A stretch of 57,889 nucleotides of DNA from Lachnospiraceae bacterium (lineage in GTDB: Bacteria; Bacillota; Clostridia; Lachnospirales; Lachnospiraceae): NCBI GenBank assembly GCA_017517305.1, contig JAFWZV010000014.1, positions 1 to 57,889 on the forward strand, in the 5' to 3' direction. Made by a program: the position numbers and the translations under genes. The notes beneath the pieces were generated by a model. The model saw nothing but the letters and a program-made list of their open reading frames with translations. It searched no databases and had not been told where the DNA came from. Below are positions 1 to 57,889 of the stretch, piece by piece. The first letter of the stretch is position 1. Each line of letters starts with the position of its first letter.

Positions 1-1329
1 ATATTACTAATTATATTTAGTTTAGTTTTTTATGCTGTAGGAGAGCCAGTATATGTATTTTTAATGATAGGAGTGTCTTTTGTAAATTACATATTTGGTT
101 TAATAATAGGAAAGCACAAAAAATGTAAAAAACTATGGCTTATATTATCAGTAATTATTAATGTTGGAGTATTATTTGTATTCAAGTATGTGAATTTTAT
201 AATTTTCAATATAAATAACAGCTTTAATACAAATATTCCTTTAACTAAATTGGTTATGCCTATAGGTATTTCCTTTTTTACCTTTCAAGCTATGTCTTAT
301 GTTATAGATGTATATAGGAAGGATTGTGAGTACCAGAAGAATTACTTCAATGTATTACTTTATATATCCTTTTTCCCTCAGCTTATAGCGGGTCCTATTA
401 TAAAATACCACGATATGGAGAAAGAGATAACGGATAGGAAACAAACCTTAGATGATGTTGAATGTGGAATTAGAAGATTTATAATTGGTTTAACAAAAAA
501 AGTTATTATATCAAATGCTATTGCACAGGTTGTAGACAATCTTATGTTAGATATTACAAATATGACAATGTTGGCAGCGTGGGTTATGGCAATTGGTTAC
601 GCGTTGCAGATATATTATGATTTCAGTGGCTATAGTGATATGGCTATTGGTCTTGGTAGAATGTTCGGATTTCATTTTAAAGAGAATTTTGATTATCCAT
701 ATAGTGCTATAAGTATTAAAGATTTCTGGAGAAGATGGCATATATCCTTATCTACCTGGTTTAAGGAATATGTATATATACCTTTAGGTGGAAACAGACT
801 GGGAAAGGTAAGAACGGTAATAAATAAATATATTGTATTCTTTCTTACAGGCTTTTGGCATGGCGCCAACTGGACATTTATCGCATGGGGAATTGTGCAT
901 GGAACATTTTCTGTGCTAGAGGAAACAAAGAATTTTAATATTAATAATATAAAATTCAAATCAGTGAGATATATTTATACGATGCTCATAGTGGTGTTAG
1001 CCTTTGTAATATTTAGAGCTGACACTTTGTCGCAGGCATTAGATATAATGTCTAAAATGTTTTATATAGGTGTTAAGGATGGAGTAACTAATATATATTT
1101 GCTTGCACAGCTAACTCCATATAAGATTTTTGCGTTTGTTATTGGTTTATTGTTTGCGTTTCCTTGGGTGGATAAATTGATGCTTAAACTAAAAAACAGA
1201 AGTAAGAATCAATGTTTATATAATATTTGTTATATAATATCAGGTGTATTTTTGTTAGGATGTTTGCTTCTATGCATTATTACACTTGCGTCAGATTCCT
1301 ATAATCCATTTATATATTTTAGATTTTAA
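1..1329 (+). CDS. MBOAT-family membrane O-acyltransferase (5' end cut off)
   Basis: Polytopic membrane O-acyltransferase of the AlgI/DltB type, which moves acyl (usually acetyl) groups across the membrane onto cell-surface or exported polysaccharide. The reading frame is open from base 1 through the first visible ATG at 64, so the true start lies outside the window; 442 residues are visible. Family signatures are present: the motif FWRRWHISLSTWF with the conserved Trp/His, then GFWHGANW and AWGIVHG, which carry the histidines considered catalytic in MBOAT enzymes, among many hydrophobic segments. An AlgX/DHHW-like gene begins 9 bases downstream, the usual partner in two-component O-acetylation systems. 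The acceptor polymer cannot be told from this window. The family call is certain; the substrate is inference. Confidence 0.9.
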   Translation: MLLIIFSLVFYAVGEPVYVFLMIGVSFVNYIFGLIIGKHKKCKKLWLILSVIINVGVLFVFKYVNFIIFNINNSFNTNIPLTKLVMPIGISFFTFQAMSYVIDVYRKDCEYQKNYFNVLLYISFFPQLIAGPIIKYHDMEKEITDRKQTLDDVECGIRRFIIGLTKKVIISNAIAQVVDNLMLDITNMTMLAAWVMAIGYALQIYYDFSGYSDMAIGLGRMFGFHFKENFDYPYSAISIKDFWRRWHISLSTWFKEYVYIPLGGNRLGKVRTVINKYIVFFLTGFWHGANWTFIAWGIVHGTFSVLEETKNFNINNIKFKSVRYIYTMLIVVLAFVIFRADTLSQALDIMSKMFYIGVKDGVTNIYLLAQLTPYKIFAFVIGLLFAFPWVDKLMLKLKNRSKNQCLYNICYIISGVFLLGCLLLCIITLASDSYNPFIYFRF

Positions 1330-1338
1330 AGAGGCATT

Positions 1339-2757
1339 ATGAGAACATATAAGATTGGTTTTATAATAGTATTTTTGATAATAATTGCATTACCCTTTGT
1401 AGGACTTATATGGTATGAAGAGCCAGAAACTACAGAGAATAAGGTTTTGACCCCCAAGCCAGTTTTGGTAGATGATGAAGGATTTAATATAAATTTTCTT
1501 CCTGAATTAGATGCTTACTATTCTGATCATTTCGCCTACAGACAGGAACTGGTTACTGCAAATGCAGTGGTTAAAGCTAATGTATTTGGTGAGTCCAGTG
1601 AGGAACTTGCTATTGTGGGCCAGGATGGCTGGCTCTACCTAAAGGTATCACTAGAAGATTATCAAGGTACAAATGTATCCTCAAATCGAGGACTTAACAA
1701 TATGGCAAAGAGCCTTAGTCTTATGCAGGGGTATGTTGAAGGCTTAGGTGGCAGCTTTGTATTTGTTTGCGCTCCTAATAAGAATACTCTGTATCCTGAG
1801 TATATGCCATATTACTATCAAGTTATTAATGAGGATAATAATTTAGATTTATTAACTCCAAAGCTATATAAGTATGGAATCAATTACGTTGATGCTAAAG
1901 CTTTGTTTGAAGCAGAGAGTGATATTTTGTATCATGTAGGTGATTCACATTGGAATAACAAGGGAGCGGCTATGGTTCAGGATTTAATTCTTGATGAAGC
2001 AGGAGTGGACCATACTGATTTTACTACTCTTAGTTATAAAACCTATGATACATTTCAAGGAGATATAGATAAGATTTTGTATCCTCTTAATAGACATAAT
2101 GAAATTGAATATGATTATTCTGAACATTTATTTTATAAATATTTAACACCGGTGACTGATGCACCCATTGTAGAACAAAATGTTGTTGAAACAACAAATA
2201 TGAGTACTGATGGTGATAAGCTTCTTTGCTTTAGAGATTCATTTGGTAATACTTTACTTCCGTTTTTGGCTCATGAATTTGAATATTGTTATTTTAGCAA
2301 GAATGTGCCATATAGAATGGACTATATGTATGATAAGAGTACGAATGTGTGCGTAGTTGAATTAGTAGAGAGAAATCTTATTCAGCTTGTTAGATTTGCG
2401 CCTGTAATGCCGGCACCACTTAGAACCTTTGGAGAAACATGTACAGAATATAATAGTGAATGTACAACTCTCAATATATCTAGCTTTGAATCATATTATA
2501 AGCTTAGCGGTCAGGTTGATTGTGCATATGTTTCAGATGATTCTCCTATATATATAAGACTAAGTTCTGGTTCGAATATTTATGTTGTAGAGGCTTTTCC
2601 TGTTGATGAGGATTACAAGGGCGGAGCTGTTAGTGATTATGGGTATGTTGCGTACTTAAATCAGACTTCGCTGCCGGTTGGAGAATATACAGTTGAAATT
2701 ATTACAGAAAATGGTGTATATTATAATATGATTTGTGATACAAATATTATATTTTAG
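1339..2757 (+). CDS. AlgX/AlgJ-like DHHW-family (SGNH-type) O-acetylation partner protein
   Basis: Predicted membrane-anchored extracytoplasmic protein of 472 residues with one N-terminal hydrophobic segment (about residues 5-26), followed by the family's start-of-domain pattern ENKVLTPKP. It contains GDSHWNNKGA, the Asp-x-His motif of AlgJ/AlgX-type acetyl esterase/transferases, and later FRDSFGN, which looks like the serine block of the SGNH fold. These proteins take acetyl groups delivered by the neighbouring MBOAT protein and place them on a polysaccharide. The start follows an AGAGG ribosome site 9 bases after the MBOAT stop, so the two genes are probably co-transcribed. The C-terminal 100 residues after the SGNH region look like an extra beta-rich domain. 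The exact polymer is unknown. Confidence 0.8.
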   Translation: MRTYKIGFIIVFLIIIALPFVGLIWYEEPETTENKVLTPKPVLVDDEGFNINFLPELDAYYSDHFAYRQELVTANAVVKANVFGESSEELAIVGQDGWLYLKVSLEDYQGTNVSSNRGLNNMAKSLSLMQGYVEGLGGSFVFVCAPNKNTLYPEYMPYYYQVINEDNNLDLLTPKLYKYGINYVDAKALFEAESDILYHVGDSHWNNKGAAMVQDLILDEAGVDHTDFTTLSYKTYDTFQGDIDKILYPLNRHNEIEYDYSEHLFYKYLTPVTDAPIVEQNVVETTNMSTDGDKLLCFRDSFGNTLLPFLAHEFEYCYFSKNVPYRMDYMYDKSTNVCVVELVERNLIQLVRFAPVMPAPLRTFGETCTEYNSECTTLNISSFESYYKLSGQVDCAYVSDDSPIYIRLSSGSNIYVVEAFPVDEDYKGGAVSDYGYVAYLNQTSLPVGEYTVEIITENGVYYNMICDTNIIF

Positions 2758-2775
2758 AGTATAAGGAGTATACAT

Positions 2776-3216
2776 ATGAAGAAAAATATAATTGTTTTAT
2801 TGGTGTCAGGATTGTTATTAATAGGTCTTGTGGCATGTGATTCAGATAATAAAGTTGATACAGACACAACAGAGGTTACAACCGTTGAGACAACAGAAGC
2901 CATAACAGAAGAAAAGACTACAGAAGAGTCTACTTCTGAGGAAAAAACCACTGAAGAAAAAACCACTGAAGAAAAAACCACAGAGGAGTTAACAACAGAA
3001 GCACCAGTTACAACAGTAGCACCGGCAACAACAGCAGCGCCGGCAACAACAGCAGCGCCAGTGACAACAGCAGCACCAGCAACAACAGCAGCGCCGGTAA
3101 CAACAGCAGCACCAGCTACTGAGGAAGAAAGATATATTATTTCACAGACACCTAATTGCGAAAAGGGTGGATATGATATATTGTGGAGTGATGGTACTGT
3201 GGAATGGGTACCATAA
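2776..3216 (+). CDS. Thr/Pro/Ala-rich tandem-repeat lipoprotein
   Basis: Small predicted lipoprotein of 146 residues. The signal peptide ends in a lipobox (GLVAC, Cys21). The middle is low complexity: residues about 46-75 are six pentapeptide copies of the EKTTE type, and residues about 76-115 are six hexapeptide copies of the APxTTA type, a stalk rich in Thr and Pro like heavily glycosylated or wall-spanning linkers. Only the last 30 residues are non-repetitive, with a compact GGYDILWSDGTVEWVP ending that resembles short C-terminal motifs in other clostridial secreted proteins (recollection, not searched). It sits 18 bases after the AlgX-like gene with a good AAGGAG site and is followed by a terminator, so it appears to close the O-acetylation operon. 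No function can be assigned. Confidence 0.8.
   Translation: MKKNIIVLLVSGLLLIGLVACDSDNKVDTDTTEVTTVETTEAITEEKTTEESTSEEKTTEEKTTEEKTTEELTTEAPVTTVAPATTAAPATTAAPVTTAAPATTAAPVTTAAPATEEERYIISQTPNCEKGGYDILWSDGTVEWVP
2911..3000 (+). repeat. 15-bp tandem repeat, six copies
   Basis: Six consecutive 15-base units encode EKTTE-like pentapeptides. The three central copies (2941-2985) are near-identical, with consensus GAAAAAACCACTGAA; the flanking copies are more diverged. All remain in frame inside the lipoprotein gene. Such an array can gain or lose units without a frameshift. Confidence 0.9.
3001..3108 (+). repeat. 18-bp tandem repeat, six copies plus a partial
   Basis: Six consecutive 18-base units of the form GCxCCxGxxACAACAGxA encode APVTTA/APATTA hexapeptides, followed by a partial unit to 3120. 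Copies differ mainly at third codon positions, so the protein repeat is better conserved than the DNA. Confidence 0.9.
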
Positions 3217-3237
3217 TAGATAGTTAATAAAAAATGT

Positions 3238-3264
3238 AGGAGAACTTCAATGTTCTCCTTTTTT
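3238..3264 (+). terminator. Rho-independent terminator of the O-acetylation/lipoprotein operon
   Basis: An 8-bp stem (AGGAGAAC / GTTCTCCT) with a 6-base loop is followed directly by a run of T residues. It lies 22 bases after the lipoprotein stop. Confidence 0.9.
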
Positions 3265-3290
3265 CTTTGGAATCAATCTTTTAAATTAAA

Positions 3291-3319
3291 TTGAACATAT
3301 GTACAAAATATGATAAAAT
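3291..3319 (+). promoter_or_regulatory. Sigma-A-type promoter for rsmE operon
   Basis: TTGAAC (3291-3296), a 17-base spacer, then TAAAAT (3314-3319). It is placed after the preceding terminator and 46 bases before rsmE. Confidence 0.7.
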
Positions 3320-3364
3320 ACATTAGTTTGAAATATGTTAATAAAGTAAAAAAGGAAAATATAT

Positions 3365-4102
3365 ATGCATCGTTTTTTTGTAGATAATTGCAATGGTTTT
3401 TCAGACAATATAATAATTACCGGCAGTGATGTTAATCATATAAAAAATGTTCTGAGAATTCGTCAAGGTGAGAGAATTCTTGTCAGCGATGGTAATGGTA
3501 TTGATTACGAGTGTACTGTCACAGATATGGATGATGATACAGTTACAGCTAGAATAGAAGATGTTCTCAAGAATTCTGCTGAGCTTTCCACTAAGATTAC
3601 TCTTTTTCAGGGTATGCCTAAGTCAGATAAGCTGGAATTGATTATTCAAAAGGCTGTTGAACTTGGTGTATATGAGATAATTCCTGTTATTACCAAAAGA
3701 TCAGTGGTGAAAATTGATGAAAAGAAGGCTTCTAAGAAACTTGATAGATATAATGGTATTGCAGAAGCTGCAGGTAAACAATCAGGACGAGGAATTATAC
3801 CACAAGTTAAAGATTTTATGAGCTTTAAACAGGCTATAGAATATGCAAAGAACTTAGACATGAATATAATTCCTTATGAAGAGGCGAAAGGCTTGGAATA
3901 TTCTCGACAAGTGATAAAGGATATTAAAGGCAAGAAAAATCTTGGTGTTTTTATAGGTCCAGAGGGTGGTTTTGCAAAAGAAGAGGTAGATATGGCTATT
4001 GATATGGGAGCTAAGTGTATAACCCTTGGTAATCGTATACTTAGAACAGAGACAGCTGGACTTGCTGTGATATCAATTATAATGTTTGAGATAGATGAGT
4101 AG
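3365..4102 (+). CDS. rsmE: 16S rRNA (uracil(1498)-N(3))-methyltransferase RsmE
   Basis: SPOUT-superfamily methyltransferase that uses S-adenosylmethionine to methylate N3 of U1498 in 16S rRNA. At 245 residues it has normal family length. The C-terminal knot motifs are clear: GPEGGF followed by LGNRILRTETA near the end, which form the SAM site. The N-terminal PUA-like part starts MHRFFV and contains DVNHIKNVLR. In many Firmicutes rsmE follows dnaJ-prmA; here it stands at the head of an RNA modification group with a cysteine desulfurase and thiI downstream. It has its own promoter upstream. Confidence 0.95.
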   Translation: MHRFFVDNCNGFSDNIIITGSDVNHIKNVLRIRQGERILVSDGNGIDYECTVTDMDDDTVTARIEDVLKNSAELSTKITLFQGMPKSDKLELIIQKAVELGVYEIIPVITKRSVVKIDEKKASKKLDRYNGIAEAAGKQSGRGIIPQVKDFMSFKQAIEYAKNLDMNIIPYEEAKGLEYSRQVIKDIKGKKNLGVFIGPEGGFAKEEVDMAIDMGAKCITLGNRILRTETAGLAVISIIMFEIDE

Positions 4103-4151
4103 GATATAGTATTATAAATGTTTCTTTTTGAACAAGGGAGATAAATTTAAG

Positions 4152-5294
4152 ATGGAAGTATATTTTGATAACGCTGCCACAACTAAAGTGTATTCAGAGG
4201 TCAAAGAGCTTATGATTAAGCTTTTAGAAGAGGATTATGGTAATCCTTCTTCTCTTCATATGAAAGGTGTTGAGGCAGAGAAATATATAAAAAAAGCCAC
4301 AACACAAATTGCCACAGAGCTTAAGTGTCAGGAAAAAGAGATAGTTTTCACCTCTGGTGGTACAGAAGCAAATAATTTTGCTTTAATCGGTGGTGCCATG
4401 GCTCACAGACGTGCAGGAAAGCACATTGTTACAACTAATATTGAACATGCCTCTGTAAGTGCAACTTTAGAGTTTCTTGTAAAGGAAGGCTATGAGGTAA
4501 GCTATATTGGTGTAGATGAGAAGGGTATTGTAAAACTTGATGAGTTAAAAGCTGCGCTTCGTGAGGACACCATACTAGTGTCTGTTATGTATGTTAATAA
4601 CGAAATTGGTTCAATTCAACCTATAGAAGATATATCAAAGATAGTTAAGGCATATAATCCACAGATTCTTCTTCATGTGGATGCGGTACAGGCCTTTGGA
4701 AAGCTAAGATTTTCACCTAAGAAGCTTGGTGTGGACTTGCTTAGTATTAGCGGTCATAAAATCCATGGACCTAAGGGGTCGGGAGTATTATATATTAAGG
4801 ATAAGACTCTTATTAGACCAACCATGTATGGTGGTGGTCAGCAAAAGGCTATGCGTTCCGGTACAGAGAATGTTCCTGCAATTGCAGGTATGGGTTTGGC
4901 TGCAGAGCTTATGTATAAGAATCATGATGATAAAATGGAACATATCAAGAATTTAAAGGATACATTTATTGATAAGGTAATCAAGCTTGAAAATGTATTC
5001 GATAATTCCGGTGAGGCTCCACATATAGCCAGCATTACATTTGTTGGAATAAGAAGTGAGGTAATGCTTCATGCTTTAGAGGAAAAGGGAATTTATGTTT
5101 CCTCTGGATCGGCCTGTTCCTCAAATAAGACAAATGTAAGTGGTGTATTAAAAGCTATAAATCTTCCGAAGGAAAGGCTTGAATCTACATTAAGATTCAG
5201 CTTTTGTGAGTCAAATACTATGGAAGAGGTTGAATATGCAGTAAAGTGTATAGAGGAGATACTTCCGGTTTTTAGAAGATATATTAGAAAATAG
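4152..5294 (+). CDS. Cysteine desulfurase (IscS/NifS/NifZ-type), likely sulfur donor for ThiI
   Basis: PLP-dependent enzyme that takes sulfur from cysteine as an enzyme persulfide. The start chosen is ATG 4152, because a GGGAG ribosome site (4136-4140) precedes it and the protein then begins MEVYFDNAATT as in the family; the upstream TTG at 4128 would overlap that site. The length is 380 residues. The PLP lysine is in SGHKIHG (Lys203) and the catalytic cysteine is in SSGSACSS (Cys322). There are 40 bases to thiI, and the ThiI downstream lacks a rhodanese domain. B. subtilis pairs such a ThiI with the dedicated desulfurase NifZ, so this is probably the functional equivalent. No iscU gene is nearby, which argues against a general Fe-S role. 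Confidence 0.92.
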   Translation: MEVYFDNAATTKVYSEVKELMIKLLEEDYGNPSSLHMKGVEAEKYIKKATTQIATELKCQEKEIVFTSGGTEANNFALIGGAMAHRRAGKHIVTTNIEHASVSATLEFLVKEGYEVSYIGVDEKGIVKLDELKAALREDTILVSVMYVNNEIGSIQPIEDISKIVKAYNPQILLHVDAVQAFGKLRFSPKKLGVDLLSISGHKIHGPKGSGVLYIKDKTLIRPTMYGGGQQKAMRSGTENVPAIAGMGLAAELMYKNHDDKMEHIKNLKDTFIDKVIKLENVFDNSGEAPHIASITFVGIRSEVMLHALEEKGIYVSSGSACSSNKTNVSGVLKAINLPKERLESTLRFSFCESNTMEEVEYAVKCIEEILPVFRRYIRK

Positions 5295-5334
5295 TTTTTT
5301 GATGAGATTAATATAACCATATTGGAGGTTAAGT

Positions 5335-6516
5335 ATGAATTATAAGATGTTTCTAGTGAAATATGCCGAGATAGGCACTAAGGGCAAAAATAGATATGTA
5401 TTCGAAGAGATTATGTGTAAGAGAATGCGAGCTTTGCTTAAGAGACATGGTAGCTTTGAAGTTAAGAGAGAGTATGGAAGAATATTTGTAGAAGCCCTCT
5501 CTGACTACGATTATGATGATGTGATAGCTGCATTACAGAAGGTGTTTGGTGTTGTTGGTATTTGTCCTGTAGTTGTTGTAGAAGATATAAGCTTTGACAA
5601 AATTTCTGAAGCTGTAGTTTTATATGTTGAAAATGAGTTTACATACAAGGATTTTACATTTAAGTCACATGCAAAAAGGGTTAATAAGAGTTATCCTATG
5701 TCTTCTATGGAACTTAATTGCGAGATAGGAACAGTGCTTCTTGATAAGTTCCCTGATATGAAAGTAGATGTTCATAATCCGGCCGTTATGATAAATGTTG
5801 AAGTAAGAGATGTAGCATATATTTATTCTAAGACTATTCCAGGTCCAGGTGGGCTACCTGTTGGAACCAATGGTAAGGGTATGACTCTTTTATCAGGTGG
5901 TATCGACAGTCCAGTTGCCGCTTATATGATAGCTAAAAGAGGAGTTGAGCTGGAGGCAGTGTATTTTCATGCCCCTCCATATACTAGTGAGAGAGCAAAA
6001 CAGAAGGTTGTTGATTTGGCTAAGCTTGTATCACAGTACTCGGGTCCTATTAAGCTTCATATAGTTAATTTTACAGATGTTCAACTTGCAATATATGATA
6101 ACTGTCCTCATGATGAGCTTACTATTATTATGAAGAGAGTATTCTATAAGATGGCTCAGGATCTTGCCTTGGCAAATGATTGTCAATGTATTATAACTGG
6201 TGAGAGTATTGGCCAGGTTTCAAGTCAGACAGTTCAGAGCTTATCTGTTATTGATTTAGCTGCCGATAAGCTTCCAGTTATGAGGCCATGTATTGGTATG
6301 GACAAGCAGGAAATAATAGATTTGTCTGAGAAGATTGGAACCTATGAGACTTCCATTCAACCTTATGAGGATTGCTGTACAACCTTTGTTGCTAAGCATC
6401 CTGTTACTAGACCTAAGCTTGATAAAATATTAGAATCCGAGCAGGCGTTAGTTGGCAAGATAGAGGAATTGTATGAAAAGGCTATGAATGAGGTTGAAGT
6501 GGTAATTTGTAAATAG
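5335..6516 (+). CDS. thiI: tRNA 4-thiouridine synthetase ThiI (no rhodanese domain)
   Basis: Makes 4-thiouridine at position 8 of tRNA; in some bacteria it also serves thiamine thiazole synthesis. It has 393 residues: an N-terminal ferredoxin-like/THUMP region (about 1-165) and an adenylating PP-loop domain with LSGGIDSPVAAYM. There is no C-terminal rhodanese extension, unlike the E. coli enzyme, which fits the shorter Bacillus type that receives sulfur directly from an adjacent cysteine desulfurase. GGAGG precedes the start. Context and length together suggest tRNA modification rather than thiamine synthesis, and no thi genes are nearby. Confidence 0.95.
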   Translation: MNYKMFLVKYAEIGTKGKNRYVFEEIMCKRMRALLKRHGSFEVKREYGRIFVEALSDYDYDDVIAALQKVFGVVGICPVVVVEDISFDKISEAVVLYVENEFTYKDFTFKSHAKRVNKSYPMSSMELNCEIGTVLLDKFPDMKVDVHNPAVMINVEVRDVAYIYSKTIPGPGGLPVGTNGKGMTLLSGGIDSPVAAYMIAKRGVELEAVYFHAPPYTSERAKQKVVDLAKLVSQYSGPIKLHIVNFTDVQLAIYDNCPHDELTIIMKRVFYKMAQDLALANDCQCIITGESIGQVSSQTVQSLSVIDLAADKLPVMRPCIGMDKQEIIDLSEKIGTYETSIQPYEDCCTTFVAKHPVTRPKLDKILESEQALVGKIEELYEKAMNEVEVVICK

Positions 6517-6576
6517 CCTTTGGAAATTACTTAGATACATCCTAAATATATATATATGATAGGACAATAATATAAT

Positions 6577-7470
6577 ATGATTATAAGTAATATAAAACAT
6601 CAGCAATTGAACAAAAATAATTATGCAATGGGAGTGACCTGTCTATTAGGTTCTGTGCTATGTTTTTCCTTGATGAATTTATTCGTCAGATTAGCTGGTG
6701 ATTTACCCTCAATTCAAAAAAGCTTTTTTAGAAATGTGATTGCTCTTATAGTTGCTCTTGCTGCCTTGGCTAAGTCAGGAGGAAATTTTAAATTTAAGAA
6801 AGGAAATTTTAAAGATTTATTTCTTCGTTCTTTGGCTGGTACTATTGGAGTTTTTTGTAATTTTTATGCTATGGATAATTTGAATATATCAGATGCATCA
6901 ATTCTTAATAAGTTATCTCCGTTCTTTGCTATTATATTTTCCTTTTTTATACTTAAAGAAAAGGCAAATAAGTTTGAATGGTCAGCGGTTATAATTGCAT
7001 TTATTGGAGCACTATTTGTTATTAAACCATCCTTTGATGTGGAAGTAATACCTTCATTCATAGGATTTTTAGGTGGCTGTGCAGCTGGTATGGCATATAC
7101 TTATGTTAGAAAATTAGGTCTTAAGGGTGAGAGAAGTATGATTATAGTGTTGTATTTTAGCATTTTTTCTACTTTGTGTACACTTCCATATATAATATTT
7201 AACTATTCACCTATGAGTGCTAAACAAGTATTTATCTTGATTTTATGCGGTCTTAGTGCGGCTGGTGGTCAGGTACTTATAACAAAGGCATATTCCTTTG
7301 CGCCAGCTAAGGAAATATCAGTTTTTGATTTTTCAATAGTAATAACTACGGCTATTTTAGGCTTTTTCTTTCTTAATCAAATACCAGACATATTTAGTGT
7401 GGTTGGTTATGTAATAATAATTGGAGTTGCAATTGTTAAGTGGCGTTATGGCTTGAAAAAAACTAATTAA
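6577..7470 (+). CDS. EamA/DMT-family permease
   Basis: Drug/metabolite transporter superfamily protein of 297 residues with about ten predicted membrane helices arranged as two EamA repeats, roughly residues 15-140 and 155-290. The first repeat has the typical pattern of SLMNLFVRLAG, then an RN pair (FFRN), and ends in FFILKEK; the second repeat ends FFFLNQIPD. These carriers export or exchange amino acids, nucleotides or sugars, and the substrate cannot be inferred here. The ribosome site is weak (AGGA 11 bases before the ATG). It lies 60 bases after thiI with no clear terminator between. Confidence 0.85.
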   Translation: MIISNIKHQQLNKNNYAMGVTCLLGSVLCFSLMNLFVRLAGDLPSIQKSFFRNVIALIVALAALAKSGGNFKFKKGNFKDLFLRSLAGTIGVFCNFYAMDNLNISDASILNKLSPFFAIIFSFFILKEKANKFEWSAVIIAFIGALFVIKPSFDVEVIPSFIGFLGGCAAGMAYTYVRKLGLKGERSMIIVLYFSIFSTLCTLPYIIFNYSPMSAKQVFILILCGLSAAGGQVLITKAYSFAPAKEISVFDFSIVITTAILGFFFLNQIPDIFSVVGYVIIIGVAIVKWRYGLKKTN

Positions 7471-7484
7471 AAAGGATGGTTGAT

Positions 7485-7868
7485 ATGATTCTATATAACG
7501 CTGGTAAAATTAAATCATTTGAGAACTTAAAGGCTCTTGCATTAACAGTGGGAGAAACTGAAGAATTTGCTGCAACCTTGTGGCGGGATATGCTTCAAGA
7601 ACAGGAATTGTTAGAGGAATTTAACTATTATGTAGTTAATAGAACTCTTAAAGGTACTGTAAAATGTGGTGACTTTTCTTTGCTAGATTTATATTTTGCT
7701 CAAATGAATAAATATAATTATTTTCATGATATAGGTAAAAATCCAAACAATTGTAATAAGGAGAGGATGATTCTTCATGCATTTAAACAGATGGTTGAAA
7801 TGAAGAAAGACCCTGAATATTTGAAACATTTCGAAAGTGCTGAATATAAAAGCATGGATGTTATGTAA
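7485..7868 (+). CDS. Small conserved hypothetical protein, soluble
   Basis: Not assigned to a named family. The start is placed at ATG 7485 because AAAGGA (7471-7476) is at the right distance; the ATG at 7476 overlaps that site. The protein has 127 residues, no signal peptide or membrane segment, is probably all-helical and is acidic near the N-terminus (VGETEEFAATLW). The middle has DLYFAQMNKYNYFHD and the C-terminus NKERMILHAFKQMVEM. I recall similar short proteins in other Lachnospiraceae, but this is memory rather than a search. It is 14 bases after the EamA gene, probably in the same transcript. Confidence 0.65.
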   Translation: MILYNAGKIKSFENLKALALTVGETEEFAATLWRDMLQEQELLEEFNYYVVNRTLKGTVKCGDFSLLDLYFAQMNKYNYFHDIGKNPNNCNKERMILHAFKQMVEMKKDPEYLKHFESAEYKSMDVM

Positions 7869-7956
7869 TAAATTATTTAATTAAATTCGCTTATAGGCAT
7901 TTGCAATGTGTTATATGGTTCAAGTGCTTGTAATATATATGAACAGGAGAGAAATT

Positions 7957-10095
7957 ATGAATATTGAGAAGATTATTGCAGAGGAATTAAATGTTAAGGT
8001 TTGGCAGGTTGAGAAGACGGTTGAGCTTATCGATGAGGGCAATACAATTCCATTTATTTCCAGATATCGTAAGGAGGTAACAGGTTCTCTTAATGATGAG
8101 CAACTTAGAACCTTAGATGAGAGACTTACATATCTTAGAAATCTTGAAGATAAGAAGGGGACTGTTCTTTCTACTATTGAAGAACAGGGTAAGCTTACTG
8201 ATGAATTAAAGAAGCAGATTGAAGAGTGTATGACAATGGTGGCTCTTGAGGATTTGTATAGACCATATAGACCGAAGAGAAGAACTAGAGCAACGATTGC
8301 AAAGGAAAAGGGATTAGAGGGACTTGCAAATATTATAAGCTTGCAGATGACTAATAAGACAATTTTAGAAGAAGCTGAAGCTTATATCTCAGAGGAAAAA
8401 GAGGTTCTTACTGCAGAGGATGCTATAGCGGGTGCTAAGGATATTCTTGCAGAGATTTATGCTGATGAAGCAGATTATAGAACTAAGATTAGAGATTTAA
8501 CTAGAAATAAGGGTAAGCTTTTATCTTCTGCAAAGGATCCGGAAGCAAAGTCAGTGTACGAAATGTACTATGAATTTGAAGAAGAAATTAAGAAGATGGT
8601 AGGATATAGAATACTTGCTGTAAATAGAGGTGAGGCTGAAAAAATCCTTACTGTTAAGATAGAGGCTCCTGTAGCTGATATTATAAAATATCTTAAGAAG
8701 CAAATTATTGCTGTAGAAGACCATGATAGTGCAAAATATCTTGCAGAGGCTGTGGAGGATAGCTATGAAAGACTTATAGCACCATCTATAGAACGAGAGA
8801 TAAGAAATGAGCTTACTGAGATGGCGGAGGAAGGTGCTATAAATGTATTTGGAAAGAATCTACATCAGCTTCTTATGCAACCGCCTGTTGCAGGTCAGAC
8901 AGTTTTGGGTTGGGACCCTGCATTTAGAACAGGCTGTAAGCTTGCTGTAGTTGATCCTACAGGAAAGGTACTTGATACAGTTGTAATATATCCAACTGCA
9001 CCACAGAATAAGGTTGCAGAGGCAAAAGCCGTTTTAAAGAAGCTTATAGATAAGTATGGAATAACACTTATCTCTCTTGGAAATGGTACTGCAAGCCGTG
9101 AGTCTGAGATGGTAATCGTTGAGCTTTTAAAAGAAATAAAGGCGAATGTTAAGTATGTTATTGTAAATGAAGCAGGAGCATCTGTTTATTCTGCTAGTAA
9201 GCTTGCAACAGAGGAGTTTCCTAATTTTGATGTTGGGCAGCGTTCTGCTGCTTCAATAGCAAGAAGATTACAGGATCCACTTGCTGAGCTTGTTAAGATT
9301 GATCCTAAGTCAATTGGTGTTGGTCAGTATCAGCATGATATGAATCAGAAGAATCTGGGTAATGCCCTTACTGGTGTAGTAGAGGATTGTGTAAATAGCG
9401 TTGGAGTTGACTTAAATACAGCATCGGCATCACTACTTGAGTATATTTCTGGAATAAATAAGACTCTTGCTAAGAATATTGTATCTTATCGAGAGGAAAA
9501 CGGTCAGTTCAAAAACAGAAAAGAGCTTCTTAAGGTGGCAAAGCTTGGTCCTAAGGCCTACGAGCAGTGCGCAGGTTTCCTTAGAATAAACGGTGGAGAT
9601 GAAATACTTGATAATACATCAGTACATCCGGAAAGCTATGATGCTACCAAAGCACTTATGGCAAAGCTTGGACTTTCTGATGAAGAGTTAAAGAAGGGCG
9701 GACTTAAGGGAATATCTAAGAAGGTAACTAATACTAAGAAGATTGCAGAAGAGTTAGGAATAGGTGAACCTACACTTATAGATATTATTAGCGAGCTAGA
9801 AAAGCCAGGACGTGACCCTAGAGAGGAAATGCCAAAGCCAATCCTAAAAAGTGACGTTCTTGAGATGAAAGACCTTAAAGAAGGAATGGAGCTTAAGGGA
9901 ACTGTACGTAATGTTATCGATTTCGGAGCATTCATAGATATCGGAGTACACCAAGACGGTCTTGTACACATATCAAAGATGAGCGACAAATACATCAAGC
10001 ACCCACTAGAGGTGGTAAGCGTAGGAGATGTAGTCGATGTAACAGTTCTTGCAGTAGACTTAGAGAAGAAGAGAATACAGCTTTCAATGATATAA
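7957..10095 (+). CDS. tex: Tex family RNA-binding transcriptional accessory protein
   Basis: Cytoplasmic nucleic-acid-binding protein of 712 residues. The start at ATG 7957 follows AGGAGAG and gives the family N-terminus MNIEKIIAEELNV; upstream ATG codons in frame lack a ribosome site. Order of domains: Tex N-terminal helical domain (about 1-190), YqgF/RNase H-like domain containing LGWDPAFRTGCKLAVVD (about 310-440), helix-hairpin-helix region around NTASASLLEYISGI, and a C-terminal S1 domain starting ELKGTVRNVIDFGAFIDIG (about 635-708). The role is poorly defined in the family (transcription/RNA quality). The gene ends 36 bases before a structured RNA element. Confidence 0.95.
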   Translation: MNIEKIIAEELNVKVWQVEKTVELIDEGNTIPFISRYRKEVTGSLNDEQLRTLDERLTYLRNLEDKKGTVLSTIEEQGKLTDELKKQIEECMTMVALEDLYRPYRPKRRTRATIAKEKGLEGLANIISLQMTNKTILEEAEAYISEEKEVLTAEDAIAGAKDILAEIYADEADYRTKIRDLTRNKGKLLSSAKDPEAKSVYEMYYEFEEEIKKMVGYRILAVNRGEAEKILTVKIEAPVADIIKYLKKQIIAVEDHDSAKYLAEAVEDSYERLIAPSIEREIRNELTEMAEEGAINVFGKNLHQLLMQPPVAGQTVLGWDPAFRTGCKLAVVDPTGKVLDTVVIYPTAPQNKVAEAKAVLKKLIDKYGITLISLGNGTASRESEMVIVELLKEIKANVKYVIVNEAGASVYSASKLATEEFPNFDVGQRSAASIARRLQDPLAELVKIDPKSIGVGQYQHDMNQKNLGNALTGVVEDCVNSVGVDLNTASASLLEYISGINKTLAKNIVSYREENGQFKNRKELLKVAKLGPKAYEQCAGFLRINGGDEILDNTSVHPESYDATKALMAKLGLSDEELKKGGLKGISKKVTNTKKIAEELGIGEPTLIDIISELEKPGRDPREEMPKPILKSDVLEMKDLKEGMELKGTVRNVIDFGAFIDIGVHQDGLVHISKMSDKYIKHPLEVVSVGDVVDVTVLAVDLEKKRIQLSMI

Positions 10096-10131
10096 GATAA
10101 AGTTGTACTTTTATTATTAATGTTGACAATT

Positions 10132-10260
10132 AAAAAGATGTGCGCCATTAACTTTTATCCCAGCCACGACAGGGTCGGTACTAAGCTGACCGTTTTAAGT
10201 GTCAGCGTGGACCGACCCTAGGCAGGCTGGCCATTATACTAAAATGCGCACATCTTTTTT
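10132..10260 (+). ncRNA. GC-rich nested stem-loop element ending in a terminator (candidate structured RNA)
   Basis: Four nested helices can be read directly. A perfect 14-bp outer stem pairs 10132-10145 (AAAAAGATGTGCGC) with 10246-10259 and ends in a T run. CCAGCC (10160-10165) pairs with GGCTGG (10225-10230). AGGGTCGGT (10171-10179) pairs with ACCGACCCT (10211-10219). GCTGAC (10185-10190) pairs with GTCAGC (10201-10206) around a 10-base loop. An alternative or pseudoknot pairing CCACG (10164-10168) with CGTGG (10206-10210) exists. The core 10160-10230 is 61% G+C (43 of 71), far above the surrounding sequence. A TTGACA at 10123 has no convincing -10, so it may instead be the 3' end of the tex message. 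The orientation is inferred from the T run. No known RNA family was recognised; a MITE-like mobile element is the main alternative. Confidence 0.6.
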
Positions 10261-10278
10261 AGTGTTCATAAAAAAATA

Positions 10279-10317
10279 GCATAAGAAAAACCGGTCAACG
10301 ACCGGTTTTTCTTATGC
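10279..10317 (-). terminator. Convergent terminator of rpmB
   Basis: A perfect 18-bp stem (10279-10296 with 10300-10317) has a 3-base loop. A-rich and T-rich arms lie in the stem, so it can act in both directions. It lies 16 bases beyond the rpmB stop codon and just after the tex-side element. Confidence 0.9.
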
Positions 10318-10333
10318 CCATAAACCAATTAAA

Positions 10334-10519
10334 TTAAGCACGCTCAACTTTTCCTGACTTTAAGCATGATGTACAAACGTAAATCTTCTTTGCTGATCCA
10401 TCAACGATAGCCTTAACAGACTTAATGTTTGACTTCCACATTCTATTTGATCTTCTATGAGAATGGCTCACGTTGTTTCCGAAATGAGCACCTTTTTCAC
10501 AAATACTACACTTTGCCAC
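10334..10519 (-). CDS. rpmB: 50S ribosomal protein L28
   Basis: Ribosomal protein L28 of 61-62 residues, zinc-ribbon form with Cys pairs in AKCSICEKG and YVCTSCLKSGK. The start is taken as GTG (10519-10517 on the minus strand): the protein then reads VAKCSICEKG as in the family, and a strong AAGGAGGT site lies 7 bases before it. An in-frame ATG three codons upstream would sit inside that site. It is the only minus-strand gene in the window and is divergent from the Asp23/DAK2 pair, the same neighbourhood as B. subtilis rpmB-yloU-yloV. Confidence 0.95.
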   Translation of the reverse strand: MAKCSICEKGAHFGNNVSHSHRRSNRMWKSNIKSVKAIVDGSAKKIYVCTSCLKSGKVERA

Positions 10520-10577
10520 TGTTAGCACCTCCTTGACAAAACAATTTTGTTTACCTCCGTAAACTCACAACGTACAT

Positions 10578-10606
10578 ATAATAACAAAAAACATTATAAT
10601 ATGCAA
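10578..10606 (-). promoter_or_regulatory. rpmB promoter
   Basis: On the minus strand, TTGCAT (10606-10601), a 17-base spacer, then TATTAT (10583-10578). It gives an rpmB leader of about 50 bases with two small inverted repeats, GTTTAC/GTAAAC and ACAAAA/TTTTGT, before the ribosome site. Confidence 0.7.
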
Positions 10607-10654
10607 GAAGAAAATTCATAATTTTTTCATTTTGTTAGAAATTGTTACTTTTAC

Positions 10655-10683
10655 TTGATTAAATTAATTGTTATGGGTATAAT
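10655..10683 (+). promoter_or_regulatory. Promoter for the Asp23/DAK2 operon
   Basis: TTGATT (10655-10660), a 17-base spacer, then a perfect TATAAT (10678-10683). It is divergent from the rpmB promoter and leaves a leader of about 90 bases. Confidence 0.75.
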
Positions 10684-10779
10684 TAACATGATATTGTGCG
10701 TATTAAAGTATGACATTTTATACTGTAGTACATCAAATAATAAATAGTTTGTTATAAATAATATAAGGGGGTAATGTTC

Positions 10780-11139
10780 ATGAGTGGATATATGTCTAAC
10801 GAGAACGGTGAAATAATTATTGAGAATGAAGTTATTGCCCAGTATGCTGGTAATGCTGCAGTTGGTTGCTTTGGTATTGTTGGTATGGCAGCTATTAGCA
10901 TGAAGGATGGTATTGCTAAGCTTCTTAAAGGAGATAAGATTAGCAGGGGTGTGAATGTTGTTATTGGTGAGAATAATGAGCTTACAATTGATTTTCATAT
11001 CATAGTGGCTTATGGAGTAAGTATTTCAACTGTATGTGATAATTTGATTAGTACTGTTAAGTATTCAGTTGAAGAGATGGCTTCAATGCCTGTTAAGGCA
11101 ATCAACATCTTCGTTGAAGGTGTAAGGGTTATAGATTAG
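10780..11139 (+). CDS. Asp23/Gls24 (DUF322) family protein, YloU-like
   Basis: Small alkaline-shock-like protein of 119 residues. The ATG at 10780 is preferred because the GGGGG ribosome site ends only 2 bases before the earlier ATG at 10774. Family features are NGEIIIENEVIAQYAGNAA at the N-terminus, VGMAA in the middle and the ending VKAINIFVEGVRV. It lies 16 bases before the DAK2 gene. This pair is conserved across Firmicutes as yloU-yloV, where both are linked to fatty-acid activation and envelope stress. The precise biochemical role of YloU-type proteins is not established. Confidence 0.92.
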   Translation: MSGYMSNENGEIIIENEVIAQYAGNAAVGCFGIVGMAAISMKDGIAKLLKGDKISRGVNVVIGENNELTIDFHIIVAYGVSISTVCDNLISTVKYSVEEMASMPVKAINIFVEGVRVID

Positions 11140-11155
11140 TAGGAGGAAATTTAAA

Positions 11156-12841
11156 GTGGCTATTAAGAAGATTGATGCAAATATGCTTCAGAAAGCATTT
11201 ATTGCAGGTGCGTATAATTTAGAGAAGAACAAGGACTATATTAATGAGCTTAATGTATTTCCTGTACCAGATGGTGATACAGGTTCTAATATGTCTCTTA
11301 CTATTATGGCCGCAGCTAAGGAGGTTAGTGCATTAGACAATCCTTCCATTGCTGATTTATCTAAGACTATATCAAGTGGTTCACTTAGAGGTGCCAGAGG
11401 TAATTCTGGTGTTATACTTTCACAGCTCTTAAGAGGCTTTTGCAAGGAGATAAAGGATAAGAAGGTTATTACTCCTACTGTTCTTGCTGATGGATTTGTA
11501 AGAGGCTGTGAGACAGCATATAAGGCTGTTATGAAACCAAAGGAGGGTACAATTCTTACTGTTGCTAAGGGTCTTGCTGAAAAGGCAGTTGAAGTAGCTG
11601 CTGAGGGTGTTGACTTTGTAGAAATGGGTGAGAAGGTTATAGAATATGGTAATGAAGTTCTAGCTAAGACTCCTGATATGCTTCCTGTATTAAAAGAGGC
11701 TGGGGTTGTAGATTCTGGTGGACAGGGTCTTATGGAGTTTATTATAGGTGCATACAATGGACTTATAGGTAAGGAGGTTGTTGATGATAAAATTATGTCA
11801 GCACCTAAGGTAAATGTATCTACAAATGTAAGCTCTGAGGATATAGATACTTCACATATCACATTTGGTTATTGTACAGAGTTTATTATCCTTCTTGAGA
11901 AGGAATGGAATATGGATATAGAGCTTAAGTTTAAGGAATTCTTGGGTTCTATAGGTGATTCTCTTGTTGTTGTATCTGATGATGAGATAGTAAAGGTTCA
12001 TGTTCATACTAATCATCCAGGTCAGGCTTTTGAGAAGGGTCTGGAGTATGGTCAGCTTACTAATATGAAGGTTGATAATATGAGAGAAGAGCACCGCGAG
12101 AAGGTAATTATGGAGCAGGATAGACAGAAGGCTGCAGAGAAGGAGCTTGACGCAGTTGAGGCTAAGGCAGATGAGCCTAAGAAGCCTTATGGCTTTGTAG
12201 CTGTTTCTGTAGGTCAGGGCTTAAATAGCATTTTCCTTGATCTTGGTGTCGATTATATTATCCAGGGTGGTCAGACTATGAACCCAAGTACAGAGGATGT
12301 TCTTGGTGCTATAGCTAATGTTAATGCAGAAACTGTATTTGTTCTTCCTAATAACAAGAACATTATCCTTGCTGCTAATCAGGCTGCATCCATCGAAGAT
12401 GACAAGAACGTTGTGGTTATTCCTTCAAAGACAATACCTCAGGGTATTGGAGCTATGATTGGCTTTGAGGAGAGTATGTCTGCTGAGGACAACGAAGCTA
12501 GTATGACTGAGGCAATGTCAGCAGTAAAGTCTGGTCAGGTTACTTATGCGGTCAGAGATACATCTGTAGATGGCAAGGAAATCAAGATTGGTGACTTTAT
12601 GGGTATTGATGATACTGGTATTAAGTCAGTTGGCACCGATATAGTAGAGGTTATCAAGGAGTTAATTAAGGAGATGTCTGATGAGGATTCAGAGCTTCTT
12701 AGCGTATACTATGGTGAGGATGTATCTGAGGAGGATGCTGAGGCTCTTGTAGCTACTCTTGAAGAGGAACATCCTGATTACGAGATAGAGCTACATGCTG
12801 GTAATCAGCCGGTATATTATTATATTATTTCAGTTGAATAA
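11156..12841 (+). CDS. DAK2-domain protein, FakA/YloV-type fatty acid kinase subunit
   Basis: ATP-binding kinase subunit that, in the family, phosphorylates fatty acids held by a DegV/FakB partner. It starts with GTG after a perfect AGGAGG and has 561 residues. The N-terminal DhaL/DAK2 domain (about 1-200) has PDGDTGSNMSLT for Mg-ATP binding and SLRGARGNSGVILSQLLRG. The middle and C-terminal region (about 225-561) match the FakA C-terminal halves (FVAVSVGQGL, LPNNKNI, SKTIPQG). No FakB/DegV gene lies in the window. A terminator follows 12 bases downstream, so the operon is just this and the Asp23 gene. Confidence 0.92.
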   Translation: MAIKKIDANMLQKAFIAGAYNLEKNKDYINELNVFPVPDGDTGSNMSLTIMAAAKEVSALDNPSIADLSKTISSGSLRGARGNSGVILSQLLRGFCKEIKDKKVITPTVLADGFVRGCETAYKAVMKPKEGTILTVAKGLAEKAVEVAAEGVDFVEMGEKVIEYGNEVLAKTPDMLPVLKEAGVVDSGGQGLMEFIIGAYNGLIGKEVVDDKIMSAPKVNVSTNVSSEDIDTSHITFGYCTEFIILLEKEWNMDIELKFKEFLGSIGDSLVVVSDDEIVKVHVHTNHPGQAFEKGLEYGQLTNMKVDNMREEHREKVIMEQDRQKAAEKELDAVEAKADEPKKPYGFVAVSVGQGLNSIFLDLGVDYIIQGGQTMNPSTEDVLGAIANVNAETVFVLPNNKNIILAANQAASIEDDKNVVVIPSKTIPQGIGAMIGFEESMSAEDNEASMTEAMSAVKSGQVTYAVRDTSVDGKEIKIGDFMGIDDTGIKSVGTDIVEVIKELIKEMSDEDSELLSVYYGEDVSEEDAEALVATLEEEHPDYEIELHAGNQPVYYYIISVE

Positions 12842-12852
12842 TGTTTAATTAT

Positions 12853-12886
12853 GCACCCGAGCAAGTTATTGTTCGGGTGTTTTTTA
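12853..12886 (+). terminator. Terminator of the Asp23/DAK2 operon
   Basis: CACCCGA (12854-12860) pairs with TCGGGTG (12873-12879), followed by a run of six T. Confidence 0.92.
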
Positions 12887-12960
12887 TATGTTTTGATACA
12901 ATTTAGATACATTTTAATAATATAATATTTGTGATGAATTGTATTCAAAGGAGAAAACCT

Positions 12961-14328
12961 ATGAAGAAAATATATTTGTTAAATATTATATTAATAATAA
13001 TTCTGGGATGTTCAGCCTGTAAGAATAAAGAAGTTGATTATGTAGATGATGGTATTCATACCCAAACTGAATCTTCAAAGGTAGATATGTCCACAGGAAA
13101 AATAAAAGACAAGCTAAGTGTACCTGATTCATGGACTGAGAAGGTTGATTCTGATAAAGGAATAACAATAGGAGCAAATATTTTAGTTCCCGATGTTTCG
13201 TCTATGAAGGTTATTGAAGCTACTGAGTTTCATCCAAGTGATGAAGATAAGAAGCAATTTATAGCATCTATTACTAGTGAAGCTGTATATGATTATCCTG
13301 TTACTTATGATGAGATGACAAAGGAACAGCTGGAAGAATATATTACTTATAACGAAGATTGTTTGAAGCAATCAAGCGATATATTGCAGGACAATGAGAA
13401 AGAGGATATAAAAAATACCTTACAAGAGTTATATACATATTACGAATTGGCACCAGAAGAGTATTCTTTAACAACAGATTATTCAAGTTATTCCTATTAT
13501 ACAAAGTATGATAATAGAAATGTGATTATTCAATTTATGGGTGGTGATGAAAATACAGATATAATAATGCGTCCTGATGATTATAATGTTAATATCGAAA
13601 GCGAAGTATATGATATTGTTGGATTTCAAATTATGAATAAGGATACTGACGCAGAAAATAAATGTAAAATAAATGAGGATGATGCAAAAGAACTTGCATA
13701 CGGATTTGTAGATAAGCTTGGATGTGGGGATTTTGAAATAGTTGATACATATCCCTTGGCGTGCACAGCATATAAGAATGATGAGCATGAATTGATTTAT
13801 AATGGATATACATTTGTGATGAATAGAAATATATATGGTGTGACGGTAGACTCAAGAGATTGGACCTTACCAAATAGTCATCCACAAAGTGAATATATGA
13901 GCTCTATGTCTGAAGAATATAGTGGATGGGTGCAATGGCCTGGATATGGCTTCGAAATTATGTATGTTTGTGTAAATGATGATGGAGTTGTATATTTTTC
14001 ATATAGTGCACCGTATAAGTTAGGTGAGGTGAGTAGTAGTGATGTAAATCTTCTATCTTTTGATCGAATTCAAAATACTATCAGAGAAGAAATTATTAAA
14101 CAGGAGGGTATATATGATTACAAGCTGTTTAATAATATGGAATTGAAATATGTGCCGATTAAAGACGAAGCTAATCATGGGAAATATTCTATAATTCCAG
14201 TTTGGATATTGTCTGCGGGTGATGTTTATAGTACATCAGCGTATGTAGTTGTAAATGCAATTGATGGAACTATTGTATATATGTACGAGCAGTATTATGA
14301 GATAGAGTTCGAAACGGATAGTGATTAA
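12961..14328 (+). CDS. Predicted lipoprotein of unknown function (455 aa)
   Basis: Not recognised. The start is ATG 12961, behind AAGGAG; an ATG pair at 12931 lacks a site. The signal peptide has a lipobox IILGC (Cys17; a second Cys at 20 is possible). After a Ser/Asp/Thr-rich spacer, the mature protein is strongly acidic and rich in Tyr and Asp (many D-Y-S patterns). Its last third (about 340-450) contains YGFEIMYVCVNDDGVVYFSYSAPY and SAYVVVNAIDGTIVYMYEQ, which suggests a beta-sheet fold of the PepSY-like or YcdB-like kind; that is a weak guess. It stands between the DAK2 gene and recG, where B. subtilis has sdaAB-sdaAA. It is flanked by a terminator upstream and is likely monocistronic. Confidence 0.75.
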   Translation: MKKIYLLNIILIIILGCSACKNKEVDYVDDGIHTQTESSKVDMSTGKIKDKLSVPDSWTEKVDSDKGITIGANILVPDVSSMKVIEATEFHPSDEDKKQFIASITSEAVYDYPVTYDEMTKEQLEEYITYNEDCLKQSSDILQDNEKEDIKNTLQELYTYYELAPEEYSLTTDYSSYSYYTKYDNRNVIIQFMGGDENTDIIMRPDDYNVNIESEVYDIVGFQIMNKDTDAENKCKINEDDAKELAYGFVDKLGCGDFEIVDTYPLACTAYKNDEHELIYNGYTFVMNRNIYGVTVDSRDWTLPNSHPQSEYMSSMSEEYSGWVQWPGYGFEIMYVCVNDDGVVYFSYSAPYKLGEVSSSDVNLLSFDRIQNTIREEIIKQEGIYDYKLFNNMELKYVPIKDEANHGKYSIIPVWILSAGDVYSTSAYVVVNAIDGTIVYMYEQYYEIEFETDSD

Positions 14329-14410
14329 AATGTAAAACAAATATTGATTATTTAGAGTCATATATGATACTTTATGTATAGTATATGGCTTATTTTTATT
14401 GGGAGAAAAC

Positions 14411-16429
14411 ATGCAATTAAGTGACAACATAACCACAATTAAAGGAATAGGCGAAAAAACTGCTGCCGCATTTGCTAAGCTTGGAGTTCATACTGTAGAT
14501 GATTTAATTCATACATATCCTAGGAATTATCTGTCCTATGGAGAACCGGTTGACATTAAGGATACAGTAATAGGAGAACGCCAGGCTATTTGTGCTGTTA
14601 TTTCTTCTTATGTGGATACTAGGAAGGTGAGAGGTCTTACACTTACTAATATCAGTGTCAAGGATCAAACAGGTAACGTTAAAATTACGTGGTTTAATTC
14701 ACCATATCTGAAGAATGTTCTTCACAGGGGAGATACATATGTATTTGTTGGTACAGTAAAGGTTAAGAATAATATGCGAGTAATGAATATGCCTGAGTAT
14801 TACAAGCTGTCTCAATATCAGGATATGAGACAGGAGATGCAACCTGTATATCCACTTACTTCGGGATTGTCCAATAAGACATTTCAAAAGGCTATTATTA
14901 GTACCCGAGAGATGATTTATAGCTTGACAGATTATATTCCTGATGAGGTAAAAAAGGAATATAACTTAATGGATATTAGTGAAGCCTATGAAAATATTCA
15001 TTTTCCTATGAACGAAACTGTTCTTAAGAATGCTATCAAAAGACTTGCATTTGATGAGTTTTATAAGTTTTTGTATGATATGTCCAAGCTTAAGGAGGAG
15101 AATATAAAGCTTACCAATACTCATAGAATCGTTCAGGGCAAGAATGTTGCTGAATTTGTAAATGATCTATCATTTAGTCTTACTAAAGGACAACAACAGG
15201 CTATTGAGGATATCTTGGCTGATATGCGTAGTGACAATGTTATGAATCGTCTGGTTCAGGGTGATGTTGGATCTGGAAAGACAGTTGTGGCTGAGGCTGC
15301 ACTATTTGCATGTATCAAAGAAGGCTATCAAGGTGCTTTGATGGTACCAACAGAGGTTCTGGCAAAGCAACATTACGAGGAGATAAGTAAAATATTTGCT
15401 AAGTATAATATAAATACAGTTTGTTTGGTAGGTTCTACACCAATTAAAGAAAAACGTCATATATATGAAGGATTAAAATCTGGAAATATAGATTTGGTAA
15501 TAGGAACTCATGCCCTTATAGAGGATAAGGTTGAATATTACAATCTTGGGCTTGTTGTCACAGATGAACAGCATCGTTTTGGTGTTAATCAGAGAAAGAA
15601 GCTGTCTAATAAGGGCGATTCACCTCATACTCTTGTAATGAGTGCAACGCCAATACCTAGAACACTGGCAATTATAATGTATGCGGACCTTGACATATCT
15701 GTTATATCAGAGCTTCCTAGAGGTAGAAAACCAATAAAGAACTGTGTTGTTGGAACTAATTATAGAAATACAGCCTATAGATTTATTGCGTCACAGGTTG
15801 AAGAAGGTTCACAGGTGTATGTGATATGTCCAATGGTGGAAGAAAGTGATACTATGGACCTTACTAATGTTACTGAATATACAGAAACTATGAAGGCTAA
15901 TCTTCCGTCTAGTGTAAGAGTTGCTATGCTTCATGGAAAGATGAAGGCAGATGAAAAGAATTCTATAATGGATGAATATATTGCGGGTAATATAGATGTA
16001 CTGGTTTCTACAACTGTTATTGAGGTAGGAATTAATAATCCTAATTCAACAGTTATGATGGTGGAAAATGCAGAGCGATTTGGATTGGCTCAGCTTCATC
16101 AGCTAAGGGGTCGTGTTGGTCGAGGCAAGAAACAATCTTACTGTATATTTATTAATGGCAAGGAGAGCAAGGAGTCTATGGATAGACTAAGAGTTTTGGA
16201 AAATTCCAATGACGGTTTCTTTATTGCCAATGAGGACTTAAAGCTTAGAGGTCCAGGAGATTTCTTTGGTATTAGACAGAGTGGTGAAATGCTATTTATG
16301 TTGGCAGATATATATAATCATTCTGATATGTTAAAATCTGCACAGGAGATACTATCGAAGTATGGTAATAGCTTAGAACCAACTAAATCTAAGATTATTA
16401 CTTCTTTAAACGAAAATGCAGTGTTGTAG
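14411..16429 (+). CDS. recG: ATP-dependent DNA helicase RecG
   Basis: Replication-fork reversal and branch-migration helicase of 672 residues. The start is ATG 14411: GGGAG lies directly upstream and the TTG at 14399 overlaps it. The N-terminal wedge/OB region includes IKGIGEKTAAAFAKLG and the OB fold (about 60-150). Walker A is GDVGSGKT (Lys290), the DExH box is DEQH, motif III is SATPIPRTL, and the second RecA domain contains STTVIEVGINNPN and QLRGRVGRG. The placement after the DAK2 gene region matches Firmicute synteny. A clear terminator after the stop is not visible. Confidence 0.97.
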   Translation: MQLSDNITTIKGIGEKTAAAFAKLGVHTVDDLIHTYPRNYLSYGEPVDIKDTVIGERQAICAVISSYVDTRKVRGLTLTNISVKDQTGNVKITWFNSPYLKNVLHRGDTYVFVGTVKVKNNMRVMNMPEYYKLSQYQDMRQEMQPVYPLTSGLSNKTFQKAIISTREMIYSLTDYIPDEVKKEYNLMDISEAYENIHFPMNETVLKNAIKRLAFDEFYKFLYDMSKLKEENIKLTNTHRIVQGKNVAEFVNDLSFSLTKGQQQAIEDILADMRSDNVMNRLVQGDVGSGKTVVAEAALFACIKEGYQGALMVPTEVLAKQHYEEISKIFAKYNINTVCLVGSTPIKEKRHIYEGLKSGNIDLVIGTHALIEDKVEYYNLGLVVTDEQHRFGVNQRKKLSNKGDSPHTLVMSATPIPRTLAIIMYADLDISVISELPRGRKPIKNCVVGTNYRNTAYRFIASQVEEGSQVYVICPMVEESDTMDLTNVTEYTETMKANLPSSVRVAMLHGKMKADEKNSIMDEYIAGNIDVLVSTTVIEVGINNPNSTVMMVENAERFGLAQLHQLRGRVGRGKKQSYCIFINGKESKESMDRLRVLENSNDGFFIANEDLKLRGPGDFFGIRQSGEMLFMLADIYNHSDMLKSAQEILSKYGNSLEPTKSKIITSLNENAVL

Positions 16430-16520
16430 CATTGCTTTTTCGTTAATAATTGTAATTTTTTGAGGTGATTTAAGTATGTTTTTATTTGTAAAAATATGCA
16501 ATAATCACCTTATTTTATGC

Positions 16521-16549
16521 TTGAAGAACATATACTTTGATGATATAAT
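16521..16549 (+). promoter_or_regulatory. pnp promoter
   Basis: TTGAAG (16521-16526), a 17-base spacer, then a perfect TATAAT (16544-16549). The expected start near 16556 is about five bases before the leader hairpin. Confidence 0.75.
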
Positions 16550-16560
16550 TATGGAGATTG

Positions 16561-16654
16561 CATTAAGACCCAACCGAGACTACTGAAAATGGTATTTTTT
16601 AATACATTTTATGTAGTCAAAAGTGCTATTTTCAGTTGTTTCGGCGTCTTAATG
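16561..16654 (+). promoter_or_regulatory. Long 5'-leader hairpin of the pnp mRNA
   Basis: One extended hairpin: CATTAAGAC (16561-16569) pairs perfectly with GTCTTAATG (16646-16654). After a small asymmetric internal loop, CCGAGAC (16574-16580) pairs with GTTTCGG (16638-16644, one G-U). After a single T/T mismatch, ACTGAAAAT (16582-16590) pairs with ATTTTCAGT (16628-16636). The apical part holds a small GTATT/AATAC stem. That is about 25 pairs. No T run follows, so it is not a terminator. It precedes the AAGGAG of pnp by 14 bases. Double-stranded leaders are targets for RNase III autocontrol of pnp in enterobacteria; a parallel here is inference. Confidence 0.6.
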
Positions 16655-16684
16655 AAAAAAATTAATTTAAGGAGATTTTGTATT

Positions 16685-18769
16685 ATGTACAAGAAGTTTG
16701 AGATGGAGCTTGCAGGTAGAACTCTTAGAGTTGATGTTGGCAGAGTTGCAAAGCAGGCAAATGGTGCAGCACTTATGCACTACGGAGACACAGTTGTTTT
16801 ATCAACAGCTACAGCTTCAGAGAAGCCAAGAGAGGGTATTGATTTCTTCCCACTTTCAGTTGAGTATGAGGAGAAGCTTTACGCAGTAGGTAAGATTCCT
16901 GGAGGATTTAATAAGAGAGAGGGTAAGGCTAGTGAGAATGCTATTCTTACTTCAAGAGTAATTGATCGTCCTATGAGACCACTTTTCCCTAAGGATTATA
17001 GAAATGATGTTACTCTTAATAATATGGTTATGTCAGTAGATCCTGAGTGTTCACCAGAGCTTACAGCAATGCTTGGTTCTGCAATTGCTACAGCTATTTC
17101 AGATATTCCATTTGATGGTCCATGTGCAACAACTCAGGTTGGTATGATTAATGGTGAGTTCGTATTTAACCCAAATGCAACTCAGAATCTTGTTTCGGAC
17201 CTTAAGCTTACAGTTGCTTCAACTAGAGATAAGGTTATTATGATTGAAGCAGGTGCTAATGAGATTCCTGAGGCTAAGATGATTGAGGCAATATATGCTG
17301 CTCATGAGTTGAACCAGAAGGTTATAGCATTTATCGATGAGATAGTTGCAGAGTGTGGTAAGGCTAAGCATGAGTATACAAGCTGTGCTATTCCAGATGA
17401 GCTTTTTGCTGCAATTAAGGAAATTGTTACTCCAGAGCAGATGGAGGTTGCAGTATTTACTGATGAGAAGCAGGTTAGAGAAGAGAATATTAGACAGATT
17501 AAGGACAAGCTTGAGGAAGCCTTTGCTGATAAGGAGGATTGGTTAGCTGTTCTTGATGAGGCTGTTTACCAGTATCAGAAGAAGACAGTTCGTAAGATGA
17601 TTCTCAAGGATGGTAAGAGACCTGATGGAAGACAGATGACTCAGATTAGACCTCTTGCTGCTGAGACTGATATTATTCCAAGAGTACATGGTTCAGCTAT
17701 GTTTACTAGAGGACAAACTCAGATATGTAATGTGGTTACTTTAGCTCCACTTTCAGAGGCACAGAAGTTAGATGGTCTTGATGAGCTAGTAACTAACAAG
17801 AGATATATGCATCACTATAATTTCCCTTCATACTCAGTTGGTGAAACAAAGCCATCTAGAGGACCAGGAAGAAGAGAGATTGGTCATGGAGCGCTTGCTG
17901 AAAGAGCCCTTATTCCTGTACTTCCTACTGAAGAAGAGTTCCCATATGCAATTCGTTCTGTATCTGAGACATTTGAGTCAAATGGTTCAACATCTATGGC
18001 TTCAACATGTTCATCATGTATGGCTCTTATGGCTGCAGGTGTACCAATTAAGAAGATGGTTGCAGGTATTTCATGTGGTCTTGTAACTGGTGATACAGAT
18101 GATGATTATGTTCTTCTTACTGATATTCAGGGACTTGAGGATTTCTTCGGTGATATGGACTTTAAGGTAACTGGTACTACTGAGGGTATTACAGCCATTC
18201 AGATGGATATCAAGATTCATGGATTAACAAGACCTATCGTTGAAGGTGCTATTGCAAGATGTCGTGAGGCTAGAATGTTTATCATGGATACTTGTATGAA
18301 GCCAGCAATAGCTGAGCCAAGACCAAACGTTGGTGAGTTTGCACCAAAGATTATTCAGACTGTAGTTGATCCTGAGAAGATTGGTGAGATTATTGGTCAG
18401 AGAGGTAAGACTATTAACTCAATTATTGAGGAAACTGGTGTTAAGATTGATATTGATGATGAGGGTAGAGTTTCAATCTGTGGCGTTGAGCAGGCAGGTA
18501 TGGACAAAGCTCTTAAGCTTATTCGTTCAATCGTTGATCCACTTGAGGTTGGCAAGACTTACGAGGGTAAGGTTGTTAGAATAATGAACTTCGGTGCATT
18601 TGTTGAGTTATCACCTAATAAGGATGGACTTATCCACATTTCTAAGCTTGCTAACAACAGAGTTGAGAAGGTTGAAGATGTTGTTAATATCGGCGATGAT
18701 GTTAGAGTTAAGGTTCTTGAAATTGATAGAATGGGTAAGGTTAGCCTTAGCTTAAAGGATGCTGAATAA
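16685..18769 (+). CDS. pnp: Polyribonucleotide nucleotidyltransferase (PNPase)
   Basis: Phosphorolytic 3'-5' exoribonuclease of the RNA decay machinery. The start at ATG 16685 (AAGGAG, spacing 10) gives MYKKFEMELAGRTLRVDVG; the frame stays open upstream through the leader hairpin but without a ribosome site. It has 694 residues: RNase PH domain 1 (about 12-140), helical domain, RNase PH domain 2 with ETDIIPRVHGSAMFTRGQTQ and GDTDDDYV, KH domain (GQRGKTINSIIEETGV, about 555-610), and C-terminal S1 domain (GKVVRIMNFGAFVELSPNKDGLIH). Codon use is strongly biased to AAG/GAG, as expected for a highly expressed gene here. rpsO, the common upstream neighbour, is absent. Confidence 0.97.
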   Translation: MYKKFEMELAGRTLRVDVGRVAKQANGAALMHYGDTVVLSTATASEKPREGIDFFPLSVEYEEKLYAVGKIPGGFNKREGKASENAILTSRVIDRPMRPLFPKDYRNDVTLNNMVMSVDPECSPELTAMLGSAIATAISDIPFDGPCATTQVGMINGEFVFNPNATQNLVSDLKLTVASTRDKVIMIEAGANEIPEAKMIEAIYAAHELNQKVIAFIDEIVAECGKAKHEYTSCAIPDELFAAIKEIVTPEQMEVAVFTDEKQVREENIRQIKDKLEEAFADKEDWLAVLDEAVYQYQKKTVRKMILKDGKRPDGRQMTQIRPLAAETDIIPRVHGSAMFTRGQTQICNVVTLAPLSEAQKLDGLDELVTNKRYMHHYNFPSYSVGETKPSRGPGRREIGHGALAERALIPVLPTEEEFPYAIRSVSETFESNGSTSMASTCSSCMALMAAGVPIKKMVAGISCGLVTGDTDDDYVLLTDIQGLEDFFGDMDFKVTGTTEGITAIQMDIKIHGLTRPIVEGAIARCREARMFIMDTCMKPAIAEPRPNVGEFAPKIIQTVVDPEKIGEIIGQRGKTINSIIEETGVKIDIDDEGRVSICGVEQAGMDKALKLIRSIVDPLEVGKTYEGKVVRIMNFGAFVELSPNKDGLIHISKLANNRVEKVEDVVNIGDDVRVKVLEIDRMGKVSLSLKDAE

Positions 18770-18792
18770 TATTTATTTGAAATAATGAATCT

Positions 18793-18818
18793 GTATGCCC
18801 CATTAAGTTGGGGCGTAC
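18793..18818 (+). other. Stem-loop between pnp and the GH94 gene
   Basis: GTATGCCCC (18793-18801) pairs with GGGGCGTAC (18810-18818; one G-U) around an 8-base loop. No T run follows, so it is not a standard terminator. It lies 22 bases before the ribosome site of the phosphorylase gene and could stabilise a processed mRNA end or act as an operator; neither is shown. Confidence 0.55.
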
Positions 18819-18847
18819 AATATATTATAATTCTAGGAGGGCATTTC

Positions 18848-21247
18848 ATGCGATTTGGTTATTTTGATGAGATTAACAAGGAATATGTTATAGATAGACC
18901 AGACACACCAGCCCCATGGGCAAACTATTTGGGTTCACCAGAATATGGTGCAATCATTTCTAATAATGCCGGAGGATATAGCTTCGTTAAGTCAGGCGCA
19001 AACGGAAGAATACTTAGATATGTATTCAATAATTTTGATCAGCCAGGAAGATATATTTACTTGAGAGATAATGATAACAATGATTTTTGGTCTGCTTCAT
19101 GGCAACCAGTTGGTAAGGATTTATCAGTTTACAAGAATGAATGTCATCATGGTACAGGCTACACTAATATTAAGGCTTCTTATGATGGTATTGATTCAGA
19201 AGCATTGTATTATGTTCCATTAGATAAGACACATGAGGTATGGAAGGTTAAGGTTACTAATAATTCAGATAAGCCTAGAAATCTTTCTGTATTTGGTTAC
19301 TGTGAATTTACTAATGATAATAATTATGAGCAGGATCAGGTAAACCTTCAGTATACTTTGTTTATTACAAAAACTTATTTTGAAGGTAATAGAATTAAGC
19401 AGGTTATTAATGAAAATGTTAATAAGGGTGCTATTAATGGTAGTGTAGTTCTTAACAGATTCTTTGGACTTGCAGGAACAGATGTTGCTAGTTATTGTGG
19501 TGATAAGGAAGAGTTTATTGGTAGATATCATTCTTATGCAAATCCAGTTGGAGTAGTAAATGGTAACTGTGGTAATAAGCTTAATTATAATGCTAATGCT
19601 TGTGGTGCTTTAGAGACAAAGCTTACACTTGCGCCTGGTGAGAGTAAAGAATTTGCCTTTGTTCTTGGTATGAAGAATGACGAAGAAATTAATGAGGTAA
19701 TGAATTCTTATGCTGACGTTTCAGCTAAGACAGCATCAGAGCTTAAAGAGTTAATTGATAACTGGCATGGAAAGCTTTCTCACTTACAGGTTAATACACC
19801 AAGCGAGAGCTTTAATGCCATGATTAATACATGGAATGCATATCAGTGCTTTATGACCTTTATTTGGTCAAGAGCAGCTTCCTTCTCTTACTGTGGCCTT
19901 AGAAATGGATATGGTTATAGAGATACAGTTCAAGATATTCAGGGTATTATTCACCTTGAGCCTGAGATGGCCCTTGATAAGATTCGTTTTATGTTATCAG
20001 CCCAGGTTGATAATGGTGGTGGACTTCCTCTTGTTAAGTTTGATCATAATGCTGGTCATGAGGATACACCTGATGATCCATCATATGTTCAGGCTACAGG
20101 ACATCCTGCATATAGAGCAGATGATGCTTTATGGTTGTTCCCAACAGTATATAAGTATATTGCTGAGTCTGGCAATGTGGACTTTATTGATGAGGTTATT
20201 GTTTTTGCTAACGGCGGTGAAGGTACAGTATATGAACACCTTAAGAGAGCAATTGATTTTTCTATGAATCGTCTTGGCAACAATAATATGCCAGCAGGAC
20301 TTCATGCAGACTGGAATGACTGCTTAAGACTTGGCAAGAAGGGTGAGTCTACATTTGTAGCAATGCAGCTTTATTATGCTATGACAGTGCTTCGTATGTT
20401 CTCAGAGATGAAGAAGGATACAGAGTACATTGCTTATCTTGATAAGATTCAGAAAGAATTAGGTGATACTATCCAGTCTAAGTGCTGGGAGGAGGATAGA
20501 TATATCAGAGGTTATAAGGAAGACGGTATGATTATCGGTTCTAAGAAAGACCCTGAGGCTAATATGTGGCTTAATCCACAATCATGGGCTGTAATTAGTG
20601 GACTTGCTTCTAAGGAGCAGGCTGAACTTGCCCTTGAGTCAGTTCATAGAGAGCTTAGTACTCCTTACGGATGTAGAGTAATGGCTCCTTCATATGTTGA
20701 TCATGCTTTTGAAGGTGCATTAATGTTACTATTCAATCCATCAACCAAGGAAAATGGTGGTATTTTCTCACAGCCACAGGGATGGATAATTCTTGCAGAA
20801 GCTCTTATGGGACATGGTGATAGAGCATTTGAATACTTTACAAATAGTTCACCAGCTTCTATGAATGATAAAGCTGAGATTCGTAAGCTTGAGCCATATT
20901 GTCATGGTCAGTTTACTGAAAGCTCTGAATCTCCATTTGAAGGACGTTCACATGTTCATTGGCTTACTGGTACAGCTTCAACCGTTATGGTAGGTTGTGT
21001 TGAGGGTATCCTTGGTATGAGACCAGACTTTGATGGTATCAAAATTGCTCCATCTATTCCAAGTGATTGGAAGGAGTTTAGCATTACTAAGGACTTTAGA
21101 GGTAAGAAGCTTAATATTAAGGTTCTTAATCCAAATGGTGCCCAGAGTGGATATACTAGTCTTACATTGAATGGAAAGGCCATGGACGCTAATTATATTA
21201 AGGCATCAGAGTTGATGGACGAAAATGATATTGTTTTAACTATGTAA
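18848..21247 (+). CDS. GH94 cellobiose phosphorylase (cytoplasmic)
   Basis: Inverting glycoside phosphorylase that splits cellobiose with phosphate into glucose 1-phosphate and glucose, saving one ATP in cellulose-degrading gut anaerobes. The start at ATG 18848 follows AGGAGGG and gives MRFGYFDEINKEYVI. It has 799 residues, near the usual length of about 810. There is no signal peptide, so it acts inside the cell. The sandwich N-terminal domain is followed by the helical barrel with HADWNDCLRLGKKGES; Asp491 is the expected general acid. GLRNGYGYRDTVQD and the C-terminal region HVHWLTGTAS also match the family. Lysine codons are mostly AAG, like pnp. No transporter or glucosidase is adjacent. 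Confidence 0.93.
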   Translation: MRFGYFDEINKEYVIDRPDTPAPWANYLGSPEYGAIISNNAGGYSFVKSGANGRILRYVFNNFDQPGRYIYLRDNDNNDFWSASWQPVGKDLSVYKNECHHGTGYTNIKASYDGIDSEALYYVPLDKTHEVWKVKVTNNSDKPRNLSVFGYCEFTNDNNYEQDQVNLQYTLFITKTYFEGNRIKQVINENVNKGAINGSVVLNRFFGLAGTDVASYCGDKEEFIGRYHSYANPVGVVNGNCGNKLNYNANACGALETKLTLAPGESKEFAFVLGMKNDEEINEVMNSYADVSAKTASELKELIDNWHGKLSHLQVNTPSESFNAMINTWNAYQCFMTFIWSRAASFSYCGLRNGYGYRDTVQDIQGIIHLEPEMALDKIRFMLSAQVDNGGGLPLVKFDHNAGHEDTPDDPSYVQATGHPAYRADDALWLFPTVYKYIAESGNVDFIDEVIVFANGGEGTVYEHLKRAIDFSMNRLGNNNMPAGLHADWNDCLRLGKKGESTFVAMQLYYAMTVLRMFSEMKKDTEYIAYLDKIQKELGDTIQSKCWEEDRYIRGYKEDGMIIGSKKDPEANMWLNPQSWAVISGLASKEQAELALESVHRELSTPYGCRVMAPSYVDHAFEGALMLLFNPSTKENGGIFSQPQGWIILAEALMGHGDRAFEYFTNSSPASMNDKAEIRKLEPYCHGQFTESSESPFEGRSHVHWLTGTASTVMVGCVEGILGMRPDFDGIKIAPSIPSDWKEFSITKDFRGKKLNIKVLNPNGAQSGYTSLTLNGKAMDANYIKASELMDENDIVLTM

Positions 21248-21273
21248 AAAAATAAATTTTTTGGAATTTATGT

Positions 21274-21317
21274 AAAACAGGTAACCTTTAGTGGCTACAA
21301 AAGGTTACCTGTTTTTG
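21274..21317 (+). terminator. Terminator of the cellobiose phosphorylase gene
   Basis: CAGGTAACCTTT (21278-21289) pairs perfectly with AAAGGTTACCTG (21300-21311), followed by five T. Confidence 0.95.
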
Positions 21318-21396
21318 TTATTATCACCTTAGTTAATCTAATTGAGTTTGGTGTCAAGAAGATTTTCGTTTGGGGTGAAATTTCATATTTATGAGG

Positions 21397-21448
21397 TTAA
21401 GAGATTATTAGCTTTAGGTAAGTGAAGCTGGTAATCTCTTAATTTTTT
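21397..21448 (+). terminator. Second, orphan terminator or attenuator
   Basis: TTAAGAGATTA (21397-21407) pairs with TAATCTCTTAA (21432-21442), with AGCTT/AAGCT inside, followed by a T-rich tail. It lies 80 bases after the previous terminator, with no open reading frame between them, and 80 bases before tepA. It may end a small RNA or attenuate tepA transcription. Confidence 0.75.
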
Positions 21449-21527
21449 GTGCATTTCTTTATTATTACATAATTTCTTGTATTATTGTTAATTCTAATAA
21501 TTAAATCACTATTATAAGGAGAATAAT

Positions 21528-22244
21528 ATGGAACAGTTAGATAATAAAGAAAATGACAATTCAAAAAATAATACAATTAATGACGGATTAATAAAGGATT
21601 TTGGACAGATAATTCTAAATAATAATAAAAATGGATATAAAATTCATCTTCTGAATATTATTGGAGAGATAGAAGGTCATGAAAATTCATCTCCTATGAC
21701 GAAAACCAGTAAATACGAGCATATTATACCATTGCTTGCTGCAGTTGAAGAGAATGATGATATAGATGGTTTACTTGTATTATTAAATACAATAGGTGGA
21801 GATGTTGAATCAGGACTTGCTATAGCTGAAATGATAAGTTCTATTAGTAAACCTAAGGTGTGTCTTGTTTTGGGTGGTGGACACTCCATAGGTGTGCCTT
21901 TAGCAGTTTCTGGGGATGTAACATATATTGCTTCAACTGCAACTATGATTGTACATCCTATTAGAGTGGGAGGAATGGTTTTAGGAGTTAAGCAAAATTT
22001 TGAATATATTGAAAGACTACAAGATAGAATATTAGACTTTACTGTGGAGCATTCACAGGTAGAAAAAAATAAATTAAAGGAGCTTATGTTTAATACCAAA
22101 GAGCTTACTAAGGACATTGGTTCTATATTGGTAGGAGAACAAGCGGTGGAAGTAGGAGTTATTGATAAGGTTGGTGGAATTAAAGAATCTCTTAATGAGT
22201 TATATGACTTGATAAATCATAGGAAAAATAGTAAAATGACTTAG
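21528..22244 (+). CDS. tepA: ClpP-like serine protease, TepA (YmfB) family
   Basis: Cytoplasmic ClpP-fold protein of 238 residues. The nucleophile serine is in GGGHSIGVP and the histidine in MIVHPIR; the acid is probably the Asp in ELTKDIGS. The ending VGEQAVEVGVIDKVGG is typical of the crotonase/ClpP fold. B. subtilis TepA was linked to protein translocation and spore protein degradation. The gene is directly upstream of spoIIIE, as in B. subtilis ymfB-spoIIIE, which supports the subfamily call over true ClpP. The AAGGAG site is 6 bases before the ATG. Confidence 0.88.
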   Translation: MEQLDNKENDNSKNNTINDGLIKDFGQIILNNNKNGYKIHLLNIIGEIEGHENSSPMTKTSKYEHIIPLLAAVEENDDIDGLLVLLNTIGGDVESGLAIAEMISSISKPKVCLVLGGGHSIGVPLAVSGDVTYIASTATMIVHPIRVGGMVLGVKQNFEYIERLQDRILDFTVEHSQVEKNKLKELMFNTKELTKDIGSILVGEQAVEVGVIDKVGGIKESLNELYDLINHRKNSKMT

Positions 22245-22263
22245 TATGAATAAATTTATGAAT

Positions 22264-22292
22264 ACTTTATGCTACATTACATAGCATAAAGT
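22264..22292 (+). other. Stem-loop between tepA and spoIIIE/ftsK
   Basis: ACTTTATGCTA (22264-22274) pairs perfectly with TAGCATAAAGT (22282-22292) around 7 bases. There is almost no T run, so read-through into the next gene is likely. It could be a weak attenuator or a processing site. Confidence 0.5.
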
Positions 22293-22317
22293 TTACATAT
22301 GTAAAAGGAGATAAGTT

Positions 22318-25035
22318 ATGGCAGCTACTAATAAGACTGGTAATAATAAGGCTAAGTCTTCTGGAAATAAGAGTTCTAGCGGACAAAGAGCTTCTAATAC
22401 AAGCTCCAGAGGTAAAAATACTGCTAATAATCAATACACTAAGGAAAGAAAAGCTGCAGCCAGGGCAGCATTGAATGATGAGGATGATGGACCATCTAGA
22501 AAGAATGAAATATATGTGTTTATTTATTTGGCAGTTGCTGTATTTTTGATTTGTAGTAATTTTGGATGGTGTGGTGTTATAGGTGATTTCATTTCCAAAA
22601 TTCTTTTTGGATTAGTTGGAACTGTGTCTTATATTTTACCATTGTATATTTTTTTATCAGCGGCATTTTTGTTTTCCAACGGAGCTCATAAAAAGGTTAT
22701 AAAAAGAGTACTATGTGTTGCTATATTTATAATTGCCCTTGCATTTATATGTCAGCTTATTAATGGCGCTGATGGTGAAACTGTAAAAAGCTTATACAAA
22801 AATGGCTCCTTAAATAAGCAAGGTGGAGGAGTTTTATTAGGAGGACTTGTTGTAATTTTACATAAGCTTATAGGATTTACGGGTTGTGTGATTGTTACAG
22901 TACTTCTTATAATTATTGGTATTATTGTAGTTATGGATGTATCTATAATTGATTCCATGAAAGCAAGGATGGTTTCTTTTGAAGATGATGATGGAGACGA
23001 GGATGATGAGTACATAGATAAAGATTTAGCCAAGCTTTCAGGTGATGAGATCAGAAGTCTAAAAAAGGATAATATCCTTGGCAATGTAATGGTTTTAGAA
23101 TCTAAGGATACTAAGAAGACCAAGAAAAAGAAAGACAAGCAGAAGAATAATGTTGTTCTGTCAGAGGAAGTTCATGAGCTTAAACCATTAAAGGCCACAG
23201 ATGATTTTACATTGGGCGATGCAATTAGAAGTGATGTTCCTATAGATGTAAGTGGAACTAGAATAGATTTCTTTAATAAACCAGTTACTGAAATCAAACC
23301 AACACTTGATGATGGGTTTAATGACAATAGTGATTATTTTGGAAGTAGTGCAGAAGAAAACATTAATGTTGCTCCAAAGAGAAAGCCAAGAAGAACAAAA
23401 GAATCTCAAGCTGAGGTTATGGAGGCTACTGCGTCTGTGTCAGAAGATATAAATGGTGTTAGTGCCAGTGCTATGAGTATATCAGATAATAGTAATGTTT
23501 CTGCTAAATTATTTGAAAGACAGTTGGCTTCTATTGAAGATTCTGGGGATGAAATTAAGAGAGAATATGTATTTCCGCCTATTAACCTTTTGAAATCTGG
23601 AAGAGGTAAAGCTGGTGCTAATAATGAAGTTTCTGTTAGAGAAACAGCTATGAAGTTAAAGAGCACTCTTGAAAGCTTTGGTGTAAATGTTACGGTTACT
23701 GACTATAGTTGTGGCCCATCTGTTACAAGATATGAGCTCCAACCAGAACAGGGAGTTAAGGTTAATAAGATTGTTGGATTGGCAGATGATATCAAATTAA
23801 ATCTTGCTGCAGCTGATATTAGAATCGAGGCTCCTATACCAGGAAAAGCCGCAATAGGTATCGAGGTTCCTAATAAGGAAAGTTCAGCAGTATATTTTAG
23901 GGATTTATTAGAATCAGAAAATTTCAAGAATTTCAACTCAAACATTGCTTTTGCAGTTGGTAAGGATATAAGTGGTCAGGTTGTGGTTGCTGATATTGCT
24001 AAGATGCCTCATTTGCTTGTTGCTGGAGCCACAGGTTCAGGTAAATCTGTTTGTATCAATACTCTTATTATGAGTATAATTTATAAGGCTAAGCCTGAAG
24101 ATGTTAAAATGATCATGATTGATCCTAAGCAGGTTGAATTAAGTATATATAATGGTATACCTCATATGTTAATTCCTGTTGTGACTGATCCTAAAAAGGC
24201 GGCTGGAGCACTTAACTGGGCAGTTATGGAGATGACTAACAGATATCAGCTTTTTGCACAATATAATGTTAGAAATTTACAGGGATATAATGAGAAGGTT
24301 AAGGCAGTTACTGGTCTTGAGGATGGTAATGAGGATTTAAAGAAGTTACCACAGATTATACTTATTGTAGACGAGCTTGCTGACCTTATGATGGTTGCAC
24401 ACCACGAGGTTGAGGATGCTATTGTAAGATTGTCACAGCTTGCTAGAGCTGCGGGAATTCATCTTGTTATTGCTACACAGAGACCATCAGTTGATGTAAT
24501 TACTGGACTTATTAAGGCCAATGTTCCATCAAGAATAGCTATGACAGTATCCTCAGGTGTGGATTCTCGTACAATTCTTGATATGAATGGTGCAGAAAAG
24601 CTTCTGGGTAAGGGAGATATGCTATTTTATCCTACAGGATATCCAAAACCTGTTAGAGTTCAGGGTGCATTCTTGTCAGATGAAGAAATTGCAGGTGTTG
24701 TGGATTTCCTTAAGTCAAATAATGGTGAGACAGCTTATGATGATAAGATAACTCAGGAAATTTCAAGTACAGGCGCTTCAGGACTTCCTGGTTCTGGAGG
24801 AGCTGAACCTGATGTGGATGAGTATTTTGTAGATGCTGGAAAATTTATTATTGGCAAGGATAAGGCATCTATAGGAATGCTTCAGAGAGTATATAAAATA
24901 GGCTTTAATAGAGCTGCTAGAATTATGGATCAGCTTTCTGAGGCAGGTGTTGTTGGACCTGAAGAAGGTACTAAACCAAGAAAGGTTTTAATGACCCTTG
25001 AAGAATTTGATAATTACGTGGAAAATAATTTATAA
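22318..25035 (+). CDS. ftsK: FtsK/SpoIIIE-family DNA translocase
   Basis: Membrane-anchored, ATP-driven DNA pump acting at the division or sporulation septum. It has 905 residues. The N-terminus is Asn/Ser/Lys rich and disordered (1-55), followed by about four membrane helices (about 62-205) and an acidic linker (215-420). The motor follows: Walker A GATGSGKS (Lys576), Walker B IVDELADLMM, then the winged-helix gamma domain (about 840-905, ASIGMLQRVYKIGFNRAARIMDQL). With tepA just upstream and spoIVA elsewhere in the window, a SpoIIIE role in forespore chromosome packing is likely, but the sequence alone does not separate FtsK from SpoIIIE. Confidence 0.95.
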   Translation: MAATNKTGNNKAKSSGNKSSSGQRASNTSSRGKNTANNQYTKERKAAARAALNDEDDGPSRKNEIYVFIYLAVAVFLICSNFGWCGVIGDFISKILFGLVGTVSYILPLYIFLSAAFLFSNGAHKKVIKRVLCVAIFIIALAFICQLINGADGETVKSLYKNGSLNKQGGGVLLGGLVVILHKLIGFTGCVIVTVLLIIIGIIVVMDVSIIDSMKARMVSFEDDDGDEDDEYIDKDLAKLSGDEIRSLKKDNILGNVMVLESKDTKKTKKKKDKQKNNVVLSEEVHELKPLKATDDFTLGDAIRSDVPIDVSGTRIDFFNKPVTEIKPTLDDGFNDNSDYFGSSAEENINVAPKRKPRRTKESQAEVMEATASVSEDINGVSASAMSISDNSNVSAKLFERQLASIEDSGDEIKREYVFPPINLLKSGRGKAGANNEVSVRETAMKLKSTLESFGVNVTVTDYSCGPSVTRYELQPEQGVKVNKIVGLADDIKLNLAAADIRIEAPIPGKAAIGIEVPNKESSAVYFRDLLESENFKNFNSNIAFAVGKDISGQVVVADIAKMPHLLVAGATGSGKSVCINTLIMSIIYKAKPEDVKMIMIDPKQVELSIYNGIPHMLIPVVTDPKKAAGALNWAVMEMTNRYQLFAQYNVRNLQGYNEKVKAVTGLEDGNEDLKKLPQIILIVDELADLMMVAHHEVEDAIVRLSQLARAAGIHLVIATQRPSVDVITGLIKANVPSRIAMTVSSGVDSRTILDMNGAEKLLGKGDMLFYPTGYPKPVRVQGAFLSDEEIAGVVDFLKSNNGETAYDDKITQEISSTGASGLPGSGGAEPDVDEYFVDAGKFIIGKDKASIGMLQRVYKIGFNRAARIMDQLSEAGVVGPEEGTKPRKVLMTLEEFDNYVENNL

Positions 25036-25062
25036 AATAATGAGAAAGTAGGAGTTTATAAT

Positions 25063-26733
25063 ATGTTAACAGATATTCAGATTGCACAGCAGGCACAGCT
25101 TCTTAATATTAAAGATGTTGCTGCTAAGATTGGTATAACGGAGGATGACCTTGAAATGTACGGAAAGTACAAGGCAAAGTTATCTGATGAGTATATGGAT
25201 TCGGTTAAGAATAACAAGGATGGAAAACTTATTCTTGTTACAGCTATTAACCCAACTCCAGCAGGAGAGGGTAAAACTACAGTAACTGTAGGACTTGGTC
25301 AGGCAATGCATAAGCTTGGTAAGAAATCTATCATTGCATTAAGAGAGCCATCTTTAGGACCATGCTTTGGAGTAAAGGGTGGTGCAGCAGGTGGTGGTTA
25401 TTCACAGGTTGTTCCTATGGAGGATTTGAATCTTCATTTTACTGGAGATTTCCATGCTATTACTTCAGCAAACAATCTTCTTGCGGCTGTAATGGATAAT
25501 CATATTCATCAGGGTAATTCTCTTAGAATTGATCCTAAGAGAATAGTATTCAAGCGTTGCCTTGACATGAATGACAGAGCCCTTAGAAGTATCATAGTTG
25601 GTATGGGTAAAAAAGCTGATGGTGTGGTTCGTCAGGATGGATTTGTAATTACTGTTGCATCTGAAATTATGGCAATTCTTTGTCTTGCAGAGGATATTAA
25701 TGATTTGCAGAATAGATTATCAAAGATAATTGTTGCATACAATTATGATAATGAGCCTGTAACAGCGGGAGAACTTAATTGTGTAGGATCTATGGCAGCT
25801 CTTCTTAAGGATGCCATAAAGCCTAACCTTATACAGACATTAGAGCATTCTCCAGCAATAGTACATGGTGGCCCATTTGCAAATATTGCTCATGGATGTA
25901 ATTCCGTAAGAGCTACTAAGACAGCTCTTAAGATTGCAGATTATGTAATTACCGAGGCTGGCTTTGGTGCAGATCTTGGTGCGCAGAAGTTCTTCGACAT
26001 TAAGTGTCGTATGGCAGGACTTAAGCCAGATGCTGTAGTGCTGGTTGCTACTATAAGAGCTTTAAAATATAACGGAGGAGTAGCTAAGGCTGAGCTTAAC
26101 AACGAGAATTTAGATGCTCTTTCAAAGGGTATTGTTAACCTTGAGAAACATATCGAGAATCTTCAAATGTACGGTGTACCTGTTGTTGTTACTCTTAATA
26201 GATTTATTACAGATTCTGAGGCGGAGCTGGAGTTTGTTAAGAAATTCTGTGAGGAAAGAAACTGTGATTTCGCCCTTGCTAATGTATGGGAAAAGGGCGG
26301 TGAAGGTGGAATAGACCTTGCTAATGCAGTTCTTAATACCTTAGAGACCAAAGAAAGTAATTTCAAGGTTTTATATGAGGATGATTTATCCATTAAAGAT
26401 AAGATATCAACAATTGCAACTAAAATATATGGTGCAAAGGATGTGACCTATTCATCAGAAGCTTCCAATGCTATAGCAAAAATTGAAGCTATGGGTATGA
26501 GCAATATGCCTGTATGTATGGCTAAGAATCAGTACTCGCTCTCTGATGATGCGTCACTATTGGGAAGACCTGAAGGATTTACTGTTAATATTCGTGAGGT
26601 TTATGTAAGTGCTGGAGCTGGCTTTGTGGTTGCAATTACAGGTGCAATTATGACTATGCCTGGACTTCCTAAGGTTCCTGCAGCGGAAAGAATATTTGTT
26701 GATGACAATGGTGTTATTAATGGATTGTTCTAG
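25063..26733 (+). CDS. fhs: Formate-tetrahydrofolate ligase
   Basis: Makes 10-formyl-tetrahydrofolate from formate, THF and ATP, the entry step of the methyl branch and of one-carbon supply. It has 556 residues, the standard length. Signatures are [21 protein letters not shown] split across the P-loop region (about 62-80), [22 protein letters not shown] and [15 protein letters not shown]. It is 27 bases after ftsK with an AGGAG site. folD lies one gene further, so the two are probably linked in one transcript. No other Wood-Ljungdahl genes are visible in this window, so biosynthetic use is as likely as acetogenesis. Confidence 0.98.
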
Positions 26734-26758
26734 TGATTGATATATTTTGGGGGTTTAC

Positions 26759-27598
26759 ATGGGGAGAAGACTATCTGTAATTTTTTTGTGTTTTATGTTA
26801 CCGTTATTCATTGTGAGTTGTTCAGCTGCATCAGAAAAGCAAATTGTAAAATTTGCAAAAGAAAAGTATGGAGAAGCAACTTTGATAAAGACCGAAGAGT
26901 CAGGAGATGAAAAGACAGTATGCTATTTTGAAGATAAAGAGTATGGCTTTGAATACTATGTAACAAGCTATATGAATGAAATCTTAATAGATGGTTCATC
27001 CTTTGGTTCCACAGAGAATAAAGGCAGTAATTTTGATATACAATATTATAATTATATTAATGAAGTGGTTGGTTCTGATGTATCAATGTTGGAACAAAAG
27101 TACAATATTGATATTTCAGTATCAGACGGAACATATATATATTATTTTGCAAGAATTTATTATAAATCATCTAATACAGCAAATGTATCAACTGTTACAA
27201 AGGAAATAAGTGATTTGTATACTGCTATAGATACAAGAAATTATTGGAAAGACTTAGTTGTTGAGGCTTATGATGAGGATGGTAATTATTTGGGTTCATA
27301 TCATCAAGGTAAAAGTGGTTGGATGACTACAGAAGATGAGTATGATATGAAATATATTGATGAGATTGCCAATCTTTCAGATGATGCAACATATTTGAGA
27401 AAAGAGCAGCATTTGTTCACTGAAACAGGCGTTAATATTCAGGATGTTGTTCAAGTGTTAGGAAATCCAGAGGTGAAGGAAAACTCTATGGTTACCTACT
27501 ATATTTTTATCGTTGATGGACAAGAATATTATATGTGTGATTTTATGGTACATGATGATATTGGTGGATTTGAATGGTATACAACTTATAATAAATAA
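26759..27598 (+). CDS. Predicted lipoprotein of unknown function between fhs and folD
   Basis: Not recognised. ATG 26759 is the likely start, with GGGGG five bases before it; the TTG at 26747 overlaps that site. It has 279 residues with a signal peptide and lipobox FIVSC (Cys21). The mature part opens with AASEKQIVKFAKEKYGEATL, a short helix pattern seen in small secreted clostridial proteins, and is rich in Tyr, Asp and Glu. The C-terminal 60 residues (VVQVLGNPEV ... FEWYTTYN) suggest a small beta fold. The spacing is 25 bases from fhs and 35 to folD, so it is probably co-transcribed with cytoplasmic one-carbon enzymes although it is exported. No function can be given. Confidence 0.75.
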   Translation: MGRRLSVIFLCFMLPLFIVSCSAASEKQIVKFAKEKYGEATLIKTEESGDEKTVCYFEDKEYGFEYYVTSYMNEILIDGSSFGSTENKGSNFDIQYYNYINEVVGSDVSMLEQKYNIDISVSDGTYIYYFARIYYKSSNTANVSTVTKEISDLYTAIDTRNYWKDLVVEAYDEDGNYLGSYHQGKSGWMTTEDEYDMKYIDEIANLSDDATYLRKEQHLFTETGVNIQDVVQVLGNPEVKENSMVTYYIFIVDGQEYYMCDFMVHDDIGGFEWYTTYNK

Positions 27599-27633
27599 AA
27601 TACATAATTATAAAGTAAATGGAGGATATTGAA

Positions 27634-28473
27634 ATGGCGCAAATTATTGATGGAAAGCTTATTTCCCAGCAGATTAAGGATGAGCTTAAAGAAAAGGTTG
27701 CAGAATTAAAGGCTAAGGGCAAAGAAATATGTCTAGCTGTTATTCAGGTTGGTAATGACCCTGCGTCAACAGTTTATGTAGGAAATAAGAAAAAAGCCTG
27801 TGAATATATTGGAATTAAGTCACTTGCCTATGAGATTCCTGAAGAGACAACAGAAGCAGAGCTTCTTGACATAATTGATAAGCTTAATAAGGATGATAAT
27901 GTACATGGTATCCTTGTACAGTTACCTGTACCTAAGCACATTAATGAAGAGAAGATAATTAATGCTATTAGTCCGTCTAAGGATGTTGATGGTTTCCATC
28001 CTGCAAGTGTTGGCGCTCTTAGTATTGGACAGAAGGGATTTGTATCATGTACACCTGCAGGTGTTATTCAGCTTCTTAAGCGTTCAAATATTGAGATTTC
28101 AGGTAAAGAGTGTGTAGTAATAGGTAGAAGTAACATTGTGGGTAAACCTATGAGTATGCTTTTGCTTAGAGAAAATGGTACTGTTACAATTTGTCATTCA
28201 AGAACTAAGGATTTAAAGGAAGTTTGTAAGAGAGCAGATATATTGGTTGTTGCAATTGGAAAACCTAGAATGATTGATGCATCATATGTAAAGGAAGGTG
28301 CTACAGTTATTGATGTAGGTATACATAGAGATGAGAATAACAAGCTTTGCGGAGATGTTGATTATGCATCAGTTGAGCCTATTGCAGGAGCGATTACTCC
28401 TGTTCCGGGCGGAGTGGGTCCTATGACAATTGCAATGCTTATGAATAATTGTGTGGAAGCAGGTTTAAATTAA
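27634..28473 (+). CDS. folD: Bifunctional methylene-THF dehydrogenase / methenyl-THF cyclohydrolase FolD
   Basis: Interconverts methylene-, methenyl- and formyl-tetrahydrofolate, next after Fhs in one-carbon flow. The start is ATG 27634 behind GGAGGA; the ATG at 27619 is inside the site region. It has 279 residues. Motifs are TVYVGNKKKACEYIGI with the catalytic Lys, VQLPVPKHINE, PSKDVDGFHP, the nucleotide site GRSNIVGKPMSMLL and the terminal PGGVGPMTIAMLMNN. rimO starts 3 bases after the stop. Confidence 0.97.
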   Translation: MAQIIDGKLISQQIKDELKEKVAELKAKGKEICLAVIQVGNDPASTVYVGNKKKACEYIGIKSLAYEIPEETTEAELLDIIDKLNKDDNVHGILVQLPVPKHINEEKIINAISPSKDVDGFHPASVGALSIGQKGFVSCTPAGVIQLLKRSNIEISGKECVVIGRSNIVGKPMSMLLLRENGTVTICHSRTKDLKEVCKRADILVVAIGKPRMIDASYVKEGATVIDVGIHRDENNKLCGDVDYASVEPIAGAITPVPGGVGPMTIAMLMNNCVEAGLN

Positions 28474-28476
28474 TCT

Positions 28477-29811
28477 ATGAATATATTAATGGTATCGCTT
28501 GGATGTGATAAAAATCTATGTGATAGTGAAGCAATGTTGGGTTTGCTTCGTGATAACAAATATAATATTACTAATGAAGAGTCAGAAGCAGATGTAGTTA
28601 TTGTAAATACATGTAGCTTTATTCATGATGCCATGGAGGAGAGTGTTAATGCTGTTCTTGAGATGGCAGAGCTAAAAAAGGAACGTTTAAAATACCTTAT
28701 AGTTACAGGATGTCTTGCTCAAAGATTTAAGGATGAAATCTTTGATGAAATTCCTGAGGTTGACGCTTGTATTGGAACAACCAGTTTTGATAAAATCATT
28801 CAGGTTATTGAAGAGCTAGAAAAGTCTAATAATAGTAAATCGAAGGTATCTGTCTATGATGAATTGGATAGATTGGCTATTGTTGATTCTAACAGAGTTA
28901 TAACATCAGGAACTTTTATGGGTTATCTTAAGATAGCAGAAGGTTGTAACAAATATTGTACCTACTGTGTAATTCCTCATATTAGAGGAAAATATAGAAG
29001 TGTTCCTATGGAAAAGCTAATAAATGAAGCAAATTATATGGCATCTCAAGGTATCAAAGAACTTATTCTTGTTGCTCAGGAAACTACCTGTTACGGAATT
29101 GACATCTATGGTCAAAAATCTTTGCCAATGCTTGTTAGAGAACTTGCAAAGATTGAAGGAATAGAGTGGATAAGACTTATGTATTGTTATCCGGAAGAGA
29201 TAGATGATGAGCTAATTGATTTATTTGCAACGGAGAAGAAGCTTTGTAAATATATTGATATGCCACTTCAGCATTCTGAGGATAATATATTACATAGGAT
29301 GGGAAGAAAAACAGATAAGGAATCTATTAAAAATGTTATCTCTAAGCTGAGAAGTAAGGTGCCTGATATAGCTATTAGAACATCTCTTATAACAGGTTTT
29401 CCGGGAGAAACAGTTGATGATCACGAAAGACTTTTGGAATTTGTAGATGAGATGGAATTAGATAGAATAGGAGTGTTTACCTATTCAAGAGAAGATGGTA
29501 CTCCTGCAGCTGAATTTGCTGACCAGGTACCAGTTGATTTGGCAAATATATGGAGAGATGAGATAATGGAGCTTCAGCAAGAGGTTTCTTATGATAAGAA
29601 TCAGGAATTAGTTGGTACTATAGTTGATGTTATTGTAGAAGGTTATTCACCTGACGATGATGTTTATGTGGGAAGAACTTACAGAGATGCACCTAATGTA
29701 GATGGACTTGTATTTGTTAACTGTGATTATGAGCTGATTTCTGGTACAATTGTTAAAGTAAAAATAGATGAGGCTGGACCTTATGATTTAATAGGAGGCG
29801 TAGTAGACTAA
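28477..29811 (+). CDS. rimO: Ribosomal protein S12 methylthiotransferase RimO
   Basis: Radical-SAM enzyme that adds a methylthio group to an Asp of ribosomal protein S12. It has 444 residues: UPF0004 domain with the three cysteines in SLGCDKN, NTCSFI and TGCLAQ; radical-SAM core with CNKYCTYC (Cys157/161/164); C-terminal TRAM domain (about 375-440). DKNLCDSE near the N-terminus and the IEGIEWIRLMYCYPE motif distinguish RimO from MiaB. The stop overlaps the start of pgsA by one base, so the two are translationally linked. Confidence 0.96.
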   Translation: MNILMVSLGCDKNLCDSEAMLGLLRDNKYNITNEESEADVVIVNTCSFIHDAMEESVNAVLEMAELKKERLKYLIVTGCLAQRFKDEIFDEIPEVDACIGTTSFDKIIQVIEELEKSNNSKSKVSVYDELDRLAIVDSNRVITSGTFMGYLKIAEGCNKYCTYCVIPHIRGKYRSVPMEKLINEANYMASQGIKELILVAQETTCYGIDIYGQKSLPMLVRELAKIEGIEWIRLMYCYPEEIDDELIDLFATEKKLCKYIDMPLQHSEDNILHRMGRKTDKESIKNVISKLRSKVPDIAIRTSLITGFPGETVDDHERLLEFVDEMELDRIGVFTYSREDGTPAAEFADQVPVDLANIWRDEIMELQQEVSYDKNQELVGTIVDVIVEGYSPDDDVYVGRTYRDAPNVDGLVFVNCDYELISGTIVKVKIDEAGPYDLIGGVVD

Positions 29812-30350
29812 TGAATTTACCTAATAAATTAACAGTTTTAAGAGTGATTTTAATACCATTTTTCCTAGTTGCACTTATGGTTGATGCAATTCCGTATGGA
29901 AAGTGGATAGCGGTGGGTATATTTATAATTGCAAGCTTGACTGATATGTTGGATGGTAAGATAGCAAGAAAATATAACCTTATCACTAATTTTGGTAAGT
30001 TTATGGATCCCCTAGCAGATAAGTTATTGGTTTGTTCTGCTATGATTGCTTTGATTGAGCTTGATAGAATTCCAGCCTGGGTTGTAATTATAATAATTGC
30101 AAGAGAATTTATAATAAGTGGTTTTAGACTTGTTGCATCTGATAACGGAATTGTTATTGCTGCAGGCTGGTGGGGTAAGGTTAAGACAGTTGTTCAAATG
30201 GTAATGATCATTGTTGTAATGTGTGACTTTGGTGGTAGTGCTGTTGCAATAATTGAGAATGTGCTAATATATGTAGCTTTAGCCCTTACCGTTATATCTC
30301 TTATTGACTACCTAGTTAAGAACAAAGGTGTTTTAGCTGAGCAAAAGTAA
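29811..30350 (+). CDS. pgsA: CDP-diacylglycerol-glycerol-3-phosphate 3-phosphatidyltransferase
   Basis: Membrane enzyme that commits CDP-diacylglycerol to phosphatidylglycerol. It has 179 residues with about five membrane helices. The CDP-alcohol phosphotransferase signature is complete: DMLDGKIAR, then an eight-residue gap to G, then FMDPLADK with the paired aspartates. The N-terminus MNLPNKLTVLRVILIP is typical of PgsA. Gene order rimO-pgsA is common in Firmicutes. Confidence 0.95.
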   Translation: MNLPNKLTVLRVILIPFFLVALMVDAIPYGKWIAVGIFIIASLTDMLDGKIARKYNLITNFGKFMDPLADKLLVCSAMIALIELDRIPAWVVIIIIAREFIISGFRLVASDNGIVIAAGWWGKVKTVVQMVMIIVVMCDFGGSAVAIIENVLIYVALALTVISLIDYLVKNKGVLAEQK

Positions 30351-30362
30351 AGGAAATAAATT

Positions 30363-31229
30363 ATGAAAATTGGTATCATTGGTGCAGGGAAAATGGGATA
30401 TACCCTTGGTAAGCATTTTTCTCTAAATCAATCTGATAAAATTCAGTTAGTAGGATATTATAGTAAAAATTTACTAAGTGCTGTTGATGCTGCGCAGTTT
30501 ACTAATTCCGATTATTTCGATTCTATTGAAAATATAGTTGCTTTATCGGATGTTTTGTTTATTACTGTCCCAGATGGTGAAATTACAAATGTTGTCCATT
30601 TGATTAAAGAATGCTCTGAAACTGCTAGAGGTAAAATTATTTGCCATACAAGTGGAGCGTTATCATCTGCCCAGATGAAGAGTATATTTTCTGAAGCGTA
30701 TATGTATTCTGTTCATCCGATTTATGCAGTTAATTCAAAGAAAGAAGCCTACAAGGATTTTGACGATGCTTTTATAACAATTGAAGGTGATATAGAGTAT
30801 TTAGAGGTTATAAAGGATATTTTTGAAAATCTAGGACATAAGGTTAAGATCATATCACCTGACGATAAAGTTAAGTATCATGGGGCGGCTGTGTTTTCAA
30901 GCAATTTAGTTATTGGGTTATATCATATGGCTCAAGAGCTATTAATGCAATGTGGATTCGATGATGATGAGGTTGATTTGGCTCTTAAACCATTGTTTTT
31001 TAATAATGCCAAGAAGCTTTATGAGACAAATTGTGAAGCTGCTCTAACAGGACCAGTAGAAAGATGTGATATTGATACTGTTCAAAAGCATTTATCTGTT
31101 TTGGATAAAGAGTATTATCGCGTGTATAAATTATTGTCTAATCAGCTTGTGAATATTGCCGAAATTAAAAATGAGGGAAAAGATTATTCTAATTTATATA
31201 AAATTCTAAATTGTGAAAAAGATGATTAA
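30363..31229 (+). CDS. Rossmann-fold protein with DUF2520 C-terminal domain
   Basis: Predicted NAD(P)-dependent dehydrogenase-like protein of 288 residues. The N-terminus has the nucleotide motif GIIGAGKMGYTLG (residues 3-15), and VPDGEI with CHTSGALSS matches the second half of the Rossmann domain. The C-terminal DUF2520 all-helical domain (about 155-280) begins KYHGAAVFSSNLVIGL. This architecture is related to ketopantoate reductase and F420/NADP oxidoreductases, but the substrate of the DUF2520 group is not known to me. It is 12 bases after pgsA with a weak GGAAA site, in a transcript of conserved genes. Confidence 0.85.
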   Translation: MKIGIIGAGKMGYTLGKHFSLNQSDKIQLVGYYSKNLLSAVDAAQFTNSDYFDSIENIVALSDVLFITVPDGEITNVVHLIKECSETARGKIICHTSGALSSAQMKSIFSEAYMYSVHPIYAVNSKKEAYKDFDDAFITIEGDIEYLEVIKDIFENLGHKVKIISPDDKVKYHGAAVFSSNLVIGLYHMAQELLMQCGFDDDEVDLALKPLFFNNAKKLYETNCEAALTGPVERCDIDTVQKHLSVLDKEYYRVYKLLSNQLVNIAEIKNEGKDYSNLYKILNCEKDD

Positions 31230-31274
31230 GTTTGTTTTATATGGGATTACAATATATGATAAGGGGATTGCATA

Positions 31275-32108
31275 ATGGAAAAGAAGCAAATGTCCTTGGG
31301 GGCAATTTTTGTTTTTGGTGTACTGTTTTTATTAATATCTATAAAAGATTTAGGGTATGTTTTTACGGGTGAAGCTACGAACATAAATGATTTAAGCCGG
31401 GGAGAAATAAAAGTTGGAAAACACGTAGAGGCTGAGTTGTATTATTGTGTTGATTGGTATGCTGAGCTTACAACTAGAGGTAGTAGAGGAAGAAGAACTG
31501 TTACTTGGCATGCGGTTGGAGTTTTGGAAGATGGCTCATTGGTGTCAATTTGTACTAAGAGAGCTACTAACGAATATTATAAAATTGAGGATTTTATTAA
31601 AGCATCTCAACGATATTTATCAGGTGAGACAGATGTTCCTCCAGAGCCTATTGTTGTTAGTGGTACTGTTAGGAAAATTGATTCAGAGATTAGAGAATAT
31701 TATGATTCGGCAGTGTGGTTATTGCAATATGATTCAGACGATGTAATATATTTTGATATTGATACTTCGCAAAAAAGAATTTATTATATTCTTGTTTTTG
31801 TTGTTAGTCTAATTATGATTATTGTTCCTACGTTGGCTTTTGTTGCTGAATATAACGAAAGCAAAAAGAAACGAATAGAAAGATTAAATGATATACCGCA
31901 AAATCATTATAATGATGATCCAATTTTCAACAATAAATTTTATGAAACTCATAAAATTAGTGAAGATAGTCAAACTATAGAAAATAAAGTTATGGGAAAT
32001 AATGATAATGAAACTCTTGGAAGTGCGATTGATGACGAAAATATGAAGTCGTCAGATGAAAATAAAACATCGTTATATTCAGGAAAATTCAAATTAAAAG
32101 AAGATTAA
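31275..32108 (+). CDS. Two-TM membrane protein of unknown function
   Basis: Not recognised. It has 277 residues: one membrane helix at about 8-30, an extracytoplasmic domain of about 135 residues (TTRGSRGRRTVTWHAVGVLEDG is a notable basic, beta-rich stretch), a second helix at about 170-195 and a hydrophilic, Asn/Asp/Lys-rich cytoplasmic tail to the end. It resembles in layout the many small Lachnospiraceae membrane proteins without known role. A strong terminator follows at once, so this gene closes the transcript that starts near tepA or ftsK. Confidence 0.75.
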   Translation: MEKKQMSLGAIFVFGVLFLLISIKDLGYVFTGEATNINDLSRGEIKVGKHVEAELYYCVDWYAELTTRGSRGRRTVTWHAVGVLEDGSLVSICTKRATNEYYKIEDFIKASQRYLSGETDVPPEPIVVSGTVRKIDSEIREYYDSAVWLLQYDSDDVIYFDIDTSQKRIYYILVFVVSLIMIIVPTLAFVAEYNESKKKRIERLNDIPQNHYNDDPIFNNKFYETHKISEDSQTIENKVMGNNDNETLGSAIDDENMKSSDENKTSLYSGKFKLKED

Positions 32109-32112
32109 ATGG

Positions 32113-32147
32113 TAAGCCCTTTCATTGTTGAAAGGGCTTAGTTTTTT
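32113..32147 (+). terminator. Terminator after the two-TM protein gene
   Basis: TAAGCCCTTTCA pairs with TTGAAAGGGCTTA through about 12 pairs around a short loop, followed by a run of T. It separates the one-carbon/lipid transcript from the decarboxylase operon. Confidence 0.95.
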
Positions 32148-32191
32148 TACGGTAGTTAATTTACTTTTGAATAATGGTAAAGAATGAAAAA

Positions 32192-32200
32192 TGTTATAAT
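32192..32200 (+). promoter_or_regulatory. Extended -10 promoter of the sodium-pump decarboxylase operon
   Basis: TGT-TATAAT is a perfect extended -10 element (TGnTATAAT). The hexamer 17 bases upstream (TAATGG) is a poor -35; TTGAAT at 32167 is 22 bases away and too far. It gives a leader of about 95 bases with an 8-bp TTTATTTT/AAAATAAA inverted repeat just before the ribosome site. Confidence 0.6.
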
Positions 32201-32302
32201 ATTAGCTTGAAATAATATGTAAAAAAGGTTATTATTATAATCGGATTAAATTGGTTTTATTTTCAGATAAGACCTAAAATAAATATAAACGGAGGACGTA
32301 AA

Positions 32303-33727
32303 ATGAGTAACAAACTTACTATGTCAGCAAGTGATAGAATAAATGCTTTGCTTGATGACGCAAGCTTTGTTGAGGTTGGTGCTTACGTAACAGCTAGAAG
32401 CACAGACTTTAACATGCAGGAAACTGATACTCCAAAAGATGGTGTAATAACTGGATATGGAGTAATAGGTGACAAGGTTGTCTATGTTTATAGCCAGGAT
32501 GCATCTGTTCTTGGTGGTGCCATTGGTGAGATGCACGCTAAAAAGATTGCTAAGATTTACGATATGGCTATGAAGGTAGGAGCACCTGTGGTTGGTCTTA
32601 TTGATTGCGCAGGACTTAGACTTCAGGAGGCTACAGATGCTATGAATGCATTTGGTGAGCTTTATTTAAAGCAGACTTTAGCTTCAGGATTAATCCCACA
32701 GATTACAGCTGTATTTGGTAATTGTGGTGGCGGTACTGCACTTATTCCTGCCCTTACAGACTTTACATTTATGACAACAGAGGGTTCTAAGCTTTTTGTA
32801 AATAGTCCTAATGCTTTAGAGGGAAATAATTCAACTAAGCTTGATACAGCAAGTGCAGATTATCTTAGTAACAACACTTCTCTTGTTGATGATGTATGTG
32901 AGGATGATGCTTCTGTTATTGCTCAGATTAGAACTCTTATAGATATGCTTCCTTCAAACAATCAGGTAGATGCTTCTTCAGATTGTACAGATGATTTGAA
33001 TAGAATAATACCTAATCTTGATGGGTTTGTGAAGGATGGAAGAGCTGTTTTACAGAATATTGCTGATAATAATATTTTCTTTGAGGTTAACAAAAACTTC
33101 GCGAAGGATGTTGTTATTGGATTTTTAAAGTTAAACGGAGATACAGTTGGTTGTGTTGCTAACCAGGTTGAGGGTGGTAATGAAATGCTTTCAGCAGATG
33201 GTGCTAATATAGCAGCTGATTTTGTAAACTTCTGTGATGCTTTTGATATTCCTGTTATAACACTGGTTAATACAAAGGGATTTGTTGCAACAATAGAGAA
33301 TGAGAAGAACATTGCTAAGGCAGTTGCTAAGCTTACATATGCTTTTGCAAATGCTACTGTACCTAAGGTTACTGTAGTGATGGGTGATGCATTTGGTACA
33401 GCTTATACAGTTATGAATTCAAAGGCAATTGGTGCTGATATGGTATATGCATGGCCAACAGCTAAAATTGGTACTATGGATCCAGAGATGGCTGTTAAGA
33501 TTATGTACGAGAAGGAAATCGCTGCAGCTGATGACAAGAAGGCATGTGTTGCAGAATTAAAGAAGCAGTACACTGAGCTACAGTCAAGCGCTATGGCTGC
33601 TGCAAAGAGAGGATATATCGATGATATAATCGAGCCAGATGCAACTAGAAAGAGAATAATTGCTGCACTTGATATGCTTTATACTAAGAACGAGGATAGA
33701 CCTTACAAGAAGCACGGAGCAGTATAA
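32303..33727 (+). CDS. MmdA-like carboxyltransferase subunit (acyl-CoA carboxylase/decarboxylase type), divergent
   Basis: Crotonase-fold carboxyltransferase related to methylmalonyl-CoA decarboxylase alpha, propionyl-CoA carboxylase beta and the 12S transcarboxylase subunit. It has 474 residues, about 40 shorter at the N-terminus than usual MmdA. Conserved parts: PKDGVITGYGVIG, LGGAIGEMHAKKI, GNCGGGTALIPALTDF, MNSKAIGADMVYAWPTAKIG and the ending RPYKKHG. Differences: the first oxyanion region reads DCAGLRLQEA instead of the usual DSGGARIQE, and the LGGA..H stretch before the mid-protein hinge is replaced by TASADYLSNN. The acyl-CoA substrate is therefore uncertain. It is first in a five-gene operon sharing one biotin carrier and one sodium-pumping beta subunit. 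Confidence 0.85.
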   Translation: MSNKLTMSASDRINALLDDASFVEVGAYVTARSTDFNMQETDTPKDGVITGYGVIGDKVVYVYSQDASVLGGAIGEMHAKKIAKIYDMAMKVGAPVVGLIDCAGLRLQEATDAMNAFGELYLKQTLASGLIPQITAVFGNCGGGTALIPALTDFTFMTTEGSKLFVNSPNALEGNNSTKLDTASADYLSNNTSLVDDVCEDDASVIAQIRTLIDMLPSNNQVDASSDCTDDLNRIIPNLDGFVKDGRAVLQNIADNNIFFEVNKNFAKDVVIGFLKLNGDTVGCVANQVEGGNEMLSADGANIAADFVNFCDAFDIPVITLVNTKGFVATIENEKNIAKAVAKLTYAFANATVPKVTVVMGDAFGTAYTVMNSKAIGADMVYAWPTAKIGTMDPEMAVKIMYEKEIAAADDKKACVAELKKQYTELQSSAMAAAKRGYIDDIIEPDATRKRIIAALDMLYTKNEDRPYKKHGAV

Positions 33728-33744
33728 GGAGAGGTGACAACTAA

Positions 33745-34746
33745 ATGAAAATTAAAAAATTATTAGTATTAGTTTCCATGTTAGCTGTTATGTTCTCACT
33801 TGCTGGATGTGATGAAAAATATGATAAGCCTTTTGAGTACAATGATACAGAAATCGCTGTTCATGCAATGACTTCATTTATGACATATGAAAATATTTCT
33901 GATGAATATGTTGACTATTATATAAATAGTGGCTCTGATTATGAGAAATCAGCGATTAAGGGTATTGAACAGGCTGAGGAAACTGATAAAGTAGGTGCTT
34001 TTGAAGATTATTCAACAACACTCGCTGCACTGAGTAGTGGTACTATTTCAGTAGAGGAAGCGGATGTTAAAATTATTAACAATAAAGATTATATTACAGT
34101 AGTTTTGATTAACAACGCTGAAAATAGAGATGTTGAGATATCTATTAAATATGTTGAGAATCAGAATTATTATATTCAGCTCAATCAATTATTAACTGAG
34201 CAGGGATTAGAGTCCTTTGAAGTATTCTCAACTGGCATTCAATATGCTGCTACTATGAACGGTATAACTATGGAGCAGATATTTGAAATTAACGGTGTTA
34301 CTAATATGGAAGACTTATATCAGGTTGGTGTTGATAAGGCTAAATTAAGTCTATATCAGCAAGGTATATATCCATATATGGAGGAAGAAATGGTTGTAGC
34401 TGCTGTCTACTCTAATAAAGAGCTTGTTGGACAGGCTGCCATGAATACTTTGATTGGTATGGGAACAGTATTTGTTGTTCTTATATTCATATCATTTATT
34501 ATTTCATTATTTAAGTATTTACCAGCACTTTTTGCTAAAAAGCCAAAGGTTGAGCCTGAGAAAAAGGCTGAAGCACCAAAAGCTACTGCACCAGTTGCTG
34601 CAGTAAATACAGAAAATCTGGTTGATGATTCACAGCTTGTAGCGGTTATAACAGCTGCTATTTATGCATATGAGTCACAGTGTGGAAATGGAGCAATAAG
34701 CAAGGATAAGCTAGTTGTTCGTTCAATTAAGAGAGTTAGAAAGTAA
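33745..34746 (+). CDS. OadG-type gamma subunit with an N-terminal lipoprotein domain
   Basis: Gamma subunit that holds sodium-pumping decarboxylases together, here in an unusual extended form of 333 residues. It begins with a lipoprotein signal (FSLAGC, Cys22), then about 210 residues predicted outside the membrane, rich in Tyr/Asp/Glu. The OadG part follows: one helix at about 236-258 (MGTVFVVLIFISFIISLFKYLP), an Ala/Pro/Lys linker and the C-terminal pattern LVAVITAAIYAYESQ ... KLVVRSIKRV typical of OadG. Ordinary OadG is about 80-120 residues and starts directly at the helix. The position between the MmdA-like and biotin carrier genes supports the assignment. Confidence 0.8.
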   Translation: MKIKKLLVLVSMLAVMFSLAGCDEKYDKPFEYNDTEIAVHAMTSFMTYENISDEYVDYYINSGSDYEKSAIKGIEQAEETDKVGAFEDYSTTLAALSSGTISVEEADVKIINNKDYITVVLINNAENRDVEISIKYVENQNYYIQLNQLLTEQGLESFEVFSTGIQYAATMNGITMEQIFEINGVTNMEDLYQVGVDKAKLSLYQQGIYPYMEEEMVVAAVYSNKELVGQAAMNTLIGMGTVFVVLIFISFIISLFKYLPALFAKKPKVEPEKKAEAPKATAPVAAVNTENLVDDSQLVAVITAAIYAYESQCGNGAISKDKLVVRSIKRVRK

Positions 34747-34773
34747 TTACAACTAATTAGGAGGATATTTTAG

Positions 34774-35148
34774 ATGAAGAATTATAGAATTACCGTAAAT
34801 GGTACAGCATATGACGTAGCAGTAGAAGAGTTAGGAGCAGGTGCAGTTGCAACAGCTCCTGCAGTGAAAGCACCAGTTGCAGCTCCAGCAGCACCAGCAC
34901 CAGCGGTAGCTCCTGTAGCTAGTGGTGCAGCAGGAAGTGTTACTGTATCTTCACCAATGCCTGGTAAGATTTTAAGTGTTAAGGCTAGTGTTGGACAGGC
35001 TGTAAAGAAGGGTGATGTAATCCTTGTTCTTGAGGCAATGAAGATGGAGAATGAAGTTGTTGCTCCTGAGGATGGAACTATTGCAAGTATTAATGTATCA
35101 GCTAATGATTCAGTTGAAGCTGGTGATACATTAGCAACATTAAACTAA
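34774..35148 (+). CDS. Biotin carboxyl carrier protein of the decarboxylase
   Basis: Carries carboxybiotin between the carboxyltransferases and the membrane beta subunit. It has 124 residues: a short N-terminal KNYRITVNGTAYDVAVEE region as in MmdC/1.3S proteins, an Ala/Pro hinge (about 28-52) and a lipoyl/biotinyl domain with the biotin lysine in EAMKMENE. It is the only biotin carrier in the operon, so both carboxyltransferases must use it if the complex is as the gene order suggests. AGGAGG precedes the start. Confidence 0.95.
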   Translation: MKNYRITVNGTAYDVAVEELGAGAVATAPAVKAPVAAPAAPAPAVAPVASGAAGSVTVSSPMPGKILSVKASVGQAVKKGDVILVLEAMKMENEVVAPEDGTIASINVSANDSVEAGDTLATLN

Positions 35149-35191
35149 TTACCGGTAGATATTTACCTAAAATAATAGGAGGTAACGCTAA

Positions 35192-36319
35192 ATGGGCGGT
35201 TTTTCAGACGTATTAAAGAATCTTGCTCTTCAGACCGGTTTTGCAACTCTTACATGGAAGCATTATGTTATGATTTTAGTTGCGTGCTTCTTTATGTATC
35301 TTGCAATAGTAAAGGGATTTGAACCATTACTTTTGGTACCAATTTCATTTGGTATGTTTTTGGTTAATATGTACCCTGGTATCATGGAAGAGGGCGGATT
35401 ATTACATTTCTTCTACTTACTTGATGAGTGGAGTATTTTACCATCACTTATATTTATGGGTGTTGGTGCTATGACGGATTTTGGTCCACTGATAGCCAAT
35501 CCGAAGAGCTTTATACTTGGTGCGGCAGCACAGTTTGGTATTTATTCAGCATATTTCTTAGCATTCCTTATGGGATTCAACGGAAAGGAAGCTGCAGCAA
35601 TTTCTATTATTGGTGGTGCTGATGGCCCTACATCTATTTTCCTTGCTGGTAAGCTTGGAATGGGAGGTACTCTTATGGGCCCTATAGCAGTTGCGGCGTA
35701 TTCATATATGGCACTTGTACCAGTTATTCAGCCACCAATTATGAAGCTTCTTACAACTGATAAGGAACGTCATATTAAGATGGGACAGCTTCGTCCTGTA
35801 ACAAAGCTTGAGAAGATTCTCTTCCCAATCATTGTTACTTTAGTAGTTGTTATGATTCTTCCTACTACAGCGCCACTTGTTGGTATGCTTATGTTAGGAA
35901 ACTTATTTAGAGAGTGTGGAGTTGTTAAGCAGCTTACTGAGACATCTTCAAATGCTCTTATGTATATCGTAGTTATCTTACTTGGTACATCTGTTGGTGC
36001 AACTACAAGTGCAGAGGCATTCCTTCAGTTAAGTACACTTAAGATAGTTGCTCTTGGACTTGTTGCATTTGCTTTTGGTACAGCTGCAGGTGTAATATTT
36101 GGTAAGATTATGTGTTGGGCAACTAAGGGTAATGTTAATCCACTTATAGGTTCTGCTGGTGTATCTGCGGTTCCTATGGCAGCAAGAGTTTCACAGAAGG
36201 TTGGAGCAGAATATGATCCTACTAACTTCCTTCTTATGAATGCAATGGGACCTAACGTTGCGGGTGTTATCGGTACTGCAGTTGCAGCTGGAACATTCCT
36301 TGCTATATTTGGTGTATAA
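35192..36319 (+). CDS. oadB: Sodium-ion-translocating decarboxylase beta subunit
   Basis: Integral membrane subunit of the OadB/MmdB/GcdB family that decarboxylates carboxybiotin and exports sodium. It has 375 residues with about nine to eleven membrane helices. Family motifs are DFGPLIANP and ISIIGGADGPTSIF, the latter holding the aspartate known to be needed for sodium transport, plus MNAMGPNVAGVIGTAVAAG at the end. With this subunit the enzyme complex couples decarboxylation to a sodium gradient. Confidence 0.96.
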   Translation: MGGFSDVLKNLALQTGFATLTWKHYVMILVACFFMYLAIVKGFEPLLLVPISFGMFLVNMYPGIMEEGGLLHFFYLLDEWSILPSLIFMGVGAMTDFGPLIANPKSFILGAAAQFGIYSAYFLAFLMGFNGKEAAAISIIGGADGPTSIFLAGKLGMGGTLMGPIAVAAYSYMALVPVIQPPIMKLLTTDKERHIKMGQLRPVTKLEKILFPIIVTLVVVMILPTTAPLVGMLMLGNLFRECGVVKQLTETSSNALMYIVVILLGTSVGATTSAEAFLQLSTLKIVALGLVAFAFGTAAGVIFGKIMCWATKGNVNPLIGSAGVSAVPMAARVSQKVGAEYDPTNFLLMNAMGPNVAGVIGTAVAAGTFLAIFGV

Positions 36320-36343
36320 TAATATTTACAGGAGGTTAGAGAA

Positions 36344-37753
36344 ATGTCAGTAGAAAAGAAACCGGTAAAGATTACCGAAACCATATTACGTGATGCTCAT
36401 CAGTCACTTATTGCTACAAGAATGACTACAGAGCAGATGCTACCTATCATCGAGAAGATGGATAAGGTTGGATATCACTCAGTAGAGTGCTGGGGTGGAG
36501 CTACATTTGATGCATCACTTCGTTTCCTTAAGGAAGATCCATGGGAGAGACTTAGAAAGATTAAGGATGGATTTAAGAATACTAAGCTTCAGATGCTTTT
36601 TAGAGGACAGAATATCTTAGGATATCGTCATTATGCAGATGATGTTGTAGAGTATTTTGTTCAGAAATCAATCGCAAATGGAATTGATATTATTCGTATA
36701 TTTGATTGTTTGAATGATATTAGAAACCTTGAGACAGCTGTTAAGGCTGCAAATAAGGAAAATGGACATGCTCAGATAGCTCTTTCATATACATTAGGTG
36801 AGGCTTATACACTTGATTATTGGAAGAACATGGCTAAGCAGATTGAGGAAATGGGTGCTAATTCTATCTGTATCAAGGATATGGCAGGTCTTCTTGTTCC
36901 ATATAAGGCTACAGAGCTTGTAACTGCACTTAAGGAGAGTACTTCACTTCCAATTCAGCTTCATACACACTATACTTCAGGTGTCGCTTCAATGACTTAT
37001 ATGAAGGCTGTTGAGGCAGGCTGTGATATTATAGATACAGCTATGTCCCCTATGGCACTTGGTACTAGTCAGCCTGCTACAGAGGTTATGGCTAAGGCAT
37101 TTGAAGGTACAGAATATGATCCTGGCTTTGATGAGAATCTTCTCGTTGAAATTGCTGATTACTTTAAGCCAATGAGAGAAGAGTGGTTAGCTAGCGGACT
37201 TCTTAATCCAAAGGTAATGGGTGTTGATATTAAGACACTTCTTTACCAGGTACCTGGTGGTATGCTTTCAAACCTCGTATCACAGCTTAAGGAAATGGGC
37301 GCTGAGGATAAGTTCCAGGAGGTTCTTGAGGAGGTTCCACGTGTTCGTAAGGATTATGGTGAGCCACCACTTGTTACGCCTTCATCACAGATCGTTGGTA
37401 CTCAGGCAGTGCTTAATGTTGTTACTGGTGAGAGATATAAGATGTGTACTAAGGAATCTAAGGCTCTTGTTGCTGGTGAGTATGGTCAGTCAGTACTTCC
37501 AGTTGACCCAGAGGTTAGAAAGAAGGTAATTGGCGATCAGGAGCCTATTACTTGTAGACCAGCAGATCTTATCGAGAATGAGTTAGATAAGCTTGAGAAA
37601 GAAATGGCTCAGTATAAGAAGCAGGATGAGGATGTGCTTACTTATGCATTATTCCCACAGGTTGCTATGGACTTCTTCAAATATAGAGAAGCTCAGGAAA
37701 CTGGTGTAGATGCATCAATTGCAAATACTGAGAATAAGACTTATCCAGTATAA
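36344..37753 (+). CDS. oadA: OadA/PycB-type pyruvate/oxaloacetate carboxyltransferase subunit
   Basis: Transfers carboxyl between oxaloacetate (or pyruvate) and biotin; homologous to oxaloacetate decarboxylase alpha, pyruvate carboxylase subunit B and the 5S transcarboxylase subunit. It has 469 residues. The TIM barrel begins ITETILRDAHQSLIATRM with the metal aspartate, the carbamylated lysine is in CIKDMAGLL (Lys178), and LHTHYTSG supplies the metal histidines. The conserved carboxylase domain continues to about residue 455. The usual C-terminal biotin domain is absent, so it depends on the separate carrier encoded two genes upstream. It is last in the operon, 24 bases after oadB. Confidence 0.93.
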   Translation: MSVEKKPVKITETILRDAHQSLIATRMTTEQMLPIIEKMDKVGYHSVECWGGATFDASLRFLKEDPWERLRKIKDGFKNTKLQMLFRGQNILGYRHYADDVVEYFVQKSIANGIDIIRIFDCLNDIRNLETAVKAANKENGHAQIALSYTLGEAYTLDYWKNMAKQIEEMGANSICIKDMAGLLVPYKATELVTALKESTSLPIQLHTHYTSGVASMTYMKAVEAGCDIIDTAMSPMALGTSQPATEVMAKAFEGTEYDPGFDENLLVEIADYFKPMREEWLASGLLNPKVMGVDIKTLLYQVPGGMLSNLVSQLKEMGAEDKFQEVLEEVPRVRKDYGEPPLVTPSSQIVGTQAVLNVVTGERYKMCTKESKALVAGEYGQSVLPVDPEVRKKVIGDQEPITCRPADLIENELDKLEKEMAQYKKQDEDVLTYALFPQVAMDFFKYREAQETGVDASIANTENKTYPV

Positions 37754-37774
37754 TTCATAGATATATAAACACAA

Positions 37775-37808
37775 AAGAGACGGAGTAGGTTAGCCTGTTC
37801 CGTCTCTT
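37775..37808 (+). terminator. Stem-loop at the end of the decarboxylase operon (weak terminator)
   Basis: AAGAGACGGA (37775-37784) pairs perfectly with TCCGTCTCTT (37799-37808) around a 14-base loop. The bases that follow are AAAAAT, not a T run, so termination on this strand is doubtful and some read-through into the potassium genes is possible. Confidence 0.5.
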
Positions 37809-37831
37809 AAAAATATTAATGGAGCAATGAT

Positions 37832-39253
37832 ATGAGTAAAGAAGCTGTTAATGATAAAAATTATAGTCAGGTTAAAAAGAATATTAAAAATGAAAAAAAG
37901 AAAAGTATATCTACCACTAAAAAGATTATACTTGGTTTTTTGCTTGTAATACTTGTAGGAACAATTCTTTTATCTCTTCCTATATCAAATGTAGGAGGTA
38001 GAGTAGATGTTTTGACTGCGCTATTTACAGCTACCACATCTGTTTGTGTAACTGGTTTAGTAGTTGTGGATACTTTTGCTTATTGGACCTTGTTTGGTAA
38101 GGTTGTTATACTTATATTAATACAGATTGGTGGTATGGGAATCATTGCTATAATATGTGGGATGATGCTTATGCTTCATAAAAAAGTTAATTTAAAGGAG
38201 CGAATGATTATTCAGGATGCGTATAATCTTAATAATCTTCAGGGTGTAATTAAATTTGTAAAAAAGATTATAATAGGCACCTTTGTTGTTGAATTAATAG
38301 GTGCCTTGCTATATATGATTGTTTTTATTCCGGAATTTGGAGTTGCAAATGGAATCTGGTACTCCATATTTAATTCTATATCTGCTTTTTGTAATGCAGG
38401 AATCGATATTATTGGACCAAGTAGTATGATTCCTTATCAAAGCTCACCTCTTGTTTTGGTTACAACTATGATGCTTATCTTTAACAGTGGTATAGGTTTT
38501 GTAGTGTGGTGGGATGTTATAGATGTTTCAAAAAAAATATTCAAAAAAGAGATAAGACTAAGAGATTTCATTTCGAAATTAAGTATACATACTAGATTAG
38601 TTTTAACTGTTACATTTTCATTAATTTTTGTAGGAGCAGCATTAGTTCTTTTGTTTGAGTGGAATAATAAAGGGACTATTGGTAATATGAGCCTAATTGA
38701 TAAAGTTCTTAATAGTTTGTTTCAGTCTGTTACTTTAAGAACTGCAGGATTTGTGTCCTTTAGTCAGGGTGATATGGAAGGTGCATCAGTGCTTGTTTCT
38801 ATTGTTCTTATGCTAATTGGTGGTTCACCTGTAGGTACTGCTGGAGGTGTAAAAACTGTTACAGTTGCTGTTTTATTTTTTGCTGTTGCAGCAGTTGTTA
38901 AGGGTAGAAATGAAGCAGTTGTATACAATAGAAGTATTAATCAGGATTTAATTAGAAAATCATTAGCTGTTGTACTTATAAGCTTGATTGCGTTTGTAGT
39001 ATTATCCATACTCTTGATGATAACTAATGATTTTACTATGGAGGACTCTTTGTTTGAAGTGGCTAGTGCCATAGCTACGGTTGGTCTTTCACGTGGCATT
39101 ACAGCTGATTTAAATACAGTAGGACAATTAATTATAATTATAGGTATGTATTTGGGAAGAATAGGACCTATATCTATGTTTATAGCATTTAGTAACAAAT
39201 ATAGTATTAAAAATTCTCTGCATTATGCTGAGGCAGATTTAATTGTAGGTTAA
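37832..39253 (+). CDS. TrkH/KtrB-family potassium uptake membrane protein
   Basis: Potassium translocating subunit of 473 residues made of four membrane-pore-membrane repeats. The selectivity-filter loops are recognisable at TTSVCVTGLVV, SISAFCNAGIDI, TLRTAGFVS and ASAIATVGLSRG. A hydrophilic Lys-rich N-terminus (about 1-28) lies in the cytoplasm. The short length and partner with a single RCK protein fit the KtrAB type, which in studied bacteria is sodium-dependent. It is 15 bases before the regulator gene. Confidence 0.93.
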   Translation: MSKEAVNDKNYSQVKKNIKNEKKKSISTTKKIILGFLLVILVGTILLSLPISNVGGRVDVLTALFTATTSVCVTGLVVVDTFAYWTLFGKVVILILIQIGGMGIIAIICGMMLMLHKKVNLKERMIIQDAYNLNNLQGVIKFVKKIIIGTFVVELIGALLYMIVFIPEFGVANGIWYSIFNSISAFCNAGIDIIGPSSMIPYQSSPLVLVTTMMLIFNSGIGFVVWWDVIDVSKKIFKKEIRLRDFISKLSIHTRLVLTVTFSLIFVGAALVLLFEWNNKGTIGNMSLIDKVLNSLFQSVTLRTAGFVSFSQGDMEGASVLVSIVLMLIGGSPVGTAGGVKTVTVAVLFFAVAAVVKGRNEAVVYNRSINQDLIRKSLAVVLISLIAFVVLSILLMITNDFTMEDSLFEVASAIATVGLSRGITADLNTVGQLIIIIGMYLGRIGPISMFIAFSNKYSIKNSLHYAEADLIVG

Positions 39254-39267
39254 TTAAGGAGGTAGTA

Positions 39268-39912
39268 ATGAAGAAATCATTTGCAGTTATAGGACTTGGA
39301 AGATTTGGTAGAAGTATAGCTATGGAGCTTAGTAAATTAGGTGCTGATGTTATGGTAATTGATAATGATGAAGAAAAAATCAATAGATTATCTGACTATG
39401 TTACTTGTGCAATTAATGTTGATGTATGTGATACTGATGCTTTAATTAGTACCGGAATTGCTAATATGGATGCTGTTATTGTTGCTATGGCAGATTATCT
39501 TGAACCAAGTATAATGGGAGTTATTACAGCTAAGGATTTAGGCGTGCCTCTTGTAATTGCTAAGGCTAGAGATCATGTAACAGGTAGCATCTATGATAAG
39601 GTTGGTGCAGATAGAGTTGTATTTCCAGAGAGAGAGTCGGGTAAAAGAATATCAAAACAGCTTATGTGTGCAGACTTTTTGGAGTTTTTTGAGCTTTCTG
39701 ATAGTGTTAGCTTAATAGAATTAATGCCTAAAAAAGAATGGATTGGAAAAACATTACGTCAGCTTAATCTTAGACGTGAATATAAGATTAACGTCATTGC
39801 AGTTAAGGAAAACGATGATGTTAATGTGGCAATGGATCCGGATGAACCTTTAAAGGCAGATTGTCCGTTAATTATTACATTGAGAAAAGAAGATATGAAG
39901 AGGCTTATGTAA
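39268..39912 (+). CDS. TrkA/KtrA-family RCK regulatory subunit
   Basis: Cytoplasmic gating ring subunit of the adjacent potassium transporter. It has 214 residues: RCK_N nucleotide domain beginning FAVIGLGRFGRSIAMEL with the acidic DNDEEK at the end of strand two, and an RCK_C domain (about 135-214). One RCK unit is the KtrA form; E. coli TrkA has two. Its stop overlaps the next gene start by one base. Confidence 0.94.
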   Translation: MKKSFAVIGLGRFGRSIAMELSKLGADVMVIDNDEEKINRLSDYVTCAINVDVCDTDALISTGIANMDAVIVAMADYLEPSIMGVITAKDLGVPLVIAKARDHVTGSIYDKVGADRVVFPERESGKRISKQLMCADFLEFFELSDSVSLIELMPKKEWIGKTLRQLNLRREYKINVIAVKENDDVNVAMDPDEPLKADCPLIITLRKEDMKRLM

Positions 39913-41135
39913 TGAAAAATATTATAGTTGTTGGTGGCGGTGCTGCTGGAATGATGGCAGCAATTATTGCTTCTAGAAATGGTAAAAAAGTAACTTTGAT
40001 AGAGCAAAATGAAAAGCTTGGAAAAAAGCTTTTTATAACAGGGAAGGGAAGATGTAATATCACAAATGCTTGTGATATTGAAGATTTATTTCAAAATGTT
40101 GTTACAAATCCCAAGTTTTTATATAGTTCGTTTTATTCATTTTCCAATGATATGGTGATGGATTTCTTTGAAAATATAGGTTTACCATATAAGGTGGAAA
40201 GAGGAAATCGTGTGTTTCCTGTATCAGATCATTCTTCTGATGTAATTAAGGTATTAGAAAAAGAAATGAAGAGTAATGGTGTTGAGATTTTACTTAATAC
40301 TAAGGTTTCTTCCGTTATAATTGATAATAATATCTGTAAAGGTGTAAATATAAATGGCGGAAAAGCTGTTTATGCAGATAGTGTAATTATTGCAACTGGT
40401 GGTTTTTCATACCCAAGAACCGGTGCTTGTGGTGATGGATATAAATTTGCCAAAACAGCAGGGCATAGTATTGTTGAAACCAAACCTTCTTTGGTTCCCT
40501 TTGAACTAGAGGATTCTTGTTGTAAGGAATTGATGGGTATTTCTCTAAAAAATGTTTCAGCAACAATTTATGCTAACGGAAAGAAAATATACTCTGATTT
40601 TGGTGAGATGTTGTTTACTCATTTTGGAGTTAGCGGTCCTATTATTATAAAAGCAAGTGCGTATATTCATAAGTATTTAGATAAGAATTTGACTTTAACA
40701 ATTGACCTAAAGCCTGCACTTAATGAGAAACAATTAGATGAAAGAATTATTAAAGATTTTAATATATTTATTAATAAGCAGTTAAAAAATGGTTTGGAGA
40801 AATTATTGCTTAGGTCTCTTATTCCGGTTATAATTGACAAGAGTGACTTAGATGGTGATAAGAAAATTAATGAAATTACTAAAGAGGAGAGACATAAGCT
40901 TCTTGCGACTATAAAAAATGTTCCATTTAAAATAGCAGGATTAAGAGGATGGGATGAAGCTATAATTACCAAAGGTGGAGTTAAAGTAAAGGAGATTGAT
41001 CCTGGAACAATGGAATCAAAGCTTACATCAGGATTATATTTTGCTGGAGAGGTTTTGGATTTAGATGCATTAACCGGTGGCTTTAATCTTCAGATTGCTT
41101 GGTCTACCGGATATTTAGCAGGTTTGAATTGTTAA
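39912..41135 (+). CDS. HI0933/BaiN-family FAD-dependent oxidoreductase
   Basis: Flavoprotein of 407 residues. The start at ATG 39912 overlaps the stop of the RCK gene (TAATG) and gives the family N-terminus MKNIIVVGGGAAGMMAA; the longer frame upstream is overlap only. The FAD motif is GGGAAG, followed by KLGKKLFITGKGRCNITNA, which is the hallmark of the HI0933 group; GGFSYPRTG and the C-terminal GGFNLQIAWSTG also match. Some members reduce bile acids or other small molecules, but most are of unknown function. The gene order flavoprotein-cmk-ispH is common in Clostridia, which suggests a housekeeping role. Confidence 0.88.
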   Translation: MKNIIVVGGGAAGMMAAIIASRNGKKVTLIEQNEKLGKKLFITGKGRCNITNACDIEDLFQNVVTNPKFLYSSFYSFSNDMVMDFFENIGLPYKVERGNRVFPVSDHSSDVIKVLEKEMKSNGVEILLNTKVSSVIIDNNICKGVNINGGKAVYADSVIIATGGFSYPRTGACGDGYKFAKTAGHSIVETKPSLVPFELEDSCCKELMGISLKNVSATIYANGKKIYSDFGEMLFTHFGVSGPIIIKASAYIHKYLDKNLTLTIDLKPALNEKQLDERIIKDFNIFINKQLKNGLEKLLLRSLIPVIIDKSDLDGDKKINEITKEERHKLLATIKNVPFKIAGLRGWDEAIITKGGVKVKEIDPGTMESKLTSGLYFAGEVLDLDALTGGFNLQIAWSTGYLAGLNC

Positions 41136-41180
41136 ATCAACGTTAATGATATAATATTTTATTGGTAAGGAGAATAAATT

Positions 41181-41843
41181 ATGGCAAGTATAGCAATTGA
41201 TGGTCCTGCAGGAGCAGGAAAGAGTACTATAGCTAAGCAGGTGGCTAAGAAATTAGGATATATATATGTTGATACTGGAGCAATGTATAGAGCTATAGCT
41301 CATTATCTTGTACAAAACAATATTGATATAGAGAATAATGATGAATTAAAATCTGCTTGTGAAAGTATTAATATAGCTATAAAATACGAGGATGATGCGC
41401 AACAGGTTTATCTTAATGGAGAAAATGTAACTCCATTTTTGAGAACTGAGGAAACAGGTAATATGGCATCAAAGTCATCAGCAAAAGCGCCTGTCCGTGA
41501 GGCACTTCTTGGATTACAGAGAGAGATGGCCAAAGATTATAATGTTGTAATGGATGGAAGAGATATTGGTACAAATGTATTGCCTGATGCAGAGGTGAAA
41601 ATTTATCTTACTGCTTCTTCAAAGGAAAGAGCTAATCGAAGATATAAAGAGCTTATTGAAAAAGGTGAAGTAACGGATTTAGATAAAATAGAGGCAGATA
41701 TTATTGAAAGAGATGAACGTGATATGAACCGTGAAATTGCTCCTCTAAAGCAGGCAGATGATGCGGTTTTGGTAGATAGCTCATATATGACCATTGATGA
41801 AGTGGTTGCTAGAATCATGTCAGAAGCTGAAAAGATAGCTTAA
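41181..41843 (+). CDS. cmk: Cytidylate kinase
   Basis: Phosphorylates CMP and dCMP. It has 220 residues, with P-loop DGPAGAGKST (about 5-14), CMP-binding DTGAMYRAIA, DGRDIGTNVLPDA and the lid region SSKERANRRYKEL. It lies 28 bases before ispH-S1; cmk next to ribosomal S1 is conserved widely among bacteria. Confidence 0.97.
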   Translation: MASIAIDGPAGAGKSTIAKQVAKKLGYIYVDTGAMYRAIAHYLVQNNIDIENNDELKSACESINIAIKYEDDAQQVYLNGENVTPFLRTEETGNMASKSSAKAPVREALLGLQREMAKDYNVVMDGRDIGTNVLPDAEVKIYLTASSKERANRRYKELIEKGEVTDLDKIEADIIERDERDMNREIAPLKQADDAVLVDSSYMTIDEVVARIMSEAEKIA

Positions 41844-41871
41844 ATATTTTAAATTATAATTAGGGGTTAAT

Positions 41872-43815
41872 ATGGAGATTGTACTAGCGAAAACAGCTGG
41901 CTTTTGCTTTGGCGTTAAAAGAGCTGTGGATACTGTTTATAATGAAATAAATAATGATAGAGATGTTGAAGTTTTCACTTATGGTCCAATAATTCATAAT
42001 GAAGAGGTTGTTAATGACCTTGATAAAAAGGGAGTAGTTGTCATAGATGAAAATAAATCTCTTTCGGAATATTTTCAAAATGACAAGAAACATAAGGTAA
42101 TTATAAGATCTCATGGTGTAGGAAAACATGTATATGATGAACTAGAGGAATATGGAGTAAAAATTATAGATGCAACCTGCCCATTTGTTAAAAAAATTCA
42201 TAAAATAGTTGCAGAGGAAAGTGCTAAAGGCAAGGGAATTATTATAATTGGAGATGAAAACCATCCAGAGGTTGTAGGCATAAAGGGCTGGTCTGTTAGT
42301 GAACCCATTATATTAGATACCATTGATAAGGCTTCAAATATTAAACTAGAAGAAAATAAAGAATATGTTATTGTTGCTCAAACTACATTTAATAGCATAA
42401 AATTCAAAGAATTAGTTGAAATATTTACAAAAAAATATTATAATGTTTATGTTTATTCAACTATTTGCAATGCTACAGAGGAAAGGCAGAAGGAAGCTAG
42501 TAAATTAGCTTCGGAAGTTGATACTATGATAGTAATTGGTGGTAAAAATAGCTCGAATACACAAAAGCTTTATAATATAAGCAAAAAAGAATGCAAAAAT
42601 ACTTACTACATTCAGACACTCGTTGACTTGGATTTAACTGTTATTGAATCCGCTAAGAGGGTAGGTATTACAGCGGGGGCATCTACCCCAAATCATATTA
42701 TTAAGGAGGTTCAAAACAGTATGTCAGAATTAAGTTTTGAAGAATTATTAAATCAATCAGAGGAGAATGGTAATGCTGTTAGACCTGGTAGCGTTATTGA
42801 GGGTAAGGTTATCGGCGTAAAGTCAGATGTAATTTATGTTGATATTCAGTATAAGGCTGATGGTATTATTACAAGAGCAGAGTATTCAAATACTCCAGGT
42901 TTAGATCTTACAACAGTTGTTAGTGTTGGAGATCCTATAACAGTTAAGGTTATTAAGACCAATGACGGTGAGGGACAGGTTCTTCTTTCATACAAGAAGG
43001 TTGCTGCTGAGAAGTCATACGAGAAGCTTCAGGAGGCATTTGACAACGAGGAAGTTCTTACTGCAAAGGTTACTGAGGTAGTTTCTGGTGGTATTAGTGT
43101 TATGGTAGACGAGTGTAAGGTATTTATTCCTGCTAGTCTTGTTTCAGACACTTACGAGAAGAATTTAGACAAGTACATGGGTCAGGAAATTCAGTTTGTA
43201 TTAACTGAGTTTAAGCCTAAGAATAGAAGAATTATCGGTGACAGAAAGAAGCTTCTTGTTGCAAGTAAGGCAGAGGCTGCTAAGAAGTTATTTGAGACAA
43301 TTAATGTTGGTGATGTTGTTGAAGGTACAGTTAAGAATGTTACACCATTTGGAGCATTTATCGATTTAGGTGGTGCAGATGGACTTCTTCATATCTCTGA
43401 GATGTCTTGGGGAAGAATTGACGATCCAAAGTCAGTTGTTAAGGTTGGAGATACAGTTAAGACATTTATTAAGGATATTAATGGAGATAAGATTGCTCTT
43501 AGCTTAAAGTTTGATGATAACAATCCTTGGGCTAATGCAGTTGAGAAGTATGCAATTGGAACTGAGGTTACTGGAAAGATTGCAAGAATGACTGCATTTG
43601 GAGCATTTGTAGAGTTAGAGCCAGGTGTTGATGCATTATTACATGTTTCTCAGATTTCTAATGAGCATATTGAGAAGCCAGAGGATGTATATCAGATTGG
43701 TCAGGAGATTACAGCTAAGGTTGTAGATTTCAAGGAAGAGGAGAAGAAGATTAGTCTTAGTGTTAAGGCTTTATTACCTCCAGTTGATACTACTGAGGAA
43801 GCTACAGAGGAGTAA
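41872..43815 (+). CDS. ispH: IspH (HMBPP reductase) fused to a four-domain ribosomal S1-like protein
   Basis: Fusion of 647 residues known in Clostridia. Residues 1-283 are 4-hydroxy-3-methylbut-2-enyl diphosphate reductase, the last step of the MEP isoprenoid route, with all three Fe-S cysteines: Cys12 (GFCFGVKRAV), Cys103 (DATCPF) and Cys199 (ICNATEE). Residues about 300-640 hold four S1 RNA-binding domains (starts near VIEGKVIGV, LTAKVTEV, VVEGTVKNV, EVTGKIARM). The junction (42703-42723) carries a perfect ribosome site and an in-frame ATG, and codon use changes there: the IspH part has 22 AAA and 10 AAG lysine codons, the S1 part 0 and 35. Both a fusion and a separate S1 protein of 365 residues may be made. 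Confidence 0.95.
   Translation: MEIVLAKTAGFCFGVKRAVDTVYNEINNDRDVEVFTYGPIIHNEEVVNDLDKKGVVVIDENKSLSEYFQNDKKHKVIIRSHGVGKHVYDELEEYGVKIIDATCPFVKKIHKIVAEESAKGKGIIIIGDENHPEVVGIKGWSVSEPIILDTIDKASNIKLEENKEYVIVAQTTFNSIKFKELVEIFTKKYYNVYVYSTICNATEERQKEASKLASEVDTMIVIGGKNSSNTQKLYNISKKECKNTYYIQTLVDLDLTVIESAKRVGITAGASTPNHIIKEVQNSMSELSFEELLNQSEENGNAVRPGSVIEGKVIGVKSDVIYVDIQYKADGIITRAEYSNTPGLDLTTVVSVGDPITVKVIKTNDGEGQVLLSYKKVAAEKSYEKLQEAFDNEEVLTAKVTEVVSGGISVMVDECKVFIPASLVSDTYEKNLDKYMGQEIQFVLTEFKPKNRRIIGDRKKLLVASKAEAAKKLFETINVGDVVEGTVKNVTPFGAFIDLGGADGLLHISEMSWGRIDDPKSVVKVGDTVKTFIKDINGDKIALSLKFDDNNPWANAVEKYAIGTEVTGKIARMTAFGAFVELEPGVDALLHVSQISNEHIEKPEDVYQIGQEITAKVVDFKEEEKKISLSVKALLPPVDTTEEATEE
42703..42723 (+). promoter_or_regulatory. 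Internal Shine-Dalgarno and start codon for the S1 part
   Basis: AAGGAGGT (42703-42710) lies 10 bases before ATG 42721, which is in frame with the fusion and begins MSELSFEELL, just where IspH ends and a linker to the first S1 domain begins. The bases also encode the conserved IspH ending IIKEV, so part of the match could be forced by the protein sequence. Internal initiation is inferred. Confidence 0.6.
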
Positions 43816-43818
43816 TAT

Positions 43819-44598
43819 ATGGCATACGGGTACGAGGAATTTAAAAAAGATGTTTATAAATTAACAAACATTAATTTGAGCTTGTACAAGGAACGCCAGA
43901 TGAAAAGAAGAATAGAATCATTAGTAGCCCGTAAGGGATACGATGGATTTGAAAGTTTTTTCCAGGGTATGAAGCAAGATGATGTCTTGCTTCGTACCTT
44001 TGTTGGTTATTTGACCATTAATGTTTCTCAATTTTATAGAAATCCTATGCAATGGGAGCATTTTGAATCAATAATCATTCCATATTTAAAAGAAAATTAT
44101 GGAGAAAATATTTCCATCTGGAGTGCAGCCTGTTCCACAGGTGATGAACCTTATACAATTGCTATGATAATGTCAAAATATTTTTCTTTAGATAAGATTA
44201 AAATCACAGCAACTGATATTGATGATGATGTTCTTGCCTTTGCTGATGCTGGAATATATTCTGCTAAGAGTCTTGTTGATCTTCCTAAAGAATACTTAGA
44301 TGCTCATTTTAAGAAGGTTGATGATAAAAATTATGCTATATCTGATAAGATTAAAAAATGCGTTACTTTTAAAAAGCATAATTTGTTGGAAGATAAGTAT
44401 TTTACTAATATGTCTATGATAGTTTGTAGAAATGTTGTTATATATTTTACAGATGAAGCAAAAGACAAGGTTTACAAGAATTTTCATGACTCTTTAAGAG
44501 ACAATGGAATTTTATTCATCGGAAGTACAGAACAGATATTAAGGGCTAAAGAACTTGGATTTGAAACTTTAAAAACATTTTTTTACAAAAAGAAGTAA
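43819..44598 (+). CDS. cheR: CheR-type protein-glutamate O-methyltransferase
   Basis: SAM-dependent methyltransferase of chemoreceptor glutamates, 259 residues. The N-terminal CheR helical domain (about 1-65) is followed by the SAM domain with SAACSTGDEPYTIAM, TATDIDDDVLAFA and the catalytic-region motif CRNVVIYF. The start is 4 bases after the S1 stop, and its GGAG ribosome site is inside the last codons of the S1 gene, so expression is tied to it. No cheB, cheA or receptor gene is in the window, so this copy is separate from a chemotaxis operon; the substrate could be a chemoreceptor elsewhere or another protein. Confidence 0.9.
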   Translation: MAYGYEEFKKDVYKLTNINLSLYKERQMKRRIESLVARKGYDGFESFFQGMKQDDVLLRTFVGYLTINVSQFYRNPMQWEHFESIIIPYLKENYGENISIWSAACSTGDEPYTIAMIMSKYFSLDKIKITATDIDDDVLAFADAGIYSAKSLVDLPKEYLDAHFKKVDDKNYAISDKIKKCVTFKKHNLLEDKYFTNMSMIVCRNVVIYFTDEAKDKVYKNFHDSLRDNGILFIGSTEQILRAKELGFETLKTFFYKKK

Positions 44599-44605
44599 AT
44601 CATAC

Positions 44606-44634
44606 TTGATTTAATTATAAGAATATGTTATATT
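44606..44634 (+). promoter_or_regulatory. rplS promoter
   Basis: TTGATT (44606-44611), a 17-base spacer, then TATATT (44629-44634). The start is expected near 44641. Confidence 0.75.
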
Positions 44635-44635
44635 T

Positions 44636-44709
44636 GTGTGGTTGTGAAAAGGGATGGTCCTCTGTGTCAGTGAACATAAGAACGTCTAATAAATATTAGG
44701 AGGTCACAC
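44636..44709 (+). promoter_or_regulatory. rplS 5' leader, candidate L19 autoregulatory leader
   Basis: A leader of about 70 bases between the promoter and rplS. CTAAT/ATTAG forms a small hairpin immediately before the AGGAGG ribosome site, and GTGTG at 44636-44640 can pair with CACAC at 44705-44709, flanking that site. Low-GC Firmicutes have an L19 leader family; I cannot confirm its consensus by eye. Confidence 0.35.
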
Positions 44710-45054
44710 ATGAACGATATCATTAAGAGCATAGAAGCTGCTCAGATCAAAGAAGTAACTAGCTTTAACGTTGGTGATACTATTAAGGTATACGCTAAGG
44801 TTAAGGAGGGTAACAAGGAGAGAATCCAGGCTTTCGAGGGTACTGTACTTAAGAAGCAGGGTGGAAGTAGCAGAGAGACTTTCACTGTTAGAAAGACTTC
44901 TAACGGTGTAGGTGTAGAGAAGACTTGGCCACTTCATAGCCCAACAATCGAGAAGATTGAAGTTATCAGAAGAGGTAAGGTAAGAAGAGCTAAGCTTAAT
45001 TACTTACGTGAGAGAGTAGGTAAGAAGGCTAAGGTTAAAGAGCTTATCAAATAA
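44710..45054 (+). CDS. rplS: 50S ribosomal protein L19
   Basis: Ribosomal protein L19 at the 30S-50S interface, 114 residues. The family patterns [50 protein letters not shown] and the ending [19 protein letters not shown] are all present. The usual rpsP-rimM-trmD neighbours are missing here. The gene has its own promoter and terminator. It heads the rplS-lepB-rbgA-lepB-rnhB stretch, close to the B. subtilis order. Confidence 0.98.
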
Positions 45055-45071
45055 GAGTTACGATTAATTAG

Positions 45072-45106
45072 ATGACTGGAGGATTATTTTTCTCCAGTCA
45101 TTTTTA
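45072..45106 (+). terminator. rplS terminator
   Basis: ATGACTGGAG (45072-45081) pairs perfectly with CTCCAGTCAT (45092-45101), ending in a T run. The ribosome site of lepB follows within 12 bases, so some read-through is likely. Confidence 0.9.
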
Positions 45107-45127
45107 TAATAATTGTTGGAGAAAAAT

Positions 45128-45724
45128 ATGAGTATTTTAAGAAAAAAAAGAGATGATGATGAATTTATTTCATCAGTAAAGTCTTCGGATAATAAAGAGC
45201 ATATATTTAATAATCTTTTCCAATGGTTTGTTGTAATATTATCAGGAGCCATATTTGGATATGCGTTAATAACTTTTGTATTTCAGACAGTTACTGTAAT
45301 TGGTCCATCTATGAATCCAACACTAGAGGATGGAGAAATTGTAATAGTTAATAAACTTGCTTATAATATTTCAGATATTGATAGATATGATGTTGTTGCT
45401 TATTCTCTTATTGAAGAGGATGGATATTTTGATATAAAAAGAGTTGTTGGAATGCCAGGAGAGACAGTTACAATAAAAGATGGGTATATTTATATCAATG
45501 ATAAACCTCTGCAGAATTCTCCATTCACAGAAAAAATTATTACAGCTGGTTTAGCCTCAGAATCTATTAAACTAGGTGATGGAGAATATTTTGTTCTTGG
45601 TGATAATATTAACAATAGTGAGGACTCTAGATATTCTAATGTTGGAAATATTTCAGAGGTTGAAATTCTTGGAAAAGTCAGCTATATAATAAAATCTGAC
45701 GATAAAAAAGGTAAGGTAAAATAA
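45128..45724 (+). CDS. lepB: Signal peptidase I (first copy)
   Basis: Membrane-bound type I signal peptidase that cleaves exported preproteins on the outer face. The start is ATG 45128, with GGAG overlapped by the upstream TTG. It has 198 residues, one membrane helix at about 38-58. The catalytic serine is in GPSMNPTL (Ser61), the lysine in DIKRVVGMPGE (Lys104), and box E is GDNINNSEDSR. The N-terminal 35 residues are charged and cytoplasmic. It is one base upstream of rbgA and so probably co-translated. Confidence 0.95.
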   Translation: MSILRKKRDDDEFISSVKSSDNKEHIFNNLFQWFVVILSGAIFGYALITFVFQTVTVIGPSMNPTLEDGEIVIVNKLAYNISDIDRYDVVAYSLIEEDGYFDIKRVVGMPGETVTIKDGYIYINDKPLQNSPFTEKIITAGLASESIKLGDGEYFVLGDNINNSEDSRYSNVGNISEVEILGKVSYIIKSDDKKGKVK

Positions 45725-45725
45725 A

Positions 45726-46571
45726 ATGAAGGATATTCAATGGTATCCTGGTCATATGACAAAAGCTAAACGTATGATGCAGGAAAATATAAAGCTTATA
45801 GATATTGTTATAGAGCTTGTGGATGCAAGAATACCTCTTAGCAGTAAAAATCCAGATATTGATCAGCTTGCAAACAATAAATATAGAATGATTTTGCTCA
45901 ATAAGTCTGATTTGGCAGATCAAAATATAACATCCAAATGGGAAAAATTTTATAAAGACAAAGGATATTTTGTGTTCTGTCTTGATTCAAGAAAAAATAC
46001 AGGTATGAAAACAATAACTGATATGATTCAAGAAGCCTGTAAAGAAAAAATAGAGAGAGATAGAAAAAGAGGGATTTTAAATCGTCCAATTAGAGCTATG
46101 GTTGTTGGAATTCCTAATGTAGGAAAATCTACCTTTATTAATTCCTACGCTAAGAAGGCATGTGCAAAGGTTGGAAACAAACCTGGTGTTACAAAGGGCA
46201 AGCAATGGATTAGGATAAGCAAGAATGTAGAGCTTCTGGATACTCCTGGTATTTTATGGCCTAAATTTGAAGATCAGGAAATTGGTAAAAGACTTGCTTA
46301 TATTGGATCAATTAATGATGAGATAATCGATAAAACAGAGCTGGCATATAATTTCATAGAATTTTTAAAAAATAATTATTGTAATGTTTTATCTGAAAGG
46401 TATAATATTAATGAGGAGCTTTCTTGTTATGATATTTTGTCAGAGATTGCCCTTATAAGAAAATGCTTAATTAAAGGTAATGAGCCAGATATTAATAAAG
46501 CTGCAATTATGCTATTTGATGATTTTAGAAGTGGCAAATTGGGTAATATAAGTCTTGAATTACCGGAATAA
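45726..46571 (+). CDS. ylqF: Ribosome biogenesis GTPase RbgA/YlqF
   Basis: Circularly permuted GTPase needed for late 50S subunit assembly. It has 281 residues. The order of motifs is permuted as expected: G4 NKSD (residues 59-62) comes first, then G1 GIPNVGKST (Lys134), and G3 DTPGILWPK. The N-terminus WYPGHMTKAKRMM is the RbgA signature, and a C-terminal RNA-binding helical domain (about 190-281) follows. It is flanked by two signal peptidase genes. Confidence 0.97.
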   Translation: MKDIQWYPGHMTKAKRMMQENIKLIDIVIELVDARIPLSSKNPDIDQLANNKYRMILLNKSDLADQNITSKWEKFYKDKGYFVFCLDSRKNTGMKTITDMIQEACKEKIERDRKRGILNRPIRAMVVGIPNVGKSTFINSYAKKACAKVGNKPGVTKGKQWIRISKNVELLDTPGILWPKFEDQEIGKRLAYIGSINDEIIDKTELAYNFIEFLKNNYCNVLSERYNINEELSCYDILSEIALIRKCLIKGNEPDINKAAIMLFDDFRSGKLGNISLELPE

Positions 46572-46588
46572 TATATAGGAGTACCATT

Positions 46589-47440
46589 ATGAGTAAGGAA
46601 TTAATGGAAGCTGAAGAAACAGTTGAAATTAAAATGGATGAAGAAAAATCCATAGAAGATATTCTTTCTGAGAAACAATTAGAAAAGGATATGAAAAAGG
46701 AAGAAAAGAGAGCAAAGAAAAAGGCAGCTAAAGAAGCTAAAAAAGCTCAAAAGCAAAAAGCTAAAGAAGACAATGATGAGGCTAAAGACGAAGCTTCTTC
46801 AGGGGAAGAAGCAGCAACAACTATAGAAGATGAGACCTCTGATGATAAACCTAATAAGTCCAAAAAACGTAGAAAGAAGAAAAAGAAGCAGACGACAAAG
46901 CCAGAGGATATTAATATAGTAAAGGAATTATTAAGCCTTATTGTATATATTGGAATAGTTGTACTTGCATGTTTTTTAATTATTAATTTTGTCGGTTGTC
47001 GTACCGTAGTTGATGGTTCATCTATGGAGCCAACACTTCATCATGGTGATAATTTATGGGTTGATAAATTGTCATATACCTTTGGTGATCCTGAAAGATT
47101 TGATGCAGTTGTATTTTATTATGATAAGGATACAACATATATTAAGCGTATAATTGGTCTTCCTGGAGAGACAGTACGTATCGACCAAAATGGTAATATA
47201 TTTGTTAATGATATGCTCTTAAAGGAAAATTATGGAAAGGAAAGAATTCTTCCGTCTAATATAGGAAGAGCAAGTCAAACTATTTTGCTTGGTGAAGATG
47301 AATATTTTGTATTGGGAGATAATCGTAACAACAGCCAGGATAGTAGAATGTCATCTGTAGGTAATGTACAAAGGGAAGATATTCTGGGTAAGGCTGTATT
47401 CAGAATATATCCATTGAGAGATTTTGGTATTGTAGATTAA
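46589..47440 (+). CDS. lepB: Signal peptidase I (second copy) with long charged N-terminal region
   Basis: Second type I signal peptidase, 283 residues. The first 108 residues are a very hydrophilic cytoplasmic tail of alternating Lys and Glu (EEKRAKKKAAKEAKKAQ style), probably coiled coil or disordered. The membrane helix is at about 111-133. The catalytic serine is in DGSSMEPTL (Ser145), the lysine in YIKRIIGLPGE (Lys186), and box E is GDNRNNSQDSR. The protease domain resembles the first copy but is not identical, so this is an old duplication. A stem-loop follows. Confidence 0.93.
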   Translation: MSKELMEAEETVEIKMDEEKSIEDILSEKQLEKDMKKEEKRAKKKAAKEAKKAQKQKAKEDNDEAKDEASSGEEAATTIEDETSDDKPNKSKKRRKKKKKQTTKPEDINIVKELLSLIVYIGIVVLACFLIINFVGCRTVVDGSSMEPTLHHGDNLWVDKLSYTFGDPERFDAVVFYYDKDTTYIKRIIGLPGETVRIDQNGNIFVNDMLLKENYGKERILPSNIGRASQTILLGEDEYFVLGDNRNNSQDSRMSSVGNVQREDILGKAVFRIYPLRDFGIVD

Positions 47441-47444
47441 TAAT

Positions 47445-47488
47445 AGGACTATACACTATAAATAATAGCTTATGTGTGTATAGTCCTT
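47445..47488 (+). terminator. Stem-loop after the second lepB
   Basis: AGGACTATACAC (47445-47456) pairs perfectly with GTGTATAGTCCT (47476-47487) around a 19-base loop. The T tail is short, so it may be only a partial terminator before rnhB. Confidence 0.65.
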
Positions 47489-47511
47489 AATTTACATTAA
47501 GGAGGAATATG

Positions 47512-48300
47512 ATGAGTGGCATAGTTAAATTTACAGAAATTAATTCAGAGTACAAAGCATTAGATTATAATAATCAGCACGAATTAATGGCTTTTATTGA
47601 TAAGTATAATAATGATGATAGAGGAAATGTGTCAGCACTTGTAGAAAAAGCCATAAAAAAGCATGAGGCTTTACTTGAAGAAATAGCCAGAACAGAGCTT
47701 ATGTATGCATTTGAAGATAAATACAAAGATATGGGACTTAAATTTATATGTGGTATTGATGAGGTTGGAAGAGGTCCCTTAGCTGGACCGGTTGTTGCTG
47801 CTGCAGTTATTCTTCCTGATAATGAGAGGATTTTGTACTTAAATGATTCAAAGCAGCTTTCTAAGAAGAAAAGAGAAGAAATGTATGATATAATACTTGA
47901 AAAAGCTGTAGCCTATGGCATTGGTGTTGTGTCAGAGGAAATAATTGATGAAATTAATATTTTACAGGCAACATATAAGGCTATGCAAATTGCAATTGGA
48001 AATCTTAATCAAAAACCTGATTTGATGTTAAATGATGCAGTTAAAATACCCGATATAAATATTAAGCAGGTACCTATAATAAAGGGAGATACTTTGTCAG
48101 CTTCCATAGCTGCAGCAAGCATTGTTGCTAAGGTAACAAGGGATAGAATGATGGAGGCTTATGAAGAGATATATCCTGGCTATGATTTCGGTAAAAGTGC
48201 AGGGTATGGAACTCCTAATCATATTAAGAAGCTTAAGGCTGATGGACCTTGTGATATACATAGAAGGACATTCCTAAAGAAAATATTAAATCAACAGTAG
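47512..48300 (+). CDS. rnhB: Ribonuclease HII
   Basis: Removes RNA from RNA-DNA hybrids. ATG 47512 is preferred over 47509 because of spacing from AAGGAGG. It has 262 residues, with a helical N-terminal extension of about 75 residues before the core, as in Bacillus RNase HII. The active-site motif is GIDEVGRGPLAGPVV (Asp83, Glu84), followed by NDSKQLSKKKRE and SIAAASIVAKVTRD. Position after rbgA matches B. subtilis. Confidence 0.97.
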   Translation: MSGIVKFTEINSEYKALDYNNQHELMAFIDKYNNDDRGNVSALVEKAIKKHEALLEEIARTELMYAFEDKYKDMGLKFICGIDEVGRGPLAGPVVAAAVILPDNERILYLNDSKQLSKKKREEMYDIILEKAVAYGIGVVSEEIIDEINILQATYKAMQIAIGNLNQKPDLMLNDAVKIPDINIKQVPIIKGDTLSASIAAASIVAKVTRDRMMEAYEEIYPGYDFGKSAGYGTPNHIKKLKADGPCDIHRRTFLKKILNQQ

Positions 48301-48327
48301 TATAATTTCTTAGTCAAGGAGAAATAT

Positions 48328-50079
48328 ATGAATATATCAGATAGTACTATAAACTTTAATATTTCCACAAATAACAGTACCGGAATAAAGGTTAACACAC
48401 CTAATGTTTCAGATGGCGGTGCTGTTACTGCTAATGCCCAGATTTCTATGGCTAAAGAAGGGCAAATATTCAATGGCAAAATCCTTGATATAACCAACGA
48501 TAAGGTTAGCATTATGCTTGATAATAGTAAAACATTATATGCACAGATGACTGACGCTATAAGTATGAATATAGGAGATTCCCTTACTTTTATGGTGAAA
48601 GAAAATAATGGCTCTAATGTGCTTATAAAACCTTATGGTGATGGTTCACAAGCTATGAAGGATAATGCAATATTCAAGATTCTTGATGCTAACTCTATTT
48701 CTCCTACAGATAAGAACTATCAAATTGCTGAGGGATTAATGAAAAATAATATGCCTGTTGATAAGGCATCTATGCAGAAAATAATGCAACAAGCCTATAA
48801 ATATCCTGACACATCTATAGATACTCTTATTAATTTGAATAAGCTTGGTATAACTGTGAATGAAGCTAACATATCGCAGTATGAGTCTTATATAACTAAT
48901 AGTCATCAGTTGACTCAGGATATTACTAATTTAAGTCACAGTATAATTGAATATAATAAGGAAACTGTAAATCAAATTATGAATCAAATGGGAGTATCTT
49001 CACAGTCGGCCTCAGATCAGATGATAAGTATTAATTCTAATATATTGGGAGCTTTATCAGATAATATTGATGCTACAAATATTAATGTTGCTGATATAAT
49101 ACAAGGAATAGAATCTGTACCTCAAGAAGAGAATTTATCTAACGTAGTAAATTCAGACAATACAAATACTGTTGTTGATACAGCCAATCAAAATCTGACC
49201 AATATAACAAATCAAATGTCTGAATCTATATCAAAGCTTTCAGAGAGATTAAGCATTGATTCAACAAAAGTAGAGGCCTTAGTTAAAGATTTAAGTAATG
49301 CAGGAATAGATGAATCAGTTATTAAAACCGTTGTTGATAAATCGGAGACTCCTATGCAGTTACTAAACAATATTAATGAGGTTTTATCTAATGGAGACAA
49401 ATTAAACCTAACATCAGATAATATTAAAGAAATACTTTCTGGTGATTCTTATAATGAGGTTTTATCAGAAGCAGTTAAAGACAAGCTATCATTGAAACCT
49501 AAGGATATGGAGAATCCTAAGGAAATAGATGAACTTTACAAAAGTATGTATGATAAAACATCTAAGTTAATGGATGCATTTTCAGCAGGCGCAAATAGTA
49601 GTGCTGGAGAAAATATGTCTCAAGCTGCTAAAAGTATGCAACAAAGAATAGATTTTATGCAAAATCTAAACAATATGTTTGCATATGCACAGCTTCCTGT
49701 TAAACTGGATAATAATCAAATGAATTCAGATCTTTATGTTTATATGAATAAACGTAATATGAAAAGCACCAAAGAAGAGGTTAGTGCTTTACTTCATCTT
49801 GATATGGACCATCTAGGTGCTACAGATGTTCATGTTAGCTTACATGGAACCAATGTCCATACTCGGTTTTATGTGGAGGATGAGCTTAGTGCTAAAATAA
49901 TAGATGAACATATGACTATGTTAGAGAAGGCAATTAGTGAAAATGGTTTTAATCTTACAAATGAAGTAATTACTAGAGAACCTGCTCTTGCAACCACTTC
50001 TAACATGGTTGTAAAAGAGATGCTTGGTGATGATTTAGAGAAAAGTGTTAAGAGATATTCCTTTGACGTTAGAATGTAG
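48328..50079 (+). CDS. FliK-like protein (flagellar hook-length control C-terminal domain), YlqG-type
   Basis: Large Asn/Ser-rich soluble protein of 583 residues. The N-terminal 110 residues look like a small beta domain (GQIFNGKILDITNDKVSIML). The long middle is helical and low in complexity with no known motif. Residues about 470-560 match the FliK C-terminal hook-length domain (LDMDHLGATDVHVSLHGTNVHTRFYVED). It lies between rnhB and an FlhB-like fragment, the same place as B. subtilis ylqG-ylqH. No other flagellar gene is nearby. The function outside flagella is unknown; a role in export switching with its neighbour is inference. Confidence 0.8.
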   Translation: MNISDSTINFNISTNNSTGIKVNTPNVSDGGAVTANAQISMAKEGQIFNGKILDITNDKVSIMLDNSKTLYAQMTDAISMNIGDSLTFMVKENNGSNVLIKPYGDGSQAMKDNAIFKILDANSISPTDKNYQIAEGLMKNNMPVDKASMQKIMQQAYKYPDTSIDTLINLNKLGITVNEANISQYESYITNSHQLTQDITNLSHSIIEYNKETVNQIMNQMGVSSQSASDQMISINSNILGALSDNIDATNINVADIIQGIESVPQEENLSNVVNSDNTNTVVDTANQNLTNITNQMSESISKLSERLSIDSTKVEALVKDLSNAGIDESVIKTVVDKSETPMQLLNNINEVLSNGDKLNLTSDNIKEILSGDSYNEVLSEAVKDKLSLKPKDMENPKEIDELYKSMYDKTSKLMDAFSAGANSSAGENMSQAAKSMQQRIDFMQNLNNMFAYAQLPVKLDNNQMNSDLYVYMNKRNMKSTKEEVSALLHLDMDHLGATDVHVSLHGTNVHTRFYVEDELSAKIIDEHMTMLEKAISENGFNLTNEVITREPALATTSNMVVKEMLGDDLEKSVKRYSFDVRM

Positions 50080-50087
50080 GTGTTTTT

Positions 50088-50384
50088 ATGAATAATGAAA
50101 ATAATCAACCAAAGAAAAAGGCGGTAGCCTTATTATATGATCCCTCTAATCAGGCACCTCAGGTTGTGGCTGCAGGTCAGGGAGTTTTAGCTGATAAAAT
50201 TATTGCAACAGCTAAGGAAAGCGATGTGCCTTTATATAAAGATACAAACCTTACTGAAACCTTACTAAAGTTAGACATTGGTGATTGTATTCCACCTGAG
50301 CTTTATGGAGTTGTTGCAGAAATTCTTGTATACGTGGATAGAATGGATAAGATAAAAGCTAAGATAGATAGGACAAATGGTTAA
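50088..50384 (+). CDS. FlhB-like C-terminal fragment (YlqH/FlhX family)
   Basis: 98-residue protein equal to only the cytoplasmic C-terminal domain of the type III export switch FlhB. AVALLYDPSNQAPQVVAAGQG and IPPELYGVVAEILVYV are the conserved parts. It lacks the membrane domain and the NPTH autocleavage site, so it looks like the post-cleavage product as a free protein. B. subtilis YlqH (FlhX) is the same type and can partly replace the FlhB C-terminus. It is 8 bases after the FliK-like gene and overlaps or abuts the YraN gene. Confidence 0.9.
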   Translation: MNNENNQPKKKAVALLYDPSNQAPQVVAAGQGVLADKIIATAKESDVPLYKDTNLTETLLKLDIGDCIPPELYGVVAEILVYVDRMDKIKAKIDRTNG

Positions 50385-50385
50385 T

Positions 50386-50745
50386 ATGACAAATAAAAGA
50401 CAAACTGGTAAGGAATATGAGGAAATTGCTATAAAGTATCTTAGGGAGAAAGGTTACTTTATTATAGAAAAAAATTTCCAAGTAAAACAAGCTGAGATAG
50501 ACATTATAGCCAGAGATGGAGATACAATAGTTTTCGTTGAAGTAAAGTATAGAGCAGGTAGTGGAAGTGGTAATCCATTAGAAGCAGTTACAATATCTAA
50601 GCAACGAAAAATCTCCAAGGCAGCTTTGTTCTATATGAATTACAATAAAATATCACCTGATAATACAAGTATAAGATTTGATGTAATAGGTATTCTTGGA
50701 GATGAATTGACTCACCTAGAGAATGCCTTTGACTTTGTTATATAA
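50386..50745 (+). CDS. YraN/UPF0102 family nuclease-fold protein
   Basis: Predicted endonuclease-fold protein of 119 residues with the motif core EIDIIARDGDTIVFVEVKYRAG, an Asp ... Glu-x-Lys arrangement as in restriction-endonuclease-like folds. The start ATG 50386 is one base after the previous stop and gives the family beginning NKRQTGKEYEEIA; the ATG at 50377 is only 3 bases from AGGA. Function is not established. It commonly follows rnhB, suggesting a role in nucleic-acid repair. Confidence 0.9.
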   Translation: MTNKRQTGKEYEEIAIKYLREKGYFIIEKNFQVKQAEIDIIARDGDTIVFVEVKYRAGSGSGNPLEAVTISKQRKISKAALFYMNYNKISPDNTSIRFDVIGILGDELTHLENAFDFVI

Positions 50746-50755
50746 AAGGAAAAGT

Positions 50756-51649
50756 ATGATGACAAGTATAAATTATTTAAAATATAAAAATATAATAATC
50801 AATGAAAATAATAGAACCACAAGAGTTGATTTGGTTGATATATCTGGTGAAGGTGATGTTGTACCAGTAATAAAGTATACAGCCTTAGAGAAATATTCTG
50901 ATATTATACATGGTTTTTCAACTAGATTAGGAGGAGTTAGCAAGGAACATCTCTACAGTATGAACCTTAGCTTTTCAAGAGGTGATGACAGAGAAAATGT
51001 AATTACTAATCACCAAAGATTTAGTAAAGCCCTAGGTTATAATCCAGAACATCTTGTGTTTTCTGATCAGATTCATGATACAAAAATATATATTGTAGAT
51101 GAAAAGGATAAGGGTAAGGGATATTCTTTACAAAGTGATATAATAGGTATAGATGGATTAGTAACAAATGTTAGAAATATTCCACTTATTACATTTTATG
51201 CTGATTGTGTTCCGTTATATTTTTATGATAAGATTAAAAAGGTTGTGGGATTGGCCCACTCTGGTTGGAAAGGAACTGTTAATAATATAGCTTTTCATAT
51301 GATACAGACTATGATTAATGAATATGGTTCTAATCCAAAAGATATTGTAGTTGCTATAGGTCCATCTATTTGTATGGATTGCTATGAGATATCCTTAGAT
51401 GTGGCAGAACAGTTTATAAATAAATATTCTAAATCAGAGCTTGATCAAATGTTACTGAATAAAGGTAATGGAAAATATCAGCTAGATTTACATAAGGCAT
51501 GTGAATTTAATTTTCTTAATTCTGGCATATTACCAGAAAATATCTCAATGCCAGATATTTGTACCTGTTGTAATCCGGATGTATTATATTCTCATAGAGC
51601 ATCTAAGGGTATGAGAGGAAATCTAGCAGCAGTCATAATGTTAAAATAA
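50756..51649 (+). CDS. pgeF: PgeF/YfiH (laccase-domain) family protein
   Basis: Cu/Zn-type multicopper-fold family protein, about 297 residues, now known in some bacteria as peptidoglycan editing factor or purine nucleoside-acting enzyme. The metal ligands are in DQIHD, ADCVPLYF, HSGWKGT and CTCC. AAAGGA (50745-50750) sets the start at ATG 50756 or 50759. A poorly conserved N-terminal 60 residues precede the domain. There is no signal peptide. It probably belongs to the transcript that begins before rnhB. Confidence 0.9.
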   Translation: MMTSINYLKYKNIIINENNRTTRVDLVDISGEGDVVPVIKYTALEKYSDIIHGFSTRLGGVSKEHLYSMNLSFSRGDDRENVITNHQRFSKALGYNPEHLVFSDQIHDTKIYIVDEKDKGKGYSLQSDIIGIDGLVTNVRNIPLITFYADCVPLYFYDKIKKVVGLAHSGWKGTVNNIAFHMIQTMINEYGSNPKDIVVAIGPSICMDCYEISLDVAEQFINKYSKSELDQMLLNKGNGKYQLDLHKACEFNFLNSGILPENISMPDICTCCNPDVLYSHRASKGMRGNLAAVIMLK

Positions 51650-51669
51650 AAATGAAAGGATATATTCCT

Positions 51670-52998
51670 ATGAAAAAACATACTATAGAATCTGTTGTTG
51701 AAGATAGTATTGCATATGAGCTTGAGATAGAGTCAGGAGATAAGCTAGTATCTATAAATAACAAAGAAATAAATGATATATTTGATTATCACTATCTGTG
51801 TGAGGATGAGTATCTTGAGATATTAATAGAGAAAAAAGATGGTGAGGAATGGCTTTTGGAAGTTGAAAAGGATGAAGATGAGGATTTAGGACTTACCTTT
51901 TCAGATTCTCTTATGGATAAATATAAAAGCTGTCACAACAAATGTGTCTTTTGCTTTATAGATCAAAATCCTGAAGGAATGCGTGATACAATATATTTTA
52001 AGGATGATGATACTCGTCTTTCCTTTTTGCAAGGGAATTATGTTACATTTACTAATTTACAGGAGAAGGATATTGAAAGAATAATAGAATACAAGCTTGC
52101 TCCTATAAATATTTCAATTCATACAACTAATGAAGAACTTAGATGCAAGATGCTTAATAATCGTTTTGCTGGTAAGGTAAATGCATTTATAAAAAGATTA
52201 TATGATGCCGGAATACCTATGAATGCACAGATAGTGCTCTGCAAAGGATTAAATGATGGCAAAGAGCTTGAGAAAACCTTAACTGATTTACTTGAGTACA
52301 CACCTGTTATGCAAAGCTTATCCATAGTACCAGTTGGTTTGACAAAATATAGGGAAGGTCTATATCCTTTGGATAGCTTTAATAAGGAGGATGCGATTAA
52401 TCTTATAAAGACCGTTGAGAAGTATCAGGCATTGGCTTTAGAAAAGGGTGTAAATCACTTTGTTCATGCCAGTGATGAATGGTATATCAATGCTGGCATG
52501 GATTTTCCAGATGCAGATAATTATGACGGATATATTCAATTAGAAAATGGGGTTGGCATGACCAGACTATTATATGATGAGTTTGATGAGGCTATTGAAT
52601 ATTACTTAGAAGATAATGATGGTCCATGCTTGGTCAATAAAAAAGTATCAACAATTACAGGTGTTTTAGCCTATGAAAGTAAACTTAAATTAAAAGATAA
52701 GCTAAAAAAAGTTGCACCTAATATTGATTTTCAAATATATCCTGTAGTTAATAACTTTTTCGGTGAGAAAATAACTGTAACTGGATTACTTACCGGTCAG
52801 GATATTATTAGTCAGCTTAAAGATAAGGATTTGGGAGATGTATTATTACTTCCTTGCAATACACTTAAAAGTGATGAGGATATATTCCTTGATGATGTTA
52901 CACTAGAGGAGCTTCAAAATGCTTTACAAGTTAAAGTAGTTGTTGTACAATCTAGCGGTATGGATTTATTTAACAGGATAATTGAAACGGAGAGTTAA
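51670..52998 (+). CDS. DUF512 / PDZ-type radical-SAM family protein
   Basis: Conserved clostridial protein, 442 residues. The start is ATG 51670, because ATG 51652 is followed by the AAAGGA that should be the ribosome site. The N-terminal PDZ-like domain (about 1-75) starts HTIESVVEDSIAYELEIESGDKL. The radical-SAM cluster motif is CHNKCVFCFID, followed by FLQGNYVTFTN and INISIHTTN. The C-terminal DUF512 ends near VVVVQSSGMDLFN. The reaction is unknown. It is always or nearly always beside der in Clostridia, and here the der start is 3 bases after the stop. Confidence 0.92.
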   Translation: MKKHTIESVVEDSIAYELEIESGDKLVSINNKEINDIFDYHYLCEDEYLEILIEKKDGEEWLLEVEKDEDEDLGLTFSDSLMDKYKSCHNKCVFCFIDQNPEGMRDTIYFKDDDTRLSFLQGNYVTFTNLQEKDIERIIEYKLAPINISIHTTNEELRCKMLNNRFAGKVNAFIKRLYDAGIPMNAQIVLCKGLNDGKELEKTLTDLLEYTPVMQSLSIVPVGLTKYREGLYPLDSFNKEDAINLIKTVEKYQALALEKGVNHFVHASDEWYINAGMDFPDADNYDGYIQLENGVGMTRLLYDEFDEAIEYYLEDNDGPCLVNKKVSTITGVLAYESKLKLKDKLKKVAPNIDFQIYPVVNNFFGEKITVTGLLTGQDIISQLKDKDLGDVLLLPCNTLKSDEDIFLDDVTLEELQNALQVKVVVVQSSGMDLFNRIIETES

Positions 52999-53001
52999 GA
53001 T

Positions 53002-54327
53002 ATGGGAAGACCCGTAGTAGCCATTGTAGGCAGGCCAAATGTAGGTAAATCAACTTTATTTAATACATTAGCAGGAGATAAAATATCAATAGTACAGGAC
53101 ACTCCTGGTGTTACAAGAGATAGAATTTACGCAGATGTTAATTGGCTTAATTATAATTTCACAATAGTTGATACAGGTGGTATTGAGCCTGAAAGCAACG
53201 ATATAATTTTAAAAAGCATGAGAGAACAGGCGGAGATAGCTATATCTACGGCTGATGTTATAATGTTTATAACAGATGTAAGACAAGGCTTGGTTGATGC
53301 TGATGGTAAGGTTGCAGATATGCTTCGTCGTTCAGGCAAACCAGTTGTTCTTGTTGTTAATAAGGTGGATAGCTTTGAGAAGTTTATGCCTGATGTATAT
53401 GAATTTTACAATCTTGGTATAGGTGATCCTATGCCCATTTCTGCTGCATCACAGCTTGGACTTGGAGATATGTTAGATGAGGTTGTTAAGTATTTTGATG
53501 CATCAGCTACAGAGGAGATAGAGGATGAAAGACCAAGAGTTGCCATAATTGGTAAGCCTAATGCTGGTAAATCCTCTATAATTAATAAGCTTTTAGGCGA
53601 GGATAGAGTTATTGTATCTGATATTGCAGGTACTACAAGAGATGCAATTGATACGACGATTACTAGAAATGGTACAGAATATGTATTTATAGATACAGCT
53701 GGTCTTAGAAAGAAAAACAAAATCAAGGAAGAAATAGAACGATATAGTATCATTCGTACTGTTTCAGCTGTAGAAAGATGTAATGTTGCAGTACTTGTTA
53801 TTGATGCAACTGAGGGAATTACAGATCAGGACACAAAGATAGCTGGTATTGCTCATGAGCGTGGAAAGGGTATGATAATTGTTGTTAACAAATGGGATGC
53901 CCTAGAAGAGAAAAATGATAAGTCAGTGTATAAGTTTACTAATAAGATTCGTGAAGAATTTGCATATATGCCTTATGCAGAGATATTATTTGTATCAGCT
54001 AAGACAGGTCAGAGATTACCTAAGCTATTTGAAACTATTGACGCAGTTATAGAGAATCATTCTCTTCGTATAGCTACAGGTGTGCTTAATGAGATTATGG
54101 CTGAGGCTGTTGCTTTAAATCAACCACCATCTGATAAGGGTAAGAGACTTAGACTGTATTATATTACTCAGGTTTCTGTTAAACCACCAACATTTGTTAT
54201 ATTTGTTAACGATAAGGAATTGATGCATTTTTCATATACAAGATATATTGAGAATAAGATAAGAGAAGCCTTCGGCTTCAGAGGAACACCACTTAAATTT
54301 ATTATACGTGAGAGGAAAGAAAAATGA
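53002..54327 (+). CDS. der: Ribosome biogenesis GTPase Der (EngA)
   Basis: Tandem-GTPase of 50S assembly, 441 residues. First G domain: GRPNVGKST (Lys16), DTGG and NKVD. Second G domain: GKPNAGKSS (Lys190), [10 protein letters not shown] and NKWD. The C-terminal KH-like domain (about 355-441) ends with [12 protein letters not shown]. The final 4 bases overlap the plsY start. Confidence 0.98.
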
Positions 54328-54998
54328 TAATATATAGAATACTTTGTTTACTCGGTGGATATTGCTTTGGTATGATTCAGACATCATATATATATGGAAG
54401 AATGAATGGTATTGATATCAGAGAGCATGGAAGTGGCAATGCTGGAACCACCAACGCACTTAGGGTACTTGGTAAGAAAGCAGGAATTATAGTTTTCTTT
54501 GGTGATTTACTAAAAGGCTTTGCAGCTGCTGTTGTTGCAAGACTGATATTTAATCAGATTTGCCCTAATGAAGTATATCTTTATATTGCTTATGCAGGAT
54601 TTGGAACAATTTTAGGTCATAACTTTCCATTCTATCTAAAATTTAGAGGAGGAAAGGGAATTGCAGCAACAGGAGGAGTTATCTGTGGTTTCTTAGATCC
54701 AATTTTAATATTAAGTGCTGCATTAGTTTTCTTTGGATTATGTATCATAACTAAGTATGTTTCCGTAGCATCAATATGTTTAGTTATTAGCTTTTTTATT
54801 GAATATACATTGTCTGCTATTAATGAAAGATACTCATTTGATTTAAGTAATGGTGATTCTAAGGCGGCTATGATAGAAAGCATAATTATTGTTGGAATTA
54901 TGACAGTTATGGCAATATATCGTCATAAAGCAAACATTAAAAGACTTATAAATCATGAGGAAAATAAACTTTTTAGTAGTAATAAAAAAGAATCCTAA
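54324..54998 (+). CDS. plsY: Acyl-phosphate:glycerol-3-phosphate acyltransferase
   Basis: First acylation step of phospholipid synthesis. It is an integral membrane protein of 224 residues with about five helices. The three family motifs are [37 protein letters not shown] and, near the end, a short helical basic region. It has an extra charged segment (about 160-185) compared with minimal PlsY. The ATGA overlap with der shows translational coupling, and gpsA supplies its substrate next door. Confidence 0.95.
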
Positions 54999-55012
54999 AT
55001 AGGAGGTAGATT

Positions 55013-56020
55013 ATGAATATAGGAGTATTAGGAGCAGGTAGCTGGGGTATTGCACTTACTAAGCTGTTAAGTGGCAATGGTCATAATGTTACTGTTTGGT
55101 CTATAGATAAAGAAGAAATTGCTATGTTGAATGAGCATAGAGAACATTTAACAAAGCTTCCTGGTGTTAAAATACAGGATGGTGTTACATTTACTACAAA
55201 TGTAGAAGATGCATGCGTGGATAAGCAGATGCTTGTAATGGTTGTTCCTTCACCATTTATAAGAAGTACTGCAAAAACAATAGCTCCTTATGTTACAAGT
55301 AATCAAATTATTGTAAATGTTTCCAAGGGTATTGAAGAGAGTACTCTTATGACCTTAACTGAGGTTATTTGCGATGAGATTAAGGGTGCAACTGTTGCTG
55401 TTTTATCTGGTCCTAGTCATGCTGAGGAGGTTGGTAAGGAAATGCCAACTACTGTTGTAGCAGGAGCTTCAACAAAGGAGATTGCTGAGCTTGTTCAGGA
55501 TACATTTATGAGTGATTTCTTTAGAGTTTATACAAGTCCTGATGTTGTGGGAATTGAACTTGGCGGTGCATTGAAGAATGTAATTGCCCTTGCCGCAGGT
55601 ATATCTGATGGACTTGGTTGTGGTGATAATGCTAAGGCAGCTATAATTACAAGAGGCATTGCTGAAATATCCAGACTTGGATGTGCTCTTGGTGGTCAAG
55701 AGACTACATTTTCAGGTCTTTCTGGAATAGGTGACCTTATTGTTACCTGTGCATCTAAGCATAGTCGTAATAGAAATGCAGGTTTCCTAATGGGGCAGGG
55801 CAAAACTTATAAAGAAGCCTTAGAAGAGGTAAAGATGGTTGTAGAAGGAGTTTATTCTGCTAAAGCTGCACTTAAACTTAGTGAGAAGTATAATATAGAA
55901 ATGCCAATAGTAAAGACAGTCAACGAAATACTGTTTCATGATCTTTCTGCTAAGGATGCTATGGTTATGCTTCTAACAAGAATGAAAACTGCAGAGGATA
56001 AGGACCTTCTCTGGAAATAA
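55013..56020 (+). CDS. gpsA: NAD(P)-dependent glycerol-3-phosphate dehydrogenase
   Basis: Reduces dihydroxyacetone phosphate to glycerol 3-phosphate, the substrate of PlsY. It has 335 residues. The Rossmann motif is GVLGAGSWGIAL, the conserved core is GGALKNVIALAAG with the catalytic lysine, and SRNRNAGFLMGQG is also present. It is 14 bases after plsY with AGGAGG. Confidence 0.98.
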   Translation: MNIGVLGAGSWGIALTKLLSGNGHNVTVWSIDKEEIAMLNEHREHLTKLPGVKIQDGVTFTTNVEDACVDKQMLVMVVPSPFIRSTAKTIAPYVTSNQIIVNVSKGIEESTLMTLTEVICDEIKGATVAVLSGPSHAEEVGKEMPTTVVAGASTKEIAELVQDTFMSDFFRVYTSPDVVGIELGGALKNVIALAAGISDGLGCGDNAKAAIITRGIAEISRLGCALGGQETTFSGLSGIGDLIVTCASKHSRNRNAGFLMGQGKTYKEALEEVKMVVEGVYSAKAALKLSEKYNIEMPIVKTVNEILFHDLSAKDAMVMLLTRMKTAEDKDLLWK

Positions 56021-56049
56021 TTTTTAAAATATGTTATACCTTCATGTTT

Positions 56050-56115
56050 TTTTACATATATTTATTGTAAGCAATTATGCCGACTAAATGGCATTTCTTA
56101 TACATATATGTAAAA
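56050..56115 (+). other. Inverted repeats in the spoIVA upstream region
   Basis: TTTTACATATA (56050-56060) and TATATGTAAAA (56105-56115) form an 11-bp perfect inverted repeat around 44 bases; inside, ATGCC and GGCAT form a second small hairpin. This occupies most of the 113-base gap between gpsA and spoIVA. It could be a terminator for gpsA without a T run, or a regulatory site for the sporulation gene. Confidence 0.45.
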
Positions 56116-56133
56116 TAATATGGAGGTATTTTT

Positions 56134-57594
56134 ATGGATATTTATAGCGATATTAAGGCTAGAACAAATGGAGAAATATATATAGGTGTTGTTGGTCCTG
56201 TAAGAACTGGTAAATCAACATTTATAAAAAGATTTATGGAGCTAATGGTTTTGCCTCATATAAATGATGAATACATAAAACAAAGAACAATAGATGAGCT
56301 TCCACAGTCAGCTGGTGGTAAAACAGTTATGACAACTGAACCAAAGTTTATTCCGAAGGATGTTATTGAAACCAATATATCAGAGAATGTTAGATGTAAG
56401 CTTAGACTTATTGATTGCGTTGGATATATGGCGAAGGGTGCTGAGGGACATATGGAGGACGGAAAGGAAAGATTAGTTAAAACTCCTTGGTATGACTATG
56501 AGGTTCCATTTACTAAAGCTGCAGAAATTGGAACAAAAAAGGTAATATTTGAACATTCTACTGTAGGTATAGTTATAACTTCTGATGGTAGTGTTACTGA
56601 TATCGAAAGAAGTGGGTACATAGAACCTGAAAATAGGGCAATATCAGAGTTAAAAAGCCTAGGTAAACCATTTGTTGTATTAATGAATACAGTAAACCCA
56701 AAAGATCAGGGCGTTATAAAAATGTCCAAGGATATGAGTGAACATTATGGAGTTGCTGTTTTACCAATTAATTGTAATAATTTAACTAAAAAAGATGTAT
56801 TTTCTATATTTGAACAGTTGCTTTTATCATTCCCAGTTAATTCGGTTAATTTTAATATTCCTAAGTGGGTTGAAGCTTTAGACTCAAATAACGAAATTAA
56901 GAACTATTTAATTGAGCTATCTAAGAAGATATTTAAGGATATTAATCATATGAGAGACGTTTATAGTCTTTCTCAGGAGGCTGATGAATATATTGAGGAT
57001 ATGTCAATGAATAAGGTTAATCTTGCAGATGGAGATATAAATATATCCATTAAGCTCTATGATAAGTATTACTATGGTATGCTTTCAAAACTATTTGATA
57101 CTGATATTAATAATGAGTATGAGTTTATTAAAGAAATATATGATTTAGCTGAAACCAAAGGAAAATGTAGAAAGGTTAGTCAGGCCCTTCTGCAATCTAA
57201 TAAGACCGGTTATGGTTCAGTGACTCCTGAAAAGGCAGAGATAAAGCTAGATCCTCCTGAGTTAATAAAATCAGGCAACAAATTCGGAGTTAAGCTTAAA
57301 GCTAGTGCACCTTCAATACATTTGATTAAAGCTAATATTACAACAGAAATAGCTCCAATTGTAGGAAGTGAGGAGCAAGCTAAGGATTTGATATCCTTTA
57401 TTAAGAAGGATGGTATGGAAAAAGATGATATATGGGGAGTAAGTATATTTGGCAAAACAATAAGACAGTTAGTTGAGGAAGGTTTAGAAAGTAAAATAAA
57501 TAAGATTAATCAAGAAAGTCAGCAAAAACTTCAGGATACAATGGAGAAAATAGTTAATGATTCCAATGGTGGAATGGTTTGCATTATAATTTAA
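56134..57594 (+). CDS. spoIVA: Stage IV sporulation protein A
   Basis: Cytoskeletal ATPase that forms the basal layer of the spore coat. It has 486 residues, close to the 492 of B. subtilis. Walker A is GPVRTGKST (Lys27), followed by DELPQSAGGKTVMTTEPKF and LIDCVGY in the GTPase-like fold. The C-terminal part ends with GGMVCIII, the short hydrophobic tail needed for localisation. It proves that the organism comes from a sporulating lineage. Expected control is by a mother-cell sigma factor, but I could not fit a clear sigma-E site. Confidence 0.97.
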   Translation: MDIYSDIKARTNGEIYIGVVGPVRTGKSTFIKRFMELMVLPHINDEYIKQRTIDELPQSAGGKTVMTTEPKFIPKDVIETNISENVRCKLRLIDCVGYMAKGAEGHMEDGKERLVKTPWYDYEVPFTKAAEIGTKKVIFEHSTVGIVITSDGSVTDIERSGYIEPENRAISELKSLGKPFVVLMNTVNPKDQGVIKMSKDMSEHYGVAVLPINCNNLTKKDVFSIFEQLLLSFPVNSVNFNIPKWVEALDSNNEIKNYLIELSKKIFKDINHMRDVYSLSQEADEYIEDMSMNKVNLADGDINISIKLYDKYYYGMLSKLFDTDINNEYEFIKEIYDLAETKGKCRKVSQALLQSNKTGYGSVTPEKAEIKLDPPELIKSGNKFGVKLKASAPSIHLIKANITTEIAPIVGSEEQAKDLISFIKKDGMEKDDIWGVSIFGKTIRQLVEEGLESKINKINQESQQKLQDTMEKIVNDSNGGMVCIII

Positions 57595-57640
57595 CCTGTG
57601 TTAAAATAACCTACGGAAATTTACTAATAAGGATATTGTA

Positions 57641-57889
57641 ATGCAGGATAATAAGCTGGAATTTAAAATCAATGAGTTTCAAGGACCTTTAGACCTGTTG
57701 CTTCATTTGATTGAAAAGAATAAATTTAATATATTTGATATTCCTATTGTTGAGATTACGGAACAGTACTTAGAATATGTTAATGCTATGCAAGAATCTA
57801 ATCTTGATATTATGAGTGAGTTTCTGGTTATGGCAGCTACACTTATTAGCATCAAGGCAAAGATGCTTCTTCCTAAGGAGGAAGAAGAG
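57641..57889 (+). CDS. scpA: Segregation and condensation protein A (3' end cut off)
   Basis: Only the first 83 codons are in the window, open to the last base. The family N-terminus is clear: [21 protein letters not shown], then [10 protein letters not shown] and [17 protein letters not shown]. ScpA is the kleisin subunit of the bacterial condensin SMC complex. An AAGGA site 8 bases before ATG 57641 supports the start. Confidence 0.95.

Follow-up and report, generated by a model that had tools for sequence, protein, structure and literature searches.

The window, i.e. the whole 57,889-nucleotide stretch of contig JAFWZV010000014.1 from a Lachnospiraceae bacterium, carries one long open frame in which an IspH (LytB) domain is continued by ribosomal protein S1 (table 1). 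The 647-residue translation scored 718.1 bits against NCBIfam NF000907 (bifunctional IspH/S1; cut-off, 624), and Pfam found LYTB followed by four S1 stretches in a single frame, which is the domain order of the fusion. The S1 part alone, read from the ATG at 42721, scored 381 bits against the NCBIfam model of ribosomal protein S1 (cut-off, 368); from this ATG to the stop at 43815 it encodes 364 residues, correcting the 365 of the first-pass annotation. The frame provides the only IspH match in the genome and, among nine S1 matches, is the sole one with four S1 matches. A cytidylate kinase gene (41181-41843) lies upstream, and two neighbouring frames (45113-45724 and 46589-47440) are presumably signal peptidase-like, as judged from a motif in their translations.

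Table 1. Features of the IspH-S1 locus, in coordinates of the window.
Feature	Position	Strand	Remarks
IspH-S1 open frame	41872..43815	+	647 aa; open throughout
IspH (LytB) part	41872..42720	+	Pfam LYTB 3-284; weak codon bias
Predicted embedded promoter TTGAAA-17-TATAAT	42416..42444	+	in ispH; synonymous conservation within Lachnospiraceae
Possible structured S1 mRNA leader (lead only)	42598..42689	+	window z −3.3 versus synonymous shuffles
Internal Shine-Dalgarno AAGGAGGT	42703..42710	+	within ispH codons Lys-Glu-Val; conserved in relatives
Internal start codon ATG	42721..42723	+	11 nt after AGGAGG; conserved in relatives
S1 part	42721..43815	+	364 aa from internal ATG; four S1 stretches; strong codon bias

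At the junction of the two parts, the first-pass annotation had pointed out a perfect AAGGAGGT 10 bases before an in-frame ATG, which was confirmed, and had proposed that S1 is also made separately from this ATG. The combination goes beyond chance, given that the 228,156 coding bases considered in the same genome contain 109 intragenic AGGAGG motifs, five of which have an in-frame ATG 5-12 nt downstream. The set used for comparison comprised 297 loci, 292 of them with the IspH end; 284 were unique and, of these, 160 were fused. With the Shine-Dalgarno (SD) core defined as [AG]GG[AG]GG at the IspH x-Glu codons, the core was present in 155 of the 160 fused loci, and in all 155 a start codon follows it (ATG at 11 nt, 144 loci; ATG at 8 nt, 6 loci; GTG at 11 nt, 5 loci). 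The finding was replicated in a further set of fused loci, where the core was present in 41 of 41 (at 11 nt, 36 ATG and 1 GTG; at 8 nt, 4 ATG). The 28 fused loci from Lachnospiraceae all have the SD and the in-frame ATG, 27 of them at 11 nt and L016 at 8 nt, and the residues encoded between the two vary. The 11 nt spacing is far commoner among fused loci than that of 8 nt (149 of 155 versus 6); in the window genome it is uncommon, being found in four of the 105 genes with GGAGG (mode, 8 nt). Five fused loci lack the core at the usual place, namely L191, with a shifted AGGAGG, L195, L197, L213 and L241, the last four being possible true single-product fusions and, as such, useful contrasts. In L213, an AGGAGG is found further along, with an ATG after it. 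Weak RNA structure around the start was found in 95 of 97 loci of other families and in 17 of the 28 from Lachnospiraceae, and not in the window, so that it was rejected as a Lachnospiraceae trait.

Codon choice at the site is also informative. GAG encodes this Glu in 152 of the 155 fused loci, versus 51.5 expected from the usage of each gene (z 18.2, with loci taken as independent), and the Lys codon preceding it is AAG in 84 of 85. The two further columns in which at least 60% of the loci have Glu serve as a control with the same relatedness; GAG accounts for 45% and 33% there. In IspH genes with no S1 match within at least 1.4 kb downstream, the core was found in one of 20, and GAG in two of nine with Glu. 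The check proposed in the first-pass annotation, i.e. synonymous conservation of site and ATG among clostridial fusions, was passed on these figures: when fused loci are compared with the IspH controls, the SD and the start codon lie in frame and are kept beyond what the protein demands.

A search of 200 Lachnospiraceae genomes gave a match in all 200, and the loci compared, which were chosen from the list in a non-random manner, comprise 28 fused (L002-L029) and 82 not fused (L030-L111). Most Lachnospiraceae relatives carry S1 as a gene apart, an arrangement that the first-pass annotation does not mention. In all 82 of the loci not fused, ispH lies directly upstream of S1 and overlaps it by 13-31 nt. 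The SD falls within the same ispH codons, and S1 starts 9 nt (66 loci) or 10 nt (15 loci) after it, for a total of 81 of 82. In L034, no start codon is found at the homologous place of S1, the next in-frame ATG being two codons on, and in L109 the S1 start is TTG. The same site is found to serve S1 in three frames, i.e. +1 at 9 nt, +2 at 10 nt and 0 at 11 or 8 nt. With the S1 ATG in frame 0 the ispH stop is lost, and the annotation therefore reads 'fusion'; this is the case of the window, where the S1 start inside ispH is in frame 0 and not in another frame. The most fitting view is of an ispH/S1 overlap whose frame would move by small changes between SD and ATG, the fusion being its frame-0 state.

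Outside Lachnospiraceae, the core was found in eight of the 16 split loci that have S1 next to ispH. Six belong to family f39 (L333, L351, L353, L355, L360 and L361), with the S1 start from −19 to +2 nt of the ispH stop, and their split looks independent of the Lachnospiraceae one. The other two are L358 and L382, the latter keeping the core although the S1 match starts 47 nt past the ispH stop. In L320, L321, L349 and L350, S1 lies 10-25 nt past the ispH stop and the codon at the Glu position is GAA or GAC. By eye, four f39 split loci read GTG TCA GAA at 10 nt. The distribution of the fused state was estimated in a phylum sample of 398 genomes, 152 of which gave a match to the full-length fusion profile (E ≤ 1e-120), almost all outside Lachnospiraceae and as one long frame. 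A further 157 IspH-bearing genomes without a strong match were divided into 114 with a frame of at least 590 aa, i.e. of fusion length, and 43 with a shorter one, a count that leaves out about 80 more genomes of the phylum without a strong match. On these figures, the fused state appears to be the usual one outside Lachnospiraceae in the genomes sampled. In a FastTree tree of 110 Lachnospiraceae and 15 outgroup rows, obtained with a quick method and with long outgroup branches, fused rows branch first within Lachnospiraceae. The tree requires 12 changes between fused and split states when the outgroup is taken as fused, and 13 when it is taken as a group of its own, with the starred branches forcing 10. 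The two forms thus seem to have interchanged about ten or more times in Lachnospiraceae, and the simplest reading would be that of an ancestral fusion, repeated splitting and some re-fusion.

A second signal was detected further upstream within ispH, where a promoter-like sequence ends 277 nt before the internal ATG. Among Lachnospiraceae loci, the best promoter-like site coincides in position with this one in 24 of the 28 fused loci and in 75 of the 85 split ones. The Val codon that carries the −35 is GTT in every locus with Val (23 fused and 77 split; expected, 7.2 and 20.8). Likewise without exception, the Glu codon of the promoter is GAA (23 fused and 72 split loci; expected, 15.1 and 44.4) and the Asp codon in the −10 region is GAT (16 fused and 62 split loci). 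The Butyrivibrio record L280 has Ile in place of Val and TTGAAA is still present. Other tests speak against the promoter. The window promoter taken alone does not stand out from synonymous shuffles, promoter-like sites around the window gene show no excess (15 versus 13.0 in shuffles), and tests on single loci reached p ≤ 0.05 in only four of the 28 fused loci and 11 of the 85 split ones. Mean values of scans of the whole ispH were 10.14 versus 9.41 in synonymous shuffles for fused loci and 10.02 versus 9.33 for split ones, with p ≤ 0.05 in only one of 28 and one of 82, respectively. Furthermore, synonymous conservation in Lachnospiraceae ispH is also found elsewhere, from −105 to −18 relative to the Glu codon, and no embedded promoter was found in 104 loci of other families. 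The case for a predicted, sigma-A-like promoter rests on the codon-by-codon comparison, in which −35 and −10 hexamers, the 17-nt spacer and synonymous conservation came together in Lachnospiraceae only.

The ispH codons upstream of the S1 start may also hold a structured leader of an S1 mRNA. The leader of the window folds more stably than its synonymous shuffles (table 1); mean z values lean in this direction too, at −0.77 for the 28 fused loci and −1.07 for the 41 split loci included, out of 82, but another ispH stretch reaches −0.7. RNAalifold revealed no significant structure in 110 Lachnospiraceae leaders (z −1.2), and the leader had no match in Rfam. In 98 loci of other families, a hairpin within the codons for A-G-A-S-T-P was indicated by two free third-position pairs that ranked first and second of 45 (53 paired versus 37.8 expected, p 0.00015; 48 versus 36.8, 0 of 500 permutations). 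The pairs were not replicated in 41 further loci (20 versus 17.4, p 0.23; 15 versus 14.3, p 0.54), and nine of 20 control IspH sequences without S1 also pair at the hairpin position (7.7 expected). With replication having failed, the leader hairpin stays a lead.

Codon usage in the two halves of the frame was analysed with a reference of 27 genes presumed to be highly expressed (from the ribosomal-protein, rpoB/C and fusA regions and identified from position and translation) and a background of 228 genes taken from the window plus 13 stretches of its genome. On the resulting scale, 213 of the 228 background genes lie above the IspH part and 11 above the S1 part. The best change point was found after codon 295 (z 9.7; equalled in 0 of 2000 permutations), with a z value of 9.3 at codon 283, the internal ATG being codon 284; the opening dozen S1 codons are still background-like. 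The switch in lysine codons, from 22 AAA and 10 AAG in the IspH part to 0 and 35 in the S1 part, also cited in the first-pass annotation, holds for the window and fails as a general marker, since 21 of the 28 fused relatives in Lachnospiraceae change the same way and seven the opposite way, and only 50 of 97 loci of other families show it. More consistent are the higher use of C-ending F/Y/I/N codons in S1 (in Lachnospiraceae, 27 of the 28 fused loci and 73 of the 82 split ones) and the avoidance of ATA (27 of 28 and 82 of 82), both weaker in other families (65 of 97 and 72 of 97). The four fusions without the SD site show both shifts, so that codon bias by itself is no proof of a separate product and was rejected as such. 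The contrast between the halves may have causes other than different synthesis rates, such as the mutation pattern, DNA signals embedded in ispH or stronger selection on S1 within one product. This explanation seems rather unlikely, although it fits the contrast in the fusions without the site, its weakening outside Lachnospiraceae and the AT-rich conserved codons of ispH in this family. The codon usage of S1 does match that of the highly expressed genes of the genome, and the same shift is found where S1 is a separate gene (the 73 of 82 above).

Other explanations of the site itself fare worse. The in-frame AGGAGG, located as it is at the domain boundary, could slow elongation and give IspH time to fold ahead of S1 synthesis, with no initiation taking place. 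A pause of this kind is very improbable by taking into account that it needs no start codon, yet each of the 155 SD-bearing fusions has ATG or GTG 8 or 11 nt on, and that split relatives start S1 from the site in other frames. Slightly less credible still is that the site is a relic, i.e. that the fusion is recent and the sole present product, and the old ribosome site of S1 has not decayed. The 82 split relatives sampled do have a separate S1 gene with that very site. However, the site is kept, at synonymous positions, in numerous families of the phylum that usually have the fused form, fused rows lie at the base of Lachnospiraceae on the tree, and it is the continued synonymous conservation in old fusions that such a relic would not display. 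Least probable of all is that the fusion protein needs the Lys/Glu-Glu-Val...Met residues, with the DNA motif as a side effect. Even with Glu and Val widely shared at these positions, GAG, which is not in equal use with GAA, is far from the usage of the genes themselves, some loci in which Arg (AGG) or Gly (GGG) stands there retain a core rich in G (GGGAGG in 8, AGGGGG in 5), and IspH genes without S1 have GAA in seven of nine cases.

Thus, the comparison shows the predicted ribosome site and start to be kept at the DNA level and to accompany S1 at the end of ispH, and it strongly supports the dual-start reading (core in 155 of 160 and 41 of 41 fused loci, in one of 20 controls and in 82 of 82 split relatives). 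With considerable confidence, it is proposed that the locus makes two products, the IspH-S1 fusion and S1 from the nested start. Ribosomes starting at 41872 would yield the full IspH-S1 protein because the junction has no stop, and those starting at the ATG at 42721, guided by AAGGAGGT in the ispH codons, would yield an ordinary 364-residue S1. In Lachnospiraceae, S1 would probably also have its own mRNA from the promoter inside ispH, making it possible for S1 to be in excess of the fusion. Actual initiation at the internal ATG, promoter activity and the ratio of the products are what we infer from sequence comparison, and so is the assignment of the fusion, already made in the first-pass annotation, as the lower-level product. 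A broader joint reading, to which we lean only slightly, is that of a nested but complete S1 gene, with its own start phylum-wide and its own promoter in Lachnospiraceae, in which the locus passes from fused to split and back through a change of one or two bases between SD and ATG, and has done so about ten times or more within a single family. Free S1 would then be the main ribosomal S1 and the fusion a side product, and the ispH codons may hold an S1-responsive leader.

In the available parts of Rao et al. 2015 (PMC4746011), the IspH-RPS1 'Rosetta stone' fusion is described as one polypeptide, 447 fusion proteins are reported, and no other ispH or rps1 gene is found in the organisms concerned. 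IspH activity was almost unchanged without the S1 repeats, and the role of the fusion was left open. The present locus shares with this fusion (PMC4746011; NF000907), as far as described there, the domain order, the family and the lack of a second ispH or rps1; the internal start, the embedded promoter and the split relatives are, on the other hand, not mentioned in the parts available. A protein of 46 kDa found to co-purify with C. thermocellum IspH-RPS1 was considered as a candidate free S1 and rejected, for the paper (PMC4746011), in those same parts, assigns it to E. coli Rho on the basis of a mass-spectrometric fingerprint with 69% coverage. The arrangement resembles the bacterial internal in-frame starts, or 'genes within genes', as outlined in the accessible text of PMC11005335, in that an internal SD and start would give an N-terminally shortened product in the same frame; it differs in that the product here would be an entire ribosomal protein, maintained in many families and encoded by a separate overlapping gene in relatives. 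It also resembles, from what could be drawn from PMC3711429, same-strand overlapping pairs with translational coupling, by taking into account that S1 of the split relatives starts inside the ispH end with an overlap of 13-31 nt; the members in frame 0, which are read as fusions, are the new element here. The main text of PMC3711429 gave no match for IspH, LytB or ribosomal protein S1. At the level of titles and abstract openings in the open-access literature, no report of a dual ispH-S1 product or of an internal S1 start was found.

The IspH/S1 fusion proteins in databases are named bifunctional and are cited for a functional link between isoprenoid synthesis and translation. A start signal that serves S1 only is kept in many clostridia, so that two proteins are probably made where the databases list one. 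If S1 is indeed made separately from the conserved internal start, the argument for the isoprenoid-translation link would weaken, annotations across a large phylum would need a second start, and the locus would offer a natural series (fused, +1 overlap, +2 overlap and separate) for studies of how genes fuse and split.
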